A DNA stretch of 64,000 nt from a bacterium (GTDB lineage Bacteria > Oederibacteriota > Muellerivitia > Muellerivitales > Muellerivitaceae), in contig DASZRK010000049.1 in assembly GCA_035549195.1 (NCBI GenBank), forward strand, positions 1 to 64,000. Direction: 5' to 3'. Below, piece by piece: positions 1-64,000 of this stretch. Each line of letters starts with the position of its first letter. Position 1 is the first letter of the stretch. Under the pieces are notes generated by a model. It made no database searches. It was not told the origin of the DNA and saw nothing but the letters and a program-made list of their open reading frames with translations. The position numbers and the translations under genes were made by a program.

Positions 1-2877
1 ACGCAGATTTCCCGCAAGAACCGTCTGTTTGCCCTGCTTTTTCAGCCGTTGGAGGTCCTTTTTGACCTTCTCGGCAAGGAACCTTCCGGTATGGGACCGG
101 GTGCTCTCCATCACCTGGGACACGGTCCCGGCCGCGACCAAATCTCCACCCTCCTCGCCGCCCTCGGGTCCCAAATCGATGATATGGTCGGCGGTCTTGA
201 TGACGTCCAGATTGTGTTCGATGACCACCACGCTGTTCCCGGCTTCCACGAGGCGTTTCAAGACCACGATCAAATGGTGGACATCGGCGAAATGCAGGCC
301 CGTCGTGGGTTCATCCAGGATATAGAGGGTCCGTCCCGTGCTCCGCTTCCCGAGTTCCGTGGATAGTTTGACCCGTTGGGCCTCCCCACCCGAAAGGGTC
401 GTGGCCGCCTGTCCGATCTTGATATAGCCCAAGCCCACGTCCCGGAGGGTCTCCAGGATGCGGTTGACCTTCGGAATGGCAACGAAGAAGGGCAACGCCT
501 CGCTGACGCTCATCCCCAGTATCTCGGCGATGTTCTTTCCTTTGTATTGGATCTCCAAGGTTTCCCGGTTGTAGCGCTTCCCTTTGCAGACCTCGCAAGG
601 AACATAAACATCGGGCAGGAAGTGCATCTCGATCTTCAATACCCCATCCCCTTCGCAAGCCTCACAGCGGCCACCCTTGACGTTGAAGCTGAAACGCCCT
701 TCCTTGTAACCACGGGCCTTGGACTCGGGCAGTTGGGCGAAAAGGTCCCGGATATGGGTGAAAAGGCCCGTATAAGTGGCCGGATTGGACCGGGGCGTCC
801 GACCAATGGGTGATTGGTCGATCTCGATCACCTTGTCGATATGGCCCACCCCATCGAGACTTTCATAGCCTTCAGGTTTCATCCGCAATCCGTAGAGCTG
901 GTGCAGGAGCGCGGGGTAGAGGGTCTCCATGACCAAGGTGCTTTTTCCGGAGCCGGAAACACCCGTCACGGCCACCAGGCATCCCAGGGGGAAATGGACC
1001 GTCAGGTCCTTCAAGTTGTTCAGGCGCGCGCCCTTGAGGACCAACTCCTTTTCGAAGGGAAATTCCTTGCGGGAATTGACGGGGATATGCTTCTTCCCGG
1101 AAAGATATTGTCCCGTCAAGGACCGGGGATGGGCCAGGATGTCGGACAAGGAGCCGGATGCCACCACTTCTCCGCCCTCCACACCGGCCCCGAGCCCCAT
1201 GTCCACGATGAAATCGGCCTCTTCCATGGTGTCCTCGTCATGCTCGACCACAAGGACCGAGTTGCCAATGTCCCGGAGGCGCTTCAAGGTATCCAGCAAA
1301 CGGGCATTGTCGCGTTGATGAAGGCCGATGGAAGGTTCATCCAGGATATAAAGGACCCCGACCAAAGCGCTCCCGATCTGCGTGGCCAAATGGATACGCT
1401 GCGCCTCACCGCCTGAAAGGGTCGCGGTCATTCGGTCCAGGGTCAAGTAATCCAAGCCCACGTTCTTGAGGAACGATAAGCGGCTTTTCACTTCTTTGAG
1501 GATCTGCCCGCCCACCGCCATGGACTTCGCGTCGAACTTGAGCCCCTCGAAGAACTCCAGGCACCTTTTCACCGAGAAACGGGTCACATCAATGATGCTC
1601 ATTCCCTCGATCGTCACAGCAAGGCTTTCCGGTTTCAACCGGGTCCCCTTGCAGGACCGGCAGGGTTTACTGATGAGGAAATCCTCGATCTCCTCGCGGA
1701 TGGATTCCGAATCGGTCTCGTGGAAGCGCCTTTCCAGGTTCGGGATCACGCCCTCGAAGGGACCCCAAAATTTCTGGCGGTAGGTCCCTTTCTGGACCCG
1801 GAACTCGATCTCCTCTTCGGTCCCCAAAAGGATGGCCTTCCGGACCTTCTCGGGAAGTTTCTTGAACGGTACATCCTGGCGGACTCCAAAGTGCTGGCAG
1901 ACCCCCTCGATCAGGTTTTGGTAATAAAGGGCCCGGGGGTTGGCGTAAGGAAGGACCGCCCCCTCCTGAATGGACTTTTCCGGATCCAGGACCAGGGTCT
2001 CCTCGGCCTCCATCTTGTAGCCCATGCCCGTGCAGGCCGGACAAGCACCGTGGGGATTATTGAAAGAAAAACTCCGGGGCGCCGGTTCCTCCAGGCTCAA
2101 GCCACAATGCACACAAGCGAAATGTTCCGAAAAGAGGTGTTCCTCTTCTTTCTCCCCGGATCCGACCAGGACCTTGACGACCCCCTCCCCATGCTTGGAA
2201 GCGGTCTCCAGGGAATCGGCCAACCTCTTGGCGATCCCATCCTTCAACACCAGCCGGTCCACGACCACTTCGATGTCGTGCTTCTTGTTCTTTTCCAGTG
2301 GGATGTCCTCATCCAAGGACAACAGCTTCCCATCCACGCGGACCCGGGCGAACCCGTCCTTGCGGACCTGGTCGAAGATCTTCTTGTATTCGCCTTTCCG
2401 GCTCGAAATGAGCGGCGCCAGGATGTGGAGTTTGGAACCCTCCGGGAACCCAAGGACCCGGTCCACGATCTGCTGGATGGTTTGGCGGCTGATCGTGCGT
2501 CCACACTGGGGACAATGGGGGGTCCCCATCCGCGCGAAAAGAAGCCGGAAATAATCGTAGATCTCGGTGGTGGTGCCCACCGTTGAGCGGGGATTGCGGC
2601 TTCCCGCCTTTTGCTGGATCGCCACCGCAGGGGAGAGACCCTCGATCAGGTCCACGTCGGGTTTTTCCATCAACCCCAGAAATTGTCTCGCGTAAGCCGA
2701 GAGGGATTCCACATAACGGCGCTGGCCCTCCGCATAGAGGGTATCGAAGGCGAGCGAGGATTTCCCAGAACCCGAAACCCCCGTGATGACCACCAATTGG
2801 TCACGGGGCATCTCCAACGAAACATTCTTCAGGTTATGTTCGCGGGCCCCGCGGACGACGATGCTGTTTTTTTTCAT
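1..2877 (-). CDS. uvrA: UvrABC excinuclease subunit A (3' end outside window)
   Basis: UvrA is the DNA-damage recognition ATPase of nucleotide excision repair; it loads UvrB at lesions. The reading frame stays open for 959 codons from ATG 2877 to the window edge, so the extreme C-terminus is missing. Visible hallmarks are two ABC ATPase modules: the first Walker A is GVSGSGKS at residues 33-40, the second has its Lys near residue 645, followed by an LSGGE-type signature. A CPQC zinc-finger pair lies near residue 130. The frame already runs slightly past the usual C-terminal SHT-RFL region, so this UvrA has a short basic C-terminal extension. The start has a GGGGAG ribosome site just upstream. 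It follows lptD by 85 nt on the same strand and may be read from the same transcript. Identity is certain from the motifs. Confidence 0.97.
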
Positions 2878-2962
2878 GGCTCCCCGGTTCTTGGACAAAA
2901 AACGAAGGAGGCATTATTACGTCACGAAGGGGCATTTTTCCAGGGGTGTGACCCCGGGGAGA

Positions 2963-5074
2963 TCACTGGAACTGACTGGCCGCGCCGGTCAAGCCCTGGT
3001 TCCGCAATCCATTCAGGCGCTGCAATTGGTCATCGGAGACCGTGAGAGGCTTGCCGGGCAAGGCCTTGAGGGTCAGGGTGAAGAAGACCTTTTCGCCTAA
3101 CAGCGGATCGGAAGTGTAATTGATCTGAGCCACCCAATCGTGCAAGTCCCGGAAAAGGCTGATGCTGCGGGATTGGAACCTGGAATTGACCAGGTCGTAA
3201 TTCTCGATCATTTCCAACCGATAATTGGTGAACAAAGCCATATCCACCTGGGCCCCGAAAGTGAATGTCTTCGGGAGCCCTTGGGTGACCGGTCCCTGGT
3301 TGGTGAAGTTCGGGTCCACGAAGTTTCCCGTCAACCCGACCCTCCAAAAGTCATGGGGGCTGCGGACGTTCAGGAGGCCGTTAAGGTCCTTGAGACCGTT
3401 GGCCTGGATCGAATAGTTCCCAAAAAGGCTCAGGTCCAGGTAATTGGAGGCGGTCCAATAGAGTTCCTGATGGAGATAGCCGAACCGGGCCCCATCGGTG
3501 GGTACTTGGGCGTTGAAATCGAAGGAGGTGCTGGTGGCCTCCCGCAAGGTTTGACCGAAATTTCCCTCCAGCCTGCCCGAAAGGAGGTTGGCGGTAACGC
3601 CCGTCGGAAGGTCCAGGGGAGACCGGTTGTTCAGCTTCTGGGCAAAGGTATAACTGAAGTTCGAATTGAAGAATTCGCCCCACCGTGAGGTCCAGGTGGC
3701 CTGCAGGTTCACCCCATGGGTTTCCCCGGCGCTCCCGGGCCCGATCGTGACCCCGACGTCCGAGACATCCTGGAAGGATTCATTCATGGCCACACGGCCA
3801 TAAAAGGTCTGGGTCGGGTCCACGAGCAGGCTTTGGCTCAAGCCCAGTTCTCCGGTAAGGTGCGAGACATAAAAATCGTTGGCCCGGGTGTAGGTATGGT
3901 CCCCTTGGCCGGTCAGGTCATACCTGAGGATGTCCCGGCCGAACAAGGGACGGGGGAAGAGGCTGAAATTGAGCTGGGGCAGGGTCTGGAGGTTCTGCTG
4001 GAAATGGTATTCGCTCTGGGGCGGGGCCGAAAGATCGGCCGTTTCCTGGCGCCTGGCCGAAAGCCCGAGGGTATAGGACGAATTGCCATAGGTGGCCGAG
4101 AGATCGTATTCACGGAAGGAAGAGACCAGGCTCGGGTCACGCTTCGCCACCAGGTAATCACTGCTGAACAACCCATCGCCGGGAACATCCACCTCCAAAC
4201 GTCCCTGGAGGTTCGAGGACAAGGCCCAAAGGCCCCTGGCGCGGCCTTCCCATCGGAAAAGACCGTCATCCTTCTCGGGGATCCCGTAACCATAAAGGGA
4301 AAGGACCGAAAAATCGTCCAAGGCGACTTCGTGCCGAATTCCCAATCCAAAACCCTTCTTGAAGAAATAATCGGTATAGAGGGCGCCATAGCTCTTGGGA
4401 TTGAAAAGATAATTGGTCGTCACGAGGATATAAGTCCCCAGGTAATCCGTGGAGCCGGTGGACACGGAAAAGGGCGTCTTGAGGTCGTGAATGGTCCTGA
4501 CGAAGAAGGGAAAATAAAAGACCGGCACCTTGCCGATGTAAAAAACAACGTTCTCAGCCACCAGATAATCCCCCGAATAGATCGTGATCTTATCCGCTTT
4601 CATGTGATAGTGCCGGTATCCCTCGGCGTAATCGCAGGTGGTCGTTTCGCAATTCTTGATCACGATCTTCTTGTCGTAGATCTCGATCTCCTCCCCCGTG
4701 GAGATGAAGGGCGGGGCTTGGGTCTTGATGTGGGTGGCCTTCCCTTCCCTCGTCCGGAGATTGTAGGTCAGCCGCTGGGCCTCGATCTCTTGGGTCTCGT
4801 CCTGCCAAACCACGTTGCCCTGGGCCAGGATGTCCTGCGCCTGGGTGTCGTACCGGACCGATTCGGCATAAAGATGGACCGACCCCTGTTGGATATGGAC
4901 CTTTCCCTTGGCCACGACCAGGTCCTGATCGCGGAGATATTCCATGTGGTCCGCCTGGATGTGGACCTGGGTCCCCAACGAGAGGGACAGTTCCGCCCAG
5001 GACCGCGCCGCGCCCCATAAGCTCACCGAAAGGAAGACCGCCACCCAGGTCCGCCGGATCTTTTTTTTCCTCAT
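2963..5074 (-). CDS. lptD: LPS-assembly protein LptD (OstA)
   Basis: LptD is the outer-membrane barrel that inserts lipopolysaccharide into the outer leaflet. I start it at ATG 5074, which overlaps the stop of the upstream permease gene in an ATGA arrangement, giving 703 residues; the open frame extends further upstream without a credible start. Residues 1-27 form a signal peptide (basic start, hydrophobic core, A-rich end). Residues about 30-130 have the OstA/LptA jelly-roll pattern ([28 protein letters not shown]). The rest is rich in alternating aromatic beta strands, including the [15 protein letters not shown] segment typical of LptD. Coupling to an LptF/G permease supports the role in LPS transport. 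The length is close to proteobacterial LptD (about 780), slightly short. Confidence 0.93.
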
Positions 5075-6234
5075 GGCTCCGGCACCGCCTTGGGGCGTTT
5101 CAAGAACTTGGGCCAAAAACCGACCCGGTGGTAAATCCAATAGACCAGTCCTAGCCCAATGAACATCAAGACCGCGTTCGGGAGCCAGCAAGCCACCCAG
5201 GGGGTCACAAGCCCCACCGGCCCGCTTTCCTGGGCGAAAAGCACGAATCCGTCGTAGATGGCCACCAGCACCACCGCCAAGACCGGGCCCAGGATATGCC
5301 CCGAACGGATCAGGAGGCCCAAAGGAATACCGATGAAGGCGAAGGCCAATGCGGAAAAGGGCAAAGAGAACTTCTTCTGGAATTCCAGTTCGTCATAACG
5401 GCTGACCGATCCGGCCTTTCTTTCCTCCTGTAGCCTTTGGGACAATTCGGAAATCGAGATGTTCCGGGCATCCTGGAAATTGACGGGACCAGGCGGCCCC
5501 TTGCGGGCCGTCAGGTCCAAGAGGCAGCCTTTGAATTTCATCTGGAGGAATTGGTCCGCGAAGATCCGGCTTCCCGTCCCGACCTGCTGGAGGACCCCTT
5601 CCCCCAGGTCGAGGAACTCATGGAAGGTGCCCGGGTCCTGGCGCAAGGTGCCCTCCTGGGCATGGATCAATCGATAGGGGTGGTGGGTGGCGTCCAGGAA
5701 GAGGACCGTGACCCTTTTCAAAAGGTCCCTTTTGTCGTCCTTGTCGCCCACATAGAGCAAAAAGCCGTCGAAGTCGGGGATCAAGACCCTTTCGCGGACC
5801 AGGATGGCGGAACGCTCGGCCAGAATCCTTCCATTGAGCTTGATGAAGGAAGTATTCCCCCATGGCAGGACTCGGTCCATGAAAAGGACCAGGAACACGC
5901 TCAGGAAGAAGGCCAGCCCCATCATGGGCCAAAGCAGGATGGAAACAGAGAACCCGGCGGATTCCAGGGCCATGGCCTCCCGGTCGGCGCTGAACCGGGT
6001 ATAGGCCACCAGCAATGCCGTCAGGAAACCGATGGGGATGACCAGGACCAGGAAGCTGGGCTGGATGTAAAGCAACAGGCGCAGGCAATTCCCGAACCCC
6101 GCCTGATATTTGAAGAGGTAGTCCAAGAACTCCCGGAGGAAGAAAAGAAGGTTGAGGACAAAAAGCCAGATCCCGGTGGCGACGAGGAAGACCGAAGCCA
6201 CCGAGGAAAGGCAATAACGGACCAAAAGGGGCAT
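5071..6234 (-). CDS. LPS export ABC permease, LptF/LptG family
   Basis: This 387-residue inner-membrane protein belongs to the YjgP/YjgQ family, which forms the LptB2FG transporter that extracts LPS from the inner membrane. Six transmembrane segments are placed as in the family: three N-terminal (about 8-35, 48-78, 96-122) and three C-terminal (about 287-380), with a large periplasmic beta-jellyroll between. Family features are the early LFFLREFLDYLFKYQAG segment and the late LPFSALAFAFIGIPLGLL helix. It overlaps lptD by 4 nt, so the two are translationally coupled. Only one permease gene is present here; its partner must lie elsewhere. I cannot decide between LptF and LptG from sequence alone. 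A GAAGGA ribosome site precedes ATG 6234. Confidence 0.9.
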   Translation of the reverse strand: MPLLVRYCLSSVASVFLVATGIWLFVLNLLFFLREFLDYLFKYQAGFGNCLRLLLYIQPSFLVLVIPIGFLTALLVAYTRFSADREAMALESAGFSVSILLWPMMGLAFFLSVFLVLFMDRVLPWGNTSFIKLNGRILAERSAILVRERVLIPDFDGFLLYVGDKDDKRDLLKRVTVLFLDATHHPYRLIHAQEGTLRQDPGTFHEFLDLGEGVLQQVGTGSRIFADQFLQMKFKGCLLDLTARKGPPGPVNFQDARNISISELSQRLQEERKAGSVSRYDELEFQKKFSLPFSALAFAFIGIPLGLLIRSGHILGPVLAVVLVAIYDGFVLFAQESGPVGLVTPWVACWLPNAVLMFIGLGLVYWIYHRVGFWPKFLKRPKAVPEP

Positions 6235-6357
6235 TCCCTTTTCCTTCGGTCAAGATATCCCGGGAAAGGCCCAGGACCTGTTCCCTTGGCAGCCATCGGC
6301 CCAGGAAAAAGGAAGTCCTATCTTAGACGAATCCAAGGGAAAAAGAGGACCCCCGAC

Positions 6358-8205
6358 CTAGAGGGTCGGAACATCCTGAAGATAACCCGATGAGGCGGAC
6401 GTATGGACAGCCGGAAGCCCCAGTTCGCTCGCATGGGAGGTCGAAGGCTGGACCTGGGCCGTGGGCGAGGCCCCGAAACCGGGAGGAAGGCCCATGTCCG
6501 GAGGCAGGTTCGAGACGGTCGGATCGAACGATGACCCCATTCCAGGGGGGAGGGAATTGTCCATGGAAGGGGGAAGATTGTTCCCCGCCACCATCGAAGG
6601 AGGCATGCCCCCGTCGTCCATCGGCGGGAGTCCGCCGGGGCCGCCCGGAAGATCGGACGGAGCGGGCGGGAGATTATTGTTGGCCACCGGCGGCAACCCG
6701 GAATCGAATGTCGGCGATGGCATCATCCCATTGTCCATCGGGGGCAATCCATCCGGAGAAGGCGGGAGGCCCGCCATGGTGGAATCCGGAAGACCGTTGT
6801 TGGCGACCGGGGGCAATCCATTGTCCGGCAAGCCCGCAGGCGGAAGGCTGTTATCCATAGGAGGCAACCCACCATCGGTCGGCGGGAGACCAGCGACCGG
6901 CGGAAGACCATTGTCCATGCCAGCAGGAGGTAGCCCGTTATCGGCGCCAGGCAAAGAGGCCATTGGGGACGGTGGAAGTCCATTGTCCATCCCGGGAGCG
7001 GGCGGGAGACCACTATTGTCCATGGGAGGTAATGCATTTGGATCGCCTGGCAAACCGGCGGAAGCCAAAGGCTCAGGCCCCATCGGAGGCAAACCGCTTT
7101 GCGGCAAGCTCGGGGCACCCGGATTGGGTGGCTCTCCCCCGGGAAGCGGCGGAAGGCTCATGTCGCTGGACGGGCCAGGTCCACCGGGTAAAGGAGGCAG
7201 CGACGAATCGGAACCCGGGGCCGGCGGCAAAGTTCCAGGAGCGGACATATCGCCCCCGGGCAAAGGAGGCAACCCGCCGTTGTCCATCGGCGGCCCCAAA
7301 GGCGGCAAGGCAGAATTGGAATTATCCCCACCCGGGAGTGGCGGTAATCCCCCGTTGTCGGCCGGTGCTCCGCTAGGCATCGGCGCACCATTATCGGCGC
7401 CCGGAAGCGGAGGCAGTCCCCCATTGGAACCATCACCGGACAAGGGCGGCAACATGTTCCCGTTATCCTGCCCGGTCGGTAGGGGCGGCAAAGAGGAATT
7501 CGAGGAGGGCATGGGCCCAGCCGAACTATCGGTCGGCAAAGGAGGAAGGCTGTTGTTGGAAGAAGGAGCGCCATTGGACTCGCCCGGCAAGGGCGGCAAG
7601 GATGGAGAAGCGGAAGGGCTTGTCCCTTCACCCGGCAAAGGCGGTAAGCTGGGTTGCGAAGAAGCGGAGGGGGCCAAAGGCTCGACCGCCCCCACTTTCC
7701 CTTTGGCCCGGCGCGGAGCGTTCATCGCCGTAGCACGATGGTAACGCTTCATGTTGGGGTAAGCGAAAAGTTTTCCCGGCAGACGGCTTTGGATCTCGGA
7801 GTTGAGTTTTTTTACGATCAGGTTATTGGTCGGATCGACCGTCAACTCCATGAATTCGAACGAGGAAGTGTAACGCTGGGAATCGACCACACGGATGAAC
7901 CCGACCGGTTCACCGCCCGGAGTGAAGATGGCGAAAACATCGTTCTTTTTGACCCCCGCCAAGTCCCCAATGTCGATGTAGTTCCCGCTGTATTGACGAC
8001 CGGGTTGGTCACGAAGGGCGATGATGTTCCCGCCGATGAGGGTCCGATTGTCGAAGATCTGCCTTTTCAGCATGTTCCGGGTCTGCACGGAGAACGGAAG
8101 ATCATCCCCAGTGGACGGGGCCATTTGATAGGAGGAATAACCAAAAAGGGATGTGCCGGCGGAAGCCGTTAACAGGAAGAGCCAAGCCGAAAAGGACCGA
8201 TGCAT
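6358..8205 (-). CDS. Secreted protein with long Pro/Gly/Leu repeat tail
   Basis: I do not recognise this 615-residue protein. The start at ATG 8205 is chosen because GAGGTG lies five bases upstream and the product then begins with a clear signal peptide (about residues 1-22). Residues about 30-150 form a compact beta-rich domain with a stretch (GDLAGVKKNDVFAIF, EPVGFIRVVD) resembling small SH3-like barrel domains. From about residue 180 to 590 the sequence is almost entirely degenerate copies of units such as LPPLPG, DNGLPP and GLPPMDN, with only L, P, G, D, N, S, M and A common. Such a tail is likely extended and disordered, and could span the periplasm or cell surface or act as a linker. 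It lies between lptF/G and a PorV-like barrel gene transcribed the same way, behind a strong terminator, so it is probably its own transcript. Confidence 0.8.
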   Translation of the reverse strand: MHRSFSAWLFLLTASAGTSLFGYSSYQMAPSTGDDLPFSVQTRNMLKRQIFDNRTLIGGNIIALRDQPGRQYSGNYIDIGDLAGVKKNDVFAIFTPGGEPVGFIRVVDSQRYTSSFEFMELTVDPTNNLIVKKLNSEIQSRLPGKLFAYPNMKRYHRATAMNAPRRAKGKVGAVEPLAPSASSQPSLPPLPGEGTSPSASPSLPPLPGESNGAPSSNNSLPPLPTDSSAGPMPSSNSSLPPLPTGQDNGNMLPPLSGDGSNGGLPPLPGADNGAPMPSGAPADNGGLPPLPGGDNSNSALPPLGPPMDNGGLPPLPGGDMSAPGTLPPAPGSDSSLPPLPGGPGPSSDMSLPPLPGGEPPNPGAPSLPQSGLPPMGPEPLASAGLPGDPNALPPMDNSGLPPAPGMDNGLPPSPMASLPGADNGLPPAGMDNGLPPVAGLPPTDGGLPPMDNSLPPAGLPDNGLPPVANNGLPDSTMAGLPPSPDGLPPMDNGMMPSPTFDSGLPPVANNNLPPAPSDLPGGPGGLPPMDDGGMPPSMVAGNNLPPSMDNSLPPGMGSSFDPTVSNLPPDMGLPPGFGASPTAQVQPSTSHASELGLPAVHTSASSGYLQDVPTL

Positions 8206-8340
8206 AGGCACCTCGAGGGTGGGAATGATGAGGCTTTGGGAACGGCATTCATGATAATCGAAAAACAACGAACATAAAAACACAAAAAGCCGTGGGCTGG
8301 GCAGCCGGTGGATATCCGAGGACTGATGGTCCGGAAATAG

Positions 8341-8374
8341 AAAACCCCCTTCCAACAAAGGCTGGAAGGGGGTT
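8341..8374 (-). terminator. Rho-independent terminator of the PorV-like gene
   Basis: A perfect 10-bp stem pairs 8345-8354 with 8363-8372 around an 8-nt loop. Read on the minus strand it is followed by a run of T. It lies about 20 nt after the stop of the PorV-like gene. Confidence 0.9.
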
Positions 8375-8394
8375 CGAGAGCCCGGTTTAACGGC

Positions 8395-9369
8395 TTACAA
8401 TCGGGTGATCAACGAAAGGTAATGGATCCCGCCGATCGAGTTGCTGACGAAGGCATAATCGATCTCGAACAAATAGGCCCAGACACCCACCCCCGCCGAA
8501 GGGGTGAAGTTATCATTATCGAATTGAAGCCCCTTGCTCATGACCCCGCCGCGAACCGCCACGAATTGGCGGTACCAATATTCCACTCCCAAATGATAGT
8601 TATTCAGGGCTTGTCCGGCATAAAGGGTATCGGCGTCAAAATTGACCGAAAAAGTGCTCACCGGGACCGGGGCCTCCCCTTGGTTGCGGCGTTCGCCCAA
8701 TTCCTGGGTGTAGGAGATACCAAGGGTGGCGCTGGGCTGCAGGACCTGGGTCGGGTTCGTGGCGGTGTTTTGCCAGGTGATATAGGAACCACCGGTATAG
8801 TCCCGGGCGATCAATCCGAACGAGAGTTCTTTGATGGGCTTGAAAATGATACCGATATCGGAACCAAAACCGAAGGCCGAGGCCGTGTAAGCGTCGGTTT
8901 TCAGGAGTTTAATGGTCCCCCCGATGGCGAATTGCTTGCTCAGTTTCCAACCGCCGGATAAAAGGGCAGCCTGGTCGGTATAGGTCGTCTGGCCCAGAAC
9001 GGTGGGACTGTTGCCGGTGATGTCGATCCCGCTGACACCCAAGCGCATATAGCTCAAGGCATAGGAACCGGCCGATTGTGTATTGAAGGCCAGATTGATG
9101 AAGTCATAGCTTTGCAGGTCGTTCTGGGTGGCGTGCATCGTGGTGATCTCGATGTCATCGATCAAGGCCAACCCGGCGGGGTTCCAAAAGGCCGCCGTGG
9201 CGTCATTTGCGGCTGCGGAGAAGGCCCCGGCCATGGCCAGGGGGCGGGCCCCCGCTCCCTTGGTCAGGACTTCCGCGGCATAATTGGTGTCATCCGCAAG
9301 GGCGACCCAGGGCCCGGTCATGATCAATGTCCCCAAAAGGGCCGCCATCTGAAAACGTTTCGAAATCAA
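8395..9369 (-). CDS. PorV/PorQ-like outer-membrane beta-barrel protein
   Basis: This 324-residue protein fits the PorV/PorQ (UPF0164) group of FadL-like barrels, which act in outer-membrane export or surface attachment in several diderm phyla. I choose the TTG at 9369 as start because a GGAGAGGAG ribosome site precedes it and the product then begins with a standard signal peptide ending near WVALA at residue 25. An in-frame start further upstream would add 23 residues before the signal peptide. The mature N-terminus has the family pattern (LTKGAGARPLAMAGAFSAAANDATAAFWNPAGLA), followed by alternating beta strands through the C-terminus. No gliding or type IX secretion genes lie next to it, so its partner here is unknown. 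It ends at a strong terminator. Confidence 0.85.
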   Translation of the reverse strand: MISKRFQMAALLGTLIMTGPWVALADDTNYAAEVLTKGAGARPLAMAGAFSAAANDATAAFWNPAGLALIDDIEITTMHATQNDLQSYDFINLAFNTQSAGSYALSYMRLGVSGIDITGNSPTVLGQTTYTDQAALLSGGWKLSKQFAIGGTIKLLKTDAYTASAFGFGSDIGIIFKPIKELSFGLIARDYTGGSYITWQNTATNPTQVLQPSATLGISYTQELGERRNQGEAPVPVSTFSVNFDADTLYAGQALNNYHLGVEYWYRQFVAVRGGVMSKGLQFDNDNFTPSAGVGVWAYLFEIDYAFVSNSIGGIHYLSLITRL

Positions 9370-9724
9370 GGCTTTTCTCCTCTCCGCAAAGGTTATGAAA
9401 ATTTGCGGCGTTTCGTTCGAGTAAAAAAAGTCTAACAATGGGGTTTGGAAAAGACAACTTGAAAACCCTTTAAACAGGGCCCTTTGGGCTCGTTAAACCG
9501 TCAGTTCGGGTCCCCGATTCCGACCTCTGGGCGGAAAGTGTCCTAGGGCCAGGATGATCGTCCTTGTCGCCGTGAACCATGTCCCTTCTTGTAACCTCGA
9601 CCGTGATTTTCACTTAATTCCTGTTCGTCGGAAGACAAAGCCCCTTTGATTGACAAGACTTTTGAGGCCTCGATATAGTTTCACCGCCTTTGCGATCGTT
9701 CGGAACTTTCAAGGAGAATCCTGA
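9370..9724. other. 355-nt divergent intergenic region
   Basis: This region separates the minus-strand PorV-like gene from the plus-strand Agl23-like gene. Its right part holds the plus-strand promoter at 9650-9679. I see no convincing promoter for the PorV-like gene, although the 9420-9460 stretch is AT-rich. No ORF with a ribosome site and no structured RNA is apparent. Confidence 0.6.
9650..9679 (+). promoter_or_regulatory. Sigma-70-type promoter of first Agl23-like gene
   Basis: A perfect -35 TTGACA (9650-9655) and a -10 TATAGT (9674-9679) are separated by 18 bp. The start codon is 45 nt downstream of the -10. The same two hexamers with the same spacing precede the second copy of the gene. 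Confidence 0.8.
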
Positions 9725-12130
9725 ATGCCCGAGACCAAAACTTGCGCCAATTGCGGCGCCAAGAATCCCAGTTCGAATAATTTTTGCGAGCAATGCGGGG
9801 CCAAACTCACCGGTCAAACCGAAAAGAACCAGCCCAAATCCCAGTCGTCTTCCAAGCAAGCTAAAAATATCCCCGTCGGGACTGCTCCCCTTCGGGAAAA
9901 AGCCCCGTCCCTTCCCCTGAACCGCTCCGGCCTATCCATTTCCTGGATGGCCATGGCTTACACCGTCCTGTTGCTCATCGCCGTCTTCACCCGGTTTGAC
10001 CACTTAGGTAACAAACCCCATCACCATGACGAAAGCATGCATTCCGCTTATTCAGCCGAGCTCTTCCAGGACGGGAATTACAAATACGATCCCATGCTCC
10101 ACGGACCTTTCCAATTCCACGGGAACGCACTGATGTATTACCTCTTTGGCGTCTCTCCCGCCACTTCCCGCTTCTTGGCAGCCAGCTTCGGCATCCTCAC
10201 CGTTGTGCTGGCCATGTTACTGGGCCCCTTTCTCGGCCGTTGGGGGGCTTTTTTAGCCACTCTCCTGATCGTCATCTCCCCCAGTTTCATGTATTTCGAC
10301 CGATTTACCCGGGAGGACGCCTATGTCCTGGGTGGGACCTTCCTTTGGGTCGTTTTCCTTTTTCGCTATTACCGCTCCCGTCTCCCATCGGACCTCTGGT
10401 GGGCGGCTTTGGGCTTCGTCATCGCCTTTTGCACGAAGGAATCCATCTTCATCACCATCGCGGTCCTGGGCACTTACCTCTTTATCCGTCTCTTGCCCTG
10501 GCTTGACGTCCTTATCGCGGGCGGCTTGACCGCTTTCGGCATGAGCATGACCCTAGTCCTGGAGAAAGGGAACCCCGCCCGGATGCCGGTCCTGATGCTC
10601 TGCCTCGCGGCGGCCTTCGCCTATACGGTCGTCCAGATCGCAGTGCGTTGGATCGAATACACCAAGAAGCCCAAGTCCGCTCCGCCCGTCTGGGATATGT
10701 TGCTCGGCTTGGAAGCGGGGGCCATCCTTTGGGAATTGGTCGCCTATGGCCTCTGGTGGGTCCTGGCCATTTTGGTCCTCCGGATCTGCCCGCACTTCGG
10801 CATTTCCGTTCCGCTATTCTTCTCGGCCCTTTTGCTTTTCTCTTACTTCGGCCTTTTGATCCGTTTCGGTTGGCTCTGGCTGAAGAACGTTTCCCCCGCC
10901 CTGACGGGTTCCCTCTCCATCTGCAGCATCATTTTCACTTTGCTCTTCACGACCTTTTTCACCGTCGGAGCCGACCAGGGTGATCTTTGGAGCCGGTTCC
11001 ACGAATTGCTGGAAGCCCTTTACCGGGGCGCCTTTGGGGGCCTCGAATATTGGTGGGGCCAGCACGACGTCCACCGGGGGGACGAACCCTGGTTTTACTA
11101 TCTTCTACAGCTCCCGGCGAACGAAATGGTTTCCTTCCTTTTCTCGTTCATCGGCATCCTTTACTACGGCTTCTTCAAAAGACAGAACATCCCTCTTTTC
11201 CTGGCCTATTGGTATGTGGGCTCCTTGGCCCTTTTTTCCTGGGCCGGGGAGAAGATGCCATGGCTGATCCTCCACCCCCTATTGCCTTCCCTCCTCTTAA
11301 GCGCCTATTTGGTCGGACAGGCGGTGGAATCGGTTCCCGCCGGTTTCTTTGGCCGTACGGTCCGGACCGCGATCTTCTTGGTGTTCGGGCTTTTGACTTC
11401 CTATTCCCTGCACTCGGCGGTGCTCCTGAGCTTCTATCACGAGTCCAACCCGGTCGAATCCTTGGTCTATGTCCAATCCGGGCCGGACTGCCTGGAAGTG
11501 GAGAAGATCGTGCGGCGTATTTCCTACGGGGAGACCGGCGGTCCGAACCCCGAGGCTCCTGCGGGCATCTCGGATGGGGAAAAGGCCTTTCATGACGGCC
11601 TGGCCCTGACCATCGAGTCCACCTGTTCTTGGCCTTTCGCCTGGAACTTCAGAGATTTCCCCAAACGAAACCACCCCGACCACATCACCATGGCCGACAA
11701 CCCGATCATCCTGACGGGCGTGGAACTGGATCACGAGTCCTATCCCATCCTGAGCACTGCGGGCTATGTCAACCGCAAGTACAAGTTACGCACTTGGTGG
11801 ATCCCTTCCTGGTACAAGAAGGGTTACCCCGCCCCGCCGATCACCTTGCCCACCTTCCTTTCCTGGCTCGGTTCGAACTTCCTGCCGTTCGGAACCGCCA
11901 AACCCGATATGGTGGACTGGAACGACCTGAAGAATTGGATCCTTTACCGGAAAGTCTGGTCCGACCTGGGGAGCATGAACATGCGCTTATGGGTACGCAA
12001 GGACCTGGCGGAAAGATATGGTTTCACCGGGACCGACCGGACCGACATCCCGTCCGACTTCCCCCAGCCGCTCCCCGCCCCCGAATCCCCTATGGAAAAA
12101 AAGGGTAAAAAACACCGTTCCGGGGAATGA
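9725..12130 (+). CDS. Agl23-like membrane glycosyltransferase, copy 1, with N-terminal zinc ribbon
   Basis: This 801-residue polytopic protein matches the TIGR03663 family (flippase activity-associated, Agl23-like), distantly related to dolichyl-phosphate-mannose protein mannosyltransferases (GT-C fold). It carries the family's diagnostic DE dipeptide (residues 102-103, in HHHDESMH) and HGP tripeptide (126-128). Residues 7-24 are a zinc ribbon with Cys7, Cys10, Cys21 and Cys24, joined to the first transmembrane segment by a flexible Lys/Ser-rich linker of about 45 residues. About a dozen hydrophobic segments follow, then a soluble C-terminal domain from about residue 570. AAGGAG lies 7 nt before the ATG. 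The family is known to occur with YYY proteins, two of which are encoded nearby. The substrate is unknown; protein or polyprenol-linked glycan glycosylation is inferred. Confidence 0.85.
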   Translation: MPETKTCANCGAKNPSSNNFCEQCGAKLTGQTEKNQPKSQSSSKQAKNIPVGTAPLREKAPSLPLNRSGLSISWMAMAYTVLLLIAVFTRFDHLGNKPHHHDESMHSAYSAELFQDGNYKYDPMLHGPFQFHGNALMYYLFGVSPATSRFLAASFGILTVVLAMLLGPFLGRWGAFLATLLIVISPSFMYFDRFTREDAYVLGGTFLWVVFLFRYYRSRLPSDLWWAALGFVIAFCTKESIFITIAVLGTYLFIRLLPWLDVLIAGGLTAFGMSMTLVLEKGNPARMPVLMLCLAAAFAYTVVQIAVRWIEYTKKPKSAPPVWDMLLGLEAGAILWELVAYGLWWVLAILVLRICPHFGISVPLFFSALLLFSYFGLLIRFGWLWLKNVSPALTGSLSICSIIFTLLFTTFFTVGADQGDLWSRFHELLEALYRGAFGGLEYWWGQHDVHRGDEPWFYYLLQLPANEMVSFLFSFIGILYYGFFKRQNIPLFLAYWYVGSLALFSWAGEKMPWLILHPLLPSLLLSAYLVGQAVESVPAGFFGRTVRTAIFLVFGLLTSYSLHSAVLLSFYHESNPVESLVYVQSGPDCLEVEKIVRRISYGETGGPNPEAPAGISDGEKAFHDGLALTIESTCSWPFAWNFRDFPKRNHPDHITMADNPIILTGVELDHESYPILSTAGYVNRKYKLRTWWIPSWYKKGYPAPPITLPTFLSWLGSNFLPFGTAKPDMVDWNDLKNWILYRKVWSDLGSMNMRLWVRKDLAERYGFTGTDRTDIPSDFPQPLPAPESPMEKKGKKHRSGE

Positions 12131-12171
12131 CCTCCTCGGAAGGCCGCGGGAAAGGGCCCATATCCTTCAGT

Positions 12172-12201
12172 TTGACAAAGGTTTTTAAGGATAGGTATAG
12201 T
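12172..12201 (+). promoter_or_regulatory. Sigma-70-type promoter of second Agl23-like gene
   Basis: TTGACA (12172-12177), an 18-bp spacer and TATAGT (12196-12201) repeat the promoter of the first copy exactly in hexamers and spacing. The duplication therefore appears to have included the promoter, and the second copy can be expressed independently. Confidence 0.8.
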
Positions 12202-12260
12202 TGAGCGTCTTTCCCACCGTCATTCCCTGCTTGTTCTCAAACCTTCCAAGGAGCCTTTGA

Positions 12261-14666
12261 ATGGCCGACAACAAGATCTGCGAAAAATGCGGCGCCAAGA
12301 ACCCCGCTTCCAATAATTTTTGTGAGCAATGTGGGGCCAAATTGACGTCCCAAGAGGTTGCCGTCAAGGTCACCGTCCCTAAGCCCACCCCAAGATCCGA
12401 ACCCGCGAAAACCGAGCCGGCTCCGGACGCGACCATCGGAAGCCCTGATCGATCCTGGGTGCCAGCCAATTCCTTCCACCTGGGCTGGATGTCCATCGCC
12501 TATGCGGTCCTGCTCCTCGTGACCGTCTTCACCCGCTTCGACCACTTGGGCGCCAAGCCCCACCACCACGACGAAAGCATGCACGCCTTTTATTCCTACC
12601 AACTTTTCAAGGACGGGGACTATGAATACAACCCGATGATGCATGGCCCCTTCCAGTTCCACGGGAATGCATTCATGTATTACCTTTTCGGCGTTTCCAA
12701 TGCCACTTCACGGTATTTGGCCGCCTCTTTCGGCATCCTCACTGTGATCTTGGCCATGCTCTTGGGCCCTTTCCTGGGCCGTTGGGGGACCTTTTTGGCC
12801 ACCTCCCTTATCGTTATCTCACCCAGTTTCATGTATTTCGACCGTTTCACCCGGGAAGACGCCTATATCTTGGGCGGCACCTTCTTGATGGTCGTTTACG
12901 CCATGCGTTATTACCGATCCAGGGTCCCAAGCGATCTCTGGCTGGCCGCCTTGGGGTTCGGCATCGCTTTCTGCACCAAGGAATCCATCTTCATCACCGT
13001 GGCCGTTCTGGGCACCTACCTTTTCATCCGTTTGCTTCCCTGGCTGGATGTCCTCATCTCCGGAGGTTTGGTGGCCTTTGGTCTTCTGCTGATGATGATC
13101 CTGGATAAAGGGAATTCGGCCCGTCCGGTCCTTTTTGGCCTCTGTCTCGCTGCCTCTTTTGGTTACACCCTGCTCCAACTGGCCCTGCGTTGGATGGCCC
13201 AGCGGGGACAGAACAAGGCCGAAAGCCCCCTCTGGGAGACCCTTTTGGGCCTTCGGCTCGACAAGATCGGCCTGGAACTGGGACTGACCTTGGGCTGGTG
13301 GGTAGGCGCCATTCTTCTCGTACGCCTCTTTCCCCATTTCGGGATCAACCTTCCGGGTGGAGTCGACATGCTTTGGGTCCTGGCCTTCTTGGCCCTTTTG
13401 GGACGTTTTGGCTGGCTTTGGCTCACGGACAGGGCTCCGGCCATGACCGGTTCCATCACCATCTTCGGCATCCTGTTCACCCTGCTTTTCACCACTTTTT
13501 TCACCGTGGGCGGCAATCAAGCCGATTTTTCAACGCGTTTCCATTCCCTCTTGAACAGCCTCTACATGGGCGCTTTCGGGGGTTTGGAATATTGGTGGGG
13601 CCAGCAGGGCGTACACCGGGGGGACCAGCCCTGGTATTACTATCTGCTCCAGCTTCCGGCCAACGAAATGGTTTCCTTCTTCTTCTCACTGGTGGCCATG
13701 GCCTATTACGGCCTCGTAAAACGCCGGAACCTTCCCCTCTTCCTGGCTTATTGGTATGTGGGCTCTCTGGCCCTTTTCTCTTGGGCCGGGGAGAAGATGC
13801 CTTGGCTCATCCTCCATCCCTTGCTGCCAGCTCTCCTCTTGACCGCCTATTTCATCGGGGATCTGATCGAGTCCGTGCCGGCCGGTTCCTGGGGACGCAT
13901 GGCCCGCACGGGAGCCCTGGGGCTTTTCGGGCTTTTATCGACCTATTCCCTGCATTCCGCCGTTCTTTTGAGCTTTTATCATGAATGCAACCCGGTGGAG
14001 CCCCTGGTCTATGTCCAGTCGGGACCGGATTGTCTGGAAGTGGAGAGGATCATCCGGCGTATCTCTTACGATGAAACCGGCGGACCCAATCCTGAAGCGC
14101 CTGCCGGGATCTCCGAAGGGGAAAAGGCCATGCACGACGGCCTGCCCCTCACCATCGAGGATAAATGTTCCTGGCCCTTCGCCTGGATCCTGCGGGAATT
14201 CAGCCGCCGCAACCACCCCTCCAGCATCACCATGGCGGATAACCCCATCATCTTGACGGGCACCGAGACCGATTCCCAGTCCTATCCCATCCTGAGCGCC
14301 GCCGGCTATGTGGACCGGAAATACAAGCTCCGGATCTGGTGGATCCCCTCTTGGTTCAAAAAGGGATTCCCCCAGACCGACCTGACCCCTGGACTCCTGA
14401 CCTCCTGGTTCTTCTCGAACATCCTCCCTTTTGGGACCCCGAAACCCGACATGGTGGATTGGAACGACCTGAAGGATTGGATCCTCTACCGGAAGGTTTG
14501 GTCCGACTTGGGAAGTTATAATATGCGTTTGTGGGTCCGCAAGGACCTGGCGGACAAATATGGTTATACCCATACGGACCGGGCCGATATTCCCGCCGAT
14601 TATCCCAAGCCCGAACCCATCCAGGAGCCCACCCTGTCCAAGGGAAACAAGCACGGCAAGCATTGA
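12261..14666 (+). CDS. Agl23-like membrane glycosyltransferase, copy 2, with N-terminal zinc ribbon
   Basis: This is a tandem paralogue of the preceding gene with exactly the same length (801 residues). The zinc ribbon cysteines (7, 10, 21, 24) are conserved, as are the DE pair (104-105), the HGP tripeptide (128-130) and nearly all of the core membrane region. The two copies differ most in the linker after the ribbon (here Pro/Lys/Thr-rich) and in the cytoplasmic or luminal loops around residues 280-370. An AAGGAG ribosome site precedes the ATG. Retention of both copies with separate promoters suggests related but distinct acceptors or donors, as expected for a family in which several members can occur in one genome. 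It ends in a shared terminator facing the minus-strand glycosylation operon. Confidence 0.85.
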   Translation: MADNKICEKCGAKNPASNNFCEQCGAKLTSQEVAVKVTVPKPTPRSEPAKTEPAPDATIGSPDRSWVPANSFHLGWMSIAYAVLLLVTVFTRFDHLGAKPHHHDESMHAFYSYQLFKDGDYEYNPMMHGPFQFHGNAFMYYLFGVSNATSRYLAASFGILTVILAMLLGPFLGRWGTFLATSLIVISPSFMYFDRFTREDAYILGGTFLMVVYAMRYYRSRVPSDLWLAALGFGIAFCTKESIFITVAVLGTYLFIRLLPWLDVLISGGLVAFGLLLMMILDKGNSARPVLFGLCLAASFGYTLLQLALRWMAQRGQNKAESPLWETLLGLRLDKIGLELGLTLGWWVGAILLVRLFPHFGINLPGGVDMLWVLAFLALLGRFGWLWLTDRAPAMTGSITIFGILFTLLFTTFFTVGGNQADFSTRFHSLLNSLYMGAFGGLEYWWGQQGVHRGDQPWYYYLLQLPANEMVSFFFSLVAMAYYGLVKRRNLPLFLAYWYVGSLALFSWAGEKMPWLILHPLLPALLLTAYFIGDLIESVPAGSWGRMARTGALGLFGLLSTYSLHSAVLLSFYHECNPVEPLVYVQSGPDCLEVERIIRRISYDETGGPNPEAPAGISEGEKAMHDGLPLTIEDKCSWPFAWILREFSRRNHPSSITMADNPIILTGTETDSQSYPILSAAGYVDRKYKLRIWWIPSWFKKGFPQTDLTPGLLTSWFFSNILPFGTPKPDMVDWNDLKDWILYRKVWSDLGSYNMRLWVRKDLADKYGYTHTDRADIPADYPKPEPIQEPTLSKGNKHGKH

Positions 14667-14684
14667 CCAGGAAGACGCTGGAAC

Positions 14685-14723
14685 AAAAAAGGGAGTCTGC
14701 CTCACGGCGGACTCCCTTTTTTT
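14685..14723. terminator. Bidirectional terminator between convergent transcripts
   Basis: GGGAGTC (14691-14697) pairs with GACTCCC (14710-14716), extended inwards by GCC/GGC. The stem is flanked by six A on the left and seven T on the right, so it can stop transcription in both directions. Confidence 0.9.
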
Positions 14724-14732
14724 ATGCGTTCC

Positions 14733-15458
14733 TCAGACCTGGCCCAACAGGCCTAACCCCTTCAGTTTAAGAAGGGTCCATCCGAACCCCGCCAATTCGC
14801 CAAAATTCAGTTTGCTTTCCCCCTCATGTCGGTTCACGAAAATGATGGGGATCTCGACCACGGCCGCGCCTTTTCGGACGGCCCGGTATAGGATCTCGAC
14901 CTGGAACGAATATCCCCTCGAGAAGACCTTGTTCAGGTCGATCTTGCGAAGGATCTCGCTGCGGTAGCACTTGAAGCCCCCCGAACAGTCGGCCTGCCGG
15001 AGGCCTAAAAGGACCCGGCAAAAAAGGTTCGCTAATTGACTGATGAGAAAACGCCTGGCATTCCAGTTCACCATGCCCCCGTCCTTGATATAACGGGAAC
15101 CGATCACCAGGTCGTAGGTCTTGGCGAGTTCCATCATCTTGGGGATATTGGCGGGATCATGGGAGAGGTCCGCGTCCATCGCAATGACGTTCCGATAGCC
15201 CTTTTCCAGGGCGTAGCGCATTCCAGCCACATAGGCCGAGCCCAATCCCTGCTTCCCCGCCCGGTGGAGGACCCGGACCCGCTTATCCATGCGAGCGAGC
15301 CCGTCCGCGATCTTGCCGGTCCCATCGGGTGAATTGTCGTCCACGATCAAAAGATGGCTGGATTTGGAGGCCTTGAAAATCTTGTCATAGATGTTCCGGA
15401 TGTTGCCTTTTTCATTGTAGGTGGGAACAACGATGATCGTATCAGGGGACGACCTCAT
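14733..15458 (-). CDS. GT2 polyprenyl-phosphate sugar synthase (DPM1-like)
   Basis: This 241-residue family 2 glycosyltransferase resembles dolichol-phosphate mannose synthase and related enzymes that move a sugar from a nucleotide donor to a polyprenyl phosphate on the cytoplasmic face. The start ATG 15458 is chosen because GAGG lies upstream and the core begins at once: VPTYNE at 11-16, DDNSPDGT at 40-47, the metal-binding DAD at 95-97, and the SGGFKCYR segment near 168-175. There is no C-terminal membrane domain, as in the soluble DPM1 class. It is the last gene of the glycosylation operon, 22 nt after an NHL gene. Such an enzyme would supply the lipid-linked sugar donor that the GT-C membrane proteins of this island need. 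Donor identity cannot be read from the sequence. Confidence 0.85.
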   Translation of the reverse strand: MRSSPDTIIVVPTYNEKGNIRNIYDKIFKASKSSHLLIVDDNSPDGTGKIADGLARMDKRVRVLHRAGKQGLGSAYVAGMRYALEKGYRNVIAMDADLSHDPANIPKMMELAKTYDLVIGSRYIKDGGMVNWNARRFLISQLANLFCRVLLGLRQADCSGGFKCYRSEILRKIDLNKVFSRGYSFQVEILYRAVRKGAAVVEIPIIFVNRHEGESKLNFGELAGFGWTLLKLKGLGLLGQV

Positions 15459-15480
15459 GAAAGGGTCCTCAGGGCTCGGA

Positions 15481-16548
15481 TCACTGGCCCGGGACGGCCG
15501 GGAACAAGAACCGGGCGACCTGCCCCTTCCCCTTTTCGACGACCAGGACACGCCCTTCGGCGTTGATGGCCAACCCAGCGGCCCCCGGGAAACTGTCCGC
15601 CTCTTTCTTGACGTCCTTTCGAAGACAGATGGCCAGGAGTTTCCCGTTAGGGTCCAGTTTCAGGACCGCCCCTAGGCTAGTCGAAGAAGCCCAAAGAGCA
15701 TCGGCCCCGAAGGTCAAGTAGGGGACCTCATCATTCTTCCCCTTCCACGTGGAGATCTTAAAGGCACCCATGAATTTCCCATCCGGATCGAATTTTTGGA
15801 TCCGAAGGTTGTCGGAATCGGCCACATAGATGGCGTTGTGATCGTCCGCCGTGATCCCGACGGGTTCGCGGAACTTGCCGTCGGTGGTCCCGAAACCGCC
15901 CCATTCTTTGATGAAATTACCCCCAAGGTCGAAAACCTGGACCTTGTGGTTCCCCGTGTCGGATACATAGAGGCGGTTCAGACCGTTCCCCACGATGGAC
16001 CGGGGGCCGAAAAAACCGTGGCTGAATGTTTTCAGGAACTTCCCGCTCGGATCGAATTCCTGGATACGGTGGTTGAAGGTATCACAGACCCAAAGGTTGT
16101 CCTGGGCATCCACATAAAGGCCGCTGGGTTGCTCGAACTCCCCGTCCCCTTTCCCTTCCTGGCCGATCGTGAACAACGGCGCACCGTTGGGGTCGAACTT
16201 TTGGATATCGTGCCCGCCGAAATCGCTGACATAGAAATCCCCCGCACGATCCACGGCCACGTCGACCGGTTCGCGAAAATGTCCGGGGCCTGTCCCCCCT
16301 TGCCCCAATTCCATATCGACCATCACGGCGACCTTTTTGGCGTTGTTCGCAAGGTCGGTCAAGGTCCGCACCGCGAGGCCCACCACGATGGTGGCCAATC
16401 CCAAAAGGAACAACAGGACCAGGGCCTTGAAGCCCTTGCCCCTCTTTTTTTTAGCCGGTTTTACAGCGCCCTTGCGTCCCTTGGCGGGCGCTTTCGGGAC
16501 GCCCTTGGTCTGGAGCACCTTCTTGTATTTCGCCGGGGTTTTCGCCAT
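15481..16548 (-). CDS. Membrane-anchored NHL-repeat beta-propeller protein A
   Basis: This 355-residue protein has a strongly basic N-terminus (about residues 1-40, rich in Lys and Ala/Pro), one transmembrane segment (about 42-62), and six NHL-type repeats that should close a six-bladed beta-propeller. The blades share the pattern P-x-G/D-(hydrophobic) x D..G/N x (hydrophobic) YV(A/S/C)D ... R(I/V)QxF, clearest at FREPVDVAVD, FEQPSGLYVD and FREPVGITAD. Positive-inside topology puts the propeller outside the cytoplasm. Propellers of this class usually bind proteins or glycans. It sits in a tight operon with a second NHL gene and YYY proteins, which suggests a scaffold or acceptor-binding role in the glycosylation island; this is inference. 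Confidence 0.85.
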   Translation of the reverse strand: MAKTPAKYKKVLQTKGVPKAPAKGRKGAVKPAKKKRGKGFKALVLLFLLGLATIVVGLAVRTLTDLANNAKKVAVMVDMELGQGGTGPGHFREPVDVAVDRAGDFYVSDFGGHDIQKFDPNGAPLFTIGQEGKGDGEFEQPSGLYVDAQDNLWVCDTFNHRIQEFDPSGKFLKTFSHGFFGPRSIVGNGLNRLYVSDTGNHKVQVFDLGGNFIKEWGGFGTTDGKFREPVGITADDHNAIYVADSDNLRIQKFDPDGKFMGAFKISTWKGKNDEVPYLTFGADALWASSTSLGAVLKLDPNGKLLAICLRKDVKKEADSFPGAAGLAINAEGRVLVVEKGKGQVARFLFPAVPGQ

Positions 16549-16586
16549 GGAAGCCTGACCTTTCTCGCCGTTTCTCCCCGAAGGGA

Positions 16587-17651
16587 TCAGTAGAGACCCT
16601 TTACCTTCACCAACCGTCCCGCCCCCGCGTCCACCACCAGCAGGTTGCCATCCTTATCCACCGCCACACCGACCGGCACATTGAAGAGGGGAGCGCCGTT
16701 GCTGTTGTTGTCGAGGGCACCCGCCGGGGTACCATCCAGTTTGAAGGCGAGGACCTTCTTCCCTTTGCCGTCGGAGGCGTAGATCACCCCATGGGCCTTG
16801 TCCAAGGCGAGATGGGGTTCGATGTCGATCTGTTCCGGCACCATCTTGTAATGTTTTCCATCGGGGACCTTATTGAAAGGAAGGACCCATTTGGCCGGGA
16901 ACTGACGGATGAATTGACCCTCGCCGCTGAAGACCTCGATCCGCTGGTTGATGCGATCGGCCACATAGAGGTTGCCTGCTTGGTCCAACGCCAAACCGAT
17001 GGGCTCGTTGAACATACCCTCCTTGTCGCCTTGAGACCCGAAGGCCTTGATCTTCTTACCGTTCTTGTCGAACTTCACGATCCGATGCTTCCCCGTGTCG
17101 GCCACGAAACAATTGCCCATAGGGTCCACCACCAGTTCCCGGGGGGCGAAAAAGCCGTCGTCCGCGGCGAAGGCGAACTTGGCCTTCCCCTTCTTCGTGA
17201 AGACCTGGACCCGGTAGTTCCAGGTGTCGGCCACATAGACCGTATCGTCCGGACCGATCGCGATCCCATTGGGTTCATGGAGCTTTCCCAGGGCTTCGGT
17301 CGCGAGTTTTTTGGCGTCACCCTTGGTGGAAGCCATCGCATCGAAAAGACCCCCGAAGTCCCCCAGGAACTGCCAGTCGCTGCCGCGGAAGCGTTCGACA
17401 CGGTTGTTGCGGCTGTCGGCGATGTAAACGTCCCCATCCCCATTGATGGCCGCGCCCCGGGGATAAGCGAACTGCCCCTTGCCCGCCCCCGGTTGCCCGC
17501 CTTGCATCAGCACCAGGCCGAATCCCGGCTGACCGATCTTCGGCGCCGGAGCTTTCTTCAGCATGACCCAAACGATGGTCCCCGCCACCAGGGCCAGGAT
17601 GACCCCCAGGACCATTTCCTTCGCGGACACTTCACGATCTCCGATCCTCAT
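16587..17651 (-). CDS. Membrane-anchored NHL-repeat beta-propeller protein B
   Basis: This 354-residue relative of the downstream NHL protein has one N-terminal transmembrane segment (about residues 13-30, VILALVAGTIVWVML) and six NHL blades, for example YPRGAAINGDGDVYIADS, LHEPNGIAIGPDDTVYVAD and FNEPIGLALDQAGNLYVAD. I prefer ATG 17651 because GGAGG lies 5 nt upstream; ATG 17666 is an alternative that adds five residues. It begins 31 nt after the YYY gene ends and is followed by the second NHL gene after 38 nt, so all are co-transcribed. Blade sequences differ clearly from those of the neighbour, so the pair is an old duplication. Confidence 0.85.
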   Translation of the reverse strand: MRIGDREVSAKEMVLGVILALVAGTIVWVMLKKAPAPKIGQPGFGLVLMQGGQPGAGKGQFAYPRGAAINGDGDVYIADSRNNRVERFRGSDWQFLGDFGGLFDAMASTKGDAKKLATEALGKLHEPNGIAIGPDDTVYVADTWNYRVQVFTKKGKAKFAFAADDGFFAPRELVVDPMGNCFVADTGKHRIVKFDKNGKKIKAFGSQGDKEGMFNEPIGLALDQAGNLYVADRINQRIEVFSGEGQFIRQFPAKWVLPFNKVPDGKHYKMVPEQIDIEPHLALDKAHGVIYASDGKGKKVLAFKLDGTPAGALDNNSNGAPLFNVPVGVAVDKDGNLLVVDAGAGRLVKVKGLY

Positions 17652-17682
17652 CGAACCCTCCGTCATGGATTTTGACCCTTGT

Positions 17683-20208
17683 TCAAGGGTTGATCTTGTA
17701 CAGCACCGCACTCCCCTGCTGCAACACCACCGTTCCCAACGCGGAGAACTTATTGAGGTTCTCGACGTGGTCCTTGTACTTATCCCTCTCGGTATCGCTC
17801 ACATAAACGTAATCGACCCCATAACGGCGCATCAGGTCCCGGGTCTGGTCCAGGTCCGCCGAGGTATAAATGGCATCGATGTCACTGCGGCGGCGAAACA
17901 AGGTGTCGTCCGGGTCCTTGCCGCGCACCACCGCATGATCCCAGGACCCGCGCCATTGGGCCTCGTGAAAATCCCACCCAAGGACCGTCGGAAATCCAGT
18001 CATGGTCGCCAGGGTGGCATATTGCTGCTGATAGGAGCCGCCCCAAGCTTCCAGGATGACGGGAACCTTTCCGTCCTTGATATGGACGTTCTGGCGGATC
18101 CATTGGGCCACAGCATGATCGGTCGGAAAAGCGCGTTCATAATACACTTCCCCATCCATGGTCGCCAGGTCCGGGGAAGTCCCCGCCATGCGGGCCGTGA
18201 AGGCCAGGACCGGATACAAGGCGGCGCCAAAAAAAGCGAAAAGGAAGAGCGCGATCCAAAGGGTCTTTTTCACCCCGGACCAGCGGGGCCAAAGGATCTC
18301 CACTATCCATTTCAACAAGGGTCCCGAAGCCAGGCCGAAAACGATCCAGACCTGGTAATGGAACTTAAAGACCGAGTTCATCCGATAAAGATCACCGTCG
18401 GAGAAGTGGTCCTTGATGAAGAGGACCTCGCATCCGAAGATCAGCAGGAACCCGATCGCGGACAAAATTGAAACGAAGACCTTTTCGCGGCTTTCGTTCT
18501 TGGAAGCCAACCCAAGGACCGCAAAGAACGCCATCAAAAGACCGACCAGGATCGTGGAGGCCCGCATAGGCGGGAAATTCAACCCGAGCAACAGGGCCAG
18601 GATGACCAGGAGCGTGATCCAGTTCTGGGCCGTTCCTTTTTCCGAAAGAAAGATCTCCGCCCATCCCTGGAGTAGGGACCGGGTCGGTTCGTGGGGGAGG
18701 GGCGTGACCTCCGAGGGTCCGACCGGGGCCAGCTCACCGCCGCAATAACCGCAGAATTTCTTACCCGTTCCTTCCCTTCCACAGACCACACACTCCAAAT
18801 CATTGTCGTTCTTTTTAGGTTTTCCCTTGGGAGCCGCCGACGGGCTTTGGGGGATCAATCGTCCCACCAAACCCGGGATGAGGATGGTGAAAAAAGCGCC
18901 GAAGATCACGATGAGATGGTAGAGGTCCGTCCGGTCCTTTACGATCCCCAGGCCACGGGCCTGTGATTGGAATTTCAAAAAGAAGGGGGCATAAAAAGCA
19001 AAGGAAGCTATAACGATAGGAACTCCCAACACTACTACCGCCTTAAAGAATACATCCCATTTCTTCTCATTGGCCCACCACTCCTGGAGGAACAAGCAGA
19101 CACCCAAGAGGAACATGAAGGTCGGGAAATCCCAGCTATTGAAGAAGGACAAGGAACCGAATATCAAGGCGATCAAGGCCCATTGGCCTACCTGCCAGAC
19201 CCGTTGTCCTCCGAATATCGCAAAGCCAGCCAATGGCGCCTTGAGAAGATTGTATGCCGCCGCGATGGCCAGCAGCACGAAAGGGATGGCCATCACGTGT
19301 GGATGAAGGTCCGACAGGAAGAAACTGAACGAAGGAAATTCGTTGATGAGCTTGTCCGAGGGCGGGACCGGTACGATTCGGGAGGCCTGGAAATAATCCC
19401 ACCCATGCTGGAGCGGGGACAACAGGAAGCCGAAAGCGCCGGCAAGACCGGTGACGGCTCCTGGATCCGCGGGCTGGTTGTAATAAGGGACCCTCAGATT
19501 CCCAATGGTAAAACTCTGCACCGCCCGGTGCCAGTAATCGAGGTTCCCAAAGACGGTCAAGCAAGCGGAGGAGAACAACGAATAACGGTAACGGCGGGTC
19601 AGGGCATAGACCAACGAAAAGGAACAAAGGGCAGCCAAGGCCCAGGTCAGCGCGACCGCTAGGTTATAGGCTTCCCCCGAGGTGATCCCGAACCCCGCGG
19701 TCATGCGTTGGAGCATGGCCACGATGAAATAGCCGAAATAGTAGTAGGAAATGCTCCCGCCTGAAAGCCAAGGGTCCTGCGGGGGCATGGAAGGAGAGGC
19801 CAGGATGCCGTTGATCATGGCGTAGTCCATCGGTTTTTCGGTGCCCACGATGTCGAAGGTCCGCATCTTGTAGGCGCCCGCCACTAGGAAGGCCATCAGG
19901 AAGAACCCTTCCATCAGGACAAAAAAGGCCAGGTTTTTTTTGGCAAATTCAACGAAAGGCCGGCCGATCCAGGTCATAAGAAGGAAGGTCGACACTACGG
20001 CGACGAGGGTCAGGGACAGGAAAAGGGTGGCCCCGTTGAAAGCCACATAGCCCACGAGCCAATAAAGATAACCGACCAGGAGCAGCCCCAGCACCTTGCT
20101 GAAGGCATAACCCTTGTCCGGGAAATGCCGCAAAGCGACGAAAGCGACCGGGTACGTGATCCAGCCGATAAGGGCCACAGCGAAATACCAGATCAACACG
20201 GAACCCAT
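17683..20208 (-). CDS. YYY-type (DUF2298) polytopic membrane protein with internal zinc ribbon
   Basis: This 841-residue protein belongs to the DUF2298/TIGR03662 (Chlor_Arch_YYY) family. It shows the name-giving SYYYF motif at about 154-158, the MPPQDPW motif just before it, and the INEFPSFSFFLSDLHPHVMAIP segment near 285-305. Many transmembrane helices are visible. A zinc ribbon with two Cys pairs (CVVC, CGYC) sits in a soluble loop around residues 470-490, flanked by a Lys-rich linker, between two membrane blocks; this is not a standard part of the family as I know it. ATG 20208 is chosen over the in-frame GTG 20214 because GAGG is well spaced from it. The family co-occurs with TIGR03663 proteins, as here, and is thought to act in glycan transfer; the reaction is not established. 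Confidence 0.85.
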   Translation of the reverse strand: MGSVLIWYFAVALIGWITYPVAFVALRHFPDKGYAFSKVLGLLLVGYLYWLVGYVAFNGATLFLSLTLVAVVSTFLLMTWIGRPFVEFAKKNLAFFVLMEGFFLMAFLVAGAYKMRTFDIVGTEKPMDYAMINGILASPSMPPQDPWLSGGSISYYYFGYFIVAMLQRMTAGFGITSGEAYNLAVALTWALAALCSFSLVYALTRRYRYSLFSSACLTVFGNLDYWHRAVQSFTIGNLRVPYYNQPADPGAVTGLAGAFGFLLSPLQHGWDYFQASRIVPVPPSDKLINEFPSFSFFLSDLHPHVMAIPFVLLAIAAAYNLLKAPLAGFAIFGGQRVWQVGQWALIALIFGSLSFFNSWDFPTFMFLLGVCLFLQEWWANEKKWDVFFKAVVVLGVPIVIASFAFYAPFFLKFQSQARGLGIVKDRTDLYHLIVIFGAFFTILIPGLVGRLIPQSPSAAPKGKPKKNDNDLECVVCGREGTGKKFCGYCGGELAPVGPSEVTPLPHEPTRSLLQGWAEIFLSEKGTAQNWITLLVILALLLGLNFPPMRASTILVGLLMAFFAVLGLASKNESREKVFVSILSAIGFLLIFGCEVLFIKDHFSDGDLYRMNSVFKFHYQVWIVFGLASGPLLKWIVEILWPRWSGVKKTLWIALFLFAFFGAALYPVLAFTARMAGTSPDLATMDGEVYYERAFPTDHAVAQWIRQNVHIKDGKVPVILEAWGGSYQQQYATLATMTGFPTVLGWDFHEAQWRGSWDHAVVRGKDPDDTLFRRRSDIDAIYTSADLDQTRDLMRRYGVDYVYVSDTERDKYKDHVENLNKFSALGTVVLQQGSAVLYKINP

Positions 20209-20266
20209 ATTCACCTCGGACGGAACTGGATCATGGCCTCATAGGGAAGGAAGGCCCGGCACCACA

Positions 20267-23200
20267 TCAATTCTCGGCGGGCGGATTATAGTAAATCTCC
20301 ACCTGCGGATTCTTGTAAATCAGCGGCAAAAAGCCTTGGAACTTGGCCAATCCCTCCGCGGGATATCCGCCTTTTCGGCCCGGGACGCCATTGCGTTCCA
20401 CGGTGCCGATCATGACCAATCGCACCCCGTAGGCATCCAGGTATTTCTTGGCCACGGCCGGATCGGGGGTACGGAAGATCTGCTCGGTGGCTTGGAAACG
20501 CTGTCCCACATCCTCCGTCAGGTCCTGGCGGCCGGTCACCCACTCCCGGACATGCCCATCCCACCCCATCAGGGCCGGGATACCGGTGAAGATGGAGAAC
20601 CGGGAACCCCATGAGTTGTAACCTTCCCCCACGAATTCTAGGAGGCAAGGCTGGTCGGGAACATATTGGTTCAGGAACCGGATGGCCGCCGCATCATAAG
20701 GATTGGCCTTGGCGATATATTCAAGCCCGTTCAATGTCAGGGGCTCGGCCGATCCCGTCCAGCGCTGCCGGATGGAGGGAAGGAAATCATGGCACTTGCG
20801 GAAAGTGGCCAGCACCGGATAGACCAGGATGGCCAGCGTGAACAAGGCCAGGAGCGCGCTCCAATTCCACTGGAACAAGCGCCTCGCCATGTCCCGCTTC
20901 CCTTCCCACGCGACCATAGCGATCCCATTGAGGATGATCGCAAGCAAGAGGGGCAGGAGCACCGAATTCCCAAAGGAACCCGCCCATCGTTGGATCGGAT
21001 AGAGGAAGGAGCCATAGGAAATGCCGGGCAGGACCGTCAACAGACACAGAAGGCCCGCCAAGGAAGCCAATGGAGCCCAAAGCCATTTGACCCAAAAATC
21101 CCTGGTCCAACCTTCCATAATGGCCCACCCCAGGATTCCTCCCAAGAAAAGGAGGTTAACGGCCGCGCCCATGCTTCCGTTCAGTGCTTGGAGCCACCCG
21201 CTCAACAACAACGAAAGCAAAAGAGAGGATAAAAGTACGCACACCGTAAGGATCCAGGGACGGGATGAGCTCGATTCCTTCTTAACAACCTTGGTCAGGG
21301 CCCGGAATATCTCCAAAATGCGGGGCAGGAAAAAGCCGGCGGTCACCGAAGCCAGTTCCCAGGCCACGATATAGAACTTGAAAAGGGTATTGTTCCTTAA
21401 GTAGTCCCCGCCCAAATATTCGCGCATCACGAACACCTCGACCGTGGCCAGAACGAAGAAGAACAAGGATACGAGGAGATAAGCCGCGGATAGATTCCGG
21501 TCCCTTTGGATCTCCCAAGCCAGTCCCAAATGGAAGAACGCCAAAAGCCAAAGGACCGAAAAGAGCCCCAAGCCAAGGGCGATACCCGAGTCTTGGTAGA
21601 GCGGGATGACCCGAATGGCCAAGAGTCCCGACCATACCAACGCCAGGCCCAGGAAAGCGGCCCAAAGGATGCCGTTCCTTCGGAAGAAAAGCGCCAAGGC
21701 CAGCAAAATGGCCCCAAAAAGTCCCAACAGTAGGGAAAGAATGGGCTTGGTTTGGGAACCGGCCCAATGGATCCAAGAGGCTCCCCAAATGACCGCGAGG
21801 GTCCCCGCACCCAGGAACATCATGGACGGGACCGGTCTTTGGTCCTGAACGAAGTTACCCAAGCCATCCATCGTTCTTTCCAGCAGGAGATCCAGGTCCC
21901 ATTTTTCCTTTCTCTCCTTCCCCATCCAATTCGCCAAGGTCCCGGATCGTCCCGCCAGAAAACCGAGGCCCAAAACCGTCACAAAAAAACCGAAGATCCC
22001 GAAAAAATCCCCCAAATCGCTTCGAAGGTGGGGCGTCACCCAAAGGATCTCGCTTTGTTGGGGCCGGAAAGCCTTGAAGAAATAGGGGGCCCACAAGGCC
22101 AGCATGAAAAAGAACAGTACGATCAAGTTCGAGCCGACCCGCAGCAGGAGCCTGGAGAATCCGGCCGTATTCTTCTGGAGGAAGCCGGCGGCGAAAGCCA
22201 CCAGCGTCGCCAACCCGAGGGTGACGAACAGGAGAATGGTCTTGCCGCCCAAGACTTGTGGGTCCAATCCGTTCCAAAAAGTGATGATCCAACCCAAAAG
22301 CGACAAAAGGACCGCCAATGCGGCTAAGAGGGTCCCCAATCCACGTTGCACACCCTTCTCCCCCACTTGCGAAAGCCCCCGGACCATGAGCGCCATGACG
22401 AAAAGGACAAGCCAGGCGGGAACTTCCCATGTGTTCAAATAGGAAACCCCGCCCAACAAGAAACCGGCGGCCACAATGAGTGGAACTTTCGAGAAGATCC
22501 CTTCTTCCCGGTTGGTTTTTGAAAGATAAAGGGACAAAAGAAGACCCATCAAGAGCATCGCAAAGGGCATTGCCAGGGTATGGGCGTGAAGGTCGCCGTA
22601 GAGCACGCTGAAGTAGGGGAACTCGTTGATCGTATTGGGGACGACCCGTGTCGGCCCCCAATAATCGTAATTAATGATCCGGTCCTGCAAGGGACCAAAG
22701 TTGAAGTTGGAAAAAACCGGCCGTAAAGCATCCATGATCTGACGGGCGCCTGCCGGATTGCCCGCGGCCGCGCAAAGGAACCCAGCCACCCAGCCGCTGA
22801 ACCGGCGGCCCGAAAGACCAAAAGCCAGTCCAAAAGCGCTGGAAAAGATCAGGGCGAAAAGGGTGATCAGGCCCAGGTTATAGGCCACTGCGGGGACCAC
22901 CCCCAAGAATTTGGCCAGGACGCCCATCATCAAATGTCCATAGTAGAAGGAATAGCTGATCGGCGTCCCCGCCATCCACTGGTTCTGCGGTGGAAAACTC
23001 TCGCCCCGGACCACCGAAGCCAGGAATCCGAAATCCATGCCCGCTTCCCCGCCACCGTTGTAGCCCTCCCCCACCGGATCATGGATATGGGGGATGAAGA
23101 CCTTGATCAATGAAAAGGCGGCAAACGCGCCGATAAAGGCCAATTCCTGGTGTACCCAATCCTTACCCCACTTGGCCAGCAGGACCTTGAAGTCGCGAGA

Positions 23201-26200
23201 ATTCTTCCAGTAGCTCCAGAGACTTGCGGCCATCAAAAGAAGGAACCAAACCCAGCAGCCGGCGACCGTGAAGCGGAATGGCCCCGGCCCCTTGAACCAC
23301 CAGGTGAAAAGGGCGTTCGGGAACCAAACCACCCAAACGAAGATGAAAAAACCCAATACCTTGCTCAGGGAGTAGCAACCGGGTTGGAGCGGCGCGAAAA
23401 ACCGGGTGGTCAAAGGCAAGGCCATCCAGCCTAGGACCATCAACCCCAACAACCAACTGAACCAAGCCCGCCACTGATAACCTGCTGACTCATAGGGTGT
23501 CCTGTCATGACCGGAGACGCTCTCCTCGACCACGGGTTTCTTGGCTAGTTCTTCCAGGGTTTGCAGGGTCTTGGGATCCGTCATGCGAGGAACGGTGGGA
23601 GGGGCGGTAACAGGGATGTCGGGAGTCGGGCTCACGGTCGGCGCCTTGGTGGGTTGTGCAAATGGCTTTAAATCCGGTCTCGGCTTCGTCCGGCGCGCCG
23701 GGGACTGCGTAACACTCGCCACTGATGGGGTGGGAGTGGCTTCCTCCAATTGGGTCCAAAGCCCCTTGGATTCCAGGTATTGGCGACGGTCCGCGATGAA
23801 CCGATCGACGTTCTTCGGGTCGATGTTGCGCATTTCGTCCCGATCGATGCCACGGACATAATCATCGCTCCCCAGGATCTTTAGGATCCTCTCCCGGGGC
23901 ACATCTTCGACCTTCTTGAAGATATAGACCCGGGGATGGTCATAGACCGAGAAAGACTCTTCGGCCATATCGTCCGGATGTTCCCACCCCAGGAAACTCG
24001 GGAAATTGTGGAACTCGCCCACCATCTTGTAGCCCAGGAGCCCCGACCAAAGGGCCCGGTAGTAGCGGGAAGTCACGGGATAGGCGTTGAACCCATGGGG
24101 TTTGAACTCAGGGGTGCAATTGGTGAGGGTATACCAAAGCTTCTTGGAGGCGATGCTGATGTAATCGCCTTTTTTCAACTCGTCGGCGTAATAGTTCTTC
24201 TTCACCGGCGAGTCATCGGTCAGGAACCCGTGCAATTCGTAGACGGTCATCCCTTCTTGGCGGTACATCCCCGGGTTCCCGGGTTTGTCCATCCGCGGGT
24301 CCTGGTTGGGATCGACCCCGGTCGGGAGCCCGTCATCCCAAGCCTCGGTCAGGACCATGGAACCGGGCGGGATGTTCTTGTAGATCCACACCGACGCGTC
24401 GATCCAGGGGTTCGGGGCGTAATAAACGTGCATGTAAGCGATCGAGTAGAAAAGACTTGGAGCCACCACCAGGGCGACCAGGGCCTTGTGCAGGAGCCCT
24501 CCCCAAGGACGGGCCTTGGCCCAGGAAGCGATATCGGTCACCAAGCGTGCACCAAAAATACAGAAGGCCGGGATGAGCGGCACCATATAACGGACGAATT
24601 TGGTGTTCCAGGCGCCGATGAACCCGAAATAAGGGATGAACCAACAGAGGATCAAAAGATCCGGCAGGGAGATGGCGAATCCCAGTTTTTTCGAAAAGGG
24701 CACCGGGAACAACGTCCCTTTCTCGACCGGCCGGACAATGGCAAAGAGGAACCGGCCCAAGACCCAAGCCGCTCCGGCTACGACCGTCACACCCAGCGGC
24801 CACCATAGTTCAACGCTCATTAAGTTCCGGAGTTGGAAAATATAACGAAGCGTGTCCTTGAATTGGAGCACATAACAGGCATCGGCGATGGAAACCACAT
24901 GCCATTCGTAATTTTGGGAATCCATGAATCCATGAAGATCCAGGAGGGACCAAGGCGAGAAAAGTACGAAGAGCAACACTGAAAGTGCACCGGCCCCCAT
25001 GAGCTTGATCCATTGGGGCATCTGGGCGCGGAAGATCCGGAATTCCATGAAGCCCCAGAGGGTGAACATACCTCCCAAGGCCAACAGGGCCGTGAGCAAC
25101 AGGCCCCATAGGATCAGGCCTCGGTTCGGATCCATTGGGAATAGATCGGTCAGAACACCTTTGAACTTGTAGCCCACGCCCGCGAAGACGATGAAGATGA
25201 GGCCCAGAAGCCCCGTCGCCAGGACGCTGTAAAGGGGCCTATTCGATCCCAATTTCCGGTCATCCCGTTCCCATTCTTTCCGGTCTTTTTGGGCGAGCGA
25301 TACGAGGTGGGCGGTTGCCAGCACGAACAAATAGTAGAGAGAACTCGTCTTGGCCGCCATGGAGAGCCCGAAAGCCGTACCGGCGATGAGATAATTCCTC
25401 CAACTCGCCTCTTTCAATATCCCGCTCGAGGCTAGGACCACTACCACGAAAAGGAAGGTGATGAAGGATTCGGTGATGCAATAGTGGGTCTGTTCAATGC
25501 TGACGACTGCGAAGGCGAAGAACGCGGCGGCGGTAAGGGCCATCACGTTGCTTTTGTAGACGCGACGGACCAAAAGATAGATGGCCGGGATGGTGGCGGT
25601 GGAAAAGGCGGCGGCCCAAAGACGGCCGAGGATCATACAGTCCCCATAGCCCGTGAATTGGATCCCCGAATGGTTCAAGGAAGCAAAAAGTGTCCAAAAA
25701 GCGAAGAGGGCCGCGATAAAACGTCCCCATACCGAGAAGAAGGTCCAGGTCAGGAAAACCCCTGCCACAAGGATGGTAAAAGCCAAGACCCCGAAGACCT
25801 GCGCGAAGACGACCGGTAGGAAAAGGGGGAGGATCCCCAATATAAAGATCACGCCCACCGCCCCGTAAAGAGGCGTTTCAAACCAATCCACTTCCAAAAG
25901 CCGGGAAACGACCCAGGAAAGGGCCAAAGCCACGGTCGAAACAAGGAGCAACCCGGCCATTTTGGCGGGCCGATCATCCAAGGCCTTCACCCACAGGGAG
26001 AAAATCGGGAAGAACTTGACCACCAAGAACCCGATCAAAAGGGCTCCGGCCACACCTTGTTCAAGGACAAGGCTTTTTTCTTCTTTTAAGAGCCCGTGGA
26101 GATAGAACAAAAGGCCGAGCAGCAGGACGGCAAAAACCAAGTTCAGGCCAGAAATACCATTCCCGGAAAAGATCGGGAAAAAATACCAAAGAAACAGGTT

Positions 26201-26620
26201 CGAAAAAACAAAAGCCGCCAACGTGTAATGCGAGAGAAAAAAACGGGACTTCAAAAAAATGGCGATAAGACCCGCAAAAATAGCGGCCAGAAGGGCCCAA
26301 TAAAGCCCAAGGGCCCATCGTTCATTCCGGATGATTTGTTGGAAAAAAGATGGGCAAGACAGTAGTTCGCCGGTAGCCCTGTACAGATAAACAGGCAATT
26401 GACCATAAGCAAAGAAATGGACCCGATAACCATCCGCTGCCTGGATGCCAGCGGTTTGCCCCAGGATATTCCGTTCGTCCGGATGGAAGGAATGCTGAAA
26501 ATCCCAATCGGGATTGAAAAAACGGAATCCGCCCCCAAGTAAGACCAGGACGAGAAGGATCCAAAAGGATCTTCGATCAAAAATCGCGGTTTTAGGGGCT
26601 ACCGCTATTTTTTTCAGCAA
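20267..26620 (-). CDS. Giant fusion of PMT-like glycosyltransferase and YYY (DUF2298) protein
   Basis: This 2117-residue protein is one open frame without interruption. Residues 1 to about 950 form a GT-C/PMT-like glycosyltransferase with many membrane helices and an HPDER motif (46-50) in the first extracytoplasmic loop, where PMT-type enzymes carry their catalytic acid. Residues about 955-1045 are a Pro/Thr/Lys-rich linker. Residues about 1050-2117 form a second DUF2298/YYY unit with SYSFYYGH near 1220 and INEFPYFSVLYGDLHAH near 1335. Translation appears to begin at a TTG (26620) preceded by AGGGGA. The gene is 58 nt upstream of the separate YYY gene. Covalent fusion implies that the two activities work on the same substrate in the membrane. 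Function beyond glycan transfer is inferred. Confidence 0.85.
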   Translation of the reverse strand: MLKKIAVAPKTAIFDRRSFWILLVLVLLGGGFRFFNPDWDFQHSFHPDERNILGQTAGIQAADGYRVHFFAYGQLPVYLYRATGELLSCPSFFQQIIRNERWALGLYWALLAAIFAGLIAIFLKSRFFLSHYTLAAFVFSNLFLWYFFPIFSGNGISGLNLVFAVLLLGLLFYLHGLLKEEKSLVLEQGVAGALLIGFLVVKFFPIFSLWVKALDDRPAKMAGLLLVSTVALALSWVVSRLLEVDWFETPLYGAVGVIFILGILPLFLPVVFAQVFGVLAFTILVAGVFLTWTFFSVWGRFIAALFAFWTLFASLNHSGIQFTGYGDCMILGRLWAAAFSTATIPAIYLLVRRVYKSNVMALTAAAFFAFAVVSIEQTHYCITESFITFLFVVVVLASSGILKEASWRNYLIAGTAFGLSMAAKTSSLYYLFVLATAHLVSLAQKDRKEWERDDRKLGSNRPLYSVLATGLLGLIFIVFAGVGYKFKGVLTDLFPMDPNRGLILWGLLLTALLALGGMFTLWGFMEFRIFRAQMPQWIKLMGAGALSVLLFVLFSPWSLLDLHGFMDSQNYEWHVVSIADACYVLQFKDTLRYIFQLRNLMSVELWWPLGVTVVAGAAWVLGRFLFAIVRPVEKGTLFPVPFSKKLGFAISLPDLLILCWFIPYFGFIGAWNTKFVRYMVPLIPAFCIFGARLVTDIASWAKARPWGGLLHKALVALVVAPSLFYSIAYMHVYYAPNPWIDASVWIYKNIPPGSMVLTEAWDDGLPTGVDPNQDPRMDKPGNPGMYRQEGMTVYELHGFLTDDSPVKKNYYADELKKGDYISIASKKLWYTLTNCTPEFKPHGFNAYPVTSRYYRALWSGLLGYKMVGEFHNFPSFLGWEHPDDMAEESFSVYDHPRVYIFKKVEDVPRERILKILGSDDYVRGIDRDEMRNIDPKNVDRFIADRRQYLESKGLWTQLEEATPTPSVASVTQSPARRTKPRPDLKPFAQPTKAPTVSPTPDIPVTAPPTVPRMTDPKTLQTLEELAKKPVVEESVSGHDRTPYESAGYQWRAWFSWLLGLMVLGWMALPLTTRFFAPLQPGCYSLSKVLGFFIFVWVVWFPNALFTWWFKGPGPFRFTVAGCWVWFLLLMAASLWSYWKNSRDFKVLLAKWGKDWVHQELAFIGAFAAFSLIKVFIPHIHDPVGEGYNGGGEAGMDFGFLASVVRGESFPPQNQWMAGTPISYSFYYGHLMMGVLAKFLGVVPAVAYNLGLITLFALIFSSAFGLAFGLSGRRFSGWVAGFLCAAAGNPAGARQIMDALRPVFSNFNFGPLQDRIINYDYWGPTRVVPNTINEFPYFSVLYGDLHAHTLAMPFAMLLMGLLLSLYLSKTNREEGIFSKVPLIVAAGFLLGGVSYLNTWEVPAWLVLFVMALMVRGLSQVGEKGVQRGLGTLLAALAVLLSLLGWIITFWNGLDPQVLGGKTILLFVTLGLATLVAFAAGFLQKNTAGFSRLLLRVGSNLIVLFFFMLALWAPYFFKAFRPQQSEILWVTPHLRSDLGDFFGIFGFFVTVLGLGFLAGRSGTLANWMGKERKEKWDLDLLLERTMDGLGNFVQDQRPVPSMMFLGAGTLAVIWGASWIHWAGSQTKPILSLLLGLFGAILLALALFFRRNGILWAAFLGLALVWSGLLAIRVIPLYQDSGIALGLGLFSVLWLLAFFHLGLAWEIQRDRNLSAAYLLVSLFFFVLATVEVFVMREYLGGDYLRNNTLFKFYIVAWELASVTAGFFLPRILEIFRALTKVVKKESSSSRPWILTVCVLLSSLLLSLLLSGWLQALNGSMGAAVNLLFLGGILGWAIMEGWTRDFWVKWLWAPLASLAGLLCLLTVLPGISYGSFLYPIQRWAGSFGNSVLLPLLLAIILNGIAMVAWEGKRDMARRLFQWNWSALLALFTLAILVYPVLATFRKCHDFLPSIRQRWTGSAEPLTLNGLEYIAKANPYDAAAIRFLNQYVPDQPCLLEFVGEGYNSWGSRFSIFTGIPALMGWDGHVREWVTGRQDLTEDVGQRFQATEQIFRTPDPAVAKKYLDAYGVRLVMIGTVERNGVPGRKGGYPAEGLAKFQGFLPLIYKNPQVEIYYNPPAEN

Positions 26621-26746
26621 GGTTTGTCCCCTGAGCAGAGGTGGGATGACTAGTTGTAAAAAACCCCGAAATATTACCGCAAAATGAAAAACGGGCCTAG
26701 AAGAAAGAATTTATCCCCGGATATAAAAGCGGGACTTAACGGCCGT

Positions 26747-27127
26747 TTAACGGCAAATCAGACGACACTCCCCTAAACAAAGATTATTGGAAAAGGCCTT
26801 GAGCGAATAGGCTCCCGCTGCCGGCACCATGACCCGCCAGGCCGTGATCAGATCGTGCGAGGGCAAGTCCCCGTTAAAAACGATCTTCCGAGGCTGACTA
26901 TCCTGGACTTTCGCGCCCTTTTCATCGCAAAGGGTGATGTCCACTTGGAACTCACCACGACCTTCGAAGGAAAAACGGGTGAATGTCAGGAACTCCACAC
27001 CCCAAGGATATTGAGGAGGGCTAAAACCCTGGAAGATCCCCCGCAGGTCGTAATTCTTGGACATGACATCTTGTTGGATCTGCGCGCAACAGAGAAAAGC
27101 GGTTATCCTCGGCATATTGAGTTCCAT
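26747..27127 (-). CDS. Small conserved-looking protein of unknown function
   Basis: This 126-residue protein has no signal peptide and no membrane helix. I place the start at ATG 27127, which overlaps the stop of the GT2 gene by one base (TGATG), so the two are translationally coupled; an internal ATG four codons later is also possible. The sequence reads as a small beta-sandwich: LRGIFQGFSPPQYPWGVEFL, then FSFEGRGEFQVDITLCDEKG. This pattern resembles the DUF6941-type proteins, but I am not certain. It is Cys-rich for its size (five). It sits between a GT2 gene and the giant PMT-YYY gene, and is likely part of their operon. Confidence 0.7.
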   Translation of the reverse strand: MELNMPRITAFLCCAQIQQDVMSKNYDLRGIFQGFSPPQYPWGVEFLTFTRFSFEGRGEFQVDITLCDEKGAKVQDSQPRKIVFNGDLPSHDLITAWRVMVPAAGAYSLKAFSNNLCLGECRLICR

Positions 27128-27930
27128 CAGCGCTTCCCCGACCGCTTGTTCCTTCCCCAAAGCTGCCGGGAACGTAGAAAAGCGGCCTGATTCAGTTCGA
27201 TATCGTCCGAGACCGGTCTCGCGGCCCTAAGAACCCATCTTAAAAAAGTGAACAGGCTCATTCCAAGGACGATGAATCCGTCCCAGAAGGTCGTGCCAGG
27301 GCGGTAATAGGCGATCTCGACCCGAAAATCATTGTCGATATAAAAACCCGACCTTGCGGTCAATAAGGCTATCTCTTGGGCACAGGAATATTTCACCCCC
27401 GTATAGTAACGCAAGACAGGCTCCAGGGTCCTCACCTTGAGCATGCGCAAACCCGATTCCACGTCCTTGTAGTGGGTCCCCGACAGGAATGAATTGGTCC
27501 AGGTCAGGAACCGGTTCCCTAACACCTTGTAGCGGGGATAGACCGAGAAATCCCGCCGGGTCAGGACCACATCGGCTTTTCGTTTCGCTAAATAACCGGC
27601 GATCTTGGGGATATATTCCGGCTTGTGTTGTCCGTCGGCATCGATGGTCACCACCAAATCCTCAGGCCCTGCTTGGCCCATGCGTTTGAGGTAAAGGGAG
27701 AACAGGAATCCCGCCTCCAACGCCCCCGCCATGCCGCGGTTCTCAGGCAGGTCAAGTAGATAGGCTCCCTTGCGTTTCCTGACAAAGGCTTGCAGGAGCT
27801 TGAAGCTCCCATCCGTCGAGCCATCGTTCACCAGCACCAGGATGTCCGCCTGGGGGGAAAGCCGGGGCAACAGACCCGGCAGGTGTTTTTCCTCGTTATA
27901 GACCGGCAGGACGACGATGATCTTGGGCAA
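27127..27930 (-). CDS. Family 2 glycosyltransferase (polyprenyl-phosphate type)
   Basis: This 267-residue GT2 enzyme shows LPVYNEE (8-14), NDGSTDGS (35-42), the metal-binding DADGQ (97-101) and an acceptor-side VESGLRMLK segment near 160. A hydrophobic stretch near residues 222-238 may anchor it to the membrane. The start is TTG 27930 with GAGG 6 nt upstream; no ATG fits. It is the first gene of the long minus-strand glycosylation operon. Together with the DPM1-like enzyme at the operon's other end it gives two soluble GT2 enzymes bracketing the membrane transferases, which fits the supply of two different lipid-linked sugars. Substrate unknown. Confidence 0.85.
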   Translation of the reverse strand: MPKIIVVLPVYNEEKHLPGLLPRLSPQADILVLVNDGSTDGSFKLLQAFVRKRKGAYLLDLPENRGMAGALEAGFLFSLYLKRMGQAGPEDLVVTIDADGQHKPEYIPKIAGYLAKRKADVVLTRRDFSVYPRYKVLGNRFLTWTNSFLSGTHYKDVESGLRMLKVRTLEPVLRYYTGVKYSCAQEIALLTARSGFYIDNDFRVEIAYYRPGTTFWDGFIVLGMSLFTFLRWVLRAARPVSDDIELNQAAFLRSRQLWGRNKRSGKR

Positions 27931-27980
27931 GAGAACCTCATTGATCGGACGAATCTAGAAGAATCGGTCCGCCCTGAAAC

Positions 27981-28014
27981 AAAAAAGCCCGGACCGCAAA
28001 GGCCCGGGCTTTTC
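27981..28014 (-). terminator. Rho-independent terminator after korAB
   Basis: AAAGCCCGG pairs with CCGGGCTTT around a short loop (27984-27992 with 28004-28012). Read on the minus strand it is followed by six T. It lies 16 nt after the korB stop and insulates the glycosylation operon from korAB. Confidence 0.9.
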
Positions 28015-28029
28015 GAAAAGGATCCCTTA

Positions 28030-29013
28030 TCAGAAGAGGAATTCCTCATAAGACTTGCTCAAGTCGGTCGTCGGCAGGTTACTGGCATCATAGTAAGGCA
28101 CCTTGGCCGGGGCGTATTTCTTGAGCATCGGAGCCTGTGCCTGCATGCGTTCCACATAGGTCGGTAGCTTGATCTCGTAGAAGACCCCTACCGGGATCCG
28201 TTCCCCACGATAATGCGCCAATTCAAAAGCCTTCTTCTGCTTGTCGGTGACTTCGTCGTGGTTGGTAGGATCCTTGACGGCTCCGTCATGCCCCGCCTCG
28301 TTGGCGTTGAAGACCCGGGGCAACATCACGTTCTCCCCTTCTCCCTTCACCTTCTTATTGAACCACTCGGCGGTGTGCAGGTCGTTAAAGGTCGGGCAAG
28401 GTTGGAGGACATCCAACAGGGCCATACCCTTGTGTTCCACCGCCTTCTTGATCATCTCCTTCAAATGTTTCCCGTCGAAGGCATAGGCCCGCCCGATCCA
28501 GGTGTAGCCCGAGCTCAAAGCGAGGGCTAAAGGCTGGATGGCGTCGTTGGTATTGGGCAAAGGCAGGGACTTGGTTTGCTGACCCCGTCCGAGCGTCGGG
28601 GCCGCCTGGCCCTTGGTGAGTCCATAGACCTCGTTGGTCATGACGATGTAGGCCATGTCGATGTTGCGTCGTCCGGCGTGCACGAAGTGCCCGGCGCCGA
28701 TTCCGTAACCGTCCCCGTCGCCACCGACCGCGATGACTTCCAGGTCCGGATTGGCGAGCTTAGCGCCCGCCGCGAAGGGCAACACCCGGCCATGCAGGGT
28801 GTGGACCCCATGGCTGGCCATGTAATTGAATACCTTGCCCGAGCAGCCGATCCCGGCGAAGACCATGGTCTCCCAAGGCGGGAGGGCCAGTTCGGCGCAG
28901 GATTGTTGGATGGCCTGGAGGATGCCGAAGTCACCACAACCGGGACACCAGTCATTATGAACATCACTCTTGTAGGCCGCGACGGACAGAGGCGTTTGGA
29001 GTTTAGAGGCCAT
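28030..29013 (-). CDS. korB: 2-oxoacid:ferredoxin oxidoreductase, beta subunit
   Basis: This 327-residue subunit binds thiamine pyrophosphate and an iron-sulfur cluster in oxidoreductases that convert a 2-oxoacid plus CoA to acyl-CoA, CO2 and reduced ferredoxin. It has the CPGCGDFG motif (Cys23, Cys26), the GIGCSG segment (Cys57) and the GDGDGYGIG thiamine-binding region. These match the KorB/2-oxoglutarate type, although the residues do not prove which oxoacid is used. Start ATG 29013 overlaps the end of korA by 11 nt, so the two are translationally coupled. A ferredoxin-like delta subunit gene is not present nearby. Confidence 0.92.
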   Translation of the reverse strand: MASKLQTPLSVAAYKSDVHNDWCPGCGDFGILQAIQQSCAELALPPWETMVFAGIGCSGKVFNYMASHGVHTLHGRVLPFAAGAKLANPDLEVIAVGGDGDGYGIGAGHFVHAGRRNIDMAYIVMTNEVYGLTKGQAAPTLGRGQQTKSLPLPNTNDAIQPLALALSSGYTWIGRAYAFDGKHLKEMIKKAVEHKGMALLDVLQPCPTFNDLHTAEWFNKKVKGEGENVMLPRVFNANEAGHDGAVKDPTNHDEVTDKQKKAFELAHYRGERIPVGVFYEIKLPTYVERMQAQAPMLKKYAPAKVPYYDASNLPTTDLSKSYEEFLF

Positions 29014-30871
29014 AGGTCAACACCACCTTTTCGATAGACTGCCCGGTCAACGGGTCCGTTTCGGAAGAGACTTCCTTCTTCGACAGCTTGGTCACCGCGC
29101 CCACGATCTCATCCAACGAGATGGGCCGACCGGTGTACTTGACCACCTGGGCCGGGATGAATATCCCGGTGGACATGCGGAGCAAGTGACTCAACTGGGT
29201 CCCCCAGTTGTTCTCAACGACCACAAGTTTCTTCGCTTTCTTGAGGATCTTCTCGGTCACGATCGGGAAAGGGTTCAACATGCGGTAATGTAAGAAATTG
29301 GCATTGATCCCCTTGGCCTTCAGGACCGGCAAGGCGTCGGCCAGGACGCCATAGGTGGTGCCCCAGCACACCAGCGTAATGTCCGCATTGGCGTCGCCCA
29401 CCAGGGTGAACTGGCGGTCTTCGGGGATCTGCTCCAGCATGAGCTTATATTTGTTCATGCGCTTTTCGTGCATCTTCCGGCGGGTCTCAGGGTTCTCCGT
29501 GATGTGACCGTAATCGTCATGTTCGTCACCGGTCATCCAATAGGGACTGCCTTCTTGTCCGGGATAAGGCCTGGCGGAAACCCCGGTCTTGGCATCCGGA
29601 CGGAACCTCGGGAACCCCTTGCCATCGGCAATGGCATTTTCCAATTCTTGGGGCGTGACCAAGCGGCCCCGATCAATGACCAGGTTCTCTTCCTTGAACG
29701 GAGGGATGGTCTCCAAGCTGTGGGTCAAGAATTTATCATTGAGGATAATGACCGGGGTTTGGAACTTATCCGCGTAGTTGAAGGACTCGAAAGCCAAGTG
29801 GAAATGGTCATCGATGGTGGCCGGAGCCATGACCAAACGGGGATATTCACCATGGCCGCCAAAGGCCGCGAACATCAAGTCACCCTGCTCGTGGCGGGTC
29901 GGTAAGCCCGTCGAGGGTCCGCCACGCTGGTAGTCGAAAAGCACAATGGGGACTTCGTTCATCCCAGCCCAGCCCAACCCCTCGGTCATGAGGCAGAAAC
30001 CCGGACCCGATGTGGCCGTGGAGGCGCGCACACCCGTGGTGGCGGCGCCCAGCGCCATGTCGATGGCCGCGATCTCATCCTCGCATTGGACCACCGCAAT
30101 ACCATATTCGGGATGGCTTTCCAGATAATTGCTCTCGTCGGTGGCGGGACTGATCGGGTAATAGGACTGATAACGACAGCCAGCCTTCAATTTGCCCAGG
30201 GAGTTGGCCTGCGCACCATTGATGAGCAGTCGCTTGGGCGTGTTCTTTTGAGGTTCCAGATGATAAGGGAATTGATCGTGCATCTCGTCCGGGAGCGCGT
30301 CCACAGCCTCATAGGCCTTCTTGGAGGCGGCGACATTGGGCGCCACCAACTTGGCCTTTCGACCGATGTAGATGCGGGCCAAGGTCTCTTCAACATGTGA
30401 GATATCCATGCGAAGCAGTGCCATGGAAGCGGCCACCGCGATAGTGTTCTTCATGAGCGACAGGGTGCCGTATTCCATACCGGTCACTTCCGCCACGTGG
30501 CGGATGACGGAGTTGAAATCGATGGGAAGAGTGATGACACCCGACTTGAGGTTTAGGTCGTCGAGCGTGATCTTGGTCGGGTCATAGATGAGCGCCCCGC
30601 CCTTCACCACCTCATGGGCGTGGAGACGGGCGGTGGAATCCTCAAAGGTCGCCAGGATATGTACGTCATCCACATGGCTGTGGATCGGTCTTTCCGAAAC
30701 GCGGACCTGGAAATAGCTGTGCTTACCCTTGATATTCGAGTGATATTCGCGTTTACCGAAGATCCACAGACCGGCGGTGGCGCAAGCCTGGGAAAAAAGA
30801 TTGGCGGAGGAATCCACCCCGGTGCCCTGGGGGCCACCGATCATCCAATTGACTTCATTGACGACCTTCAT
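29003..30871 (-). CDS. korA: 2-oxoacid:acceptor oxidoreductase, fused gamma-alpha subunit
   Basis: This 622-residue subunit combines an N-terminal gamma domain (about 1-190, beginning WMIGGPQGTGVDSSANLF) with the alpha pyrimidine-binding domain (about 215-620, containing YPISPATDESNYLE, a variant of the YPITPSS-E motif, and TATSGPGFCLMTEGLG). This order is the common KorA arrangement. The fused form works with KorB as a two-subunit enzyme. The start has a GGGAG site, and a sigma-70-like promoter lies about 50 nt upstream. The enzyme points to a reductive or anaerobic central metabolism, feeding or draining reduced ferredoxin. Confidence 0.93.
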   Translation of the reverse strand: MKVVNEVNWMIGGPQGTGVDSSANLFSQACATAGLWIFGKREYHSNIKGKHSYFQVRVSERPIHSHVDDVHILATFEDSTARLHAHEVVKGGALIYDPTKITLDDLNLKSGVITLPIDFNSVIRHVAEVTGMEYGTLSLMKNTIAVAASMALLRMDISHVEETLARIYIGRKAKLVAPNVAASKKAYEAVDALPDEMHDQFPYHLEPQKNTPKRLLINGAQANSLGKLKAGCRYQSYYPISPATDESNYLESHPEYGIAVVQCEDEIAAIDMALGAATTGVRASTATSGPGFCLMTEGLGWAGMNEVPIVLFDYQRGGPSTGLPTRHEQGDLMFAAFGGHGEYPRLVMAPATIDDHFHLAFESFNYADKFQTPVIILNDKFLTHSLETIPPFKEENLVIDRGRLVTPQELENAIADGKGFPRFRPDAKTGVSARPYPGQEGSPYWMTGDEHDDYGHITENPETRRKMHEKRMNKYKLMLEQIPEDRQFTLVGDANADITLVCWGTTYGVLADALPVLKAKGINANFLHYRMLNPFPIVTEKILKKAKKLVVVENNWGTQLSHLLRMSTGIFIPAQVVKYTGRPISLDEIVGAVTKLSKKEVSSETDPLTGQSIEKVVLTYGL

Positions 30872-30919
30872 GTTGTTTCTCCCGGAACTGAATGAAAAAA
30901 TGATTGAATCGCAAAATAA

Positions 30920-30948
30920 AATATACGTTTTTAGCTTTCAAAAGACAA
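30920..30948 (-). promoter_or_regulatory. Probable korAB promoter
   Basis: On the minus strand TTGTCT (30948-30943) and TATATT (30925-30920) are separated by 17 bp in an AT-rich stretch. They match the sigma-70 consensus at 4/6 and 5/6 positions, about 50 nt before the korA start. Confidence 0.65.
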
Positions 30949-31005
30949 TTCGATTCGGGCATTTTGATATGAATTGGTTGCCTTCTCTCGAAAGCGAGGC
31001 GATCT

Positions 31006-31055
31006 AAAAGGCCCTATCCCGCCCATCGGGCGAAGGGCCTTGTCAGGCCCTTTTT
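31006..31055. terminator. Overlapping terminator hairpins
   Basis: AAGGCCCT (31008-31015) pairs with AGGGCCTT (31034-31041) and, read on the minus strand, is followed by TTTT, ending the small basic-protein gene. A second, mutually exclusive stem, AAGGGCCT (31033-31040) with AGGCCCTT (31045-31052), is followed by T on the plus strand. Confidence 0.7.
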
Positions 31056-31058
31056 CCA

Positions 31059-31199
31059 CTAAAGGTCCGAGCGATCGACCCGCGCCGCCTCCCGGCGTAC
31101 CGCCTTTTCCAACAGCTCCCGCTTCCGGGAAGTCCGGACGCGGCTTTGCGGCTTGATGGCCCAGACTTTCCGAATCTTGGCTGGCTTTGGCTTTTTCAT
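31059..31199 (-). CDS. Small very basic protein of unknown function (46 aa)
   Basis: This short gene is supported by a strong GAGGTG ribosome site upstream of ATG 31199 and a terminator just after its stop. The product is extremely basic, with about 16 Lys/Arg in 46 residues and a KIRKVWAIKPQSRVRTSRKRE core. It has no hydrophobic segment. A (W-x-I-x-P-x-[ST]-R-[VI]) core of this kind occurs in small uncharacterised basic proteins I recall from other bacteria, but I cannot name a family. A nucleic-acid-binding or ribosome-associated role would fit the charge; this is a guess. It is divergent from the DUF2723 gene. Confidence 0.6.
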   Translation of the reverse strand: MKKPKPAKIRKVWAIKPQSRVRTSRKRELLEKAVRREAARVDRSDL

Positions 31200-31278
31200 T
31201 TCACGCCACCTCGCATCCGGACATATTAAACTAAGATATGGACCAAAACCCATCCCCTAGCGCCCCTCGGACGGTGGA

Positions 31279-33312
31279 ATGAGCGTTCGAACCCGGAAAG
31301 TGATCCCCTCCTTCACCGGCCGATGGTCTTTCCCCTTGGTGACCCTCCCAATCTTCGCGGTCTACCTAGTCACGTTGAACCCTTCCTTATTTCGGAACGA
31401 TTCGCCCGAAACCATCACCGCCTGTTGGACCCTAGGGGTCTCCCATCCCCCGGGTTACCCACTCTTCACACTTTTGGGGCGCGTTTTCACGCTAGTTCCA
31501 CTCGGAAACCCCGCCATGAACCTGAATCTTTTCGCGGCTTTGAGCGGGGCCTTGGGCGCCTATTTTTTCTTCGAACTGGCGCGCTCGATCCTTGAAAAAA
31601 TAGGCTCCGCCAAGAGCGTTGCGGCAAGGACGGCCGCTTTGACCGCCGCTTACGCCTTCGCCTTCTCGAAAAGCTACTGGAGCGCCTCGTTGGCGACTAA
31701 GGGTGGGATCTATTCCTTCCAAGTCGCCCTGGAGTTGGCCACACTTTCGTTCTTATTGTGTTTGATGGACAAAAAAAGTTGCAAGTGGAGGACCACCCAC
31801 CCTTACGAATCAATGGTATTCGTCCTGGGCCTGGGGCTCGTCAATCAATGGCCCACCCAGTTCCTGCTCCTGGCCGCCCTCGCCATCGCTTTTTTTGCAT
31901 TCTCCTGCACGCAACAAAAACAACAGTACCCGATCACCCTTAAGACCCTCTTGACCATGGGGACATTCTTTCTGTTGGTCCTTAGCCTTTACCTTTACGT
32001 CCCGATCCGGGCCCATCTGGTTCCTGCCCTCAACTTCGGGGACCCTTCGGATTGGAGCCGTTTCATGGGAAGCCTGCTGCGAACCCGTTATTTCAAGACC
32101 GAGACCATGGCCTCGGCACTCGGGAGTTTCTGGGCGACCTTTTCCCAAAAATCCCTTTATATTTCCGATCGTTTCTCATTGGAGTTCCCCGTTATTTTCT
32201 CCTGCTTCGCCCTCTGGGGCATTTGGCCCCTGCAGAAACGGAACTTCCGGCCGTATCTTTTGTTGTCGTTGATGCTGGCCCTCATCACTATCGCGGCAAA
32301 CCTCGTTTATCTTCAGGTCGGTCCTATCGATTTTTGGCATTTGGACGACCATCTCTTGACCTTGAACTGGATCACCGGCCTTTGGGGAGCCGCTGGCCTC
32401 CATTCCCTTTTCTCCTTGATGGGAAATCAGGCCAAAAGGCGTTGGGTGGTCCGGGGCGTAGCTCTGGCCTTGCCCCTATTGGGTTTGCATCAAAGCCTGC
32501 CCTATACGGACCAAACCCGGGAATTCCTCTATCGCGGCATCGGCATCCAGGCCCTTCGGTCCATGGAGCGAAGACCTACTTATTTTGCGGAATCGGATTT
32601 CGACTATTTTTCCCTTCTTTATCTGCAAGCGGTCGAAGACAAAAGACCCGACTTGAGGATCTACTTGTGCACGTTCTTGAAGAATGAGGACTGGGAATAT
32701 ATCTCCCACTCATGGATACCCAAATTGGGTCCCCATGCCCCCCCGATTTATTGCGCCTTCGCTAATGGGGATCTGGTCCACGGTCTCTCGAAAAGGATGT
32801 CCCGCGTCTATTTTTCCCCAACCGGATCGGTGATGAGGATCCAAGCGGCCGGGACACCCGGTCCTAGAACTCCGGATTGCCGGCCTTTGGACGACCTTTG
32901 GGACCATTATCTGGACCCTGCCCTCTCGGGACGTGGATCCTACGAGTCAGCGTTGAATCCCATCAATGGGCTCATGACACAACTTTGCGCCCATCCCTAT
33001 CTCAACATGGCCCACTTTCTTCTCTTGAAGAAGGACTGGATGCATTGGGATTCATACACGGGGATCGCTTCGGCCCTGATCCAGGATCAACATTGGATCG
33101 GGGATATTTGGTCCGAAAAAGCCAGGACCGACGAAACCTTGGGAAGGATACCGGAAGCCATCGCTGGCTACGGGCTCGCCATGACCGAATATAAAGAAGC
33201 GGGGGACATTTCAAAATACCAAGAAATGAAAAACTCCTGGTCACGGCTCATGGGGCGACCGACCATAAAAACAAAAAACCCGACCCCTCCGAAGAGGAAT
33301 CGGGTTCGTTAA
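31279..33312 (+). CDS. DUF2723 family membrane protein, probable O-glycosyltransferase
   Basis: This 677-residue protein has about ten N-terminal membrane helices and a soluble C-terminal half. The first loop holds the family hallmark DSPETITACWTLGVSHPPGYP (Asp41, Glu44, HPPGYP at 56-61), placed like the catalytic Asp/Glu of GT-C enzymes. DUF2723 proteins are GT-C-like and one group serves as protein O-mannosyltransferases in Bacteroidetes; the same role here is inference. The C-terminal part includes a possible TPR-like segment (about 610-655). The last codons are encoded inside the hairpin that terminates the opposing rRNA operon. The ribosome site (GGTGGA) is weak and close to the ATG. Confidence 0.85.
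   Translation: MSVRTRKVIPSFTGRWSFPLVTLPIFAVYLVTLNPSLFRNDSPETITACWTLGVSHPPGYPLFTLLGRVFTLVPLGNPAMNLNLFAALSGALGAYFFFELARSILEKIGSAKSVAARTAALTAAYAFAFSKSYWSASLATKGGIYSFQVALELATLSFLLCLMDKKSCKWRTTHPYESMVFVLGLGLVNQWPTQFLLLAALAIAFFAFSCTQQKQQYPITLKTLLTMGTFFLLVLSLYLYVPIRAHLVPALNFGDPSDWSRFMGSLLRTRYFKTETMASALGSFWATFSQKSLYISDRFSLEFPVIFSCFALWGIWPLQKRNFRPYLLLSLMLALITIAANLVYLQVGPIDFWHLDDHLLTLNWITGLWGAAGLHSLFSLMGNQAKRRWVVRGVALALPLLGLHQSLPYTDQTREFLYRGIGIQALRSMERRPTYFAESDFDYFSLLYLQAVEDKRPDLRIYLCTFLKNEDWEYISHSWIPKLGPHAPPIYCAFANGDLVHGLSKRMSRVYFSPTGSVMRIQAAGTPGPRTPDCRPLDDLWDHYLDPALSGRGSYESALNPINGLMTQLCAHPYLNMAHFLLLKKDWMHWDSYTGIASALIQDQHWIGDIWSEKARTDETLGRIPEAIAGYGLAMTEYKEAGDISKYQEMKNSWSRLMGRPTIKTKNPTPPKRNRVR
33266..33306 (-). 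terminator. rRNA operon terminator with UUCG tetraloop
   Basis: Read on the minus strand, a 13-bp stem (33306-33294 with 33289-33277) closes a TTCG tetraloop and is followed by TTTTTTGTTTT. It lies 13 nt after the 5S gene. The stem overlaps the last coding bases of the convergent DUF2723 gene. Confidence 0.92.
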
Positions 33313-33318
33313 AAAAAT

Positions 33319-33433
<115 letters not shown>

Positions 33434-33491
33434 AAACAGCGATCTCAGGTGCCGCCTCTTAGTGCGGGCGGCCTCTGGAAATTAGTGTAAC

Positions 33492-33505
33492 AATAGAAAT
33501 ACTAC
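33492..33505 (-). repeat. 23S processing stem, 3' arm
   Basis: These bases are the inverted complement of 36670-36682 on the other side of 23S. The two arms can form the helix cut by RNase III during 23S maturation. The spacer 33434-33550 has no other feature that I see. Confidence 0.75.
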
Positions 33506-33550
33506 GTCTGAACCTCGAGTGCGATAAAGATGCGATGGAAATGAAACATA

Positions 33551-36564
<3,014 letters not shown>

Positions 36565-36836
36565 CATGTTTCTTCGCCACCGCATAAGAATCTCTATGCA
36601 CTCGGTTCAGCTACGCAATTGCTCTAGATAAAGAATTGCGCGCCCTCACGTGTTAAGTGAGGGCAAATAGTAGTATTTCTATCGTTTTTCAAAGAACCGC
36701 GCGTCCCGAAGGACGAACCGACCCATCTGGTCGGCAGAAGCCCAAGTGCCTTTCGACACAAGAAAGCTCCGCAAATCCTTTTGAATCCAAAAGGATTCAC
36801 GCAGCTTTCGCCTTTGATCGCCGGAACTCGAATTGG
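36565..36836. other. tRNA-Ala to 23S spacer with hairpins and boxA-like site
   Basis: The spacer holds a boxA-like GGTTCTTTGAA on the minus strand (36698-36688), the 23S processing-stem 5' arm (36670-36682), a perfect 8-bp hairpin (36642-36649 with 36657-36664) and a perfect 10-bp hairpin with a 4-nt loop (36774-36783 with 36788-36797). No T-run follows the hairpins, so they are probably processing structures rather than terminators. Confidence 0.7.
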
Positions 36837-36909
36837 TGGAGATGACCGGGATCGAACCGGCGACCCCCTGCTTGCAAAGCAGGTGCTCTCCCAACTGAGC
36901 TACATCCCC
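36837..36909 (-). tRNA. tRNA-Ala (anticodon TGC)
   Basis: A 73-nt cloverleaf with acceptor stem GGGGATG/CATCTCC, D-loop AGTTGGGA, anticodon loop TTTGCAA and T-arm GGTTCGATCCC. CCA is not encoded. It lies in the 16S-23S spacer after tRNA-Ile. Confidence 0.97.
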
Positions 36910-36943
36910 CCCGGAACTTCCAGTTCGACCACCCCAAAAATGG

Positions 36944-37017
<74 letters not shown>

Positions 37018-37086
37018 ATTCCAGTTCGGCGGAGGGCTCAACATCGCCCAAAGGCACAACTTCAAAAGTAAAAGAACCCGATCGAA

Positions 37087-37126
37087 TTGGTCCTTTAAAA
37101 CTAAACAGTGCATATCTCGTTTGGGT
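37087..37126 (-). repeat. 16S processing stem, 3' arm
   Basis: This 40-nt segment is almost fully complementary to the leader segment 38784-38827. Together they can form the long helix that encloses 16S and is cleaved by RNase III. Confidence 0.8.
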
Positions 37127-37185
37127 ATCCACTTGGAGTTACGGTAGAGCGCGCCCTCAAAAGGGTTCCTCTACCATGGTCTCCA

Positions 37186-38735
<1,550 letters not shown>

Positions 38736-39009
38736 GAAATGAAGCTTTTGAGGCTCCAACAACTCAAACTACTTTTGACAAGCACCCAAACTTGTTTCGT
38801 ATGCACTATTTAGTTTTCAAAGACCAATAACGACAAGCATCCATTCGATGCTTACCCCAGTGGTGAATCGACACAAAAAAACTCACCGCTGCGATGAGCA
38901 CCGCAATCGAGAACTGCGCGTCTACGATTGTTTATTGGTTATCACTTCAAAGAACATCTCTTCCAGCGAGGGAAGCAGGCCACAAGCCACAAGCGGCCCG
39001 GGGACGGTA
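38736..39009 (-). promoter_or_regulatory. rRNA operon leader with boxA-like antitermination sites
   Basis: The roughly 270-nt leader holds a boxA-like TGTTCTTTGAA (38956-38946), a second TGGTCTTTGAA-type site within 38815-38830, and the 5' arm of the 16S processing helix (38784-38827). Such sites recruit NusB/S10 for rRNA antitermination. No ORF is supported here. Confidence 0.75.
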
Positions 39010-39038
39010 TTTATATAAAAACCCCCATCCCCTGTCAA
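39010..39038 (-). promoter_or_regulatory. rRNA operon promoter
   Basis: On the minus strand a perfect -35 TTGACA (39038-39033), a 17-bp spacer and TATAAA (39015-39010) are followed by a GC-rich discriminator typical of stringently controlled rRNA promoters. An A/T-rich block (39039-39055) just upstream could be an UP element; it touches the stop codon of the upstream radical SAM gene. Confidence 0.92.
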
Positions 39039-39054
39039 CAAATATTCTACTTTT

Positions 39055-40530
39055 TTAGACCCTGGCCTCAGAAACCCTGGAAATAGGGGTTTTTTCAGTA
39101 GATTCCTTGGAAATCCAGCTGGAAATGAAGTCTTTGGCCTGGCGGAAATTGACTACCAAGTCCTTCAAACCCCTTATTTTACGCAGTCTTTTGAGGATAT
39201 AGGATGGCCTCAGGTAGAATTCCCGATAGGCCCTTTTCCGGGCTTCTTGGAGCTGTTCCATCGAAAGCGTAGGTAAGTTCAGTATCGGTTGATTCAACTC
39301 GTACTTGGCGTAATCCTCGGTTGAGATCCAACCGTTCTTTTTGCCCATCTCTTCCAATTCGGTCTTGGGAAAAGGAATAGCACAGTAAAACTGAGCGTAA
39401 TCCGGATCCATTTCCTTCACGTATCGGATCGTCTGGTCAATGGTTTCCATCGTCTCACCCGGCAGCCCAAAAATGATGTGGGTCAGGACCTCGATCCCCG
39501 CCTCTTTGGTCAGTTTGACCGCCACTCGGGCTTGTTCCGCATCGGCCCCTTTTTTCATTTTTTCAAGGATGTCGTCCACGCCGGACTCGACCCCGTAGGA
39601 AACCCCGATACAACCCGAGGACCGCATCTCTTTTAGGACTTCCCTGTCCACATGATCCACCCGGCTATTGGCCATCCACTTGATCTTCTCGTGCATGCCC
39701 CGTTTTTTTATCTCAGCACAGACTTCCATCACGAACTTCTTACTTTGGTTAAAGGTATCGGACCACATCGTGAAGTTGCGGATATGGTGTTTTTCGAGGC
39801 ATTCCTGCATCTCATCCACCACATTTTCGGCGCTACGAAGGCGCAACTTTTTCCCATAATACTGATGGGCTGTGCAGTAAATGCAGGAATAGGGGCATCC
39901 ACGGCTGGTGATGATGAGGGTATAAGGCTCATTGATCACCGGGAGGGTATAGCGGGCATTATCCAGCAGATGTCGGGCCGCAAAAGGCAGATCGTCCAAA
40001 TTCTCATTGAAGGGTCGGTCTTCGTTATGAACGACCGTTCCATCCTTATCCTTGAAGGATATCCCCAGTACCTCTCCCAAACCCCTTCCCTTTTCCAAGG
40101 CGTCCACCAGGTCTTGGGCCGTCAACTCCGGCTCCCGGCGAATGACCGAATCCAAGCCTGAGGCCTGTAGGACCTCTTCCGGTAACGAGGTGGCGTGGTT
40201 CCCAATGACCGTGAAATGGGCCTGGGTCAAGGGGCGCATCATATTGATGACCTCGACATCGCTTGAGGAAGTGGCTGTCGACATATTGAACAGGACGAAG
40301 GCGGGATCGAAATCGCGAATGGCCTTCTTCAGCCCTTCCACATCCACATCGTTGGCGATGCAATCCAACAGGTTCACTTGGTGCTGCTTGGCTTCCAGAG
40401 CACCCGCGATCATGGGCAGGGAAATAGGGACCATCACGTATTGGAACGAATTCAATCTTTGCTCACACCGGCCTTCCCGAATGTACTTCATGCCGGTACA
40501 AGTGGGCGGGTTCACGATCATGGTTTTCAT
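39055..40530 (-). CDS. B12-binding-type radical SAM protein
   Basis: This 491-residue protein has an N-terminal Rossmann-like domain of the cobalamin-binding type (residues about 1-150: MIVNPP, ISLPMIAGALE, VNLLDC) and a radical SAM core with the CxxxCxxC cluster motif at Cys212, Cys216 and Cys219 (RGCPYSCIYC). IIFGLPGET near residue 355 is the usual late SAM-barrel segment. Members of this architecture (BchE, HpnJ and many unassigned enzymes) methylate or rearrange lipids, tetrapyrroles and natural products; the substrate here is unknown. ATG 40530 has a GAGG site 5 nt upstream. No cobalamin-binding DxHxxG motif is evident, so cobalamin use is uncertain. The gene stands alone, upstream of the rRNA operon. 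Confidence 0.85.
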   Translation of the reverse strand: MKTMIVNPPTCTGMKYIREGRCEQRLNSFQYVMVPISLPMIAGALEAKQHQVNLLDCIANDVDVEGLKKAIRDFDPAFVLFNMSTATSSSDVEVINMMRPLTQAHFTVIGNHATSLPEEVLQASGLDSVIRREPELTAQDLVDALEKGRGLGEVLGISFKDKDGTVVHNEDRPFNENLDDLPFAARHLLDNARYTLPVINEPYTLIITSRGCPYSCIYCTAHQYYGKKLRLRSAENVVDEMQECLEKHHIRNFTMWSDTFNQSKKFVMEVCAEIKKRGMHEKIKWMANSRVDHVDREVLKEMRSSGCIGVSYGVESGVDDILEKMKKGADAEQARVAVKLTKEAGIEVLTHIIFGLPGETMETIDQTIRYVKEMDPDYAQFYCAIPFPKTELEEMGKKNGWISTEDYAKYELNQPILNLPTLSMEQLQEARKRAYREFYLRPSYILKRLRKIRGLKDLVVNFRQAKDFISSWISKESTEKTPISRVSEARV

Positions 40531-40603
40531 GTCAACCTCGTTTTTGGGGAAATGAACTGGATGCGAGCTGAAAAGACGGGCAGGTCTGTAGGTTTTCACC
40601 TAA

Positions 40604-40634
40604 ATTATACGGCAAAATGACGCTTTTTTATCAA
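40604..40634 (-). promoter_or_regulatory. Probable promoter of the radical SAM gene
   Basis: A perfect -10 TATAAT (minus strand, 40609-40604) lies 19 bp after TTGATA (40634-40629). The spacer is longer than ideal. The start codon is 74 nt downstream. Confidence 0.55.
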
Positions 40635-40643
40635 GCCGGGGAC

Positions 40644-41591
40644 TTAATTAATGTGGTCCCATTTCCAGCAAGCGGCCGCCCAGCCTTCCGATAGGGGCCT
40701 TAATGGCTGTTTTTCGATCCGACAACGGTCTTCTACGTGCGGACAGCGTGAACTAAAAGGACATCCCGGGGGGACCTGGGTGGGACTTGGCGGCTCGCCT
40801 TGGAGGATCTTTCCCTGATTGGAACTGGCGGCCAAAAGGGCCATGGTATAAGGGTGACGCGGCGACCGGAGGACCTCGGCCGTATCCCCTTGCTCCACCA
40901 CCTGGCCCAGGTACATCACCAGGATCCTATGGCTTAAATAACCTACCACTTGAAGATCGTGTGAGATGAAGAAATACCCGACTCCGGTCTCCTGGTTCAT
41001 CCTACGTAACAGGTTCAAGATCGACGCCTGGACCGATACGTCCAAGGAGGATACTGGCTCGTCCAGAACGATGGCGTCAGGTCGCGAGATCAAGGCCCGG
41101 GCCAGATTGATCCTCTGGCGCTGTCCACCCGAGAATTCGTGGGGGAACTTGTCCAGGTCCGACCGAGAAAGTCCCACCTTCAGGATCCATTCCTGAACAA
41201 GGCCCATCCTCAAATTTCGGTCCTTCAGGCCATGGACCATCAAAGGTTCTTCCAGGATCGCCCGGACTTTTTGGCGCGGATTCAAGGAGGAAAATGGGTT
41301 TTGGAACACCATTTGATACCTGGATTGGAGACTTCGTTTCTGGTCCTTGGTCAGCCCTGACAGGTCCTGTCCTTCCCAAAGGACCTTTCCCTCGGTCGGT
41401 CGATACAGTCCGACCACACAGCGTCCCAATGTGCTTTTTCCGCATCCAGATTCTCCAACCACGCCCAAGACCTCCCCGCGGTCCATGGCGAAAGAAACAT
41501 CTTGTACGGCAGAAACGTATTGTTCCGTGCCCCCGAACAGTCCCCGATGGACCGGGAATCTTTTGGTCAGCCCTTGGACGGATAGAAGCAT
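40644..41591 (-). CDS. Oligopeptide/dipeptide ABC transporter ATPase, DppF/OppF type
   Basis: This 315-residue ATPase has Walker A GESGCGKS, the signature FSGGQRQR, Walker B IVLDEP and the C-terminal oligopeptide-transporter domain with its Cys cluster (CPFSSRCPHVEDRC), which holds an iron-sulfur or metal site in DppD/DppF proteins. It normally pairs with a DppD-type ATPase to power peptide or nickel import. The start ATG 41591 lies inside the end of that partner gene (25-nt overlap). No permease or binding-protein gene is adjacent. Confidence 0.9.
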   Translation of the reverse strand: MLLSVQGLTKRFPVHRGLFGGTEQYVSAVQDVSFAMDRGEVLGVVGESGCGKSTLGRCVVGLYRPTEGKVLWEGQDLSGLTKDQKRSLQSRYQMVFQNPFSSLNPRQKVRAILEEPLMVHGLKDRNLRMGLVQEWILKVGLSRSDLDKFPHEFSGGQRQRINLARALISRPDAIVLDEPVSSLDVSVQASILNLLRRMNQETGVGYFFISHDLQVVGYLSHRILVMYLGQVVEQGDTAEVLRSPRHPYTMALLAASSNQGKILQGEPPSPTQVPPGCPFSSRCPHVEDRCRIEKQPLRPLSEGWAAACWKWDHIN

Positions 41592-42544
41592 AGGGCAGAA
41601 TGTCCTTTCTCGACCTCGATCCATCCGGGTTCGGTTTTCCGACAACGTTCGTCCGCTCTGGGGCACCGCTCCGCGAAAGCGCAACCTGTCAAGGAATCAT
41701 ACGGGGACGGCAAGGTCCCGGGGATCCATCCCAACTCCTCGCCCGTCTTATCGACCTTCGGAATGGCGTCCAGCAATCCCTGGGTATAGGGATGGGCCGG
41801 ACGTTCAAAAAGGACCTTCGCCGGACCCATCTCGACCACTTTCCCGCAATAAAGGATGGCCACACGATCACTGAAATCCCTAGCGATCCGGAGGTCATGG
41901 GTGATCAGCAGGACGGCCATCCGATGGACCCTCGTCATTTGAGCCAGGAGATCCAGGATCTGAGCTTGGACGGTCACATCCAAGGCGGTCGTGGGCTCGT
42001 CGGCGATAAGAAGCTCGGGCTTGCAGGAAACAGCCATGGCGATCATGACCCTTTGGCACATCCCACCGGATAACTGGTGAGGATAATGACCGAAGATCCG
42101 GTCAGGGTCCGGAAGACCCACTTCCCTCAAGAGTCCCAAAGCCTTCGTCCGGGCTTCCTCCGGACCCGCTTGATGATGGGCGATCAGACCTTCCACCAAT
42201 TGATCCCCAACGGTCAGGACCGGATTCAAGGAACTCAGGGGTTCCTGAAAAACGATCCCGATCCTTTTGCCGCGCAGGTCCCTCCATTGGTCTTCATTGA
42301 ACCCATCCAGTCCTTCGCCCTTAAACAAGATCCTACCCCCGGACTGGACCATGGGAGGACGGGGAATGAGGTTCAGGATCGAAAGGGCGATCATGCTCTT
42401 GCCGCATCCCGATTCCCCCACCAGGGCCAATTTTTCCCCTTCCATCATGGAAAGGTCGATCCCGCGCAGGATCCTGCCTCTTGTCCCACCGGGCGGACCC
42501 AGGAGGTCAAGGTGAAGACCCTCTATCTTGATCAGCTCATTCAT
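41567..42544 (-). CDS. Oligopeptide/dipeptide ABC transporter ATPase, DppD/OppD type
   Basis: This 325-residue ATPase has Walker A GESGCGKS, signature LSGGMCQR, Walker [13 protein letters not shown], and the C-terminal Cys-rich extension ([14 protein letters not shown]) of the OppD/DppD family. It overlaps the DppF-type gene and follows a metallophosphoesterase-like gene by 31 nt, so the three form an operon. The signature has CQR where QQR is usual. The ribosome site is weak. The transported substrate cannot be inferred because permeases are not linked. Confidence 0.9.
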
Positions 42545-42575
42545 GGGAAAACGACCCGAGCGGGAAATAGGCCGG

Positions 42576-43394
42576 TCAAAGGGCCGAAAGATTCTTGAAT
42601 TGGACCTCGAACGAGGGGTAATCGATCATCGCATAGTGGCCTTCCGAAAAGAACCCGGGGTTGACCACCCGGGCGGGCCCCATTTGGATCACCCCTTGCC
42701 CGGATTTGGCCCGTCCACAAAGAACGAGCTTGGGTCCTATCTTCTCGATCAACTCATTCAGCAACAGGACACCACAATGTTCACCATCCGAAAGGTCCAG
42801 ACGGCAAACAGGCGGGGAATGGAACATCATGATCTTTTCGCCGGGGAAATACTCCAACCGACGCAGGGCGAATTCGACCCAAGTCCTCGAGTATTGGAGG
42901 ACCAGGGCCCGGTTGTCGTCATTGTAGGTAATGTCGCCGCCAAAGCCCGATACCATGAACTGGTCCTCTCGATGCATCATTTCATGGGCCGGCCTCAAAT
43001 TTGGATAGATGTGGGCATAATTGTAAATGTTCTTGAAATAAACCGATTCGGGAGCGTCGCTGTTCCCCGGGATGGCGTAAACGGTCTTTTGGGTATCCGC
43101 CAAGGCCAGAAGGAACTGTTGCAGGAATTCCGTATCCCGCTGGATCTCGTCCTGGATACGCGGATTGTCCGCATCCGGCTTGCTATGGAATTTACGGGCG
43201 GTCTCGTATTCCATGAGCCGCTCTTCGCCCCGCATGGAACCCCCGCAATAGAAGATCAAATCGGGGTCCTCCGCCTGGACCATGGCGGGGATCAAAGGAA
43301 GCCATTGGCCCGCACCCCGGTAGTCCGACAAACAAAGGAATTTCAAATTTGTCTCCCGGGTTCGCCGAAGGCCTCGAGCATCCATCAATAGCAT
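42576..43394 (-). CDS. Metallophosphoesterase-fold protein with altered metal ligands
   Basis: This 272-residue protein follows the calcineurin-like phosphoesterase plan: LKFLCLSDYRG, then DLIFYCGGSMRGEE, IPGNSD, MMFHSPP, and LVLCGRAKSG followed by VVNPG. The expected metal-binding residues are partly replaced: DxH is D-Y-R, the GD pair is GG, GNH(D/E) is GNSD and GHxH is GRAK. It may bind fewer metals, use a different set, or be non-catalytic. I take ATG 43394; other in-frame starts at 43400 (TTG) and 43385 are possible and no ribosome site decides. It is divergent from the GalT/HIT-like gene and heads the operon with the two ABC ATPases. Confidence 0.75.
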   Translation of the reverse strand: MLLMDARGLRRTRETNLKFLCLSDYRGAGQWLPLIPAMVQAEDPDLIFYCGGSMRGEERLMEYETARKFHSKPDADNPRIQDEIQRDTEFLQQFLLALADTQKTVYAIPGNSDAPESVYFKNIYNYAHIYPNLRPAHEMMHREDQFMVSGFGGDITYNDDNRALVLQYSRTWVEFALRRLEYFPGEKIMMFHSPPVCRLDLSDGEHCGVLLLNELIEKIGPKLVLCGRAKSGQGVIQMGPARVVNPGFFSEGHYAMIDYPSFEVQFKNLSAL

Positions 43395-43480
43395 GCCCAA
43401 AACCCATTTGCGGATTTTTTAAGGGTTCCGATACAATTCTACCTGACGGTCCTTCAACTTCAACCTTGAACCAGGCATCC

Positions 43481-44803
43481 ATGGCCCCCACTCTCGGTTC
43501 CTATACTTCCCTTCCCGACGGCACCCTGAGGCATGTCCATCCGATCACCGGAACGGAGGTTTGGGCCGTTCCGAGCCGTGCCCTTCGCCCATTCGTGAAC
43601 CGACAGACCATCCCGCCCAAGGTCCTTCCCCGCCAAGAGCGGGAGGATCATTGTGATTTTTGCGAAACCAATTACCTTCGTACCCCACCTGAACGGGCCC
43701 GGCTCGTCCGCACGGCCCAAGGTCGTTTCGAACTCCTGGAAAGGCTGGACCCCGACTCCGTCAAGTTCTCAAAGGCTTCTTTCCGCCGATTGGCCAATCT
43801 TTTCGAGATCGTCACTTATGACTACTGGGTACAGAACCATCAAGTCACCCTGTCCCCGACCCAAGCCCGCTGGAAAAAGAACTATCTGGAAAACCCGAAA
43901 GGCCTTTCCCATGTCCAAGAGCTGATGCGAACAAAATTGGCCTTGGCCGGGAAACCATCCGGAGAGATCGATGCGCTTCTTCTGGCCCCTCCGGAAGGCT
44001 TCTACGACTGGTTCTTCGGTGGTACCCACGAAGTCCTTGCGGCCGGCCGCCATTTCCGTCCTGGCGCGGACCGGGATGACCAGCTTTTCTATTCGGGAGA
44101 GATGACCCCGGAGGAGCATGCGGCTTACTTGAACTTCGCTTTAGAAGCCGCCTTGGATATACGTTCGAACAACGGCAAGATCCGTTATGTGGCCATCTTC
44201 CAGAACTGGCTGAAGGCCGCCGGGGCCTCTTTCGACCATCTTCATAAGCAAGTGATAGGGATGGACCAATGGGGCCCCGGCGTGGAGGCCCGTTTACAGA
44301 AGGCCAAGGGATATCCCAATATCTTCAATGAGGCGCTGGTGGACTTCTCCGCCGAAAAGGACCTGATCGTCGCCGAGAACGATCACGGGGTGGTCCTATC
44401 CGAGATCGGACATCCTTACCCGACATTAGCCGTCTATTCCAAATCCCGGGCCGCTCATCCCTGGGACCACTCATCGGAAGAGATAAGGGGCATTTCGGAC
44501 CTCGTCCATGCCTGCCATGCCGCGGCCGGGCCCCAGGTCCCCTGTAACGAAGCTTGGTTCTACGCTCCTTGGGGATCCCCGACCCGTTTTCCATGGCATA
44601 TTCTCATCCATTGGAGAACGGTCACCTCGGCCGGTTTTGAAGCAGACACTCAGATCTTCGTGAATCCTGTTCCTCCGGCCGCCTTCAAGGAGCAGATCAC
44701 GTCCAAGCTCTCGGATCTCCGCTCCCGGGGACGGATCAGTAACCTAAGGCTGGGCAAAGAAATGACCCTCAAACCCAGCCCTCTTTTATATAACCGGGCC
44801 TGA
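43481..44803 (+). CDS. GalT/HIT-like protein (DUF4921 family)
   Basis: This 440-residue protein resembles DUF4921 proteins, relatives of galactose-1-phosphate uridylyltransferase in the HIT superfamily. The N-terminus has the family pattern LRHVHPITGTEVWAVPSRALRP, and a zinc-type CDFCETNY pair follows. The nucleotide-transfer motif is FDHLHKQVIG rather than GalT's HPHxQ, and a late RFPWHILIHWR carries the second His pair. These features suggest a nucleotidyl transferase or hydrolase on a phosphorylated metabolite, substrate unknown. The ATG at 43481 is chosen for its position at the conserved start; AGG lies 6 nt upstream. Neighbour genes give no pathway clue. Confidence 0.8.
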   Translation: MAPTLGSYTSLPDGTLRHVHPITGTEVWAVPSRALRPFVNRQTIPPKVLPRQEREDHCDFCETNYLRTPPERARLVRTAQGRFELLERLDPDSVKFSKASFRRLANLFEIVTYDYWVQNHQVTLSPTQARWKKNYLENPKGLSHVQELMRTKLALAGKPSGEIDALLLAPPEGFYDWFFGGTHEVLAAGRHFRPGADRDDQLFYSGEMTPEEHAAYLNFALEAALDIRSNNGKIRYVAIFQNWLKAAGASFDHLHKQVIGMDQWGPGVEARLQKAKGYPNIFNEALVDFSAEKDLIVAENDHGVVLSEIGHPYPTLAVYSKSRAAHPWDHSSEEIRGISDLVHACHAAAGPQVPCNEAWFYAPWGSPTRFPWHILIHWRTVTSAGFEADTQIFVNPVPPAAFKEQITSKLSDLRSRGRISNLRLGKEMTLKPSPLLYNRA

Positions 44804-44807
44804 TCGG

Positions 44808-46826
44808 TTAAGGGGATCCCGGCAGGATGCCCTCGACTTCTCCAGGGACCGGGATTTCCTTGGGCCAGCCCTTGCCGGTCGAGGGCCTGAAGACATAACA
44901 ATCGGGATAAACCCCCACCGGTTCCATGAAATCCCGCCAAAAATGGAGATACTCTTTTCCCGACATGCCTTGCAGGTCGAAATCCCTTTCGACATGCGCC
45001 ATGGCCGCCGCTTCCTCCGGCTGGTAAAGGAAATAATCGACTCCCTCTTCCTTCAAGCGCTTGGCCAGGGATTCCGCTGTCCCGCTTTCCTTGGCCCACT
45101 GCAGGAAGATTGGCCTCTTCCATTTGAAATCGACATAAGCGATCCGATCGAAGGGATAGGTCTGGAAAACGGCAAAAGCCAAGATCCTGTCCCGGGGGCC
45201 CGAATGGCGCTCGATCCCCCGATAGGCGTCATAAACACCCGTGCTGAAGCTGTAATGCCTCTTCAATCTCAACAATGGGTCCTCTAACCCCAAGGCGCTG
45301 GCATAAGGCGCGGTCCCATTGAACTGGGCGCTCATGGTCAGCCATAGGGAGAGGACGACCCCCAAGGCGAAGATCGCCTTTCCAACATTTCCTTTTTGGG
45401 AGTGAACCCCTTCCCAGACCAGCCCGATCAAGAGCAGGAGCGCTAACCCCGCTCCCGACGTATGCCTCAAACTTTGGTCCACGCAGGACCAAACAGCCAG
45501 GAACGCGGCCGAGAAGACCGCTAAGAAGGCGCCAAGCCGCGACCGGAGCGCCTGCCAAATCCATGGAAATCCGAGCCAAAAAAGCGGCGTCCAAGCGGCA
45601 TTGATGCCGTTCTTCATCGTGAAAAAACAGTCCCAAAATGTCTTGGGGACCATGGTCCATCCCCAATGTTGGGGCATTCCCGTATCCGACAGGAGCGCAC
45701 TTTCCATCTCGCTGTTATACCCGCCGCCGGACCCGAACCAATGGGTCGCCAGGGGATAAAAGGGATTTCCGAAAGCCAGGAAATTCTTCAAATACCAAGG
45801 AATGACCGGAAGAAGGAAACCTGCGATGAACCAAAGTCCCAATCGGGCGGAAAAACCCTTCCATCCTTTTCCGACGATCCAAGGGGCCAAAAGTCCGGCC
45901 ACGGCCAAGACCGCTGTCAGCTTGATGGAAAAACAGAAACCCAGCATGAATCCCATGAGGAGGCACAGATCCGGCCGCCAGGCCGACCGAAGGCCCCTCC
46001 AGAGAATGAAAAGGGTCAAAAGTTCATAACAGGCCAGAAAACCTTCCACATACCCCCAAGCGAACAAGGCCAAAAGAAAAGGGCAGGACAACAGCAGCCA
46101 AAAGGAAGCTCTGAAACCCTTCTTCTCCTGCCTTAGCCAAAGGGAAAAAATGCCCAAGGTCATCAGAAGAGGCAGGATTAGGGCCATCTTGGAAAGGCCT
46201 TCCCCACCGATGGCCCAGAACCCGGCCAGGACCATTTCGGCCGCCTTGGGCATATCTCCCGTGTGGTTCGTCCAGTGGAAGAGGACCTGATGTAGCCGGA
46301 CCGTTTCACGGGCGTAACGAAAATGATCCAGGACCGCGTCCCAGATCAAGGGCGGGGAAAGGAATTCGCTCCCCCAGATGATCCAGAGAGCCCCAAGACC
46401 GATCTTTTCAAAGCGGGACCACTTCCCAACCCATGGGCCCCATTTCCTCGCTTCCAGCCACCCCCAGGGAATGGCCGGGACCAAGATGAGCGCCTCGAGA
46501 AAACCGTAAAGCACCTCATTCGCCGCCAAAGCCCAAGACCACAAGGAAAAAAAAGCAATCGCCAAGGCGACGTAGAGGTGAAAGGGATTCCAGTTCCGGC
46601 GTGGGGGTGACCAGACCCGTCGGAAAAGACCGGCCCAACCCAGTAGACCCAGGGCCGCCAAAGCGAACAATGCAATGGACATCAGCTTGGTCCCAAGGGC
46701 GGTTGGCCAAAGGGCCATGCTCCACGGTGTATCCTCGATCAGTCGAAGAGGTGGGATCCAGGCCCCTTTCCCAAGTCCAAGGATGAACAAGAGCAGGAGA
46801 AGAATGGATAGCAGGGTTCGGATCAA
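44808..46826 (-). CDS. Polytopic membrane protein, probable GT-C glycosyltransferase
   Basis: This 672-residue protein has a dozen or more hydrophobic helices followed by a soluble tail from about residue 560. It reads like the GT39/PMT group: an acidic-rich first loop with IWDAVLDHFRYARETVR near residues 180-200, and a WYLKNFLAFGNPFYP segment like those of GT-C enzymes. I cannot name its substrate. The start is TTG 46826 with AGGA a few bases upstream, and a divergent tRNA promoter begins 26 bp away. It is the sixth GT-C-like gene in this window, but lies apart from the main glycosylation island and may act in a different process. Confidence 0.75.
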   Translation of the reverse strand: MIRTLLSILLLLLFILGLGKGAWIPPLRLIEDTPWSMALWPTALGTKLMSIALFALAALGLLGWAGLFRRVWSPPRRNWNPFHLYVALAIAFFSLWSWALAANEVLYGFLEALILVPAIPWGWLEARKWGPWVGKWSRFEKIGLGALWIIWGSEFLSPPLIWDAVLDHFRYARETVRLHQVLFHWTNHTGDMPKAAEMVLAGFWAIGGEGLSKMALILPLLMTLGIFSLWLRQEKKGFRASFWLLLSCPFLLALFAWGYVEGFLACYELLTLFILWRGLRSAWRPDLCLLMGFMLGFCFSIKLTAVLAVAGLLAPWIVGKGWKGFSARLGLWFIAGFLLPVIPWYLKNFLAFGNPFYPLATHWFGSGGGYNSEMESALLSDTGMPQHWGWTMVPKTFWDCFFTMKNGINAAWTPLFWLGFPWIWQALRSRLGAFLAVFSAAFLAVWSCVDQSLRHTSGAGLALLLLIGLVWEGVHSQKGNVGKAIFALGVVLSLWLTMSAQFNGTAPYASALGLEDPLLRLKRHYSFSTGVYDAYRGIERHSGPRDRILAFAVFQTYPFDRIAYVDFKWKRPIFLQWAKESGTAESLAKRLKEEGVDYFLYQPEEAAAMAHVERDFDLQGMSGKEYLHFWRDFMEPVGVYPDCYVFRPSTGKGWPKEIPVPGEVEGILPGSP

Positions 46827-46851
46827 GGTTTTCCTGGAGATGGGCGTTTAT

Positions 46852-46879
46852 TTGACAATCAAAGGGCCCCAGTTATAAT
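46852..46879 (+). promoter_or_regulatory. Consensus promoter of tRNA-Leu
   Basis: Perfect TTGACA (46852-46857) and perfect TATAAT (46874-46879) are separated by 16 bp. The tRNA begins 46 nt downstream. Confidence 0.92.
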
Positions 46880-46924
46880 ACGCTTCCTTTTCGGCCGTGG
46901 GAAATGTCCACGGCACACCGTAAG

Positions 46925-47009
46925 GCCCGAGTGGTGAAATTGGCAGACACGTACGCTTGAGGTGCGTATGGGGAAACCCTTGAGGGTTCGAGTCCCTCCT
47001 CGGGCACCA
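46925..47009 (+). tRNA. tRNA-Leu (anticodon GAG)
   Basis: An 85-nt tRNA with acceptor stem GCCCGAG/CTCGGGC, anticodon loop TTGAGGT, a long variable arm typical of Leu, and T-arm GGTTCGAGTCC. The CCA end is encoded, unlike the two tRNAs in the rRNA operon. Confidence 0.96.
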
Positions 47010-47019
47010 CTTCCTTCAA

Positions 47020-47058
47020 AAAAAAGCCCTAAAACCGGACCGGTTTTAGGGCTTTTTT
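47020..47058. terminator. Bidirectional terminator between tRNA-Leu and a convergent gene
   Basis: AAAAGCCCTAAAACCGG pairs with CCGGTTTTAGGGCTTTT around a very small loop, flanked by A-run and T-run, so it can act on both strands. Confidence 0.92.
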
Positions 47059-47105
47059 GTTTTAGGGGTTGGTACGCGGCCAGTGAACCCGCTCGGGTTG
47101 TTTGC

Positions 47106-48179
47106 CTACTTTAACTTCGCCTGCACCGCCATCGCATCCGGGTTGTCCTTTTGGAAGCCCAGGGCGATCTTCAGGTAGTAGGCTGCATCCTTCTTCTTGC
47201 CCATGTCCGCCAGGACCGAAGCCACCGACGCGTAATAGCTGGACCGCATGCCGCTGATGTCCTTGGCGGGCGTTCCCTGCTTTTCGAGTGCCGCGAAGAA
47301 GATCTTGGCCTTTTGCCCCAGCACCGCGATCTGGTTCCCCTTGATCAACGCGGGGATCAATTCGTTCTTCAGCTTCAGCATGGCCGCCTGGGGATCCAAA
47401 GGATCGTCCCACCAACCATCGGCCGAGGGTTTCGAGGTCTTCGCCGCAGGCTTGGAAACCACTTCCGTCCCTTTGTTTCCGGGGGTCGGGGTCGCCGGGG
47501 CCTCGGCGACGAGGATCGAGGTGCCCGTCCATCCGGCGACCCCGCTCTTGGTGGTCAGGAATTTCTCCTTGGTCGGTTCCCAGGCCAGGATCAATTCCGC
47601 ATCCGTCCGGTCCTTGGCATAGCCCTTGGAAGAACACCAGATCTCAAGCCCTTCGAATTTCGTGAAGATCTGGGGCGCCGCGAGGTCCAGGACCTGCTTC
47701 ATGGCGCCATTGATATAAGAAAACCCCTTGAGGACCTGCCCCCCCTTGAGGTCATCCCGCTGGAAGATCAAATAGGGAGCCGCCCTCTGCGGGGTCTTGA
47801 GGACCCGGATCCATTGGATGGTCCCGCCCTCGTCCTGGAAGTTCTTTTCGTATTTCTTGGTCTCGGGGTTGTAGAAACAGACGTTCAGGGTCTGGTTGTG
47901 GGGTTTGTCCAGTTCGTCCGCCGGGGCATTGGGCCGGTAGATCAGGATCAGGTCCTTGATCTCATCCCCTTCCTTGTTCTTGAGCCCACGAACGTTCTCG
48001 AAATCGAACAGACCCTTGCTCTGGATCTTTCCTTCGTCATCCAACCAAGGAAGGTTCTCCAGGAGATGGTCCGGAGGAAGGATCGAATCCATCCACTGGC
48101 TTTGAGCGTGGGAAAAATTCGTCCCCGCCAGGAACACCAGTCCCAAAAGAATGGCTGCACTTATCCTGGAAAATTTCAT
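47106..48179 (-). CDS. Secreted protein of unknown function
   Basis: I do not recognise this 357-residue protein. ATG 48179 follows a G-rich ribosome site and gives a clean signal peptide ending near SHAQ (residues 1-26). The mature part has a beta-rich region (about 30-215, with repeated LxxxF and QRxDLKG patterns), a Pro/Thr/Lys linker (about 225-255) and a C-terminal alpha-helical segment (about 265-357) resembling a TPR pair, with YYASVASVLADMGKKKDAAYYLKIALGF. It ends next to the terminator shared with tRNA-Leu. It may act in envelope assembly by analogy with other small TPR-tailed periplasmic proteins; that is a guess. Confidence 0.75.
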   Translation of the reverse strand: MKFSRISAAILLGLVFLAGTNFSHAQSQWMDSILPPDHLLENLPWLDDEGKIQSKGLFDFENVRGLKNKEGDEIKDLILIYRPNAPADELDKPHNQTLNVCFYNPETKKYEKNFQDEGGTIQWIRVLKTPQRAAPYLIFQRDDLKGGQVLKGFSYINGAMKQVLDLAAPQIFTKFEGLEIWCSSKGYAKDRTDAELILAWEPTKEKFLTTKSGVAGWTGTSILVAEAPATPTPGNKGTEVVSKPAAKTSKPSADGWWDDPLDPQAAMLKLKNELIPALIKGNQIAVLGQKAKIFFAALEKQGTPAKDISGMRSSYYASVASVLADMGKKKDAAYYLKIALGFQKDNPDAMAVQAKLK

Positions 48180-48215
48180 TTTTCCCCCCGTCATTCGAAC
48201 TTTTCTTGTCACCCG

Positions 48216-49220
48216 TTATGGTTTCAGCCACCCCACGGTGTGGTAAAACTCGATCGTCCTGGCGATCCCCTCTTCCATCCCGGTCCCAGGCTTGAAGCCT
48301 AGTTCCACCCGGAGCTTCCGGTTCGAGCAGACCCAACCCGGGGCCTCCCCTTCCTTCAACTTGTCCATGGAAACAATGGGGGGCAGGAAGGACCTTCCGG
48401 TCCACCGGGCCCAAAGATCGCCCAACCGAGCCAGCATTTTAACCAGTCCCAGGGGAACATTGAACGTCTTAAAGGATTTTTTGAGCCCCTGGCCCACCAA
48501 TGCCGAGAATTCGTTCCAACTGCGGCTTTGGCCGTCGCAAACGAAGTAAATTTGACCCTTGGCCCGGGGGTCCCGCCCCGCCAAAAGGGTCGCTTCCACC
48601 AGGTCGGCCACATAGATGAAGCTCACACGTTGATTGCCGTCCCCACCATTGACCACCAGACCGCTTCGGACCATTTTGAAGTATTCGAAGATATCCGTTT
48701 CCCGGGGGCCATAGACCGCCGCAGGTCTCAGGATGACCACCTCGAACCGGTCCTGGAACCCCAGGGCGATCTCCTCGCCCTTTCGCTTGGTCATTCCGTA
48801 GAAGCTGACCGGCTGGCAAGGGGCCGTCTCGTCGATCTCCCCACCCAAGGGGGAGGGGCCGGCCGCCGACAAGGAACTCACATAGACCAAACGCCGGACG
48901 GTCCCCGCCTGGGCCGCCGCCTCACAGACGTTCCGCGTCCCCTCGGCATTCACCCGATCATAGGCGGAATAGTCGGCGCCCCTTAGGAGTCCGGCCAAAT
49001 GGTAAACGACCTCAACCCCCTTCATGGCCGCCCCGACCGAGGCCGCATCGGTCACATCCCCATAGGAAAGTTCCATCTCGGAAGTGGGGGTAAAGGGGAT
49101 CTTGCTGGTCCTGCGGACCAAAAGCCGAACCTTTTGTTTTTGCCCGGCGAGGGCTTCGGCTAAATGGCTCCCGACAAAACCGCTAGCGCCCGTCACCAGG
49201 GCCACGGGGGTTTCATTCAT
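48216..49220 (-). CDS. Extended SDR NAD(P)-dependent reductase, possible ceramide reductase
   Basis: This 334-residue extended short-chain dehydrogenase has the glycine motif GASGFVGS (residues 11-18), a catalytic Ser (115 or 116) and the YxxxK pair (Tyr141, Lys145). Proteins of this kind are often annotated as NAD-dependent epimerases. It lies divergent from a serine palmitoyltransferase-like gene, and an SDR next to that enzyme and a GNAT-like acyltransferase matches the bacterial ceramide pathway described in Caulobacter, where it reduces a keto-ceramide intermediate. That assignment rests on context; 3-beta-hydroxysteroid dehydrogenase-like or sugar epimerase activity is the alternative. 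The ribosome site is GGG-type and weak. Confidence 0.7.
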   Translation of the reverse strand: MNETPVALVTGASGFVGSHLAEALAGQKQKVRLLVRRTSKIPFTPTSEMELSYGDVTDAASVGAAMKGVEVVYHLAGLLRGADYSAYDRVNAEGTRNVCEAAAQAGTVRRLVYVSSLSAAGPSPLGGEIDETAPCQPVSFYGMTKRKGEEIALGFQDRFEVVILRPAAVYGPRETDIFEYFKMVRSGLVVNGGDGNQRVSFIYVADLVEATLLAGRDPRAKGQIYFVCDGQSRSWNEFSALVGQGLKKSFKTFNVPLGLVKMLARLGDLWARWTGRSFLPPIVSMDKLKEGEAPGWVCSNRKLRVELGFKPGTGMEEGIARTIEFYHTVGWLKP

Positions 49221-49244
49221 GGGGTTTTCGGGGACCTAATCGAT

Positions 49245-49274
49245 TTGAATAACATGGAGGCGTCATCCTATAAT
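49245..49274 (+). promoter_or_regulatory. Promoter of the serine palmitoyltransferase-like gene
   Basis: TTGAAT (49245-49250) and a perfect -10 TATAAT (49269-49274) are separated by 18 bp. The GTG start is 28 nt downstream. Confidence 0.7.
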
Positions 49275-49302
49275 GCCTCTTCTTTTTTGCCAAGGAGCCC
49301 TA

Positions 49303-50511
49303 GTGAACCCAAGTGAACACACCACCATGGCCGACGTCTTCGACAAGGCCAACAACTGGACCGCCGCGGACGATGTCCGCAAGCTCGGGATCTACCCCTA
49401 TTTTCGCCCCAACACCTCGGCCCTAGGCACGGAGGTGACCATCGGCGGCAAGAAGATGATCATGGTCGGCTCCAACAACTACCTGGGACTGGTCACCCAC
49501 CCCGAGGTGTTGGAGGCCATGGTCCAGGCCATCCGCAAGTACGGTTCGGCCTGCACCGGTTCCCCTTTCCTCAACGGCACCCTGGACATCCGCATCGAGT
49601 TGGAGGAAAAACTGGCCCAATATGTCGGTATGGAATCGGCCCTGGTCTATTCCACCGGCTTCCTGGCCAATTTGGGGGCCCTTTCCACTATCGTCACCCG
49701 GGGTGACTACATCATCTCCGACCGTGAGAACCACGCTTCCATCGTGGACGGGCAAAAGCTCTCCTATGCCAAGACGATCAAATACGAACATAGCAACATG
49801 GAAGACCTGGAGCGGGTCCTGGCCAACCACAAGGAACAACCCAAGCTCATCGTCACGGACGGGGTTTTCTCCATGGGCGGGGACATCGCCGAGTTGCCCA
49901 AGATCGTGGAGCTGAAGAACAAGTACGGTGCCCGACTCATGGTGGACGAGGCCCACTCCCTGGGGGTCCTCGGCCCCAAAGGCGACGGGACCGGCCCCCA
50001 CTTCGGCGTCCAAAAGGACGTGGACATGGTCATGGGTACCTTCTCCAAGTCCCTGGTCTCCATCGGCGGCTTCATTGCCTCCACCCATAAGGTCATCGAC
50101 TATCTGCGTCACAACAGCCGGCCCCTTATCTTCACCGCCAGCCTTTCCCCCGCCGATACCGCCGCAGCCCTCAAAAGCCTGGAGATCATCCAGCGGGAGC
50201 CCGAGCGCCGGGAACGGCTTTGGGCGATCATCAAGCGCATGCGTGCCGAGTTCAAGGCCATGGGCTGGAACACCCTCAACACCAACTCGGCCATCATCCC
50301 CCTGATGGTGGGTGACAACCTGAAGACCTTCACCATGACCAAGGAACTGGGAGAAATGGGCGTTTTCGCAACCCCCGTGGTCTCCCCCGCCGTGCCGCCC
50401 GAGCTAACCCTGATCCGCACCAGCTACACGGCCACCCATACGGACCAGCAATTGGACCAGGTCCTGGACGCCTTCCGCAAGGTCGGAAAAAAACACGGCG
50501 TCATTCCCTGA
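49303..50511 (+). CDS. spt: Serine palmitoyltransferase-like alpha-oxoamine synthase
   Basis: This 402-residue PLP enzyme is of the alpha-oxoamine synthase family, which joins an amino acid to an acyl-CoA with loss of CO2. It has the GTFSKS motif with the PLP-binding Lys249, the DEAHSLGVLG motif and the HASIVDG motif. The C-terminal half (RPLIFTASLSPAD, and the GKKHGVIP ending) resembles serine palmitoyltransferases more than BioF or KBL, so it probably makes 3-ketodihydrosphingosine from serine and an acyl-CoA or acyl-ACP. I choose GTG 49303 because AAGGAG lies 5 nt upstream; ATG 49327 would remove eight residues. The following GNAT-like gene and the divergent SDR support a sphingolipid role. 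BioF-type activity cannot be excluded without activity data. Confidence 0.75.
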   Translation: MNPSEHTTMADVFDKANNWTAADDVRKLGIYPYFRPNTSALGTEVTIGGKKMIMVGSNNYLGLVTHPEVLEAMVQAIRKYGSACTGSPFLNGTLDIRIELEEKLAQYVGMESALVYSTGFLANLGALSTIVTRGDYIISDRENHASIVDGQKLSYAKTIKYEHSNMEDLERVLANHKEQPKLIVTDGVFSMGGDIAELPKIVELKNKYGARLMVDEAHSLGVLGPKGDGTGPHFGVQKDVDMVMGTFSKSLVSIGGFIASTHKVIDYLRHNSRPLIFTASLSPADTAAALKSLEIIQREPERRERLWAIIKRMRAEFKAMGWNTLNTNSAIIPLMVGDNLKTFTMTKELGEMGVFATPVVSPAVPPELTLIRTSYTATHTDQQLDQVLDAFRKVGKKHGVIP

Positions 50512-50562
50512 TCCAAAACGTCCAATCACCAGGCCTTTCATTCCCCTCTTGAAGGAGGCGTC

Positions 50563-51708
50563 ATGGCCATTCAGGTCAAGACCATCGCACTGGATGACAA
50601 AAAAGGCATCGAGGAGTTCCTCCACCTGCCTTGGAAGATCTACATCAAGGACGGCCAGCGGGACCCCAACTGGGTGCCCCCTTTCCTCGACGACCAACGT
50701 AGCCTCCTGAACCCGGCCAAGAATCCCTATCACCAGCACAGCCGCACCCGACTTTTCGCCGCTTACAACGACCAGAACGGGATCGTCGGACGGATTTCCG
50801 CCAGCGTAGACGACAACTTCATCAAGTTCTGGAACGAGAAGATCGGTTTCTTCGGTTGGTTCGAGTGCGTGAACGACCCGGCCGTGGCCCAAGCGCTCTT
50901 CCAAGAAGCCGAGAAGTTCATGAAGGAACAGGGCATGACCGGTGTGCGGGGCCCTTCCAGCTTCACTTCCAACGATGACTACTTCGGTTTCCTGCTCGAA
51001 GGCTACGACACGCCCCCCCGGATCGCCATGACCTACAACCCGCCCTATTACCTGGAACTGGCCGAGAAGTGCGGCTATGCCAAGGCCAAGGACCTTTATG
51101 CCTGGTACCTCCCCGCCCAGGGCCCCCTTCCCGAACGCATGGTCAAGATCGCCGAGCGCACCATGAAGCGCGAGCGGATCACCGTGCGCCCTTTGGACAT
51201 GAAGCATTTCGAGCGGGATACCAACATCGTCCGGGAGCTTTATAACCTCATTTGGGAGAAGAACTGGGGCTTCGTGCCCATGACCGAGGCCGAGTTCCAA
51301 TACCAGGCCAAGAAACTGAAGGACATCATCTGGCCCGACTTCATCCACATCGCCGAGGTCGACGGCAAGGCCATCGGGTTCAACCTGGTGGTGAAGGACG
51401 TCAACCAGGCCCTCATCAAGATGGACGGGGAGCTTTTCAAATGGTCCGACCCCTTCGCCCTCATCAAATTCCTCCTCACCAAGTTCGATGACACCCGGGA
51501 GATGGCCATGGGCGTCCATCCCGATTACCGAAAGAAGGGGCTGGAGGTCATCCTGTATTTGGAAGCGCTCAAGACCGGCATCAAGCGCAAGATCAAGGGT
51601 GGCGAGCTTTCCTGGACCCTCGAGGACAACGAAGGCATCAATAACGGGATCACCGCCATGGGCGGCAAGGTCATCAAGAAGTATCGGATCTACGGCAAAA
51701 CCCTTTAA
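50563..51708 (+). CDS. GNAT-like acyltransferase, candidate bacterial ceramide synthase
   Basis: This 381-residue protein has a strong GAAGGAGG ribosome site 4 nt before ATG 50563. It looks like a tandem GNAT-fold protein: residues 20-160 with LPWKIYIKDGQRDPNWVPPF, and residues 180-381 with MAMGVHPDYRKKGLEVILYLEAL, which is a good match to the acetyl-CoA pyrophosphate loop region. Homologues (YghO-like) are usually annotated as N-acetyltransferase or hypothetical. In Caulobacter a GNAT protein encoded near spt has been shown to act as ceramide synthase, adding the second acyl chain. The position 51 nt behind the spt-like gene suggests the same here; this is inference. Confidence 0.65.
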   Translation: MAIQVKTIALDDKKGIEEFLHLPWKIYIKDGQRDPNWVPPFLDDQRSLLNPAKNPYHQHSRTRLFAAYNDQNGIVGRISASVDDNFIKFWNEKIGFFGWFECVNDPAVAQALFQEAEKFMKEQGMTGVRGPSSFTSNDDYFGFLLEGYDTPPRIAMTYNPPYYLELAEKCGYAKAKDLYAWYLPAQGPLPERMVKIAERTMKRERITVRPLDMKHFERDTNIVRELYNLIWEKNWGFVPMTEAEFQYQAKKLKDIIWPDFIHIAEVDGKAIGFNLVVKDVNQALIKMDGELFKWSDPFALIKFLLTKFDDTREMAMGVHPDYRKKGLEVILYLEALKTGIKRKIKGGELSWTLEDNEGINNGITAMGGKVIKKYRIYGKTL

Positions 51709-51731
51709 TTCGAAGGTCCCTTAGGCGGCCC

Positions 51732-52136
51732 ATGTCGAACCTTCCTTATACCTACGAGGTCCTCATCCGGGAATCCCACCTGGACACCTTCGGCCACATG
51801 AACAACGCCGCCTACCTGGTTCTGTTCGAGGAAGCCCGTTGGGACTACATCACCCGCAACGGCTATGGATTGAGGGAGGTCCAGGAATTCCAGAAGGGTC
51901 CGGTGGTGCTCGAATTGACCATGAAATTCCGCAAGGAGATCACCCTGCGGGAAAAGATCACCATCACCATGGAACTGGTGGAGACCAAAGGCAAGATCAG
52001 CCGTTTCCGACAGGAAATGCGCAAGGAGGACGGCACCGTGGCCACCGAATTGGAATTGGTCTTCGGCCTTTTCGATCTTCGCGCCCGCCGCCTCATCGAT
52101 CCAACCCCCGAGTGGAAAAAGGCCATGGGCCAATAA
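51732..52136 (+). CDS. Hotdog-fold acyl-CoA thioesterase (YbgC/4HBT-like)
   Basis: This 134-residue protein has the 4-hydroxybenzoyl-CoA thioesterase pattern HLDTFGHMNNAAYLVLFEEARW, with Asp18 as catalytic acid and the HMNN turn, and the usual mid-chain MKFRKEITLREKITI strand. It would hydrolyse acyl-CoA or acyl-ACP. It starts 23 nt after the GNAT-like gene with an AGGCGG site, so it is the third gene of the transcript. A role in tuning acyl donor supply for sphingolipid synthesis is plausible. Confidence 0.85.
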   Translation: MSNLPYTYEVLIRESHLDTFGHMNNAAYLVLFEEARWDYITRNGYGLREVQEFQKGPVVLELTMKFRKEITLREKITITMELVETKGKISRFRQEMRKEDGTVATELELVFGLFDLRARRLIDPTPEWKKAMGQ

Positions 52137-52274
52137 ATCAACAGGCTTGTCTCCTTCTTGATACACACCCGCGATCCAAACCAAAATTTAACGGGCCCCG
52201 AAAGACCCCGTTGAATATAATTTCCAGGCTGCGTTTTTCACAGCGAACAAAAATCGATCTTCGGAGGTTATATT

Positions 52275-52928
52275 ATGAAGTCGTTAAGGATCTTGTCGTT
52301 GTTCTTGGTCTTATTTGGAATAAAAGCATTTGCTTTTGCCGAATCAAATTCGAGCCCGGCTTCCGCACCGGATGCCCCCAAGGCGACCCCCACCCCAAAT
52401 CCTTGGAAATATTGCAACGGCTGGTTCGAAACCAAGTATGACAAGTTCAAGGACCAGACAACCTTCCAGCCCAAGAGCTTGCGTTCCGCCCACAATTTCA
52501 AGGTGAAGGGCGGGGACGAAGTGGCCCCCTGGATTAAGATCACCTTCCCCGGCCAGAAATATGACCCAAAGTCCAAAGCCACCATTTCCCTCGTCCTTTT
52601 CCGCCTGGACGTCACCAAAGACAAAGACAATTACAAGGCCCAGCATACCGGCAGCAACAATTACCAGGAATGCTCGAACCTGATCCTCCTGGTCGACGAT
52701 GTGAAGATGGACCTGGGGACCCTGAAATATGACGTGAAGAGTTCGTTCGACGGATTCACGGGCTTGACCTATTTGGATCAGACCTGGACCACCACGCTGA
52801 CCATGGGCCAGCTCAAGGCCCTGGCGGGCGCGAAGAAGATTGAAGGCGAATTCTGTGAGACCAACATCGAGTTTCAGAAGGATAATTTCTGTGTCATGAA
52901 CGCGGCGTTGGACTTCCTGAACCAGTAA
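52275..52928 (+). CDS. Small secreted protein of unknown function
   Basis: This 217-residue protein has a strong GGAGG site 8 nt before ATG 52275 and a clear signal peptide (residues 1-23, ending FAFAE). The mature part starts with a Ser/Pro/Ala-rich low-complexity stretch, followed by a beta-rich domain with four Cys that could form two disulfides. I recognise no family. A TATAAT-like element lies at 52216-52221 without a good -35. It ends in a strong terminator. Confidence 0.75.
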   Translation: MKSLRILSLFLVLFGIKAFAFAESNSSPASAPDAPKATPTPNPWKYCNGWFETKYDKFKDQTTFQPKSLRSAHNFKVKGGDEVAPWIKITFPGQKYDPKSKATISLVLFRLDVTKDKDNYKAQHTGSNNYQECSNLILLVDDVKMDLGTLKYDVKSSFDGFTGLTYLDQTWTTTLTMGQLKALAGAKKIEGEFCETNIEFQKDNFCVMNAALDFLNQ

Positions 52929-52945
52929 TCCTGACGCGGCCAATC

Positions 52946-52982
52946 AAAAAGCCCCTTCCCTCGCCAGGAAGGGGCTTTTTTT
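52946..52982. terminator. Bidirectional terminator
   Basis: AAAAAGCCCCTTCC (52946-52959) pairs perfectly with GGAAGGGGCTTTTT (52967-52980), flanked by a T-run. It separates the secreted-protein gene from the convergent autotransporter gene. Confidence 0.93.
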
Positions 52983-53002
52983 GTTCTGGATCGGCGGATG
53001 TC

Positions 53003-56000
53003 CTAAAGGTTCAAACTGATCCCACCCGAGAGATCTTGCGAATCGAAGTTCGTCACGCCCAACACCCCCTGGTATCCCAACTGGACCGCCAAACCCTTCC
53101 CCAAGCCCATCCGCAAACCCGCCGAGACCAGGAACCCGTCCCTGCCCAAAGCGGGCCCGTCCACCACGAACCGGTTGGAGGAACCTGCCAAGGACGCCGT
53201 GACTTGGTCCAGGTTCCCCTGATAAACGTGTTGCCAAGTGGCCATGAGGGCGGGTTCCAGGAACCAACCGCCACCCATCGGGAAATTCCTTTTGGCTTGC
53301 AATCCCAACTCGCTCGCCAGTTCGTCCTGTCCCTGGGCCGGTAGATTCAAGGGTCCGAAGGACCCGGTCTCGGTGAAGCCATCGACCTGCACATGGGTGA
53401 AGCTTCCCGCCGCCAGGGGCCCCCACTTCGAACCATCCAGGTCCCAATCCAGGTTCCCGCCCAGTTTCAAGCCGAACTGCATCCCTCGGGCCGTACCCGT
53501 CGCCATCCCACCTTCACCGGCACGGACCGTGTCATAATTATTGATGCCGCCATCCAGGAGCCCGGCGATCCTCAGGTCCCCCGAGCGCCAGCCGCCATAG
53601 ACCCCCACCTGGCCCCCGGAGGCTTTCACCGAATCCAGGGCCTGGGAGGTGCCCGATTGGCTGTAGCCGACCAGCAAACCTCCGACCAGGTCCCGGTCCA
53701 TCCGGTCGTCCAACCCGACGGCCACGCCGCCGGTCGAGAATTGGTACCCCGGGCCGTTCCCGTCGCCGGTGACGGTCCCGAAGTTCCCCAAACCCTGGGC
53801 GAAGACCCCGGTCGCCCTCGGGGCGGTCCCGGTCATGGCCTGTTCCCCGCTCCCGTCCATGGCCGCGGCAAACATCCTGCCGTTCCAGGCCGCCTGGACC
53901 CTGGGGCTGGCGTCCAACTTCTCCCAAAGGGAAGCGATCCGGTCGAAGGCCATCCGGCCACGTGCCTGGGCCAGATCGTATCCCATGCGGAAAATGGGCG
54001 TAAGACCGGCGGGCGACACCCGGTCATAGGCCGCCGGCACGTTCCCGGCATTCATGGTCCCCAGGTCCGCCATCAGGTCCTGTTGGCCGGACTCGAAGAC
54101 CGAGGCATCCAGGGCCGCCGCCACCGCCTTTTGGTTCAAGGTCAGGGCGAGGGCCAGGAAGGAGGGCCGGATGGCCACCAGGTCCACCTCATGGGTGCCA
54201 TAGACCGGCAAGAACCGGAAACCCGCGATGGAACTGATGGAATCGGAAAAGCTCCCCGAAACGAGACCGGCGGTCTCGAAAATGCGGAAGGAATCCCCCA
54301 AAACCGGGGTGAAGGCGGCAACGGACAAGATCGAAACGGACCCGCCCATTTGGGCGTCTCCGGTGACATTGAACCTATCCCATTGGCCCGCCGAGGTCCC
54401 CGCGAGGCCCAGTTGCAGGGTCCCGCCGGTCTGTTGGTAGGAACCCCCGACGTTCACGGTGATGGGTCCCCCGCTCGTGGCCATGGTTCCTCCGGTGAAG
54501 GACACTGAACAGCCTCCCAGAGCGCCCGAGGAAGCCAAGAGCAATTGTCCACCGGTCAATTGGGTACTACCGGTGAAATTGTTCGTCCCAGAAAGGGTCA
54601 AGGTTCCCGTGCCCGACTTGACCAGTGAACCCCCGGCCCCGGTGACCACTCCAGCGATGGAGGAAGAAAGATTCCCGCCGAAGACCAGCCTATTCCCGCC
54701 CAATTGCACGGCACTTCCTGCCAGGGAGTTCAAATAGGTCACGGTCAAAGCCGAGGATGTCTCGCCCGAAATATCGAGGACCCCGCCGCTATTGAGCGTG
54801 AACTGGGCCGTTCCCGCCACGGCGTTCCCGGCAAAATTAAGGGTCGAAGAATTCTCCACCGTGATCCGGCTGTCCCCCGCCGTGGAGAAATCCCCGAACT
54901 GGACGATGTTCATGTCATCGATATGGGCGTTCCCGGCGCTGGCCAGGGTCGTGGCCGAGGCACCCTGGAAATAAACGGCGCCCGTATTGCTGATGGCCGC
55001 GTTGGCGGCGCTGGCCCCATCATTGAAGTTCAACAACCCGCTGTTGCTCACCCCCGCGTTGGCCGCGGTCGAATCCCCGTTGAAGTTCAGGGTCCCGGAG
55101 TTGTAGAGGACCGCCGACACCGCCGAAGCCGAGTTGTTGAAAGCCAGGATACTACTATTGCTGATCACCGCCGTACCCGCCGTGGCATCATCCTGGAAGG
55201 AAAGGGTCCCGCTGTTGACCACATAGCTGACCGCCATCGAGTCCAGGGCGTAGGTCAGGGTCGCCTGGTTGCTGACCGGGCCCGAACCCAGGCTCCCGCC
55301 GTCCACCACAACGGTCCCCCCAAAAATGGTGGTCCCTCCGCTATAAAGATTGTCCCCGGAAAGGATCATCAGCCCGGGTCCGTTCTTGATCAACGAGCCG
55401 GCGCCCGAGATCACCCCGCTATAGGAGGTCGAAAGGTTGTTCCCCCCGGTCGTGAGGTTCTTGGTCCCCAAATTGACATTCCCGCCGCCGGCCAGGGACC
55501 CCAAGGTCACCCCCACCGTGCTTTGGCTGATGTCCAGGTCGGCGCCCGTTGCCAGATCGAGTTGGGCCAGTCCCCCATCGGCCCCGCCCGAGAAACTGAC
55601 CGAGCCGCCGCTTTGGGCCAGGATGGTGACGCTCCCCGCCGTGGAACTCCCGGTGAAGATCAACCGGCCGTAGTCGGCGATCGTCCCGATCCCCGCCGAA
55701 GAAGTATCCTGGAAACGCAGGGTGGCGCCTGCCGAATTGAGCAAAAGGACGCTGACCGCTTGGGCGCCGTTCTCAAAGAGGAAAAGCCCGCCGGTGGCGA
55801 TAAGGGTCTGGGCTTGTCCGGAAGTGTTGTTGGCCCCAAGTCCGGCCAAAACAAAGGTCTGCCCGTTGTTGTAGATCGTGTAGGACGTGGAACCGTTGAA
55901 CTGGACATCCCCCACGGTGGTAGGCGCACTCATGGTGACACTGGCGTTGAGCGAAGTCCCGAAGGTGGCGGAAGCGCTGGTCCCGCTGGGAACGGTCGAC

Positions 56001-56131
56001 AGGTCCCAGTTGGAGCCCGAATCGAAATCCCCGCTGGGCGGGTTGTTCAACCAGGTCTCGCCCCAGCCTGGGGCCAAAAACCCAGCCCAAAGGGCGGCTA
56101 TCGCGAGGATCATTCTAAGGGAAGATGGCAT
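53003..56131 (-). CDS. Autotransporter (type Va) with beta-helix passenger
   Basis: This 1042-residue protein has three parts. Residues 1-24 are a signal peptide. Residues about 25-740 are a low-complexity Gly/Ser/Asn/Thr-rich beta-helix passenger with autotransporter-associated repeats such as GTGTLTLSGTNNFTGSTQL, and, near residues 300-395, five tandem 19-residue repeats of the pattern [S/T]GxLxFxxxxxAxxAxxxN. Residues about 790-1042 form an autotransporter beta-barrel with a terminal strand ending in Leu. The start is ATG 56131, chosen because AAGGGG lies upstream; upstream in-frame starts lack a signal peptide. It is secreted to the cell surface by the type V pathway; binding partner unknown. 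Its promoter is not obvious. Confidence 0.85.
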   Translation of the reverse strand: MPSSLRMILAIAALWAGFLAPGWGETWLNNPPSGDFDSGSNWDLSTVPSGTSASATFGTSLNASVTMSAPTTVGDVQFNGSTSYTIYNNGQTFVLAGLGANNTSGQAQTLIATGGLFLFENGAQAVSVLLLNSAGATLRFQDTSSAGIGTIADYGRLIFTGSSTAGSVTILAQSGGSVSFSGGADGGLAQLDLATGADLDISQSTVGVTLGSLAGGGNVNLGTKNLTTGGNNLSTSYSGVISGAGSLIKNGPGLMILSGDNLYSGGTTIFGGTVVVDGGSLGSGPVSNQATLTYALDSMAVSYVVNSGTLSFQDDATAGTAVISNSSILAFNNSASAVSAVLYNSGTLNFNGDSTAANAGVSNSGLLNFNDGASAANAAISNTGAVYFQGASATTLASAGNAHIDDMNIVQFGDFSTAGDSRITVENSSTLNFAGNAVAGTAQFTLNSGGVLDISGETSSALTVTYLNSLAGSAVQLGGNRLVFGGNLSSSIAGVVTGAGGSLVKSGTGTLTLSGTNNFTGSTQLTGGQLLLASSGALGGCSVSFTGGTMATSGGPITVNVGGSYQQTGGTLQLGLAGTSAGQWDRFNVTGDAQMGGSVSILSVAAFTPVLGDSFRIFETAGLVSGSFSDSISSIAGFRFLPVYGTHEVDLVAIRPSFLALALTLNQKAVAAALDASVFESGQQDLMADLGTMNAGNVPAAYDRVSPAGLTPIFRMGYDLAQARGRMAFDRIASLWEKLDASPRVQAAWNGRMFAAAMDGSGEQAMTGTAPRATGVFAQGLGNFGTVTGDGNGPGYQFSTGGVAVGLDDRMDRDLVGGLLVGYSQSGTSQALDSVKASGGQVGVYGGWRSGDLRIAGLLDGGINNYDTVRAGEGGMATGTARGMQFGLKLGGNLDWDLDGSKWGPLAAGSFTHVQVDGFTETGSFGPLNLPAQGQDELASELGLQAKRNFPMGGGWFLEPALMATWQHVYQGNLDQVTASLAGSSNRFVVDGPALGRDGFLVSAGLRMGLGKGLAVQLGYQGVLGVTNFDSQDLSGGISLNL

Positions 56132-56171
56132 CGAAACACCCCTTGGGACATGGTGGAGTGACCGATGCATG

Positions 56172-56194
56172 ATAAACCCGTTCCGAAGAACGGG
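56172..56194 (-). terminator. Small UUCG hairpin after the FMN reductase gene
   Basis: On the minus strand CCCGTTC and GAACGGG (56194-56188 with 56183-56177) close a TTCG loop, followed by TTTAT. The T-run is short. It lies between the reductase stop and the autotransporter start. Confidence 0.55.
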
Positions 56195-56207
56195 GCACCT
56201 TCTTAAT

Positions 56208-56738
56208 TCAAAAGCGATCCCCGAACGAAAGGGCAAAGACCCGCAAGGCCTCGGTGATCTTCTGCGCCAATTCAGGATCGGCGGCCAGCTCATCCACGGT
56301 TGAATTTTTGCCCAATAAATGGACATCCAGGCCCGCCTCCTCGATCAAGCGTGCCGACATGGTCCGAAGGACTTCCCGAAGGGATTCCTGGGCATAGGAA
56401 GACCTGGTCGAAGCGGTCAAAAGCGCCACCGGCTTCCCCACGATCTCGCTGCCGCCCACCAGCCAATCCAAGGCGTTCTTGAGACTTCCCGGAATGCCAT
56501 GGGCATACTCCGGACTGCAGATCAGGAGCCCATCGAACGACCGGATCGCTTCGCGGAACCGGGTCACTTCCATGGGTTCGTTGGACTCGATGTCGGGATT
56601 GAAATGCGGCAGTTGACCGAGATCTTCATAAAGGCTGATGGTCATCCCCCGGGGCGCTAACCGGGCGGCGGCTTGTAGCAGGGTCTTGTTGGTGGATTTT
56701 TGGCGCAGGCTTCCGCATAAGGCTAGGATCTGGAGCAT
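56208..56738 (-). CDS. NADPH-dependent FMN reductase (flavodoxin-fold)
   Basis: This 176-residue protein is an FMN_red family enzyme: LALCGSLRQKSTNKTLL (residues 4-20) is the phosphate-binding loop and CSPEYAHGIPGSLKNALDWL (about 78-97) is the flavin-binding segment of the YhdA/ChrR type. Such enzymes reduce FMN, quinones or metals with NAD(P)H. ATG 56738 is chosen because AAAGGA is well spaced; the in-frame start 17 codons upstream adds a tail unlike the family. It is monocistronic. Confidence 0.88.
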   Translation of the reverse strand: MLQILALCGSLRQKSTNKTLLQAAARLAPRGMTISLYEDLGQLPHFNPDIESNEPMEVTRFREAIRSFDGLLICSPEYAHGIPGSLKNALDWLVGGSEIVGKPVALLTASTRSSYAQESLREVLRTMSARLIEEAGLDVHLLGKNSTVDELAADPELAQKITEALRVFALSFGDRF

Positions 56739-56849
56739 GGTGTTCCTTTCGGGATGCCCCAAACTAAGAACGATCCTCTTCCCTTTCAACTTGAGCCGGA
56801 GCGGCTCATCTAAAAGGACTTATCACTTTTGATCAGATTGCCCGGTACA

Positions 56850-56889
56850 TAAAAGAACGGATGCCCAGCTCCAGAGCCTGGACATCCGT
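56850..56889 (-). terminator. Terminator of the single-domain beta-sandwich gene
   Basis: ACGGATG and CATCCGT arms plus an inner CCAG/CTGG segment form an interrupted stem (56857-56889), with a T-rich tract after it on the minus strand. Confidence 0.75.
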
Positions 56890-56903
56890 CTTTCCCTGGG
56901 GTC

Positions 56904-57473
56904 CTATTGGGCCACGATGTCCTTGACGTTCACGATCGCGGTCCCGACGGTCTTGGGCGTCAGGCCGAAGGTGCTGACCTTGCTGAAGTCCTTGGCCGCG
57001 CCCTTGATGGCCTCGGGGGGCGTGTAATAGGGGTCCAACTTGAAGGAATCCAGCGGGACGGAGACCTTCTCCCAGGCCCCGCCCTTGACCGAAACCTCGG
57101 CCACGTATTGGTTCTTGTTCTTATCGGTCAGGGACATGCCCAGTACCACGGGCCCCTTGCTGTTCACCGAGAACTCAACGGTCTTCGAAGCCGTCAGGTC
57201 CACGCCCGCCCAGTCCACGCCTCCCGCCCGACACCAGAGCCCGCACCAGCCGCCCTGCACCAGGGTGTATTTCAGGGCGAGGGTGGTCTTGTCGCCCTTC
57301 CCGGCTTTCTCCAGGGCGATCTTGGAACCCTTGTCATCCTGGTAGGTCCCGATGTCCTTCGAGGTTTTGGGGTCCACGCTGGAAAAATCCTGGATCACAA
57401 CCGGTGCGTTCGCCTTGGCCACGCCCACCGCCAGGGACAGGCCCAACACCATGGCATTCATCCACTTTTTCAT
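56904..57473 (-). CDS. Secreted single-domain beta-sandwich protein (carbohydrate-binding-like)
   Basis: This 189-residue protein has a signal peptide (residues 1-23, ending VAKANA) and one domain that closely matches the second domain of the next gene: GGWCGLWCRAG, D(W/L)T-SK-V, MSLTDKNKNQYVAE, WEKVSVPLDSFKLDPYYTPPEA-KG. The pattern resembles galactose-binding-like CBM11/CIA30 beta-sandwiches, though I cannot confirm the family. It is transcribed from its own promoter, one of the four ECF-type motifs. The extracellular location and regulation fit glycan binding. Confidence 0.8.
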   Translation of the reverse strand: MKKWMNAMVLGLSLAVGVAKANAPVVIQDFSSVDPKTSKDIGTYQDDKGSKIALEKAGKGDKTTLALKYTLVQGGWCGLWCRAGGVDWAGVDLTASKTVEFSVNSKGPVVLGMSLTDKNKNQYVAEVSVKGGAWEKVSVPLDSFKLDPYYTPPEAIKGAAKDFSKVSTFGLTPKTVGTAIVNVKDIVAQ

Positions 57474-57514
57474 GCTCTTCCTCGCTCGCTCGAAATGGAA
57501 CTTCTGAAGCCTGG

Positions 57515-57543
57515 ATTAGACGCGAGGTCCTGAAAAAGTGTCG
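57515..57543 (-). promoter_or_regulatory. ECF-type promoter, beta-sandwich gene 1
   Basis: On the minus strand CGACACTT (57543-57536), 12 bp, then GCGTCTAAT (57523-57515). Spacing is identical to the three other copies in this region. The ATG is about 42 nt downstream. Confidence 0.85.
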
Positions 57544-57664
57544 GCCAATGAATGAATGTGAGCAGGGATGGACCTTGATGAACCCGGACAAAATCTTCGG
57601 TCCTTGCGCCGCCCATCCCATTCATCCGGTTCATCCCCGTTCCAGAAAAATTGGATCGGTTGTC

Positions 57665-58738
57665 TTATTTTTCGACCGTGATCCGGCGCACCTTGAACTC
57701 ATGTTTTCCTTCGGTCAAGGGGGCGATATTGAGGGTTTCCACATGGACTAGGTCCTGGACCGATCCCTTCTTGGCCTCCGGGGGCTGGTAATAAGGGTTC
57801 AGGTGGAATTCACCGAACGGCACCGCCAGTCTCTCCCAGCCCTTACCCCGGGTTTCCCGGGTCTCAGCGACGAAAGCGTTCTGGTTCCCATCATTGAAGC
57901 CCATCTGGAAACGGACGGGTTCGGAGCTGAACACCTCCAATGTCATGGACTTGGCGCCGGTCCAGTCCTGGCCACCCCAGGCATCGCCAGCGCGCATCCA
58001 GAAGCCGCACCAGCCGCCGCGTTTGAGGTCGCAGTGGAACAGCGCCAGGCGCCCACCTTCCGCGTCCTTTTCAAGGCTCAGGTCGATCGAAGTTCCCGTC
58101 TTGCCGTCCACGAAGGGACCATAGGCGGTCTTGTCGAGGAAGAGGAAGTCCTGCACTGTCACGCGATCCTTCTCCTCCCGGCCGCCCGTTTGGGGTCTCT
58201 GCTTCCCCACAACGAAAGAAACGGGCCCGACCTGCAGGTCCAGGTCCCCGTGGGTCTGGGGAAGCCACTGCAGGCTCACGATCCTGGTCCAGTCGATGGG
58301 TTTGTCCTTGGGCGCCTCCGGCATTTGGAAGGCGGCTTTCTCGAAGAGGGACAAGGGGATCGTGAATACCCGCCACCCCCCGCTGGTGATCCGGAAAACC
58401 GCTGTGTACTGGATGTTCCTGGCATCCATCAATCCGACCTCGACCAATTCGGGTTCCGGCGACTTGGCCTGGAACCGCAGGGCCCCTTCCTTGGAAAGGT
58501 CGCCGTTGAAGGTGGCCCAGGCCCCCGCCCAACCCACGATATGGGCCTTCACCACCAAGGCCTTCTCGCCCGGGCGAGGCCCTTCGGCGCTCCCCAGGGC
58601 GATGGTGGAACCGTCCTTGTCGGCGAAGGTCCCGGCGAACCCGGGCCCCAACTGTTTCCAATCCTGCGTCACGGCCATTGCGCAGGACGCCGCCATCCAG
58701 CAGCCCAGCGCCACGGCCCACCCGATCCCCTTTTTCAT
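57665..58738 (-). CDS. Secreted two-domain beta-sandwich protein
   Basis: This 357-residue protein has a signal peptide (1-23, ending CAMA) and two related beta-sandwich domains. Domain A covers about 25-180 and shows only a weakened form of the motif (GWAGAWATFNGDLSKEG). Domain B covers about 195-357 and is close to the single-domain paralogue, with RGGWCGFWMRAG, GQDWTGAKSM, NQNAFVAE and LNPYYQPPEAKKG. Start ATG 58738 has a GGAG site. Carbohydrate binding of the CBM11/CIA30 type is the best guess. It has its own ECF-type promoter. Confidence 0.8.
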   Translation of the reverse strand: MKKGIGWAVALGCWMAASCAMAVTQDWKQLGPGFAGTFADKDGSTIALGSAEGPRPGEKALVVKAHIVGWAGAWATFNGDLSKEGALRFQAKSPEPELVEVGLMDARNIQYTAVFRITSGGWRVFTIPLSLFEKAAFQMPEAPKDKPIDWTRIVSLQWLPQTHGDLDLQVGPVSFVVGKQRPQTGGREEKDRVTVQDFLFLDKTAYGPFVDGKTGTSIDLSLEKDAEGGRLALFHCDLKRGGWCGFWMRAGDAWGGQDWTGAKSMTLEVFSSEPVRFQMGFNDGNQNAFVAETRETRGKGWERLAVPFGEFHLNPYYQPPEAKKGSVQDLVHVETLNIAPLTEGKHEFKVRRITVEK

Positions 58739-58766
58739 GGTCTCCGCTCCCTTCCGAAATACCCGC

Positions 58767-58795
58767 ATTGGACGTTCCCCCGTCCTCAAGTGTCG
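58767..58795 (-). promoter_or_regulatory. ECF-type promoter, two-domain beta-sandwich gene
   Basis: On the minus strand CGACACTT (58795-58788), 12 bp, then ACGTCCAAT (58775-58767). The predicted transcript start lies about 20 nt before the ATG. The sequence overlaps the region just after the Spy-like gene stop. Confidence 0.85.
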
Positions 58796-58803
58796 GCTTC
58801 TTC

Positions 58804-59211
58804 TCACCGTCGGCCCGGACCAATGGCCAGGGCCGTCGGATCGGCGTTACTGGTCCAAAGGAACCGGTCCATCCGCCCGTGGATCTTGTCGTGCGCCTTC
58901 ACGTAAAGGTCCATCTGCGCGGGCGTCAGGATGCCTGCCAGGCGGTCCTCCCCCTGCCGGTCCAGGGTCTCCACCTCGTAGCGCCATTGCTTGCGCAGCG
59001 CCTCCATCCGATCCTTCTGGTCGGCGAGGATGTCGGCCGCCTTCTCCCGTTGGTCGGGGGTGAGGTTCAGGTCCCCCGCCAGTTGGAGGATGAACCGATC
59101 CGCCGGGCTCCAGGCCCGCAGCGTGTGGTCGAAATAGAAGCGCATGGCCCAGGCCCCGGCCGCCAAACCCAAGACAACGCCTAAGATCGTGAAAAAGACC
59201 GGCTTACTCAT
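58804..59211 (-). CDS. Spy/CpxP-like periplasmic or membrane-anchored protein
   Basis: This 135-residue protein has one N-terminal hydrophobic segment (residues 5-24) and a helical domain with the LTPDQREKAADIL and LTPAQ motifs typical of the Spy/CpxP/ZraP family of envelope-stress chaperones and sensors. ATG 59211 has a GGAGGG site and overlaps the anti-sigma gene by 8 nt. It probably works with the sigma/anti-sigma pair as a stress or substrate sensor, by analogy with CpxP-like regulators; not proven. Confidence 0.78.
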   Translation of the reverse strand: MSKPVFFTILGVVLGLAAGAWAMRFYFDHTLRAWSPADRFILQLAGDLNLTPDQREKAADILADQKDRMEALRKQWRYEVETLDRQGEDRLAGILTPAQMDLYVKAHDKIHGRMDRFLWTSNADPTALAIGPGRR

Positions 59212-59581
59212 AAGAGCCCTCCTTCCAGATGACTGTCGCGCTGGGAACATGGTCGAACCGGCTGAAGTATTTGTCCTCTTCCAACCACTTGCGCTCCGGG
59301 TGCCAGAAGGCCGCGAGCACCAAAAGAACGGCCGCCAAGCCCGTCGCCAAGGAGGCGAAGCCCCAACCCGGGACTAGGCCCTTCTCCGGCTCCCGGACCG
59401 GGATGCGCGCCATGACGCGCCCTGTGAAGCCTTCCCGGGGCTTCGCCTCGGGCCATTTCGCGAGCAGTTCCCGGCAGGCCGGGCAACCCTTGAGGTGGCT
59501 TTCCATCCCCTTCTTTTCGGCCGGGGACAACCTCCCCCGCCGCCAGGCATCCGCCTGGGCCAGTATTTGCGAGTGCGTCAT
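59204..59581 (-). CDS. Anti-sigma factor with zinc-binding (zf-HC2) domain
   Basis: This 125-residue protein has an N-terminal zinc-binding anti-sigma domain (His29, Cys33, Cys36 in SHLKGCPACRELL), one transmembrane helix (about 75-93) and a short extracytoplasmic tail. This is the typical build of a membrane-bound anti-ECF factor. Its ATG lies one base after the sigma stop, so the two are co-translated at matched levels. It would hold the sigma factor until an envelope signal is sensed. Confidence 0.9.
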   Translation of the reverse strand: MTHSQILAQADAWRRGRLSPAEKKGMESHLKGCPACRELLAKWPEAKPREGFTGRVMARIPVREPEKGLVPGWGFASLATGLAAVLLVLAAFWHPERKWLEEDKYFSRFDHVPSATVIWKEGSYE

Positions 59582-59582
59582 G

Positions 59583-60170
59583 TCACATCCCCCCTTCGTC
59601 GTCGGCGGGCCCTTTGAGGAACCGCCGCAGTTTGATCCGCGCCCTTTTCAGGCGCCCCTTCACCCCATCCAGCGACAACCCCAACCGCCGCCCCATCTCC
59701 TCGTAACTCATGTCGTACTTCTCCTCGACCAAGCGAAGAACGTCCTTCTCCCCCTCGGTCAAGACCTCCAGCATGGCCGCGGTGACCCGGGGCAATTCCC
59801 GTGGCCCTTCTTCCGAGGACCGTTCATCGGACAGGGGCCACCCCTGCTCCAGCAGGGTCTCCAGGGAGAGGAACCTCCGGTTCTTCCGTTTGCGAAGGAT
59901 ATCCTTGCAGTGGTTCAGACCGATCCGCACCACCCAGGTTCGAAAGGAAGAATGACCCTTGAAGTTGGAAAGGCTCCGGTAGGCCTTGATGAGCACCTCT
60001 TGGGCGGCCTCCTCGGCCTGGTGCGGATCCCGTAGCAGGGCCAGGCAAAGTTGGTAGAGGTAGGTGCCATGACGGTCCACCAGTTCGGCGTAGAGGTCCC
60101 TATTCCCCGAGAGGATGTGACGGATCAGGTCCGATTCTTCGATGACCGCCCTCCCTCCGGAAATGGACAT
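59583..60170 (-). CDS. ECF RNA polymerase sigma factor
   Basis: This 195-residue sigma-70 family factor has region 2 (about 20-95, LYAELVDRHGTYLYQLCLALLR, AEEAAQEVLIKAYRSL) and region 4 (about 130-185, TEGEKDVLRLVEEKYDMSYEEMGRRLGLSLDGVKGRLKRAR), separated by a flexible linker; regions 1 and 3 are missing. ATG 60170 has a GGGAG site, and the conserved promoter motif lies upstream of it; start codons further upstream would fall before or inside that promoter. It is encoded immediately upstream of its anti-sigma factor. The promoter in front of it is one of the set, so it is expected to activate its own operon. Confidence 0.93.
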   Translation of the reverse strand: MSISGGRAVIEESDLIRHILSGNRDLYAELVDRHGTYLYQLCLALLRDPHQAEEAAQEVLIKAYRSLSNFKGHSSFRTWVVRIGLNHCKDILRKRKNRRFLSLETLLEQGWPLSDERSSEEGPRELPRVTAAMLEVLTEGEKDVLRLVEEKYDMSYEEMGRRLGLSLDGVKGRLKRARIKLRRFLKGPADDEGGM

Positions 60171-60218
60171 CAGGATCTCCCAGTATATCGCCCCCGTCCG
60201 GCCGGAATTTCCCGCCGA

Positions 60219-60247
60219 ATTGGACGTCGGCACCGGGAAAAGTGTCG
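60219..60247 (-). promoter_or_regulatory. ECF-type promoter of the sigma operon
   Basis: On the minus strand CGACACTT (60247-60240), 12 bp, then ACGTCCAAT (60227-60219). It lies back to back with the GH9 promoter, so the two -35 elements form an inverted repeat (AAAGTGTCG at 60239-60247 and CGACACTTT at 60265-60273). Confidence 0.88.
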
Positions 60248-60264
60248 AAAATAAGCCGTTGGGG

Positions 60265-60293
60265 CGACACTTTCGGGAAGGCTAGCGTCGAAT
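60265..60293 (+). promoter_or_regulatory. ECF-type promoter of the GH9 gene
   Basis: CGACACTT (60265-60272), 12 bp, then GCGTCGAAT (60285-60293). The transcript would start near 60299, leaving about 27 nt before the TTG start of GH9, which has its own GGGAGG site. Confidence 0.88.
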
Positions 60294-60325
60294 CGAGCAG
60301 ATACCTTGGCTCGGGAGGGAAATCC

Positions 60326-62260
60326 TTGGACCGTTATTCACCTTGGGGTTTCGTCGTTTTCGCGTTGTTAGCTTCCGGAGGATCCTGGGCCGGGACCTCC
60401 CCCGTTAAAGGCGACATCAAGACCGACCATTTTGGGTACAGGCCCGGTGACACCAAGATCGCCTGCTTCACGGCCGACCCGGGCAAGCAGGTGGAAGTGC
60501 GTGACGCCCGTACCAACACCCTGGTCTTTTCCACCGGTACCATCACGGACAAGGGGACCGATGCCTCCACCCCGCCGATGTCCGGGGACCATGTCTGGTG
60601 GGTGGATTTCTCGGGCCTCACCCGACCCGGCACCTACCGCCTTCATTCCCCTTCCTTGGCGGAAAGTTCCTATGACTTCCGTGTTTCGGATTCCGTCTAT
60701 CAGGGGCCCATGACCGCTTCCCTGAAGTGCCTCTACTACCAACGCTGCGGCACGCCCAAGACCAAGGCCTCGGGGGGCGTCTGGAACGATCCCATTCCCT
60801 GCCACCTCACCGACGCGGCCTGTACCGCCTTCTGCAGCGGCGCCCCTCCCTACGGCGATATGCATTACGGCACCCTGGACCTTTCCGGCGGATGGCATGA
60901 CGCGGGCGACTACGAGAAAAAGATCGGCGCCGGCAAGGCCTGTGGCGTGGAGGAAACGGGCGACAACGGGGATGCCCTTTGGTACCTGCTGACCGCCTAC
61001 GAACTTAATCCCGGACTTTTCCCGCCCCACCAATTGGACCTCCCCGAATCGGGCGGCAACCTGCCGGATCTCCTGAACCAGGCCAAGTGGGAACTGGATT
61101 GGTACCTGAAAATGCAGCGGCCCGACGGCCATGTGCTGGAAGGTGTCCATGTGGCCAACCTGGGGACCCTCGCCTCCCCTCCATCGGCCGATACCACCGC
61201 CCGTGGCTACATGCCCCCCTGCTACGAGAGCGAGGCGGTGTTCGTCGCCGCCTGCGCCCACGCCGCGCGGGTCTTCGCTTCCCTGCCCGGGAGCGCCGCC
61301 TACGCCGGTACCCTGAAGCGGGCGGCCCTCAGGACATGGAACGCCTGGGTGCTGAAGTCGCCCGATCTGGACCCTCAGGCCTACTCCTGGATGCCCTACA
61401 AGTCCTTCAAGCTATGGGCCGCGTCGGAAGTTTTCCGGATGGACCCTTCCCAGGGGGCGGCCCGGGACTACATCGACCATTCCACCGATTGGGATTCGGC
61501 TCAAGGCCAGCCGCCGCCCGGCTATGTGGGCTGGGCCTATTTCAACTACCTGCAGTCCCCCGGGGCCACGGTCTCGGTCACCCAGGCCATGGGTCATGCC
61601 CTCGGCCGCTTCGCGGATGACCTTTTCGCCCATGACGACCTCTACCGCTCCGGGATGGTGGATTGGATGTACAGTTGGGGCTCCAACCAGCACAAGGCGG
61701 ACGCGGCCTTCGAGCTCTATCTGGCCGGCCGGCTGGGAACGACCGGGTCCCACACCCCGGCCCAATGTCTCTCCCACGCCGAGGACTTCCTGCACTATTT
61801 CCACGGCCTGAACCCGCTCAACATGGTCTACCTGACCAACACGGAATCCATGGGCGCCAAACATTGCCTCTGGCATGTCTTCCTCGTCTGGTTCGGGTCC
61901 TATTCCAACCCCGAGTGCCGTTCCAAGTTCATCGGCAAGCCCGCCTCGGTGGCCGATCCCCTCTACCCCTACGTCCCCACCGACAACGAGACATCCATTG
62001 ACGGTCCACCCCCCGGCTACATGCCCTGCGGCCCCACCTACCAGTATTTCCAGTTGGGAGGAAAGGACGTACCACCGAATGACCCGGGGCCCGTCCAGGC
62101 CCCCTATGCCAAGGCCTACCGGGACTACAACCAAGGCAGCCAACCTTGGATCGTGAACGAAGCTGGCATCTCCACTGCGGCCGTTTACATGGCGCTGGCC
62201 TCGGTCTTTTCCGGTCCCACTCCCGCCGGGATCGCACCTATCCCGGGGAAAAAGCCTTGA
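60326..62260 (+). CDS. Secreted glycoside hydrolase family 9 (endoglucanase-type)
   Basis: This 644-residue enzyme would cut beta-1,4-glucans or related polysaccharides by inversion. I place the start at TTG 60326: GGGAGG lies just before it, and the promoter at 60265-60293 excludes the GTG at 60242. Residues 1-24 are a signal peptide. Residues about 30-115 form an N-terminal Ig-like domain (CelD_N type), beginning IKTDHFGYRPGDTKIA. The (alpha/alpha)6 catalytic domain follows, with DAGD at 192-195 supplying the catalytic base and Glu612 (NEAG) as probable acid. Late NPLNMVYLTN and GHALGRFADD segments are typical. It is one of the two arms of a divergent sigma-controlled pair. Confidence 0.93.
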   Translation: MDRYSPWGFVVFALLASGGSWAGTSPVKGDIKTDHFGYRPGDTKIACFTADPGKQVEVRDARTNTLVFSTGTITDKGTDASTPPMSGDHVWWVDFSGLTRPGTYRLHSPSLAESSYDFRVSDSVYQGPMTASLKCLYYQRCGTPKTKASGGVWNDPIPCHLTDAACTAFCSGAPPYGDMHYGTLDLSGGWHDAGDYEKKIGAGKACGVEETGDNGDALWYLLTAYELNPGLFPPHQLDLPESGGNLPDLLNQAKWELDWYLKMQRPDGHVLEGVHVANLGTLASPPSADTTARGYMPPCYESEAVFVAACAHAARVFASLPGSAAYAGTLKRAALRTWNAWVLKSPDLDPQAYSWMPYKSFKLWAASEVFRMDPSQGAARDYIDHSTDWDSAQGQPPPGYVGWAYFNYLQSPGATVSVTQAMGHALGRFADDLFAHDDLYRSGMVDWMYSWGSNQHKADAAFELYLAGRLGTTGSHTPAQCLSHAEDFLHYFHGLNPLNMVYLTNTESMGAKHCLWHVFLVWFGSYSNPECRSKFIGKPASVADPLYPYVPTDNETSIDGPPPGYMPCGPTYQYFQLGGKDVPPNDPGPVQAPYAKAYRDYNQGSQPWIVNEAGISTAAVYMALASVFSGPTPAGIAPIPGKKP

Positions 62261-62310
62261 GCCATCCATTTCCGATCTAAGGAAGCCGTCTCAAAACCGG
62301 ACCCCGCCCT

Positions 62311-63108
62311 TCAACGCCCCCTCGTCCCGCCCAAGCCGGCCAGGTATTTCACGGCGGCCTTTTCGGCCGCATCCCTCTTTTCGAGTCCTGGGTACTCCAA
62401 AGCCTTCCGCCATTTACGATAGAGCGTGACCGTGGCCAAAAGGGCTTTCCGGCAGGAACGGCGGTCGTGCCCCGCCAAAGTGTTCCGGAATTCAGGAAGG
62501 GCTTCCGGCACCAACGACTCCAGGCGTCGGACCCCCGTGGCAGCTAGTCCCCTTTGTTCAAAAAGGAGGGGCCCCAAGACCCTTGAACGCAGGAAGGCGA
62601 GGGCGTCCAGGGCCTCGAACAACTCCCCCCGTCCGATCTTCGAGGTGATGTAATGGACCCAGACCCAAAAACGGTCCTCGATCCATTGCAGATCGGGGTG
62701 GACCGGCGAAGGAGGAATATCGAGGATCGCCCGGCGGAGCTTCCCTTCCCGTTCCCAAAGCACCTCCGGATCCTCGATGCGGGCCGCGAAGCCCTCCAAG
62801 GTCACGAACTTGAGATCCACGTGGAGCAGGGGGGCGTCATAGAGGCAGATGATCAGTCGGGGCTCACCCACATGTTCCCCGGTAAAACCCGAAAGGAGCT
62901 TCCCGAGCCTGCCCGCGATCTTCAGCCGATCCCTCATCAGGCGGTCATAGGACCGCTCCTTCCCGACCACGACCAAGTCCAGGTCGGAGAATTCATCCAT
63001 CTTCCCGGTGAGCCAGGAACCCCCGACCGCCACGCCGAGGACGTGCGGATCCTTTTTCAGGACCCGCAGGGCCCGGGCGATGAATGTCTTGTGGGATTCC
63101 TGCGGCAT
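62311..63108 (-). CDS. Nucleotidyltransferase-fold protein
   Basis: This 265-residue protein has the polymerase-beta-type motif GSWLTGKMDEFSDLDLVVV (GS-x10-DxD) near residues 30-48, with a third acidic residue in the LLHVDLKFV strand near residue 97. It resembles streptomycin/aminoglycoside adenylyltransferase-like proteins and other AadE-like enzymes, but is not close enough to name. Substrate unknown; antibiotic modification should not be assumed. The plus-strand GH9 gene ends about 50 nt away (convergent), and the amidohydrolase gene lies on the same strand upstream. Confidence 0.8.
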   Translation of the reverse strand: MPQESHKTFIARALRVLKKDPHVLGVAVGGSWLTGKMDEFSDLDLVVVGKERSYDRLMRDRLKIAGRLGKLLSGFTGEHVGEPRLIICLYDAPLLHVDLKFVTLEGFAARIEDPEVLWEREGKLRRAILDIPPSPVHPDLQWIEDRFWVWVHYITSKIGRGELFEALDALAFLRSRVLGPLLFEQRGLAATGVRRLESLVPEALPEFRNTLAGHDRRSCRKALLATVTLYRKWRKALEYPGLEKRDAAEKAAVKYLAGLGGTRGR

Positions 63109-63155
63109 TGGGATCCTCCCTGGCGATCATCGCAAAGGGATCAAGTGGCCCTTGC

Positions 63156-64000
63156 TCAGGGCGTGTTGCTGCGTCTCAAGGCTTTCCCCGGGAAGCGCCC
63201 CGAGAAGCCGCCCTTGGCGTCATAGACCAACTGGCCATTGACCAGGACCATCTTGATGCCCGAAGGCGCCTGCCAGGATTCGACCGCGGTCGCGTTGTCA
63301 TGGATGGTCTTGGGGTCGAATACCACCACATCCCCCCAATTCCCTTCCCGCAAGGATCCCCGGTCCCTCAAGCCCATGATGGAGGCCGGTTCGGAGGTCA
63401 GGCGCTTGATGGCTTCCGAGAGCCGGATGACCCGCTTGTCCCGCACGTAGGTGCCCAGGAGCCTGGGAAAAGCCCCCACATCCCGTGGATGGGGGATATC
63501 GGTGGAGGAGTCGGACCCAAAGAGGATGAAGGGCGCCTGGATCTTCTTGATGAGCCCCTCTTCCGATAACCCGTGGTAGCAGATCTTCACGTACTCGCCG
63601 TTCTCGATGAGCAGGGCCAGGACCGCTTGTTCCTCGGTGATCTTGCGCTGTTTGGCCAGGTCGGCAATGGTCTTGCCCAGGAAGGTCTTGAAGGATCGCG
63701 ACTTGACCCGTGTGATCTCCACTTTGTCCCCGCCCCCGTATTCCTGGAGACGCTTGTGGATCTGGGCCAGGATGTCGGTGGTCTGCCCGTTGCTCCAGTA
63801 ATAACCCATATTGGCGGCGGTGGGTTTGAGGTAAAGGAACTGGTAAAGGGGGATCTGCACTTCGTTGCCCCAGAAGTCATAGGGGTAGACCGTGGCATAG
63901 ACCGAGCGCCCCTCTTCCTGGGCGTCCTCCAGCAGGCGCAGACCGCTCTCGGTCTGGTCCCAGTTGCTGGGGAGCTTGAACAACAAGTGCTGGATGACGA
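63156..64000 (-). CDS. D-aminoacylase / N-acyl-D-amino-acid deacylase family, 5' end outside window
   Basis: The frame is open from the stop at 63156 to the window edge, with no start inside a plausible place, so only the C-terminal 280 residues or so are seen. The region matches amidohydrolase family 3 (D-aminoacylase type): VYPYDF early, then FGSDSSTDIPHPRDVGAFPRLLGTYVRD, and the closing GSLREGNWGDVVVFDPKTI...NGQLVY pattern. The Asp in GSDSS is the conserved metal/catalytic site. The enzyme would deacylate N-acyl-D-amino acids, perhaps from peptidoglycan or peptides. It lies 47 nt upstream of the nucleotidyltransferase gene and may be co-transcribed. Confidence 0.88.
   Translation of the reverse strand, partial: VIQHLLFKLPSNWDQTESGLRLLEDAQEEGRSVYATVYPYDFWGNEVQIPLYQFLYLKPTAANMGYYWSNGQTTDILAQIHKRLQEYGGGDKVEITRVKSRSFKTFLGKTIADLAKQRKITEEQAVLALLIENGEYVKICYHGLSEEGLIKKIQAPFILFGSDSSTDIPHPRDVGAFPRLLGTYVRDKRVIRLSEAIKRLTSEPASIMGLRDRGSLREGNWGDVVVFDPKTIHDNATAVESWQAPSGIKMVLVNGQLVYDAKGGFSGRFPGKALRRSNTP

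Follow-up and report, generated by a model that had tools for sequence, protein, structure and literature searches.

Control of carbohydrate-active enzymes by sigma factors is established for ECF systems and for SigI (PMC10766802, PMC4711584, PMC6056542). For Bacteroidetes, ECF sigma/anti-sigma control of glycan use is described in the O-glycan loci of Bacteroides, in B. xylanisolvens and in Cytophaga hutchinsonii (PMC10766802). The locus described here resembles these systems in that an ECF sigma factor with a membrane anti-sigma would govern genes of glycan degradation. The Bacteroidetes systems have been described together with TonB-dependent SusC/D transporters, whereas here a zf-HC2 anti-sigma is accompanied by an LTxxQ-like third protein; Pfam matches for nine proteins encoded around the operon include neither a FecR-type anti-sigma nor TonB/SusCD components.

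The operon lies on the minus strand of the window, i.e. the whole 64,000-nucleotide stretch that was analysed. Its first gene (59583-60170) encodes a sigma factor of 195 aa, with Pfam matches to Sigma70_r2 (3.6e-16) and Sigma70_r4 (5.9e-8). Its membership in the ECF class (group 4) is seen in the presence of regions 2 and 4 only, both above cut-off, and in a TIGR02937 match above cut-off; among the best 25 NCBIfam matches, the superfamily model alone reached its cut-off. The closest solved chain is CnrH (4cxf). The adjoining gene (59204-59581, minus strand) encodes a 125-aa membrane anti-sigma with a zf-HC2 match above cut-off (4.9e-7), an HxxxCxxC motif and one hydrophobic span; the Hx3Cx2C finger and the position next to the sigma gene would fit the class I zinc-binding type. 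It overlaps by a few bases with the gene of a 135-aa membrane-anchored helical protein of LTxxQ/Metal_resist type (58804-59211, minus strand), which carries an N-terminal hydrophobic span and two LTPxQ motifs. Its Metal_resist assignment is weak (3.5e-4, below the curated cut-off), the predicted model is too poor for a fold search, and phmmer against the PDB retrieved no matches for it or for the tandem CBM11 protein described below. In G012, a genome of another family, a zf-HC2 finger, one span and an LTxxQ-like domain are joined in a single protein (L066:5004-5648, contig C156), and this fusion suggests that the anti-sigma and the LTxxQ protein act together.

The proteins termed "two-domain" and "single-domain" in the initial annotation are both secreted and carry two and one CBM11-like domains, respectively. 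The former (57665-58738, minus strand; 357 aa) has a Pfam CBM_11 match of 7.1e-15, and its predicted model (pLDDT 83) matches CtCBM11, a binder of mixed-linkage beta-glucan. The CBM_11 match of the latter (56904-57473, minus strand; 189 aa) is just below the curated cut-off (1.3e-5). On the other side of the operon, a plus-strand gene (60326-62260) encodes a secreted GH9 enzyme of 644 aa with a CelD_N Ig-like domain (Glyco_hydro_9, 2.6e-38), the presumed TTG start of which was placed by a GGGAGGG ribosome site. The window also contains an autotransporter with passenger repeats and a beta-domain at 53003-56131, which has no promoter site upstream. A second tandem CBM11-like secreted protein is encoded elsewhere in the host genome, G000 (L158:5036-6157, contig C75), flanked by housekeeping genes and devoid of a promoter site; counterparts of it are present in most same-family genomes.

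The initial annotation had described four copies of a two-part motif with identical spacing, and all four were recovered as exact matches at the positions and on the strands it had given. The predicted sigma promoters precede the sigma operon (60219-60247, minus strand; 48 bp from the end of the site to the sigma ATG), implying autoregulation, the GH9 gene (60265-60293, plus strand; 32 bp to the TTG start), the tandem CBM11-like gene (58767-58795, minus strand; 28 bp to the ATG) and the single CBM11-like gene (57515-57543, minus strand; 41 bp to the ATG). At up to three mismatches the window contains 5 matches; 100 shuffles gave 0.65 on average and at most 3. The additional match at 26730, with three mismatches, is not convincing.

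Across 15 sites from G000 and two relatives, G003 and G006, the consensus is NGACACTTt-N12-CGTCYAAT, with a total of 33.6 bits. In this larger set the leading purine of the proposed RCGTCNAAT element is not a rule, being found in 10/15 sites; the T following CACTT is usual (13/15). Since GACACTT and GTC are invariant while the spacers are unrelated, the sites are not merely copied DNA. The motif is non-palindromic, consists of two halves with a fixed spacer and is always oriented towards the gene, with 28-92 bp between the end of the site and the start codon. A CGTC -10 element is a feature of many ECF promoters.

For the genome-wide scan, the 3.2 Mb of G000 were searched by pattern scans for CGACACTT-N13-CGTCNAAT, which has 15 fixed positions. 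The pattern occurs exactly six times, once with a single mismatch and twice with two, against 0.004 exact occurrences expected under an independent-base model. Its reversed control is absent when no more than one mismatch is allowed and occurs once when two are. All matches with at most one mismatch are intergenic rather than randomly placed inside genes, and they lie in the sense direction before the sigma operon or before secreted glycan-type genes. The two matches with two mismatches (C20:82026 and C56:4747) lie within coding frames and were rejected, as was C2:44107, which also falls in a coding frame. With spacers of 11-16 permitted, a single further match appears, located in a paralogous sigma gene at its 3' end.

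The remaining three sites lie beyond the window, 36-92 bp before genes for proteins with signal-peptide-like starts. These are a 796-aa GH51/44-like protein that carries an F5/8-C domain and resembles GH51 arabinofuranosidases (3e-9 against solved chains; site C50:37670), a 1035-aa GH5-like protein with weak similarity to GH5 mannanase (3.5e-4; site C61:20520), and a 248-aa CIA30/CBM11-like protein (site C20:52662). A weaker site, GACACTA-N13-CGTCTAA, is found at C55:11716, 36 bp before the gene of a secreted polysaccharide deacetylase (L167:600-2180) that also has a CIA30/CBM11-like domain, and this enzyme is a possible eighth member of the regulon.

The comparison covered 59 genomes, eight of them of the same family (G000 included). 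More than one site, at one mismatch or fewer, is present in three genomes alone: G000, G003 (six) and G006 (two). Their sigmas are also the family's closest orthologues, at 100%, 73% and 58% identity, respectively. In the five other same-family genomes sigma identity does not exceed about 40%, and none of them carries such sites. Taken as an independent test, the sites of G003 and G006 precede the sigma gene or secreted glycan-type genes in 8/8 cases: in G003 the sigma, a beta-helix protein, a tandem CBM11 protein, a GH9 enzyme and two further proteins that match F5/8-C and show weak GH44 and CIA30 similarity; in G006 the sigma and a GH12-CBM11 enzyme. The proposal that the target is a sigma factor commanding secreted glycan-active proteins is thus supported both by the genes downstream of the genome-wide sites and by the co-occurrence in relatives. 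The tandem CBM11 gene has its own site in G000, G003 and G018; in G006 and G012 it directly follows the operon and has none. No recognisable site was found upstream of the GH5-like orthologues (about 70% identical) in G001 and G002, which lack the sigma, and none was visible upstream of the GH5-like orthologue in the sigma-bearing G006. Isolated one-mismatch matches in G014, G030 and G031 (one each) lack a suitable downstream gene and fit chance.

In G018 and G012, members of other families, the sigma shares 53% and 45% identity, respectively, with that of the window, and upstream of each we find CGACACCGG...CGTCNAAT, spanning 31 bp versus 29 bp. This shifted form, CGACACC-N16-CGTCNAAT, precedes sigma, GH9 and CBM11 genes in the two families, and the distance from CGACAC to CGTC is 17 bp in it, as against 15 bp in the 29-bp form. 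At up to one mismatch it is found in G018 before the GH9 gene, where the mismatch sits in the -10 (TGTC), and before the tandem CBM11 gene, and in G012 before the single CBM11 gene. Because there are five such sites, and two-mismatch controls in G018 are nearly as many as the matches, the support for the 31-bp form comes from the identity of the downstream genes, as assessed for the matches other than G012:C183 and G018:C120. Matches in a long repetitive open frame (G012:C83) and in a conserved peroxiredoxin-like frame (G003:C284 and G006:C135) were rejected, and inspection by eye revealed no convincing site for the G012 GH44-like gene that diverges from the sigma. Altogether, the sigma gene is preceded by the site or its shifted form in five genomes (G000, G003, G006, G018 and G012). 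Our guess is that the 29-bp form derives from the 31-bp spacing.

What the sequence itself shows is that the sites exist, how rare they are and where they lie, that they co-occur with the sigma, how the operon is laid out and that the fusion is present in G012. From this we infer, with a probability of roughly 0.88, that the ECF sigma encoded at 59583-60170 reads the sites as its promoters and would command its own operon and secreted glycan genes. Presumably, the zinc-finger membrane anti-sigma keeps the sigma inactive until an outside signal is passed on by the LTxxQ/Metal_resist-like protein, the putative sensor, which would release the sigma from the anti-sigma. The free sigma would then bind the -35 GACACTT and the -10 CGTC, and turn on its own operon together with some six or seven other genes whose secreted products bind or cut glycans. 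The substrate is probably cellulose, mixed-linkage beta-glucan or xyloglucan. Either a glycan fragment or an envelope stress that goes along with growth on plant polymer could serve as the signal.

It is also conceivable, but in our estimation unlikely, that the promoters are real and serve mainly an envelope stress or metal response, with the glycan proteins as passengers. Proteins of the LTxxQ/Metal_resist type (Spy, CpxP, CnrX) sense stress or metals, the solved sigma closest to that of the window is CnrH, and a sister module in the same genome (L070:6186-12584, contig C2) comprises an ECF sigma, a zf-HC2-type anti-sigma, an LTxxQ protein, a TolC-type outer membrane protein and an RND pump. 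However, chaperone, protease and efflux genes are absent among the site-bearing genes, which, with the exception of the sigma operon and one beta-helix gene, encode carbohydrate-binding, hydrolase-like or deacetylase proteins. Moreover, a single histidine of the LTxxQ protein is invariant among four relatives, making a CnrX-like metal site less likely.

Recognition of the sites by a different ECF sigma of this genome, whether alongside the window sigma or in its place, seems very improbable to us. The genome has about ten ECF-type matches, the window sigma is tied to the sites by co-occurrence only, and inspection by eye points to a probable CGTC -10 for the sister efflux sigma as well. Nevertheless, the sister sigma is present in 8/8 same-family genomes, whereas multiple sites are confined to the three with a window-type sigma, and the site or its shifted form stands before this sigma in five genomes. 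We give equally little credence to the sites being operators of an ordinary DNA-binding regulator of glycan genes, as shared upstream motifs in general can be, since a split, non-palindromic motif with fixed spacer and CGTC -10, directed at the gene from 28-92 bp, lies before the sigma itself and follows its orthologue across genomes.

The sister module also bears on where the switch came from. Within the family, the sigmas of the nearest paralogous clade stand first in a conserved sigma/anti-sigma/LTxxQ set, and TolC and RND pump genes come next on every contig that is long enough. The LTxxQ families of the glycan and efflux modules are homologous (hhalign probability 98.7%), and in a tree built from best hits, hence with biased sampling, glycan and efflux sigmas fall into separate clades (99/97 and 100/100, respectively). 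In front of the sister sigma, GAAACAC-N17-CGTC is read by eye in three same-family genomes (L067, L068 and L160), with the same spacing as the 31-bp form. It is likely that GAAACAC-N17-CGTCTATACAG is the sister sigma promoter, sharing the CGTC -10 and differing in the -35. With the sister module standing at the head of a TolC/RND pump operon, the glycan genes have probably taken over an efflux-type switch; such reuse, with a presumed direction from efflux to glycan degradation, is the simplest reading. A fuller scenario, which we consider possible at somewhat less than even odds, is that a CnrHYX-like switch, with a sister in the same phylum at the head of an RND efflux operon, underwent duplication and came to command plant-glycan enzymes, that the LTxxQ protein, perhaps with the CBM11-like proteins, became a new polysaccharide-sensing input, and that the -35 and the spacing of the promoter changed between families.

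The closest counterparts differ from this arrangement in distinct ways. SigI/RsgI of Clostridium thermocellum is similar in that alternative sigmas command scattered cellulase genes upon sensing outside polysaccharide (PMC4711584, PMC6056542). RsgI has its own outside carbohydrate-sensing part, whereas the anti-sigma here, in which Pfam finds no RsgI-type sensing domain, has only a short outside tail, and the CBM11-like proteins are separate secreted proteins. CnrYXH of Cupriavidus metallidurans shares the combination of an ECF sigma and a membrane anti-sigma with a third, Metal_resist-type periplasmic protein, which here is a putative one. It differs in its anti-sigma, CnrY being class II (PMC7406223) as opposed to zf-HC2 here, in its His cluster, which does not seem to be conserved here, and in its targets, metal efflux there and glycan genes here; in role, the sister module is closer to it than the window operon. 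The CBM11 of C. thermocellum Lic26A-Cel5E (1v0a, 6r31) matches the one- and two-domain proteins by Pfam and fold, but the domains here are mostly free-standing without a catalytic domain and about 16% identical over the fold alignment. In a literature search based on titles and abstracts, with limited reach into subscription journals, we found no CnrX/LTxxQ-type module linked to glycan enzymes. The locus assigns a compact regulon to one sigma in an uncultured lineage without genetics, places free-standing CBM11-like proteins under the same control as GH5-like and GH44-like enzymes that are poorly annotated, and provides a natural example both of a promoter and a sigma that have changed in step across families and of an efflux-type signalling module that has probably been reused for plant polysaccharide sensing.
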